Source: a virus
Length of the DNA: 21,031 nt
Strand: one strand, 5' to 3'
IMG/VR virus record: IMGVR_UViG_3300042197_002346
Coordinates: 1 to 21,031 of that record
A model generated the notes under the pieces. It did not search any database and was not told the origin of the DNA. It worked only from the letters and a program-made list of their open reading frames with translations. The translations under genes and the position numbers were made by a program. Positions within the stretch are counted from its first letter, which is position 1, and every line of letters starts with the position of its first letter. Shown here piece after piece: positions 1 to 21,031 of the stretch.

Positions 1-63
1 GCGGCGGTGGGTCGGCCGCGGGTTTCGTCTTGGGGGTGGGTCGCCGCCGCCGCCGCTGCCTAA
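1..63 (+). other. open frame ending at TAA; possible tail of an upstream gene, A-free and GC-rich
   Basis: One frame is open from the window edge to a TAA at 61-63 and would encode a low-complexity end finishing in a run of alanines. The first 61 bases contain no A at all. The gcggcg at the left edge can pair with the cgccgc repeats at about 43-58, and a TTTT run lies at 65-68, so the stretch could instead be the remains of a terminator-like hairpin. It is too short to tell a coding end from a spacer. Confidence 0.2.
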
Positions 64-85
64 CTTTTGTGCGGGGTCTTTTGGC

Positions 86-589
86 ATGGGAAAACGCGGA
101 CCAAAGCCGACGCCTACCGAACTGCGAATCCTTCGCGGCAACCCGAGCAAGCGACCGCTGAATCATGCCGAGCCGCAGCCGCCGGCGAGCGGCATCGTGA
201 TGCCCGAGCACCTGGGCGAAGTCGCCGCTCGCCGATGGGGCGAGTTGCTGCCGATGCTCCAGGCAACGCGGGTGATGACGCGGGCCGATGTCGAAGCACT
301 CGCCCGCTACTGCGATACCTATGAGTGGTGGCTTGCAGTGCGGGCGAAACTCAAGGCGGAAGGCGACACGTACCCGATTCTCAATGACGGCGGTGAAATC
401 AAATACATCGCACAGAGGCCCGAGGTGTCGATTGCTCACAAGCTCGCCGTGCAACTGCGGCAACTCGAGGCGGATTTCGGGCTCTCGCCCGCGGCTCGCG
501 TCTCACTGAAGGTGGAGCCGGATGCCCCGCAAGAAAGCACCCTCCAAAAGTTCCTCGCTCTCAAGGCTGCCCGAAAGGCGCAGGGCTGA
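86..589 (+). CDS. terS: phage terminase small subunit, P27 family
   Basis: This is the DNA-recognition subunit of the packaging motor; it binds the phage packaging site and hands DNA to the large subunit. The 167-residue protein opens with the hallmark of P27-family small terminases, RGPKPTPTELRILRGNPSKR at residues 4-23, followed by the usual EPxxP stretch and a helical middle (MTRADVEALARYCDTYEWW, about residues 64-82). Length fits the family. The ATG at 86 puts this motif right at the N-terminus, as in relatives; a weak cggggt lies upstream. Its 3' end overlaps the large subunit gene by 68 bases, a longer overlap than any other pair here, which suggests translational coupling. The order small subunit, large subunit, portal supports the call. 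Confidence 0.93.
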   Translation: MGKRGPKPTPTELRILRGNPSKRPLNHAEPQPPASGIVMPEHLGEVAARRWGELLPMLQATRVMTRADVEALARYCDTYEWWLAVRAKLKAEGDTYPILNDGGEIKYIAQRPEVSIAHKLAVQLRQLEADFGLSPAARVSLKVEPDAPQESTLQKFLALKAARKAQG

Positions 590-2156
590 GGCGGTCGCGG
601 GCTACTGGTGGGATGAGAAAGCCGCCTCAACGGTGGTCGACTTCATCGAGGCCGTGTGCTGCCACACGAAAGACTCCCCGACCACCAAGGCCGGCGAGCC
701 AATGCGGCTCTTGGAGTGGCACAAGCAGGATGTCATCGAGCCGCTCTACGGGTGGAAGGTCGACGGCGAAGATACGCGGCGATACCGGCTCGCGTATCTC
801 GAGGTGCCGAAAAAGAACGCCAAGTCGACCCTGCTCTCGTGCCTGAGCATCTGGCATCTCTTGATGGAGGGCGAGGGCGAGCTCGGGTGCATCGCGGCTA
901 AGGACCGCAATCAAGCCGCGATCATCTTCGACGAGACCGCCGCGATGGTGAAGCGGTCGCCCGAACTCCGCGAGGTGCTCGAGGTGGTCGACTCGCGAAA
1001 GACCATCGTCTGCCAAGCGACGGGCTCCAGTATGCGAGTCATCTCGCGAGATGCCGGGGCGGCGGAAGGGCCGAGCTACTCGTTCGTCTTCTGCGACGAG
1101 CTCCACGCGTGGCCCGACCGGCGGCTATTCGAGGCACTCCGCTATTCGGGCCGCTCTCGTCGAGCCCCATTGCTCGCGACGATTACCACGGCCGGCGACC
1201 GCCGCGACACGATTTGCTGGGAGCAGCACGAGTACGCCGAGCAGGTGATGGCAGATCCGAACTATGACCCTCGGTTTTACGGGAAGATATTCGGTGCCCG
1301 GCCCGGTGTGGATGACTACTTTGACCCGGCGGTATGGGCTCGCGTGAATCCCGGCATGGGCATCACCATGACCGAGGAATCATTCGCGGCGGATGCCCGC
1401 GAGGCGAAGAACAAGGCGAGCAAACTCAACGGCTGGCTCCGCTACTCGCTCGGGGTATGGACCGAGAGCAGCCAGCGGTGGCTGGACCCGGAGAAGTGGG
1501 CCGCGTGCGGGCAGGCTCCTCGCGAGCCGTTCACGGGGCGGAAGTGCATCCTCGGGATGGACTTGTCGAAGTCGACCGACCTCTCCGCAATGGTCGCTCT
1601 CTACCCCTGCGACGATGACGAGTTCGAGGTCGACGCGATGTTCTGGGCTCCCCGCGACCTCATCATGGAGCGGGAGCGAACCGACCGCCAGCCGTTCCAG
1701 CACTGGGTGAACGCCGGCTACATCACCGCGACCGATGGCAACGTCATCGACCACTCCAAAATCCGCGAATACGTCTTGGAATACGCGAAGACGCATCAAG
1801 TCGAGCGGGTCTACATGGACTTGACCGGGGCTGTGCAGTTGGCGGTGGAACTGCAGGGGGCTGGGCTTCATGTGGAAGGATGGAGCCAAGGGTTCCGCGG
1901 CATGAGCTCGGGCACGAAAAGGCTTGAGTCGCTCGTGCTGCAGGACCGCATCCGCCACGGCGGGAACCCCGTGCTGTCGTGGATGGCGGCGAATGTGACG
2001 GTCGAGACCAATGCCTTCGAGGACGTTCGCCCGGTGAAGAAGAAAAGCACGGGCCGCATCGACGGCATCGTGGCTCTCATCTTTGCCCTGGGTGGCTGGG
2101 AATCGCACCAAATCAAGAACAAGCCCGCGGCGGAGCCCTCCATCCTCATCCTATGA
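522..2156 (+). CDS. terL: phage terminase large subunit (ATPase and nuclease)
   Basis: This is the packaging motor: an N-terminal ATPase drives DNA into the prohead and a C-terminal RNase H-like nuclease cuts concatemers. In the 544-residue protein a Walker A-like VPKKNAKST lies at 95-103, Walker B FVFCDEL at 188-194 with D192/E193, and a coupling-type motif ATITTAGD at 219-226. The nuclease half has the expected acidic residues in CILGMDLSKSTD (D347), VYMDL (D433) and GRIDGIVA (D514). This matches the HK97/phiE125-type terminase family. I kept the ATG at 522 because the next in-frame ATG (about 702) would remove part of the domain before the ATPase core. The stop overlaps the portal start as ATGA. 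Confidence 0.95.
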   Translation: MPRKKAPSKSSSLSRLPERRRAEAVAGYWWDEKAASTVVDFIEAVCCHTKDSPTTKAGEPMRLLEWHKQDVIEPLYGWKVDGEDTRRYRLAYLEVPKKNAKSTLLSCLSIWHLLMEGEGELGCIAAKDRNQAAIIFDETAAMVKRSPELREVLEVVDSRKTIVCQATGSSMRVISRDAGAAEGPSYSFVFCDELHAWPDRRLFEALRYSGRSRRAPLLATITTAGDRRDTICWEQHEYAEQVMADPNYDPRFYGKIFGARPGVDDYFDPAVWARVNPGMGITMTEESFAADAREAKNKASKLNGWLRYSLGVWTESSQRWLDPEKWAACGQAPREPFTGRKCILGMDLSKSTDLSAMVALYPCDDDEFEVDAMFWAPRDLIMERERTDRQPFQHWVNAGYITATDGNVIDHSKIREYVLEYAKTHQVERVYMDLTGAVQLAVELQGAGLHVEGWSQGFRGMSSGTKRLESLVLQDRIRHGGNPVLSWMAANVTVETNAFEDVRPVKKKSTGRIDGIVALIFALGGWESHQIKNKPAAEPSILIL

Positions 2157-4042
2157 TTGCCAACTCCAACCGCATTCTCTGGCTCCCCGAGAGCGACGCC
2201 CGCAACTGGGACTATGAATCCGGGGGCTGGGCATCCAGCAACCGTAACCCATCAGGCGTGCGGATTGACGCCGAGAGTGCCATGCGGGCGACGGTCGTGC
2301 TGGCCTGCGTGCGGGTGCTATCGGCATCGGTGGCCGGGCTGCCGCTGCATCTCTACCGCCGGCTCGCGGGTGGTGGCAAGGAACTCGCCCGCGATGTGCC
2401 GCTCTATCGGGTGCTGCACACGACGCCGAACGATTGGCAGACGAGCTATGAGTGGCGTGAGACGCTCATGCTGCACTTGCTGCTGCACGGCAACGCGTAC
2501 TGCGAGATTCGCGGGGCAGGGGAGTCTCGGCAACTCATCCCGCTGCATCCCTCGCGGATGAAGGTTGACCGCCTGGAGAACGGGCGGCTGCGGTACACGT
2601 ACCGCGAGGATCGCGGCTCATCGACCGTCTACTCGCAGGATGCCATCATGCATTTGCGGTGGCTTTCTGATGACGGCGTGAACGGGATGGTGCCGGTCGA
2701 GATTGCGGCGGATGCCATCGGGCTTAGTCGTGCCCTGGAGATTCACGGGGCGACGTTCTTCGGCTCTGGTGCTCGCCCCGGCGTCATCCTCTCGACTGAC
2801 CAGATGCTCTCGCCCGAGGCTGCAGAGAACACGCGGAACCAGTGGGAGCGCGCCCATCGCGGCCCCGACCGAAGTCACCGAACAGCGGTCCTTCAAGGCG
2901 GCCTCAAGGTCACTGAGCTCGGCGGCAACAACCAGGAGAGCCAGTTTCTTGAGAGCCGGAGGTTCCAGTGTGAAGAAATTTGCGGACGCATCTACGGCGT
3001 TCCGCCTCACCTTATTGGCGACCTCTCGCGTTCGTCGTTCTCGAACATCGAACAGCAGAGCCTCGACTACGTGCAGAACGGGCTCATGCCGTGGCTGCGT
3101 CGGTTTGAGTCTGCCATCTCCCGCGACCTCTTGACCGATGACGAGACGTTCGCGGAGTTCGACGTTCGCGGTGCTCTGCGGGCTGACGCCGCGGGCCGGT
3201 CGGCGTTCTACAACACGATGGCTTCGCTTGGCGTTTTCAGCGTGAACGAGATTCGCGGGTTTGAGAATCTGAACCCGGTCGACGGCGGCGACATCCGCGT
3301 CGTGCCGCTGAATATGCAGACGCTCGAGCAAGCGAACGCGGCGGCTCAACTCGCGATGGCTCCCGCGGCCCCGGTGGTCGAGGAAATCATCACGGTTGAC
3401 GAGACGCCTGCGGAGCCGCCCCCGGAGGCGACGCCCGAGCCTGAGGTGGAGGATGGCCCGCAGATTGCCGATGTCTCGCTCAACGGGGCTCAGGTTTCCA
3501 GCCTCTTGGAGATTGTGGCTCAATACAACGCCGGGCTCCTCAACGAGACCGGGGCGAAAGCCATCATTGCGGCGGCGTTCCCTGGCATCCCCCAGGCGAC
3601 CATCGACGCCATCATCGCGGGCACGAACTCGACTCCGGTCGTGATGCCGGATGGCGAGCCCGTGCCCGTGCCCGCGGCTCCCGCCCTCGAGCCGGTCGCG
3701 GAGGAAGCCGCCGCCCGTGCAGCCCCAGACGCGGTCGATACCGGCGACTATGTCTCGTGGGGCTCTGGCGACGGTCGCGGGCGTGGACGCATCACCCGCG
3801 TCGTGCGAGACGGCGAGATCGACGTTCCCGATTCCTCGTTCACCATCACCGGCACCGAGGATGACCCAGCGGCATTGATTCGCGTTTACCGCGAGTTGGC
3901 TGACGGCTGGAGTGCGACCGATACGCTCGTCGGCCACAAGTTCTCAACGCTCACCAAGATCGACCCGCTGCCCGAACCGCCCCCGGAGGAGAACTCCTAC
4001 GGCAAGCCGAAGCGAAAGCCGGGGAGGCGGAAGCGTGGCTAG
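2153..4042 (+). CDS. HK97-family portal protein with C-terminal extension
   Basis: The portal forms the dodecameric ring at the capsid vertex through which DNA passes. Residues 1 to about 395 of 629 are a normal HK97-type portal: ACVRVLSASVAGLPLHLYRR (51-70), LLLHGNAYCEIR (109-120), YGVPPHLIGD (281-290) and the SSFSNIEQQSLDYVQNGLMP run (294-313). After this come a Pro/Glu linker, a helical segment starting LNGAQVSSLLEIVAQ (443-457), a second Pro/Ala linker, then a small beta-type domain (529-603: GDYVSWGSGDGRGRGRI through VGHKFSTLTKI) and a basic tail. The last domain resembles short Tudor/SH3-like modules also found beside phage head proteases; this is by motif only. The ATG at 2153 overlaps the terL stop; the frame stays open upstream to 1979, but that would add an out-of-family N-terminus. 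Confidence 0.93.
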   Translation: MIANSNRILWLPESDARNWDYESGGWASSNRNPSGVRIDAESAMRATVVLACVRVLSASVAGLPLHLYRRLAGGGKELARDVPLYRVLHTTPNDWQTSYEWRETLMLHLLLHGNAYCEIRGAGESRQLIPLHPSRMKVDRLENGRLRYTYREDRGSSTVYSQDAIMHLRWLSDDGVNGMVPVEIAADAIGLSRALEIHGATFFGSGARPGVILSTDQMLSPEAAENTRNQWERAHRGPDRSHRTAVLQGGLKVTELGGNNQESQFLESRRFQCEEICGRIYGVPPHLIGDLSRSSFSNIEQQSLDYVQNGLMPWLRRFESAISRDLLTDDETFAEFDVRGALRADAAGRSAFYNTMASLGVFSVNEIRGFENLNPVDGGDIRVVPLNMQTLEQANAAAQLAMAPAAPVVEEIITVDETPAEPPPEATPEPEVEDGPQIADVSLNGAQVSSLLEIVAQYNAGLLNETGAKAIIAAAFPGIPQATIDAIIAGTNSTPVVMPDGEPVPVPAAPALEPVAEEAAARAAPDAVDTGDYVSWGSGDGRGRGRITRVVRDGEIDVPDSSFTITGTEDDPAALIRVYRELADGWSATDTLVGHKFSTLTKIDPLPEPPPEENSYGKPKRKPGRRKRG

Positions 4043-5051
4043 GTATGACCACATCGATTTCACGCCGCCGGCTGGCGTGCGGGAGGAAGCACAGAAAGGG
4101 CTCGATTGGCGAAGCGAGTACGGCCGCGGCGGCACGGCAGTCGGCGTTGCCCGAGCACGCGACCTGAGCAACGGAGTGAACGTCAGCCCGGAGACGGCGC
4201 GCCGGATGAAGGCGTTCTTCGACCGGCATCAAAAAAACGAACAGGCTGAAGGCTGGAGCCCAGGCGAGCCTGGGTTTCCCTCCAACGGGCGCATCGCCCA
4301 TGCACTCTGGGGAGGGGACGCCGGCTATGCGTGGAGTCGGAAACTGGTCGAGCAGATGAACGCCGCAGACGGGAGCGAGAGGAGTTACACCATGAACATC
4401 GAACGTCGGGCTCTGGCGATTGACGCGATTGAGTCGGCGGTGCCGCTCCTGGCGGTAGAGAGCCGCAGCGAGGATGACGGCAACGAACGCGAATACATCG
4501 TCGGCTACGCCGCCAAGTTCGGCGTCAACTCGCTCGAGCTCGAAGGGTCATTCATTGAGCGGATCGACCCGGGTGCGTTCGGTCTTGTCAGCGAGCGTCG
4601 CGGTCGTCGAAAGCCGCTCGAGACGCGGGCTCTGTGGAATCACGACGCGAACTACCCGCTCGCCCGCTATCCCGGCACGCTCAAGCTCTCGGTCGATGAT
4701 GTCGGGCTTCGCTATGAGTTCCCGGTGCCCGACACGACCTATGGGCGGGACATCGCGAGCAACATTCGGGCGGGCATCGTCAAGGGTTCGTCATTCAGTT
4801 TCACCGTGCCCAGCGGCGGCGATTCGTGGGCGGTCGAGGACGGGCGGAGCATCCGCACTATCACCCACATCGACTCGCTGCTGGACGTTGGGCCGGTGAC
4901 GTTCCCCGCGTATCCCGATGCCGATGTAAAGGTTGCCCAGCGGAGCTACCAGCACTTCCGCAATGAGCAGCGTCGGCATCGCGAGGCTGCGGAATACATG
5001 GCGAGCCGGGCTGCGTTCTACCGCGATTTCCTGGGGAAGCATGGCAAGTAG
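4035..5051 (+). CDS. prohead maturation protease (HK97 gp4/peptidase S78-like) with extra N-terminal domain
   Basis: The protease cleaves the scaffold domain of the capsid protein inside the prohead and usually itself. Starting at GTG 4035, with GGAGG at 4023-4027, it is 338 residues. Residues 1-110 form a separate conserved-looking domain (RDLSNGVNVSPETARRMKAF at 42-61, then EGWSPGEPGFPSNGRIAHAL at 72-91) that accompanies many phage head proteins. The protease proper starts near residue 150: EYIVGYAAKF, FIERIDPGAF, NHD (H203), IVKGSSFSFTV (S253) and GPVTFPAYPDA. H203 and S253 fit the catalytic pair of the family. An internal ATG at 4392 (residue 120) has its own Shine-Dalgarno AGAGGAG at 4378-4384 and would give a protease-only form. 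The gene overlaps the portal by 8 bases and the zinc ribbon gene by 11. Confidence 0.92.
   Translation: MARYDHIDFTPPAGVREEAQKGLDWRSEYGRGGTAVGVARARDLSNGVNVSPETARRMKAFFDRHQKNEQAEGWSPGEPGFPSNGRIAHALWGGDAGYAWSRKLVEQMNAADGSERSYTMNIERRALAIDAIESAVPLLAVESRSEDDGNEREYIVGYAAKFGVNSLELEGSFIERIDPGAFGLVSERRGRRKPLETRALWNHDANYPLARYPGTLKLSVDDVGLRYEFPVPDTTYGRDIASNIRAGIVKGSSFSFTVPSGGDSWAVEDGRSIRTITHIDSLLDVGPVTFPAYPDADVKVAQRSYQHFRNEQRRHREAAEYMASRAAFYRDFLGKHGK
4378..4394 (+). promoter_or_regulatory. internal ribosome binding site and ATG within the protease gene
   Basis: AGAGGAG at 4378-4384 lies 7 bases before an in-frame ATG at 4392-4394. The protein from this ATG starts MNIERRALAID, the style of N-terminus usual for stand-alone prohead proteases, and lacks the 119-residue leading domain. 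This suggests that both a long and a short protease are made. Confidence 0.55.
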
Positions 5052-5226
5052 CGGCGATTCCTGCCCGAAGTGCCGCGAGGGTCGCCTCGCGGTCGCGTCG
5101 AGTCAACGCAGCGGCGAGTACCAAACTCGCTATCTGCGGTGCCCGCGTTGCGGCTGCACGGACAAGCAGATCGTGCATGGCGGAGAGATCCGCCGCGCCA
5201 AGTCTTTTACTGCGACGCCCGCATAA
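5041..5226 (+). CDS. small zinc-ribbon protein
   Basis: The 61-residue protein has a CPKC pair (C8, C11) and a CPRCGC cluster (C34, C37, C39) about 22 residues apart, the pattern of a four-cysteine zinc ribbon with one spare cysteine. The stretch between (SGEYQTRYLRC) looks like the beta hairpin of such folds. The ATG at 5041 follows a ggggaa Shine-Dalgarno-like run and overlaps the protease end by 11 bases. Function is unknown; zinc ribbons this small usually bind nucleic acid or protein. It sits between protease and capsid genes, so it is co-expressed with head assembly. The tail after residue 50 is polar and probably disordered. Confidence 0.75.
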   Translation: MASSGDSCPKCREGRLAVASSQRSGEYQTRYLRCPRCGCTDKQIVHGGEIRRAKSFTATPA

Positions 5227-5255
5227 CTGCATGGGTCGGGGGTTCGCTCCATAGG

Positions 5256-5291
5256 TTCGGGGTAGGCGGCGATTGGTCGCCACACCCCGAA
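5256..5291 (+). promoter_or_regulatory. strong hairpin in the leader of the capsid gene
   Basis: TTCGGGGT (5256-5263) is perfectly complementary to ACCCCGAA (5284-5291). Inside, GGCGA (5268-5272) pairs with TCGCC (5277-5281) around a TTGG loop. The 3' arm ends 3 bases before the AGGAG (5295-5299) of the capsid gene. There is no U-run after it, so it is more likely an RNA-stabilising, processing or translation-control element than a terminator. Confidence 0.6.
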
Positions 5292-5307
5292 CACAGGAGC
5301 CATCCTC

Positions 5308-6669
5308 GTGGACAAGATCAAGGCACTGCTCGAAGAACTGGCCGCCGTCGTCGCTGAGATGGAGGCGATGACCGAGGACGCGCCCGAGGGCGAGACGGTC
5401 GAGCCGATGACCGAAGAGCAGGAGGCGTCGCTCCGGTCGCTTGAGACCAAGGCCGACAAGCTCCGCGAGCGGATCGAGTTCATGCAGCGTGTTCAGGCCA
5501 AGGAGCTCGAGCTCCGGGCCGTGCTGGAGCGTGGTGCTCCCGCCAAGAACATCACGACCCCCGAGACCACCGAGGAGGCCCCCGTCGTGGAGAGCCGCAG
5601 CCGCGTGATTCCCGTCAATAACCACCGCCCCCTCAAGGCGTTCCGCTCTGCGGAGACCGCCTACCGTGCCGGCATGTCCGTCCGTGCCACCCTCTTCGGC
5701 GATGCCGAGGCTCGGCGGTGGTGCGATGACCACGGCGTTGAGACCCGCGCCCAGGCCGGCGGCATCAACTCGCTCGGGGGTGTCCTGACCAACCCGGAGC
5801 TCAGCACGGAAATCGTGAGATTGGTCGAGGAGTTCGGTGCCTATCAGGCGAACGCCCGCGTCGTGACGATGAACAGCGACACGCTGCTCATCGCCCGTCG
5901 CACCGGCGGCTTGTCGGCTCGGGCCATCGGCGAGAACGCTGCTCCGCTGACCAGCGATGTGACGTTCGACAACGTGCAACTTGTCGCCAAGCTCTGGGGC
6001 GTGGACAACCGCGTGCCGGTCTCGCTGGTCGAGGATTCGGTCATCGACCTTGCCGATGCGATGGCGGTTGAGGTGGCTCAGGCTTTCGCCGAGACCTACG
6101 ACCGCGTGGGCTTTGTGGGCACCGGGGCGGGCACCGACCACGGCATCGTCGGCGTTGCGACCGCTGTCAACGACGGCACCCACAGTGCCAGCGTGGTGAC
6201 GGCTGCAGCCGGCAACAACGTGTTCAGTGAGCTTGATCTGCTCGACTTCACGAACCTTGTCGCGAAACTCCCGCTCTACGCCCGCAACCGGAATGCGAAG
6301 TTCTACATTTCGGCGAGCGGCTACGGTGCCTCGATGCTGCGTCTGATGATGTCGGCTTCGGGCAACAACCAGGCCGATGTGGCTGGCGGTGCGAACCTCC
6401 AGTTCCTGGGCTTCCCGGTTGTTCTCGTGCATCCGATGATCTCGGCTCTCACCGGCACGGGCAGCCAGATCGCTTGCCTGTTCGGCGACCTGTCGCAAGC
6501 CGTCACGATGGGCATCCGCCGCGAGGTTTCGGTGAAGACCGACGCGAGCCGGTTCGTCGAGTACGACCAGCTCCTGACGTTCGCCACGGCTCGGATGGCT
6601 TCGGTCGCCCACGACCTGGGCAGCACGACCGTCGCCGGTCCCATCGTGGCTCTCAAGTTCAACAGCTAA
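5308..6669 (+). CDS. major capsid protein, HK97 fold
   Basis: This is the shell protein. Start GTG 5308 follows AGGAG at 5295-5299 with an 8-base gap. The 453-residue product has a charged, coiled-coil N-terminus (residues 1 to about 80, LLEELAAVVAEMEAM, LRSLETKADKLRERIEFMQR), the expected scaffold or delta domain. After a short linker comes the shell domain: GGINSLGGVLTNPELSTEIV (151-170), then the E-loop and P-domain style region (ARAIGENAAPLTSDVTFDNV, starting near 204), FLGFPVVLVHPM and a C-terminal FVEYDQLLTFATARM. The delta domain is probably removed by the upstream protease; a VESRS sequence at 94-98 is a candidate cleavage region. Length and order are typical for this capsid family. 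Confidence 0.95.
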   Translation: MDKIKALLEELAAVVAEMEAMTEDAPEGETVEPMTEEQEASLRSLETKADKLRERIEFMQRVQAKELELRAVLERGAPAKNITTPETTEEAPVVESRSRVIPVNNHRPLKAFRSAETAYRAGMSVRATLFGDAEARRWCDDHGVETRAQAGGINSLGGVLTNPELSTEIVRLVEEFGAYQANARVVTMNSDTLLIARRTGGLSARAIGENAAPLTSDVTFDNVQLVAKLWGVDNRVPVSLVEDSVIDLADAMAVEVAQAFAETYDRVGFVGTGAGTDHGIVGVATAVNDGTHSASVVTAAAGNNVFSELDLLDFTNLVAKLPLYARNRNAKFYISASGYGASMLRLMMSASGNNQADVAGGANLQFLGFPVVLVHPMISALTGTGSQIACLFGDLSQAVTMGIRREVSVKTDASRFVEYDQLLTFATARMASVAHDLGSTTVAGPIVALKFNS

Positions 6670-6704
6670 CCCGACCCTCTGACCTTCCTCTAGGAGATTG
6701 ACCC

Positions 6705-7133
6705 TTGAACGACCTCGAATACACGAAGACGGTGGTCGGCACGACCGTGACCTCGGCGGCTGGCACTGCTACGCTGACCATCGACACGCTGGGCTATGCC
6801 TACGCTTCGGTCGATGTGCTCGTGGCAGTCAGTGCGACTCCGGCGAACACCGCGGCCAGCATCCTCAACGTGCTGACGCTGTCGCAGGGCGACACCACTA
6901 CGGCGGGCTCCTCGGTCTACACCGTGGCGGTTCCCGACGCGAGCGTGGCCGTGACAACTCAGCCCTCGGTCGTGCGGCTCGATGTCGACCTCCGCGGCAA
7001 GTCGCGGTATCTGAAGGTCGACGCCACCCCGGCGACCAGCCTTGCCACGACCATCGTGGCTCGGCTCGGCAAGGGTGAGGTCGGTCCTGAGTCGGCTTCC
7101 GCGAAGAACGTGCTCGCGAAGTATTCCGGCTGA
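6705..7133 (+). CDS. small beta-rich protein after the capsid gene, possible head decoration protein
   Basis: A TTG at 6705 follows AGGAG (6692-6696) at good spacing and gives 142 residues rich in Thr, Ser, Val and Ala with almost no long helices, for example a TTVTSAAGTATLTID stretch near the N-terminus. This composition is usual for virion surface or cement proteins, and the position directly after the major capsid gene is where such proteins are often coded. I do not recognise a named family. An overlapping TTG at 6698 opens another frame with an arginine- and histidine-rich shadow product and was rejected. A strong hairpin follows the gene. Confidence 0.75.
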   Translation: MNDLEYTKTVVGTTVTSAAGTATLTIDTLGYAYASVDVLVAVSATPANTAASILNVLTLSQGDTTTAGSSVYTVAVPDASVAVTTQPSVVRLDVDLRGKSRYLKVDATPATSLATTIVARLGKGEVGPESASAKNVLAKYSG

Positions 7134-7152
7134 GAAACTTGACAGCCTCGAC

Positions 7153-7197
7153 ACAGTGGATGGCGGGTGCGGCATGAGCCGTGTCCGCCATCTCTGT
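7153..7197 (+). terminator. long hairpin between decoration-like and glycosyltransferase genes
   Basis: GATGGCGG (7159-7166) pairs with CCGCCATC (7185-7192). Three G-U wobbles and CGGC/GCCG (7170-7173 with 7178-7181) extend the stem to an ATGA loop, and ACAG/CTGT (7153-7156 with 7194-7197) can add four more pairs beyond a small bulge. The run that follows is only TTT, so full termination is doubtful; it may be a partial terminator or an RNA 3' end protecting the abundant capsid message. Confidence 0.5.
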
Positions 7198-7208
7198 TTG
7201 AGGGCTGC

Positions 7209-7943
7209 ATGATTGTCAAAGTCGGTTCGACCGATGTGGACGTTCGCATTGAGTGCGTGATGAGCGGGCCGCGGTTCGGCCCATTGGCGAACGTCTTCGG
7301 GTGGGCTCAGGCTCTCATGCCGCTCGGCATCCGCCCAACGCTCGGGCAGGGAGCTCTCTGGGGGCAGGTCTTGCAGCGGTGCCTGGAGCAGTTCGTCGAC
7401 TCAACCGAGTTCCTGCTCTGCACCGACATGGATTCGTTCTGGGACCGAAAGACGGTCGAGGAGTTGGTAAGCCTCGCGATGGCTTTTCAGTGCGACGCCT
7501 TGGCCCCATTGCAGGTGAAGCGCGAGGATGGCCGCCCGATGTTCACACTGCCCGGCACGCTTGATAAACCGCCGCCTGCAGGGCAGACCGAGTTGCCCAT
7601 GTCGTGGTTTGCGGAGCCGGTGCAGGAGGTGGACTCTGCCCATTTTGGCTGCACGCTCATCAGCACAAAGGCATTGAAGCGAACTCCGAAGCCCTGGTTT
7701 CAAGACATCCCCAATGACAAGGGCGAGTACGGGGAGGGCAGGACCGACGCGGACATTTTTATGTGGAAGCAGTTCCGGGCCGGCGGAAACCGCCTCTACA
7801 TCACGCCACGCGTCTGCATCGGTCATGGCGAGTGGGTGTCGGTCTGGCCGGGCCGCGACCTACAGAAGCCAGTATTTCAGTATGTGAACGATTGGAATGC
7901 GAACGGTAAGCCCAAAACTGCATGGAGTGTGCCTCAATCGTGA
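7209..7943 (+). CDS. GT-A fold glycosyltransferase-like protein
   Basis: The 244-residue protein looks like a small GT2/GT-A family glycosyltransferase, which moves a sugar from a nucleotide-sugar to an acceptor. The nucleotide-metal DxD motif is FLLCTDMDSFWD (D73, D75). A later acceptor-side pattern runs SAHFGCTLISTKAL (143-156), then a DADIF...GGNRLYITPRVCIGHGE run (180-208), the usual layout of acidic motif, glycine, beta strand, Pro and His. The family's N-terminal nucleotide-binding part is short. ATG 7209 follows GAGGG; the frame is open to a GTG at 7167, but that start lies in the hairpin. It sits between head and neck genes, so it may modify a virion protein, or a host surface sugar to block superinfection. 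Donor and acceptor cannot be read from the sequence. Confidence 0.7.
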   Translation: MIVKVGSTDVDVRIECVMSGPRFGPLANVFGWAQALMPLGIRPTLGQGALWGQVLQRCLEQFVDSTEFLLCTDMDSFWDRKTVEELVSLAMAFQCDALAPLQVKREDGRPMFTLPGTLDKPPPAGQTELPMSWFAEPVQEVDSAHFGCTLISTKALKRTPKPWFQDIPNDKGEYGEGRTDADIFMWKQFRAGGNRLYITPRVCIGHGEWVSVWPGRDLQKPVFQYVNDWNANGKPKTAWSVPQS

Positions 7944-8182
7944 AAATCAAACTAAGGCAAAACTACTCGACCTACCGCCTCGGGACGGTCGTGGATTGTG
8001 AAGACGAGACGGCCCAGCGGCTCATTCGCGACGGCATCGCCGAGCGGGATGGGCAGATGAGCCTCATCGAGACGGCAAGCGTGGAGCCCGTGGGCGAGCG
8101 GGCGGATCTGACACCGAGGAAGCGAGGGCGACCACCGCGTGCGATACCGCAGCCTGAAGACACTGACGCAGCCGGCGCATGA
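7940..8182 (+). CDS. small phage protein of the neck region with basic AT-hook-like tail
   Basis: From GTG 7940, which overlaps the previous stop as GTGA, the product is 80 residues; an ATG at 7922 in the same frame would add six. The first 40 residues (VKIKLRQNYSTYRLGTVVDC and then TAQRLIRDGIAER) match a short beta-beta-helix module common in phage structural operons, in which a lysine-rich strand is followed by a rule that the feature sinks into a helix ending in GxAE. The C-terminus holds PRKRGRPPRA, an AT-hook-like basic patch. No precise role is known to me. It overlaps the connector gene by 44 bases, the second-longest overlap in the window. Confidence 0.7.
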   Translation: MKIKLRQNYSTYRLGTVVDCEDETAQRLIRDGIAERDGQMSLIETASVEPVGERADLTPRKRGRPPRAIPQPEDTDAAGA

Positions 8183-8759
8183 CCTTGTCACGCTTGAGGA
8201 GGCGAAGCAGCATTGCCGCATCGACACCTCGACCGATGATGAGTATGTCGAGAATCTGATTCGCACCGCGCACGAGTGGTGTGCCGCCTACTGCGACCAG
8301 ACTTTTGTGCATACGCAGTATCGGATGACTCTTGATTCGTTCCCGGTGGAGATTGAGTTGCCACGCCCTCCTATGGCGACGGCCGGCACGGTGACTGCGG
8401 TTGTCGTGACCTATACGCTGGAGAACCAGACCACGGCTGTTCTTTCGACAGCCGAGTATCGTGTGGATCGCGACTCCAAGCCGGGCGTCATCCGCACGCT
8501 CTACAACGGCTCATGGCCTTCGCACTTGCTGGACTACAACGCGGTCACGGTCACATGGTGGGGCGGGAACGCGAACACTGGGCATGGCAACCAGGGGCAC
8601 GGGCACGGTCGCGGCGACCAGAGAATCAAAAGCGCAATCCTCTGGCTGGTGGGCATGTGGTATGAGCGGCGGATGGCAGCCGACGCGGTGAACCTGAGCG
8701 AGATTCCGTTCGGCGTGAAGAGCCTGCTCGATAATGCGAAGTGGGGAGCGTACCGATGA
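8139..8759 (+). CDS. head-tail connector protein (HK97 gp6 / phiE125 gp8-like)
   Basis: This protein forms the adaptor ring under the portal. The 206 residues start MRYRSLKTL from GTG 8139 and go straight into the family hallmark LVTLEEAKQHCRID (16-29), DDEYVENLIRTAHEWCAAYC (33-52) and a strand region with MTLDSFP. A Gly/His-rich insert (GHGNQGHGHGRGDQ, near 148-161) precedes the C-terminal helix WLVGMWYERR, which is usual for the group. The GTG is the only start that retains the family's typical first residues. The stop overlaps the next gene as ATGA. The His/Gly insert could bind metal but may be just a flexible loop. Confidence 0.88.
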   Translation: MRYRSLKTLTQPAHDLVTLEEAKQHCRIDTSTDDEYVENLIRTAHEWCAAYCDQTFVHTQYRMTLDSFPVEIELPRPPMATAGTVTAVVVTYTLENQTTAVLSTAEYRVDRDSKPGVIRTLYNGSWPSHLLDYNAVTVTWWGGNANTGHGNQGHGHGRGDQRIKSAILWLVGMWYERRMAADAVNLSEIPFGVKSLLDNAKWGAYR

Positions 8760-9181
8760 GCGTAAAAGGCCGCTTCGGCATTGACGTCCAGTTCACGGAC
8801 TCAACCACGACCAGTGGCGTGCAGTCGCTCAAGAGCATTACGCTCCAGAGCGCGACTGAGTATGACTTCGGCAAGGTTGCTCTTGTCAGCGGCACCTGCG
8901 GCACTGCGGTCGTGACTGTTCCCGTGTCGCCCACAACCTACCGCGACTCTGACGGCAATATCCTCTCGTTTGCCAGCGTGAGCCGCGTGGCTTTCTCGGC
9001 AACCGGCCCGAAGCTTGTTGCCTGCGACGGCTCAGGCGGATGCGGGATTGAGGATTGGACGATCTATTCGAGGGCGGGGCAGGTGGCTGTCAGTGAGGCC
9101 CTGGAGACGGTGTCTTTTTCGGTGAACGTCTATGGCACCACTGGCACGGCGGCGTTCACGCTCGTGATGTACGGCTCATGA
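8756..9181 (+). CDS. unknown beta-rich structural protein inserted in the neck module
   Basis: A 141-residue protein from ATG 8756, coupled by ATGA overlap to the connector and by a 4-base overlap to the head-closure gene. It is rich in Ser, Thr and Val, with alternating patterns typical of beta strands (VSFSVNVYGTTGTAAFTLVM at the end) and a short Cys/Gly loop (ACDGSGGCGIEDW). I do not recognise a family. In most HK97-like phages connector and head-closure genes are adjacent, so this is an insertion in that pair. Likely roles are a collar, whisker or decoration protein, by position only. Confidence 0.7.
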   Translation: MSVKGRFGIDVQFTDSTTTSGVQSLKSITLQSATEYDFGKVALVSGTCGTAVVTVPVSPTTYRDSDGNILSFASVSRVAFSATGPKLVACDGSGGCGIEDWTIYSRAGQVAVSEALETVSFSVNVYGTTGTAAFTLVMYGS

Positions 9182-9498
9182 TTGACCCAGGCCGTCTTCG
9201 TGAGCGAGTGACAATCCAGCAGGCGACCGAGACCCGGAACGCCTTGGGTGAGACCGTCCAATCGTGGGCCACGTTCGCGGAGCGATGGGCGAGCGTCGAC
9301 GGGCTCTCAAGCCGCGAGGTGCTGCTCCAGGGACAGCAGCGAACCGAAATCTCTCACCGCGTGCGGATGCGGTATGTCGATGGCATGACGCAGACGATGC
9401 GGCTTCTGTGGCGAGGCAGGGTGCTGGAGATTTCCTCGCTGCTTGAGCACAACAACCGCAGCGAGCACGAACTGCTCTGCACCGAGAGGCTTGACTGA
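9178..9498 (+). CDS. head closure protein (SPP1 gp16 / head-tail adaptor family)
   Basis: The protein seals the connector after DNA packaging. At 106 residues it has the normal length and opening of the family: IDPGRLRERVTIQQATETRN (2-21), then ALGETVQSWATFAERWASV (22-40) and HRVRMRYVDGMTQTMRLLWR (58-77), ending in a C-terminal beta strand with LLCTERL. The ATG overlaps the previous stop by four bases, and the stop shares one base with the next ATG. Placement between connector and neck proteins fits. Confidence 0.92.
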   Translation: MIDPGRLRERVTIQQATETRNALGETVQSWATFAERWASVDGLSSREVLLQGQQRTEISHRVRMRYVDGMTQTMRLLWRGRVLEISSLLEHNNRSEHELLCTERLD

Positions 9499-10283
9499 TG
9501 GCGACCATCGGCATTGAACTCTCAGTCGAGATGCAGGGGCTCCGCGAGTTGCAGGACGCTCTCGGGAAGACGCTCAAGGACAATCCTGCGAAAGCCAAGC
9601 TATTGGCGGCGGCCCTCGAAAAGGCGGTCTGGCCCGTGCAACTGCGGCTGCGAGAGGTGTCCCCGCTCGGGCCGACGGGCAACCTGCGGCGAGCGGTGGA
9701 TTCCAAGGTCGTGGAATACGGGCTTGATGGGCGAGCGGTCGCCATCGTGGGGTATCGGCGGGCTGGCCGCGAACGCTCCGAGAGTGCAGCCGGCGGCACG
9801 GTGCGAGCCGGCCCCGACCGGGCGTTTCATCAGTGGTGGCTGGAAAACGGCACCCGCCCACGGCAGGTGTCGAAGATTGCTGACAAGCCTTACACGCGGC
9901 TCGGGCATACCCGGCGGATGAAGTCGGGGAAGGTCGCCGATGTCGTGACGCACGAGGTGAAGCGGCAGGGCGGCTACATCGCTTCGAGCTACAACCGGCT
10001 CGGGGAGTTCCGCACACTGCCAACGCCGCGACTACCGCGAGGGCAAGAGGGCCAGCGGGTGCAAACCGACCCAGGCTACCCGAACGCGTATTTCAAGAAG
10101 TCTTCCCGCCCGATTGAGATTAGGCCGATGCCGGTCGGCGGCTCCAGCGGTCGCCCGCCTCTCACGACGGCATTCACCCAGACACAGCGGCAGGTAGCCG
10201 AGATCCTTCAGCGGGAACTGCGGCTGGCCTTGGAGGACGCCCTCTCGGCGGTATTTATTCGTGGAGCCGGAACCGTCCCATGA
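9498..10283 (+). CDS. HK97 gp10-like neck / tail completion protein, enlarged
   Basis: The start has the family layout: a strand (IGIELSVEMQGLRELQDALG), then a helix with KAKLLAAALEKAVWPVQLRL, then SPLGPTGNLRRAV (55-67) and VGYRRAG. The conserved FHQWWLENGTRPR (110-122) corresponds to the HxxEFGT-type motif of HK97 gp10 proteins. At 261 residues it is longer than the usual 130-170; the extra part lies after residue 125 (basic, glycine- and proline-rich, with RLPRGQEGQRVQTDPGYPNA), and the C-terminal helix (LQRELRLALEDALSAVF) is retained. The stop overlaps the next start as ATGA. Confidence 0.82.
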   Translation: MATIGIELSVEMQGLRELQDALGKTLKDNPAKAKLLAAALEKAVWPVQLRLREVSPLGPTGNLRRAVDSKVVEYGLDGRAVAIVGYRRAGRERSESAAGGTVRAGPDRAFHQWWLENGTRPRQVSKIADKPYTRLGHTRRMKSGKVADVVTHEVKRQGGYIASSYNRLGEFRTLPTPRLPRGQEGQRVQTDPGYPNAYFKKSSRPIEIRPMPVGGSSGRPPLTTAFTQTQRQVAEILQRELRLALEDALSAVFIRGAGTVP

Positions 10284-10693
10284 AAGCCCCTGAGAAACTG
10301 ATTGCCGACCGGCTCCAAGCCGACCCCGCCGTCGCCGCCATCATTGCGGGCCGGGTCTACCCTGTCATCGCCCCCGCCTCTGCCGGGCTGCCATTTGCCA
10401 CATGGCGGCGGGCTGCGGTCCAGCGGGAGCAAACGCTCTCCGGGCCGCTGGGGATGCCAACGGTGTCGCTGGCGGTCGATCTCTACGCCGAGACATATGA
10501 GGCAGTAAGGGAACTTGCCGACGCCTGCCGAGCGTGTCTGGATGGTTTCGGTGGGCAGGTGGGAAACTACACCTACGTTCGGCTCGTAGCTCTTCTGAAT
10601 GAGAGCGACGGGTTCGTTCAGTTGGCTGGTGGTGACCTGCCGCCGGTCTACAGCGTGACACAGACCTACACCATCCTCTGGGGCCCAGAGTAA
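10280..10693 (+). CDS. tail completion protein, DUF3168-like
   Basis: The 137-residue protein matches the tail-terminator type family DUF3168: an N-terminal helix (PEKLIADRLQADPAVAAIIA), then GRVYPVIAPASAGLPFATWR (24-43), a central strand with VSLAVDLYAETYEAVRELAD and a helical CRACLDGF, and a last strand VYSVTQTYTILW. Such proteins cap the tail tube and join it to the neck. Position after the gp10-like gene and before tail tube candidates fits the standard order. Confidence 0.88.
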   Translation: MKAPEKLIADRLQADPAVAAIIAGRVYPVIAPASAGLPFATWRRAAVQREQTLSGPLGMPTVSLAVDLYAETYEAVRELADACRACLDGFGGQVGNYTYVRLVALLNESDGFVQLAGGDLPPVYSVTQTYTILWGPE

Positions 10694-10697
10694 CGCC

Positions 10698-11132
10698 ATG
10701 AGCTTCGCTACCCCTCACGACGGCACCGGAACAGTTCTCCGCTTTGGAGCCAGTGCGTACACCGTCACCAATGTGGTGATTGCTAACACCAACCCTGGGG
10801 CGGGTGCTGATTCGACGATTGATGTCGGCCACTTAGGGCAGACTGCTGGCGAACTTCGGGCCACGATGGACACGCCCCTTGTGATTCCAGCCGATGATGG
10901 CGGTAGTGGCCGGCAGATCACGTTTGATTATATCGGAAAGTCGATTCTGCTGGATGGGGCCACGGCGACCGTCTATATCGCCATTGGAGGCACGGCCCTT
11001 GTTGGGGCAATCGGTGCTGGCGGAACGGCGTTCTTTGCGACGGTGGCGAGCTCTACGCTGACGCTGGCGACCAATGACGCGGTTCGTGGCCAGGGCGTGC
11101 TCACCCTCGTGCGGACGTCATCGCTGACCTAA
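10698..11132 (+). CDS. probable major tail (tube) protein
   Basis: At 144 residues the protein is almost entirely beta-type. VLRFGASAYTVTNVVIANTN (14-33) followed by STIDVGHLGQTAG (39-51) and a strand with RQITFDYIGKS resembles the pattern of siphovirus tube proteins, in which a strand pair is followed by an ID(V/T)xHLG/HMG-like turn. The position between tail completion and chaperone genes is the standard place of the tube gene. Only a weak Shine-Dalgarno is visible before ATG 10698. A second candidate follows directly; which of the two polymerises as the main tube is not clear. Confidence 0.6.
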   Translation: MSFATPHDGTGTVLRFGASAYTVTNVVIANTNPGAGADSTIDVGHLGQTAGELRATMDTPLVIPADDGGSGRQITFDYIGKSILLDGATATVYIAIGGTALVGAIGAGGTAFFATVASSTLTLATNDAVRGQGVLTLVRTSSLT

Positions 11133-11147
11133 TCGCAGGGGGCCACA

Positions 11148-11510
11148 ATGGCGATCCCCTGTCAGGGCTTCACCTTCACCTGGGGCGGCACGACGCTCTC
11201 CGAGGTGCAAGAGTTGGAGATTGACCTTCAGCGTGGCCTACCGCTGGGGCGTACCACTACGTGGACGCCTACGCTCGGCGAGGTTCGGCTGCTTGGGTTC
11301 TCCATCACGAACCTGCCGACCAGCGAGTACGGACGGCGCAAGCGTCTCATCATCCAGTGCCCGCCGTCAACGGCTGGCGGATCGCTGACGCTCTGCGACG
11401 TTGACTGCATCTATCAAGACACCAACATCCGAGCGAACGCGAATGACGCCGTAAGGTTTGCCCATGTGTTTAGAGTGATGGATACGGTCGATGCACCGAC
11501 CAATCCATAG
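11148..11510 (+). CDS. second tail tube-like or tail structural protein
   Basis: A 120-residue beta-rich protein from ATG 11148, after a cagggggcc Shine-Dalgarno. FTFTWGGTTLSEVQELEIDL (9-28) looks like the first hairpin of a tube-type fold, and GEVRLLGFSITNLPTSEYGR (44-63) could be the stacking arm. Three cysteines are near the ends (PCQG at the start, LCDVDC in the C-terminal half). I do not recognise the family. It may be a minor tube protein, a tube-tip adaptor, or a divergent copy of the preceding gene. Confidence 0.65.
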   Translation: MAIPCQGFTFTWGGTTLSEVQELEIDLQRGLPLGRTTTWTPTLGEVRLLGFSITNLPTSEYGRRKRLIIQCPPSTAGGSLTLCDVDCIYQDTNIRANANDAVRFAHVFRVMDTVDAPTNP

Positions 11511-11523
11511 GAGAACACGACAA

Positions 11524-11868
11524 ATGGCACTGACGGCAGACCAGATTCTCGCGGCGGATGACATGGGGCTCAAGGAAGTTGCAGTCCCCGAGTGGGGCGG
11601 CGATGTCTACATCCGCGTGATGAGCGTGGGCGAGCGTGACGAGTACGAGCGGATGTGGATTGGGCAGCGGGACAAGGGTATCGCCAACTTCCGCACGCAG
11701 TACCTCGCGAGGGTGCTGTGCGACGAGGCGGGCAAGTTGCTCTTCACTCGCGACAAGGTGGACGCGCTCGCGGCGAAGTCGGGAGCGGTGTGCGGCCGGC
11801 TGTTCGACGAGGCGATGAAGCACAACAAGATGACCGAGGAGGATGTGCAGGAACTGGGAAAATCCTGA
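11524..11868 (+). CDS. tail assembly chaperone, G-type
   Basis: The 114-residue protein from ATG 11524 (after taggagaac) is the upstream partner of the G/GT pair, which binds the tape measure protein before tube assembly. The sequence has the family style, MGLKEVAVPEWGGDVYIRVM (16-35) followed by SVGERDEYER, and a C-terminal helical part ending KMTEEDVQELGKS. The last codons carry the slippery heptamer GGGAAAA in exactly the right register, so a fraction of ribosomes should move to the -1 frame and make the longer GT form. The small frame ends with TGA 11866-11868, two codons after the heptamer. Confidence 0.85.
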   Translation: MALTADQILAADDMGLKEVAVPEWGGDVYIRVMSVGERDEYERMWIGQRDKGIANFRTQYLARVLCDEAGKLLFTRDKVDALAAKSGAVCGRLFDEAMKHNKMTEEDVQELGKS

Positions 11869-12191
11869 ACGCGAGCCCGACGCGGCGATTCATCGTCGCT
11901 CTGTCTCGTGAACTCAGGATGACCCAGGGTGAACTGTGTCGGCGGATGACATCGGCAGAACTGAGTGAGCACATCGCCTATACGCGATGGTTCGCGGCCC
12001 TGCCGGATTCGTGGCGTGAGACGGGATTGTTGGCTGCGGTGCTCCTGGCCCCGCACACTGAGAAAGGTAAGCGACCAAAGCCCGAGGATTTCGTGCCGGT
12101 GGAAAAGCCACCGCAGCATCAGTCGCAGGATCTGGCGGCGTTGCTGGAACTGCGAAAAGCCCTCGGGATGGGCAATATGAACGATGGCTAA
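11524..12191 (+). CDS. tail assembly chaperone GT fusion made by -1 frameshift at 11856-11862
   Basis: This is the predicted extended product: G residues through GK, then continuation in the -1 frame from ATC at 11862 to TAA 12189-12191, about 222 residues in total. The T part (about 109 residues) reads ILNASPTRRFIVALSREL and then MTQGELCRRMTSAELSEHIA, a pattern typical of the downstream part of siphovirus chaperones in which a helix with an SAEL(T/S)E motif is followed by a helix with an aromatic residue. The downstream part has no good start of its own, which supports fusion over a separate gene. Its end overlaps the tape measure start by 8 bases. In lambda the GT form recruits tube subunits; the same is inferred here. 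Confidence 0.82.
11856..11862 (+). promoter_or_regulatory. -1 programmed frameshift heptamer GGGAAAA
   Basis: The heptamer reads G GGA AAA in the zero frame, a perfect X XXY YYZ site; lambda uses the closely related GGGAAAG for the same gene pair. Two possible downstream stems could stimulate slippage: CGCG 11870-11873 with CGCG 11881-11884, and GCGGCGA 11882-11888 with TCGTCGC 11893-11899 around a TTCA loop. They overlap by three bases, so only one can form at a time. Confidence 0.85.
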
Positions 12192-15078
12192 CATCCTCTC
12201 ACTTGCCGCGAAAATCAACACTGACGCATCGGGCTTCAAGCTTGACCCGGTGCAGAAGGCGTTGCGTGCGCTGGGCGAAGAGACCGACAAGGTTTCCAGT
12301 ATCTTTGACAAGTTCACGGCCACGAGCGAGGCAGCCGCGAAGGCCCAGGCTGATACAGAGAAGGCACTCAATGACCTGATTGCGGCAAGAAAAGCAGGCA
12401 CTATTTCAGGCGATGAGTTCGTTGAGAGCTTTCGCGCCGTGCAAGAGGCTGCAACCCAACAGGCTGCCGCTTTTCAGCGTGGCATCGACATCACGCAAAA
12501 GTACGTGACTGAAGAGGAGCGGCGTGCCGCTTCGATTGCGGAACTCGACGCTCTCCTGAAGGCTGGTGCGATTAGCGAAGAGACATACTCGCGGGCCGTC
12601 GCTGACGCCAGCGGAGCAAACGCCGCTGCGGCACAGGCTGAGAAGCAGCGAGTGCAGGCTTTGGCTGAGGCAGAGACCCAGCGAAAAGCCGTTCTCTCGG
12701 AAGGCGTTCAGTTAGCCCAGAGGTTTGCGACTGAAGAAGAGAAGCGGTCGGCCAGTTTGCAACGCATTCAAGAGTTGCTTGACCAAGGGGCGATCAGCGA
12801 AGAAATCGCCTCGCGTGCTAGGGCTGAGGCCAGCGGCACAAACGCGGCTGCGGCAAAGGCAGAGAAGGAAAGAGCAGATGCCCTTGCTGCTGCTTCGCGA
12901 ATCATTGAGGCGAACCTCACGCCGCAGGAGCGATACGATGCCCAGATTCAAGAGCTGCAGGGCCACCTTAATGCCGGGCGGTTGAGCCAAGAGCAGTTCA
13001 ATCGCGCAGCCGCAAGAGCCCAGCAAGACCTTGACAAAGTTGGTCAGGCGGCCGGCAAGACTGACAAGAACATTGAATCGCTCACCAAGAACGTCCGTCT
13101 GCTGTCGCTTATTGAAGTTGGGCGTTTGATTGTTGACGGCATCCAAGCTATCAGCAAAGTCATCACGAATGTGATTGGCAACATCTCGTCTTTCGTTTCC
13201 CGCGTCGCCAACTCGTTCGACCAGTTCAATGACCTATCTGCCCGGACGGGCATTGGCGTTGAAGCCCTCCAGGGCTACTCGCTCGCCGCCAAGTTGGCTG
13301 GCATTGATACCGCGGAGTTCGGTTCGGCGGTGCAGAAGTTGGCCGTCTCTATCGGCAAAGCCACGCCGGGCGACAATCTCGACAAGTCACTCAAGGCAAT
13401 CAATCTCTCGGTGACTCAACTGCGTGGGCTTGCCCCTGAGCAGCAGTTCTCGGCGATTGGCGAAGCAATCTCCGGGCTTCCGACTGCCGCCGACCGGGCC
13501 GCGGCTGCCGTGGAAATCTTCGGCAAGCAGGGGGCCGCACTGGCTCCGCTCTTCCGCGAGGGGGCAGCAAGCATTGAAGAGTTGCGAGACCGAGCCGAAC
13601 GGCTCGGCATCATTGTTGACGAAACACAACTCAACAACATCGGCGCGATGAATGACGCGTTCGATTTGGCGAGGGCTACGGTCGAAGGCATAGCCGGGCA
13701 GGTGATTGGCAACCTTGCCCCTGCCGTGACGGCAGTGGTCGATCAGTTCCTTTTGTTCATTGAAGAGTTCGCTGGGGCTGAGGGTTCTGGTGGAACTGGC
13801 ATTGCCAACGCCATTAGCAAGGTGCTTTTTGATGGGGCTGAGTTTCTCGCTGGCGTCTTTGATTCGTTTGTCGCGAACTTCTCTGGCTTTTCCGGGAGCC
13901 TGCAATCGGCTGCGGATGTGTTTGCGTTTGTCGGCAATGTGCTGGTTGGCATCAGCGAGGGGCTGCGGACCATTTTCAATGTGTTCGAGATTGGCGGCAA
14001 CGCACTTGTCATCGGTCTTGGCAAGGTGCTCGAAGGGCTTGGTGCTTGGGTCAGTTCAGACCTAGAGCAGTTCGGACGCGACTTGCAGGCATCCGGCCAA
14101 GCCCAGGCGGAAAGGAACCGCCGAGAACTCGAGGCGGCTGCGAGCAATGCGGCGAATGCGTTCACTGGGGCACTGACGGGAGGTGCTGGATCTGCGGTCG
14201 CGGCTGGAGAAGGAACAGCGTCGCAGTTCCTCCAAGGGGCGCGACAGCGGTTTGAGCAAGCCCAGGCCCCCGAGTTTAAGGTTACGACGAATCTTGAAAC
14301 AACAGGCGAGCGGCTGACCGCGTTCATTGAGAATGTTGGCGAAGGTGCGGACAAGTTTTACCTTGACTCAGTCAAGACGCTTGAGGTTTTCAAGCAACAG
14401 GCCGCCGCCGGCCAGTTGACCGCCGCCCAGATTGAGGTGATGAACGGCTTCGCCGAAAGGCTCAACGGGCAGCTTGATGCCGAGATTGCCAAGCGGCAGG
14501 AAGCGGCTGAAGCGGCTGCAAAGCAAGCCGAAGAGGTCGACAAGATTGTGGCATCTAGCCTTGAGCAGTTACGGGTCGACCAGCAGTTTAAAGGGGACTC
14601 GCAGCGAGCGAAAGCTGCCGACAACCTGCTGAAAATCCAAGAAGAGCAGGCCCGCGTGGAAGAACAGATCCGGCTTGCTCGCGAGGCTGGCGATCAGGCA
14701 TCGGTAGATGCCTTGACGCGACGGCTGGCGAATCTCGACCAAGTCGCGCAGCGAGAGGGTGATATAGCGAGCGGCAAGGCCAAGGACGCCGACCGCATCA
14801 AAAAACTCAATGACGATATAGCGTCACGGCAAGAACAACTTCTCAATCGTCAGTTTGAGATTGAGCTAGAGCGTGCCGAAGAGCTCGCCACCGTCCGCTC
14901 TGGCTCCATTGAAATCAACGACCTCCGCGAAGGCGGCATCTCGGCGTTCTTCGATACGTTGCAGGAAGACCCGGCGATTGCCGAGGCAAAGAAGCAGCGG
15001 CAAGAGCTAGAGAAGATTCGCAAGGAGATTGCGAAGCTCAACGCTGAGAAGGTCGACATCCTCGCGGGGACGGGCTGA
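12184..15078 (+). CDS. tape measure protein with internal repeats
   Basis: The protein sets tail length and is threaded through the tube. The 964 residues are mostly Ala/Glu/Gln-rich helix and coiled coil. The N-terminus (MANILSLAAKINTDASGFKL and then a Phe/Asp helix) is a typical start. Three diverged copies of a helical unit of 60-75 residues begin near 12500, 12720 and 12910, with TEEERR/TEEEKR/TPQERY then an LxxGxIS(E/Q)E motif and a basic Ala-rich helix. Hydrophobic segments at about 13095-13210 and 13880-14050 could insert into or cross the host membrane. No lysozyme or peptidase motif is visible. It follows the chaperones with an 8-base overlap. By the usual 1.5 angstrom per residue, the tail would be about 145 nm. 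Confidence 0.92.
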   Translation: MANILSLAAKINTDASGFKLDPVQKALRALGEETDKVSSIFDKFTATSEAAAKAQADTEKALNDLIAARKAGTISGDEFVESFRAVQEAATQQAAAFQRGIDITQKYVTEEERRAASIAELDALLKAGAISEETYSRAVADASGANAAAAQAEKQRVQALAEAETQRKAVLSEGVQLAQRFATEEEKRSASLQRIQELLDQGAISEEIASRARAEASGTNAAAAKAEKERADALAAASRIIEANLTPQERYDAQIQELQGHLNAGRLSQEQFNRAAARAQQDLDKVGQAAGKTDKNIESLTKNVRLLSLIEVGRLIVDGIQAISKVITNVIGNISSFVSRVANSFDQFNDLSARTGIGVEALQGYSLAAKLAGIDTAEFGSAVQKLAVSIGKATPGDNLDKSLKAINLSVTQLRGLAPEQQFSAIGEAISGLPTAADRAAAAVEIFGKQGAALAPLFREGAASIEELRDRAERLGIIVDETQLNNIGAMNDAFDLARATVEGIAGQVIGNLAPAVTAVVDQFLLFIEEFAGAEGSGGTGIANAISKVLFDGAEFLAGVFDSFVANFSGFSGSLQSAADVFAFVGNVLVGISEGLRTIFNVFEIGGNALVIGLGKVLEGLGAWVSSDLEQFGRDLQASGQAQAERNRRELEAAASNAANAFTGALTGGAGSAVAAGEGTASQFLQGARQRFEQAQAPEFKVTTNLETTGERLTAFIENVGEGADKFYLDSVKTLEVFKQQAAAGQLTAAQIEVMNGFAERLNGQLDAEIAKRQEAAEAAAKQAEEVDKIVASSLEQLRVDQQFKGDSQRAKAADNLLKIQEEQARVEEQIRLAREAGDQASVDALTRRLANLDQVAQREGDIASGKAKDADRIKKLNDDIASRQEQLLNRQFEIELERAEELATVRSGSIEINDLREGGISAFFDTLQEDPAIAEAKKQRQELEKIRKEIAKLNAEKVDILAGTG
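12499..13040 (+). repeat. three diverged tandem repeats inside the tape measure gene
   Basis: The threonine codons of the matching T(E/P)(E/Q)E(R/K) motifs lie at 12508, 12730 and 12919, spaced 222 and 189 bases (74 and 63 residues). Copies 1 and 2 share GAISEE plus an ASG(A/T)NAAAA(Q/K)AEK run; copy 3 keeps the TPQER and GRLSQEQ positions but is shorter. They are similar in protein rather than DNA, so the duplication is old. Confidence 0.75.
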
Positions 15079-15080
15079 CC

Positions 15081-15965
15081 ATGAGCGTGCACAGTTGGCG
15101 GGAACTGGCACGGACGGTGACGCACCTTATTGGTGAGTCGCCAGAGTTTGAGCGGCGCTTTGTGGTGACGCTGAATGATGCAGACACATCGTCCACGACG
15201 GTGATTGCCGCCGTTGGCGCTCAGCATGGGGCCTCCCATCCTGAGATTCTTAGTGCCTCGTGCTACGAGGTTGTTGTAAATGAGCAGTATGAAGGCAATC
15301 GGTACTGGCATGAGGTTGTTGCCAAATACAAGATCCCATCTGCTGAAGAGCGAGATATTACGCTCCTTCCCTGGTTGCGGCCAGATGTGTGGAAGTTTCA
15401 AACTCAAGGCGTGTCTGTCCCGGCGTTGACGTACTACGATCAAAATGACAGTTCAACCCGCAAGCCGATGGTCAATAGTGCTGGCGACTACATCGAGGGT
15501 GTGACGGTTGATGAAGCCCAGCAAAAGATCACGATTCAGAGTAACCGCCAGCAGTTTCCATCAGCCTTGGCTGCAGCAGTCACAAACTGCGTAAACGATG
15601 CGCCCTACCTCGGTTTTGCTAGTGATTGCGTCAAGGTGCAGGGCATTGGTGGCGAGCAAGCGTCGGAGGTTATCAATGGGCAAGAGGTGAGGTACTGGAA
15701 GATTACAAGCGAGCTTCTTTGTCGACAGAGCGGATGGGCACTTTTGATCCCAGATGTGGGATTCAACTATGTCTTCGCCGGCAATCGCAAGCGCGCCTCT
15801 GTGCTCGGGCCGCCTCCAGATGAGATTGAGATTCCCTCGACCAACCCAATCGCATTGGACGGCAACGGCGGAGCCAAGGCGGATGGAGAGCTTCCGGCCA
15901 TCTTGGTGCGGCGTGTCTATAAACGGATTGCAATGGGTTCATACTTTGGATCTCCGCCGACTTAG
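15081..15965 (+). CDS. unknown tail-associated protein after the tape measure gene
   Basis: The product is 294 residues, starting two bases after the tape measure stop. It has mixed strands and helices, with motifs such as RKPMVNSAGDYIEGVTVDEA in the first half and ALAAAVTNCVNDAPYLGF in the middle, and an aromatic stretch GWALLIPDVGFNYVF. In siphoviruses this slot codes for distal tail or tail-tip proteins, so a distal-tail or baseplate-like role is likely by position. I do not recognise a family. Codons end in A or T more often than in the head genes, which hints at a separate origin or weaker selection. A strong AGGAGG follows at the stop for the next gene. Confidence 0.75.
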   Translation: MSVHSWRELARTVTHLIGESPEFERRFVVTLNDADTSSTTVIAAVGAQHGASHPEILSASCYEVVVNEQYEGNRYWHEVVAKYKIPSAEERDITLLPWLRPDVWKFQTQGVSVPALTYYDQNDSSTRKPMVNSAGDYIEGVTVDEAQQKITIQSNRQQFPSALAAAVTNCVNDAPYLGFASDCVKVQGIGGEQASEVINGQEVRYWKITSELLCRQSGWALLIPDVGFNYVFAGNRKRASVLGPPPDEIEIPSTNPIALDGNGGAKADGELPAILVRRVYKRIAMGSYFGSPPT

Positions 15966-15973
15966 GAGGATCA

Positions 15974-16342
15974 ATGCCTGACATCAGCTATAGCGTGAGC
16001 GTGAATGTGAACGCTGGTTCGTTGAGTTCTAATCTTATTGCATCAAACGTCACGAGCGATTTTGCCACGGCTGGATTTCTGGCGGTAACGCTCAGCGTCG
16101 GAACTGCCACGCAGGCGATCAGCACCACATCCGCGTCGAGCCTCGGGCTCTGCTTTGCTCGATGCTTGAATACTGTTGGCACTCACACGGTCTCGTTTGG
16201 CCGAGTAAGCGGCACAACACTCTTTGAGACTGTTCGACTGAAGGGCGGCGATGCGGCGATCCTTCGTCTAGCTCCTGGCAACTACGCTGCAAAATCAGTT
16301 GCCGAGGGTGGTCGGCTCTTGCTGCAGGTTCTCGAGGAATAG
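15974..16342 (+). CDS. small virion-associated beta-type protein
   Basis: ATG 15974 follows a near-perfect AGGAGG at 15964-15969, the strongest ribosome site in the window, so the product is probably abundant. The 122 residues are rich in Ser, Thr, Val and Ala, with SLGLCFARCLN (56-66), HTVSFGR and AAILRLAPGNYAAKS. The arrangement of an LGxxFxRxL strand, then an FxxTV(R/K)LK strand, then LRLxPGxY recurs in small proteins of phage tail regions as I recall them. No enzyme motif is visible. Its role may be an adhesin or tail-tip subunit. Confidence 0.7.
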   Translation: MPDISYSVSVNVNAGSLSSNLIASNVTSDFATAGFLAVTLSVGTATQAISTTSASSLGLCFARCLNTVGTHTVSFGRVSGTTLFETVRLKGGDAAILRLAPGNYAAKSVAEGGRLLLQVLEE

Positions 16343-16343
16343 G

Positions 16344-16685
16344 ATGAGCACGGCCCGTATTGACTTCACTCGTGGTGCCGCTGAGCGTATTGCTCGGGTC
16401 GTGCGACTTGTTGAGCAGGGTGAGCGAAATGAAACAGGGCCGCGATACGGAATTGCCCAGGACGATACCGCGGCTGGGCCACGGCTCTTCCGTATGGGCA
16501 CATTCTCAGGGCCTTGGGATAAGGGCACGAATGACACTGTCACGTTCCTGAACGTGACCAGCACGCCTAATACGGTCACTGCGGTCAATCTATTTGCGAA
16601 CGTGTCGAACACTGCATCCAGTGCTCATTGTGCAATAGCGAGGTATGGCACAGCGTGGTATCTCATTGCTGCTGAGTGCGACTGA
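16344..16685 (+). CDS. small phage protein ending in WYLIAAEC motif
   Basis: From ATG 16344, after GAGGA (16333-16337), the product is 113 residues. It has a basic helix at the start (GAAERIARVVRLVEQGERNE), a middle with a GTFSGPWDKGT turn, a TVTFLNVTST strand, then VTAVNLFANVS, and it ends AWYLIAAECD. The combined W-x-K-G and final WYLIAAEC layout reminds me of small structural proteins of environmental phages, but I cannot name a family. Position and beta-type C-terminus suggest a minor virion or tail-tip protein. The stop shares one base with the next start. Confidence 0.7.
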   Translation: MSTARIDFTRGAAERIARVVRLVEQGERNETGPRYGIAQDDTAAGPRLFRMGTFSGPWDKGTNDTVTFLNVTSTPNTVTAVNLFANVSNTASSAHCAIARYGTAWYLIAAECD

Positions 16686-17146
16686 TGTCGAACGGTTATT
16701 TGTTCGGCGTCTGCAGCGCGTGTTGCCAAGGCTGCCCCTGCTACCAGATTGACTATGATTGGACGATCATCGATTGCGATGGCAATCAGCGAACGTACAC
16801 AGGGAGCGTGCTGTTCGGCGAGAACGGCATTGTCTGCTACAGCGATCCTGACGTGGTGTCGGTTGGCATCGGCGGCGACGGGCACCTGAGTAGGCTGAGT
16901 TTCGGCGATGAGTGCAGCGGTGTGCCTGGGCTCGACGTCGAGCTCGACTTCCTGTGTGACGGCACGGTAGTGCTGGACGCGCCGCCTCTGACAGACCAGC
17001 TGCAGACAAGCCAGGCCCCATGCTGCGGCGCTGCGGAAGGTTCGTTCTTTGAGGACTTCTTCGGGGAGCAGATCATCTACATCACGTACACGCAGGTCGG
17101 CGACGAGCCATGCGACTGCACTGGGTACACGCCGGTGCTGCCATGA
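16685..17146 (+). CDS. cysteine-rich unknown phage protein
   Basis: The 153-residue protein has 13 cysteines, five of them in the first 19 residues (VCSACCQGCPC), plus PCCG and PCDC near the C-terminus. It is strongly acidic in the middle and contains beta-type stretches (YQIDYDWTIIDCDGNQRTYT at 20-39). The cysteines could bind metal, or form disulphides in the mature particle. No signal peptide is visible, which argues for a virion protein over a secreted one. The ATG at 16685 overlaps the previous stop by one base, and its own stop overlaps the next start as ATGA. Family not recognised. Confidence 0.7.
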   Translation: MSNGYLFGVCSACCQGCPCYQIDYDWTIIDCDGNQRTYTGSVLFGENGIVCYSDPDVVSVGIGGDGHLSRLSFGDECSGVPGLDVELDFLCDGTVVLDAPPLTDQLQTSQAPCCGAAEGSFFEDFFGEQIIYITYTQVGDEPCDCTGYTPVLP

Positions 17147-17433
17147 TTGTCTGCCACCGTCGTGCTCTAGAGTCACGGTGCCGTGAGCGTGGCTATACGC
17201 TCGAGCAGGTGATGCCGTGCGTGGTTTTGCAGGATGGGAACCGGTGGACGGTGGACGAGACTCACGCTGCCTACCCGCACGCCCGTCGCGGCCTGGGCGA
17301 CATGGTGGCCGCAGGACTTGCTGCCATTGGCATAACCCCTGCGCGAGTTTCAGCGGTCACTGGCAAGCCATGCAAATGTCATCGTCGCAAGCACGCTCTG
17401 AACCGCATTGGCCGGCGTTTTGGGATTGGTTGA
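17143..17433 (+). CDS. small conserved-type phage protein with Cys motifs
   Basis: The 96-residue product has an N-terminal CHRRALESRCRERGYTLEQV (4-23) leading to MPCVVLQDGNRWTVDE (24-39), and a C-terminal GKPCKCHRRKHALN (74-87). The first part, with a C...C...RGYTLEEVxPCV type sequence and an acidic WTVD, resembles a small family I recall in phage late operons; the PCxCxxRxxxLN end is another frequent phage motif. The cysteines (4, 13, 26, 77, 79) could form one metal site. Function is unknown. It is coupled to the cysteine-rich gene by ATGA overlap, suggesting joint use. Confidence 0.7.
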   Translation: MIVCHRRALESRCRERGYTLEQVMPCVVLQDGNRWTVDETHAAYPHARRGLGDMVAAGLAAIGITPARVSAVTGKPCKCHRRKHALNRIGRRFGIG

Positions 17434-17466
17434 CATGGCGGGCATAGTGCGAGCGAAAGGGATCAT

Positions 17467-17751
17467 GTGGCGGACGATCACCACATCACGATTGACGGTC
17501 GCCGCTGGCTGCTGCGGTTCACCCGGCTGCGTGGTGACGCAATGGGGTGGACGTTTTTTGACAATGCCACGAGCCCGCGCATCTTGATTGATGAGCGGCT
17601 CCGTGGCTCGCAACGCATTGAGACGATCCTCCACGAAATCGCCCATGCGGTTCTCGGGCCCACCGTCTCGGAGGAAGCGGTCACCGAGCTTGCGAGGGTG
17701 CAGCGACGCGTGCTGACAATGCTCAATGTGAGAGAGGTGACGCGTGAGTAG
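17467..17751 (+). CDS. small HExxH metalloprotease-like protein
   Basis: Start GTG 17467 follows aaaggg. The 94 residues contain ILHEIAHAVLG with HEIAH at 56-60, the zinc-binding motif of gluzincin-type peptidases, and a following helix with E69/E70 and E74 that could supply the third ligand. Layout (a short beta part with ITIDGRRWLLRF and RILIDERL, then the HExxH helix) resembles small ImmA/SprT-type domains reduced to their core. Its target is unknown; ImmA-like enzymes cut phage repressors, so a role in control is possible, but no repressor is visible here. The end overlaps the next gene by 8 bases. Confidence 0.65.
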   Translation: MADDHHITIDGRRWLLRFTRLRGDAMGWTFFDNATSPRILIDERLRGSQRIETILHEIAHAVLGPTVSEEAVTELARVQRRVLTMLNVREVTRE

Positions 17752-17992
17752 CTTGCGGGATTCCATCGTGCAGGCGGCAGCCGCGACAGAGAAGCGGTCT
17801 CGTGATTGGACTGACTCCCTGCCCGATGAAGTCAGGGCGGAACTGATGCAGATTCGTCGCGAGTGGCGAGCGGGCAGCCTCGTGGCATCCGGGCGAGGGC
17901 TTGCCGCTGCGATTGTGGCGAACTGTCGCGAGCGTGGCATCCCATGCCTCACTGTCTCGGGGGTGCGCGAATGGCTGATGCGAAAGGGCTGA
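17744..17992 (+). CDS. small helix-turn-helix-like protein
   Basis: From GTG 17744 the product has 82 residues and is mostly helical. LPDEVRAELMQIRREWRAGS (26-45) followed by GRGLAAAIVANCRERGI (50-66) and a last helix VSGVREWLMRKG (71-82) resembles the helix-turn-helix units of small phage DNA-binding proteins in which a helix, a glycine turn and a recognition helix with a WL ending follow each other. It overlaps the metallophosphoesterase gene by 22 bases. Many phage metallophosphoesterases carry a helix-turn-helix at their N-terminus, so this may be that part as a separate protein. Confidence 0.6.
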   Translation: MSSLRDSIVQAAAATEKRSRDWTDSLPDEVRAELMQIRREWRAGSLVASGRGLAAAIVANCRERGIPCLTVSGVREWLMRKG

Positions 17993-19158
17993 AGGCAGCA
18001 ATCGCGGCGAGCCTGCCGGCTGCTGGCCCGTCTGCAGCCTCGGAGCAGGTGACGCAGCGGCGTGAGGGGGACACTCTTGAAGCCCGCTCTACCTCGCGGC
18101 GCATCAAGACCGTTGAGGATCTGCTCGCCCATATTGAGGCCGACCTCGAGCGGTTTGAGGTGGCGGCATCTGAAGCGACCAAGTGGGAGGTCGGCACGAG
18201 CGACGGCGACGGCGGCACGACCGTCACCGAACTGCATCGCGTGTTCGTGCGGCTCAAGCCACGCGGCGGCCCGAGCATGATGGAGGCGGTCGCCGCGATG
18301 ATTGACGCGGCGAAGGGGGAACTACGCAGGCCCAAGGTGAAGGGCCACGGCAAGCCCAAGCCGGGGCTCTGGCAGGTTCTAGTGGTCTCCGACACTCACT
18401 TCGGGAACTACTCGTGGCATGGCACCACCGGTACGGATTGGGACTTGGCGATTGCCGAGCGAGTGGTCAGCGACGCGGCCGGCGAGCTCTTGGCGGTGGG
18501 CGACACGCACAAGCCTGCCCGGCGCACCATCGCGATGCTTGGCGACCTGTTTCACTACGACACGCCTGCGGGCACGACCACGAGCGGCACGCCACTCGAA
18601 CGTGACGGTCGGCTTCAGAAGATGCTCCAGGTGGGCACCGAGACGCTGCTAGGCATTGTGGAGCGGTCAGCCGAGACGGTGCCGACCGATGTCGTGCTCG
18701 TGCACGGCAATCATGATGAGTCGCTGTCGTGGCTGTTTCATCGCCTGCTGATTGAGAGGTTCCGCAATGACAAGCGGATCACTGTTGAGGAACGCTACAC
18801 CGGACGAAAGTACCTCTCGCATGGGCGGAACCTGTTGGGCTTCGCCCACGGTCATCGGGCCAAGCGAAAGCTTCCGCAACTCATGGCAATCGAGGCGGCG
18901 AGCGAATGGGCCCAATGCCCATACCGTGAGTACCACACTGGGCATTTTCATTCGACGGCGGCGGAGTGGTCGCGGCCTATTGAGACGCTTGATGGCGTCA
19001 TCGTGCGGACGGCCCCCTCGTTGTGCGCGAGTGATGATTGGCATCATTCCCTCGGTTTTCTGAACGCTAGACAGGCGATGGAGACTCACCTCTATGCGTT
19101 TGACGGCGGGCTTACCGCCACGCATGTAGCAGGACCGCGAAAGGATTTTGCCAAATGA
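17971..19158 (+). CDS. calcineurin-like metallophosphoesterase with phage N-terminal module
   Basis: A dinuclear metal phosphoesterase of 395 residues from ATG 17971. All motifs are present: VSDTHFG (D141, H143), MLGDLFH (D192), VHGNHDES (N247, H248, D249), GFAHGH (H293) and TGHFHS (H325, H327). Residues 44-97 (RIKTVEDLLAHIEADLERFE, then KWEV and a strand pair) match a module often found before the catalytic part in phage members of this family. The frame is open farther upstream, but those codons are in the preceding gene and yield a Cys/Arg-rich unlikely start. Substrate is unknown: DNA ends, RNA or cyclic nucleotides are all possible. ATGA overlap couples it to the next gene. Confidence 0.88.
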   Translation: MADAKGLKAAIAASLPAAGPSAASEQVTQRREGDTLEARSTSRRIKTVEDLLAHIEADLERFEVAASEATKWEVGTSDGDGGTTVTELHRVFVRLKPRGGPSMMEAVAAMIDAAKGELRRPKVKGHGKPKPGLWQVLVVSDTHFGNYSWHGTTGTDWDLAIAERVVSDAAGELLAVGDTHKPARRTIAMLGDLFHYDTPAGTTTSGTPLERDGRLQKMLQVGTETLLGIVERSAETVPTDVVLVHGNHDESLSWLFHRLLIERFRNDKRITVEERYTGRKYLSHGRNLLGFAHGHRAKRKLPQLMAIEAASEWAQCPYREYHTGHFHSTAAEWSRPIETLDGVIVRTAPSLCASDDWHHSLGFLNARQAMETHLYAFDGGLTATHVAGPRKDFAK

Positions 19159-19637
19159 CGTTGACGCTTGAGCAGTCAGTTGATGCGTTGAGGATGGCGG
19201 TGCAGGAGCGGCTGGCGAACACGCCGGCCGATGACCCTAAGATGATTGGCTACAAGATTGACCAGGGCGATCCAGAGCCGTCGTGCTGCGAGGGGCAGCG
19301 GTTCTGGGGGGACTCGCTGCTGACTGACAGGAAGCACCCGAGTAGCGTTGCGTTCCTTGAGTTGCTTCAGGAGATGCGTCGGCTGCACGAGAGCAAATCC
19401 GCCGACTATGGCAGTGAGGATGACCCGCTTGCCAACATCCGGCAGGGTGCCGACTTCGTGAACATCGAAGCATGGCGTGGCTGCATGGTGCGGATCGCCG
19501 ACAAGGTGCAGAGACTTCGCACCTACTGCCGCACGGGGCGGCTCGTGCACGAGGGGGTACGCGATACGCTGCTCGACCTGAGTGCCTATAGCCTGCTGGC
19601 TATCGTGCTGTTTGACGAGGGCCGCCGCGATGCGTAA
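19155..19637 (+). CDS. nucleotide-modification-associated / MazG-like protein
   Basis: In this 160-residue protein the C-terminal half is all-helical with a pattern I recognise from the DUF1599 / nucleotide modification associated domain 1 group: HESKSADYGSEDDPLANIRQ (78-97), MVRIADKVQRLRTYCRTGRL (111-130) and VRDTLLDLSAYSLLAIVLFD (135-154). Conserved acidic residues D116, E133, D137 and D141 resemble the metal ligands of MazG-type pyrophosphohydrolases, which act on (d)NTPs. The first 70 residues look unlike the core and contain a CC pair. Its place next to a phosphoesterase suggests nucleotide or nucleic acid processing. Substrate is not determinable. Confidence 0.72.
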   Translation: MTLTLEQSVDALRMAVQERLANTPADDPKMIGYKIDQGDPEPSCCEGQRFWGDSLLTDRKHPSSVAFLELLQEMRRLHESKSADYGSEDDPLANIRQGADFVNIEAWRGCMVRIADKVQRLRTYCRTGRLVHEGVRDTLLDLSAYSLLAIVLFDEGRRDA

Positions 19638-19749
19638 CGCGTGGGCCTGGACGTTAGGTGTGCTCTCGATTGCGTTGGCTCTGCCGGCGATGCTGTTGAT
19701 GTTCGTCTCGGAGAAGATTGGTGACTACGCCGACGAATGGATTGACTGA
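19630..19749 (+). CDS. 39-residue single-pass membrane microprotein
   Basis: ATG 19630 overlaps the previous stop by 8 bases (ATGCGTAA). The product has a short basic start (MRNAWAW), one hydrophobic segment (TLGVLSIALALPAMLLMFV, residues 8-26) and an acidic end (EKIGDYADEWID). The predicted topology is N-in, one membrane span. No family is recognised. Small holins and their regulators can look like this, but 39 residues and a single span are not enough to claim it. It overlaps the next gene by 29 bases. Confidence 0.55.
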   Translation: MRNAWAWTLGVLSIALALPAMLLMFVSEKIGDYADEWID

Positions 19750-19930
19750 CGCCTACCTTGCGGAGTGCGAGCAGCGGGCCCGCTGTTTCTCGGGAGCCTA
19801 CACGGGCACCGCGGGCACGCTTGCTGCGGATGTGATTCGGCTCCTCAAGGAACTGCGTCGGCTCAAGTGCGAGGCGGCGTATCGCGAGAATAGGCGGATG
19901 CCGGCACTGGAGCCGGTGCCTGGGGATTGA
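19721..19930 (+). CDS. small helical phage protein
   Basis: GTG 19721 has GGAGA (19710-19714) at 6 bases, better than the TTG at 19718. The product of 69 residues has a helix with LTDAYLAECEQRARC, a Gly/Ala turn, and LAADVIRLLKELRRLKCEAA as a second helix, ending in a Pro-rich tail. The DVxRLLxELRRL motif is frequent in small uncharacterised proteins from phages of GC-rich bacteria. It is the last gene before the convergent integrase. Function is unknown. Confidence 0.6.
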   Translation: MTTPTNGLTDAYLAECEQRARCFSGAYTGTAGTLAADVIRLLKELRRLKCEAAYRENRRMPALEPVPGD

Positions 19931-19945
19931 GCCGGGCGGCGGGTT

Positions 19946-19986
19946 GAGCGGCGGCCGGGTTTCTCCCTTTCCCTGAGCCGCCGCTC
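19946..19986 (+). terminator. hairpin between convergent late operon and integrase
   Basis: GAGCGGCGGC (19946-19955) is perfectly complementary to GCCGCCGCTC (19977-19986), a 10-pair stem with a 21-base pyrimidine-rich loop. It lies between two genes that converge, so it could stop transcription from both sides. U-tracts are weak on both strands, so I rate it as probable, not certain. Confidence 0.5.
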
Positions 19987-20009
19987 CCCGTCAGTCTTGA
20001 CCAGAACTG

Positions 20010-21031
20010 TCAAAGGGCATCTTCCTGCCCGGCCGACCAGCCCCCCGTGAGCCCTTGGCGGTAGGCGGCGACCATCTCGGGGGCGATGCCCGCAGCCCCC
20101 GCCAGAGCGTCGATTTGAACCCGTGGCGGGCACGGCTCCCCTCGGGCTGCGATGTCACGCCCGGCCTGCCGGCCAGCCCGCAGGGCGGCTTCGCGGGCGT
20201 CTGCGACGGGGTCAGGCGGCTCGCTCCCGATGTCGAGGTGCGGCAGCATCTCAAGGTGGCTGCGGGTCGGCTTCGCGATGGTCTGGTCAACGTAGTGAGC
20301 CTGGGTGGTGGAGGGGCTCGCGTGCCCGAGGGCTGCGGCGGCTTCCCCGAGCCCGCCGGCTGCGGCGATGTAGGACGCTGCCGCCCTGCGGAGCCCGTGG
20401 TATCCGCGACACTGGACGCCGGCCCGCCGGCAGATGGCTCGGTAGTGCGTCCAGAGATGCGTCGGCGTGCGGTCCCATCTCCACACGAGCCGGCGGTCGC
20501 CGGCATCGCGACGAAGTTCCGAGAGCCAGCGGCACGTTTCCTGCGAGATTGGACGAAGTAGGTCTTGGTGGCTGCCTTTCCGGTTCTCAGCCCGGAGCAA
20601 GATGCTCCGCTCGTGTAGGTCGACATCCCGCCACTCCACGAGCAACAACGCTCCCACGCGTTCGGCCGTCTCAAACGCGGCTCGAATCAGCGACGCGTGC
20701 CAAATGGCGGCTGGGCGGCCGTCTATGCCCCCAGGCGTCGCTAGAGCGGCCCGGAGGATGGCGGCAACCTCATGGTCGCGGTATGCCCGCGGCACCCGCC
20801 TGGGGGCTCTCAGGGGCGGCAGGACTGCGGCCGGGGCAACATCCACTCGACGAAGGCGGAACAAATGGTTCCACAACGCGGCGATGTGCGTGCGATCCTT
20901 GAGGGCGGTCGCCGCGGAGACCTTGGATTTCCTCGCCGATAGGAATCGCTGCACCGCGACGCCGGTCAGATCCGCGACCGTGGGCTCGTGGCCCAGGTGC
21001 TCCCGAAACCTCTGGAGGGACAGCCGGAACT
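20010..21031 (-). CDS. int: tyrosine recombinase (phage integrase), 5' end beyond the window
   Basis: The enzyme inserts the phage genome into the host chromosome. The frame is open without a stop to the window edge; 339 residues are visible, and the part before a GTG at 20954 still reads as the N-terminal core-binding domain (RFREHLGHEPTVADLTGVAV), so the gene starts outside. Catalytic residues, counted in the visible part, are all present: R124 (TAERVGALLL), K151 (ENRKGSHQ), H211 and R214 (YHGLRR), H236 (LGHAS) and Y246 (AHYVD). After the tyrosine about 93 residues remain, far more than usual, with an Ala/Arg-rich helix and then DALAGAAGIAPEMVAAYRQG (307-326), which looks like a helix-turn-helix. 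It converges with the late genes. Confidence 0.92.
   Translation of the reverse strand, partial: FRLSLQRFREHLGHEPTVADLTGVAVQRFLSARKSKVSAATALKDRTHIAALWNHLFRLRRVDVAPAAVLPPLRAPRRVPRAYRDHEVAAILRAALATPGGIDGRPAAIWHASLIRAAFETAERVGALLLVEWRDVDLHERSILLRAENRKGSHQDLLRPISQETCRWLSELRRDAGDRRLVWRWDRTPTHLWTHYRAICRRAGVQCRGYHGLRRAAASYIAAAGGLGEAAAALGHASPSTTQAHYVDQTIAKPTRSHLEMLPHLDIGSEPPDPVADAREAALRAGRQAGRDIAARGEPCPPRVQIDALAGAAGIAPEMVAAYRQGLTGGWSAGQEDAL

Follow-up and report, generated by a model that had tools for sequence, protein, structure and literature searches.

A predicted glycosyltransferase gene fixed in the head module of a group of environmental tailed phages, with a probable role in capsid or decoration protein glycosylation

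Glycosylation of tailed-phage virions is documented chiefly in mycobacteriophages, where the modification of virions by glycosyltransferases (GTs) encoded among the structural genes is already known. In the mycobacteriophage Corndog, GT genes lie within the structural operon (PMC4351075), and GTs encoded in structural operons have been reported to modify both the capsid and the tail tube (PMC11600133). The Corndog (cluster O) enzymes are the GTs gp36–gp38 together with the O-methyltransferase gp35, placed between the portal and protease genes. Cluster F1 mycobacteriophages such as Che8, Rita and Maravista also encode GTs that have been linked to glycosylated capsids, and these genes lie near the right end of the genome.

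Here we analyse a 21,031-base stretch of a virus record, which we call the window, that carries a predicted GT gene in its head module. As in Corndog, the gene is placed inside the structural operon; however, the Corndog enzymes form a multi-gene cassette at another position, whereas the window has a single-gene core locus directly after the decoration gene. The head-module location also sets it apart from the cluster F1 genes. The difference lies in a single head-module GT that is universally retained and the most constrained of the genes measured, across a large environmental phage group, and in a comparable gene order in a second capsid lineage.

The head operon and its glycosyltransferase gene

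The genes upstream of the GT gene, all on the plus strand, encode the terminase large subunit (TerL, 522–2156), a portal protein (PF04860, 2153–4042), an S78 prohead protease (PF04586, 4035–5051), an HK97-type major capsid protein (PF05065, 5308–6669) and a putative decoration protein (6705–7133). The GT gene (7209–7943) is followed on the same strand by a gene for a small protein with matches to DUF7302 and weak matches to connector PHROGs (7940–8182), the head-tail connector/adaptor Ad1 (PF05135, 8139–8759) and a head closure protein (PF05521, 9178–9498), which bears out the placement between capsid and connector genes made in the sequence-only reading of this DNA. The decoration protein is assigned from its position, a weak match to phrog_5707 and its composition (142 residues, 25% Ser+Thr), and we consider it a candidate acceptor for the sugar, with the major capsid protein as a second candidate. 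Searches for a known family or a solved homologue of the decoration protein found neither; a similarity to a PDB entry named 'putative coat protein' (E 0.059) was gone once a profile was used. At its C-terminus the portal protein carries a long extension, and a Hva1_TUDOR match below threshold was seen at residues 531–577 (E 3e-4; window 3743–3883).

The GT gene is a single open frame of 244 codons that runs from an ATG at 7209 to a stop at 7943, the latter overlapping the GTG start (7940) of the downstream gene. A plausible ribosome-binding site, GAGGG, lies at 7200–7204 on the plus strand. Hundreds of relatives share the start, the length (243–245 residues) and the DxD motif, and no internal stops were found in full-length relatives among 263 tblastn hits. 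The single frame, the upstream GAGGG and the relatives with common start and length together show that the gene call is real.

The GT gene is preceded by a hairpin with a stem of ~15 bp (7159–7192, plus strand) and a T-rich tail (7193–7199), identified by folding and covariation. The gap between the decoration and GT genes is 77–93 nucleotides long in all 187 relatives, and each of the 73 distinct gaps that were folded gave an energy of −33.9 kcal/mol or lower, with a GC-rich stem and a T-rich tail in the examples inspected. Compensatory changes were found at 9 of the 13 consensus stem pairs in 17 diverse sequences. The hairpin seen in the sequence-only reading is thus present with its T-rich tail, conserved and supported by covariation, although it was absent from the output of a simple scan for terminators. 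It probably acts as a leaky terminator or attenuator that separates the capsid genes from low-copy ones and keeps the output of the GT and connector genes below that of the capsid and decoration genes. Just 3' of the decoration-gene stop there is also a TTGACA box (7139–7144, plus strand) that is kept in 173 of the 187 relatives. We considered this box as part of a sigma-70 promoter and rejected it, as there is no −10 element at the proper spacing and a promoter scan was empty.

Fold and active site of the predicted enzyme

Sequence searches gave little on the nature of the 244-residue protein. No match was found in the PDB, nor above cut-off in Pfam and NCBIfam; for PF00535 (Glycos_transf_2, GT2-like) the window GT gave no match and 5 of 26 relatives gave matches that did not reach the cut-off (best E 0.065). 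Likewise the window GT was not matched by the profile of PHROG 1574, a 240-residue family listed as of unknown function, which weakly matched 25 of the 26 members of the close set (best E 2.7e-5) and matched one relative, L160, over residues 65–215 with an E-value of 8.3e-8.

An AlphaFold2 model built from 44 natural sequences reached a pLDDT of 83.8 and a pTM of 0.79, a confidence that draws on distant relatives with 15–22% identity to the window GT. The best Foldseek matches of this model in the PDB were all GT-A enzymes with a probability of 1.00, led by COLGALT1 (E 1.9e-7) and including mimivirus R699, Mnn9, STIV A197, LH3 and GalNAc-T2. Protein-modifying enzymes (COLGALT1, LH3, GalNAc-T2 and Mnn9) are prominent among these matches, alongside the viral GTs R699 and A197, and phage GTs were matched in a library of viral structures, with Ardmore gp87 as a weak hit (E 4.9e-5). 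The TM-scores of ~0.5–0.57 make the fold class secure and do not support a close functional analogue. COLGALT1, LH3, Mnn9 and ppGalNAc-T2 share the GT-A fold and the DxD motif with the window GT, and several of them act on proteins; however, they are larger, eukaryotic enzymes with only ~10% identity to it. A first AlphaFold2 model, made from 26 close relatives, had a pLDDT of 50 and was too poor for use alone. It too ranked nucleotide-sugar enzymes at the top, weakly (E ~0.01), indicating that the GT-A answer does not rest on the distant sequences alone.

Residues D73, D75, D182 and H206 and the motif KREDGRP (104–110) are invariant in all 172 distinct relatives. D73, D75 and D182 are also kept in the relatives from T7-like phages, by which we mean phages with a PHROG 1328 capsid. 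In the model the D73xD75 metal site directly follows the strand at 68–73. From the alignment and general knowledge, we take D182 to be the putative catalytic base and H206 the putative third metal ligand. The sequence-only reading had described a DxD-containing, GT-A-like protein and proposed structure prediction with a fold search as the check; both were carried out and returned GT-A enzymes, and judged by the confident model the gene product almost certainly belongs to the GT-A glycosyltransferase class.

The same reading had described the nucleotide-binding N-terminus as reduced, which proved mostly wrong. The model contains β1 (14–21), α1 (24–35), β2 (44–48), α2 (51–62) and β3 (68–73) followed by the DxD motif, and there is an additional N-terminal β-hairpin at residues 2–11. 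Since the α1–β2 loop is the sole part shorter than in the T7-like relatives, 'reduced' fits that loop and not the nucleotide-binding half.

Retention, inheritance and a second capsid lineage

To avoid selection bias, we collected contigs by seeding with other genes. The GT gene lay between the decoration and connector genes in 29 of 29 TerL-seeded contigs that reached the slot, and in the same slot in all 63 contigs that were found through the capsid gene and extend 1.5 kb or more beyond it. Related phages therefore do keep the gene at the same place, as the sequence-only reading had suggested checking, and its occurrence is not random. The GT gene thus belongs to the core late genes of a widespread group of phages, being as fixed as the capsid and terminase genes across hundreds of environmental phage contigs.

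Our impression from the records seen, with no count behind it, is that the group is mostly freshwater. A first search of a bacterial genome collection gave no close GT relative, and the only one found there is on a 14.9-kb phage contig (L240) binned in a Planctomycetota MAG (isolate name K_DeepCast_35m). Across 392 Planctomycetota genomes we found just this contig and two weak partial GT matches, which gives no more than a weak hint of a host in the Planctomycetota.

The GT gene has the lowest dN/dS (0.109) of nine genes from the terminase, head and tail region, compared with 0.143 for TerL, 0.218 for the decoration gene and 0.259 for the capsid gene. Across 42 loci, its pairwise distances correlate with those of the decoration (0.89), capsid (0.87), connector (0.82) and head closure (0.69) genes, and far less with those of the protease (0.30) and TerL (0.24). 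Linkage explains part of the correlation with capsid and decoration, as the connector also reaches 0.82. The distance correlations break sharply between the protease and capsid genes, and three loci (L089, L111 and L114) pair a capsid-decoration-GT-connector block from another clade with TerL and protease genes that belong to the clade of the window, indicating that the GT gene has been exchanged together with the capsid block. Separately, five loci (L002, L005, L025, L076 and L078) have head genes very close to those of the window and a TerL just 37–39% identical; judging from these identities, these phages have acquired a different terminase without a matching change of the head module.

A distantly related GT-A gene occupies the corresponding slot in aquatic phages with a different capsid. 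In the Manatee Spring phages MW202496, MW202711 and MW202462, a 'putative glycosyltransferase' is annotated after the major capsid protein and one small gene, and in the cultured Microcystis phage Mel-JY34 a GT relative directly follows the major capsid protein. The order capsid, small gene, GT, adaptor was found in 60 of 67 T7-like loci with a capsid match, and in the other seven (L262, L267, L273, L275, L276, L296 and L310) the GT gene is 4–7 kb upstream of the capsid gene. Like the window GT, the GTs of PHROG 1574, Manatee Spring and Mel-JY34 are GT-A-like, carry a DxD motif and a putative acidic base, and are encoded right after the major capsid protein, with or without a small gene between, and before the adaptor. 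In contrast to it, they lack the N-terminal hairpin and KREDGRP, and are only 15–22% identical; the capsid lineage and the small neighbour of the Manatee Spring/Mel-JY34 lineage differ from those of the window as well.

In a tree that carries a long-branch warning, the window and T7-like GT families fall apart with a group of glycan-cluster GTs between them. We set aside a single origin of the head-slot GTs, given this split into two families and the long branches; parallel recruitment of a GT into the head slot is the likely history on these sequences, and the two families may alternatively have a common origin. By eye, no similarity was visible between the small protein of the T7-like slot and the decoration protein. 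Because of this difference, and as the decoration protein is without known relatives, no shared acceptor is seen, and on this comparison by eye a common small acceptor in both lineages was rejected.

Function of the head-module glycosyltransferase

We hypothesize that the GT is an active, metal-dependent GT-A enzyme that is made together with the head proteins and would move a sugar from a host nucleotide-sugar onto a virion protein during assembly. The acceptor would most likely be the Thr/Ser-rich decoration protein or the capsid protein, both made just upstream. The outcome would be a glycosylated head, whose glycan could stabilize the capsid, mask the particle, or let it adhere to surfaces or the host. 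Of the two targets offered in the sequence-only reading, a head protein or a host surface glycan, the first is the better supported, by gene position, co-inheritance, retention and the mycobacteriophage precedent. We infer the catalytic activity, acceptor, sugar and glycan function of the predicted enzyme, and consider it reasonably probable that this core GT glycosylates the capsid or decoration protein while virions are being assembled.

Some relatives may lengthen or cap this glycan with the products of separate accessory GT and methyltransferase genes, which are located away from the head module. Two near-complete relatives (L061 and L089) have extra GT-like and methyltransferase-like genes to the left of the terminase genes, and a third (L003) has matching GT matches at the same end, all with Pfam scores below the curated cut-offs. 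The L061 and L089 genes resemble the O-methyltransferase and GT set of Corndog, and by this analogy suggest a core sugar with optional elaboration by accessory genes. Cassettes of one methyltransferase-like and two GT2-like genes were located in L461 (the left end of the L061 record; 1329–3545) and L456 (880–2858), and the content of such cassettes differs between phages.

Alternatively, the GT could simply ride in the late operon and act on a glycan of the host surface, either in the lysogen or towards the end of infection, for receptor masking or superinfection exclusion. Serotype conversion provides established examples of phage GTs that modify host surface glycans, but the known seroconverting enzymes are membrane-associated or carried as gtr-like morons, unlike the compact GT-A domain encoded here inside the head genes. 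GT-A enzymes of the same superfamily are also found outside head modules, and the integrase at the right end of the window makes a temperate lifestyle, and hence a host-surface target, possible. However, a gene for receptor modification should differ from host to host, whereas this one is retained throughout and shows the lowest dN/dS of the genes measured, and we regard a host-glycan target as unlikely.

An enzymatically inactive protein of GT-A fold that acts as a head assembly or structural factor could also have a fixed place beside the connectors and be universally retained; this is very unlikely given that all 172 sequences keep the putative catalytic and metal-binding residues unchanged and that the T7-like relatives keep the same DxD motif and putative acidic base. 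Glycosylation of hypermodified bases in the phage DNA is likewise very unlikely: DNA-glycosylating phage GTs are known (cited in PMC12619734), the window has a weak match to DUF1599 ('nucleotide modification'), and a C5-methyltransferase occurs in 2 of 9 records, but the GT gene lies among head and not replication genes and is present in 9 of 9 records versus 1 of 9 for a Tet/JBP hydroxylase and 0 of 9 for a thymidylate-synthase-like gene, so that the GT is generally found without a base-hydroxylating enzyme and the base for glycosylation is usually not made. The one Tet/JBP-type hydroxylase (L464; record G396, 51850–52323, minus strand; E 8e-25) suggests, from its sequence, occasional DNA base modification among the relatives.

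Returning to glycosylation of the head, the universal retention of the GT gene in place suggests that adding sugar to the virion is routine for these phages. More broadly, head glycosylation might be an obligate core step of assembly in a large, apparently mostly freshwater group of tailed phages, with a GT-A enzyme recruited at least twice to the slot between capsid and connector genes, in HK97-type and T7-like phages; we put this forward tentatively, as somewhat short of probable. Since an analogous GT is also present in Mel-JY34, a cultured phage of an unrelated capsid lineage, the question of head glycosylation becomes testable, and if the head-slot GTs do add sugar to the particle, this would indicate a function for PHROG 1574.
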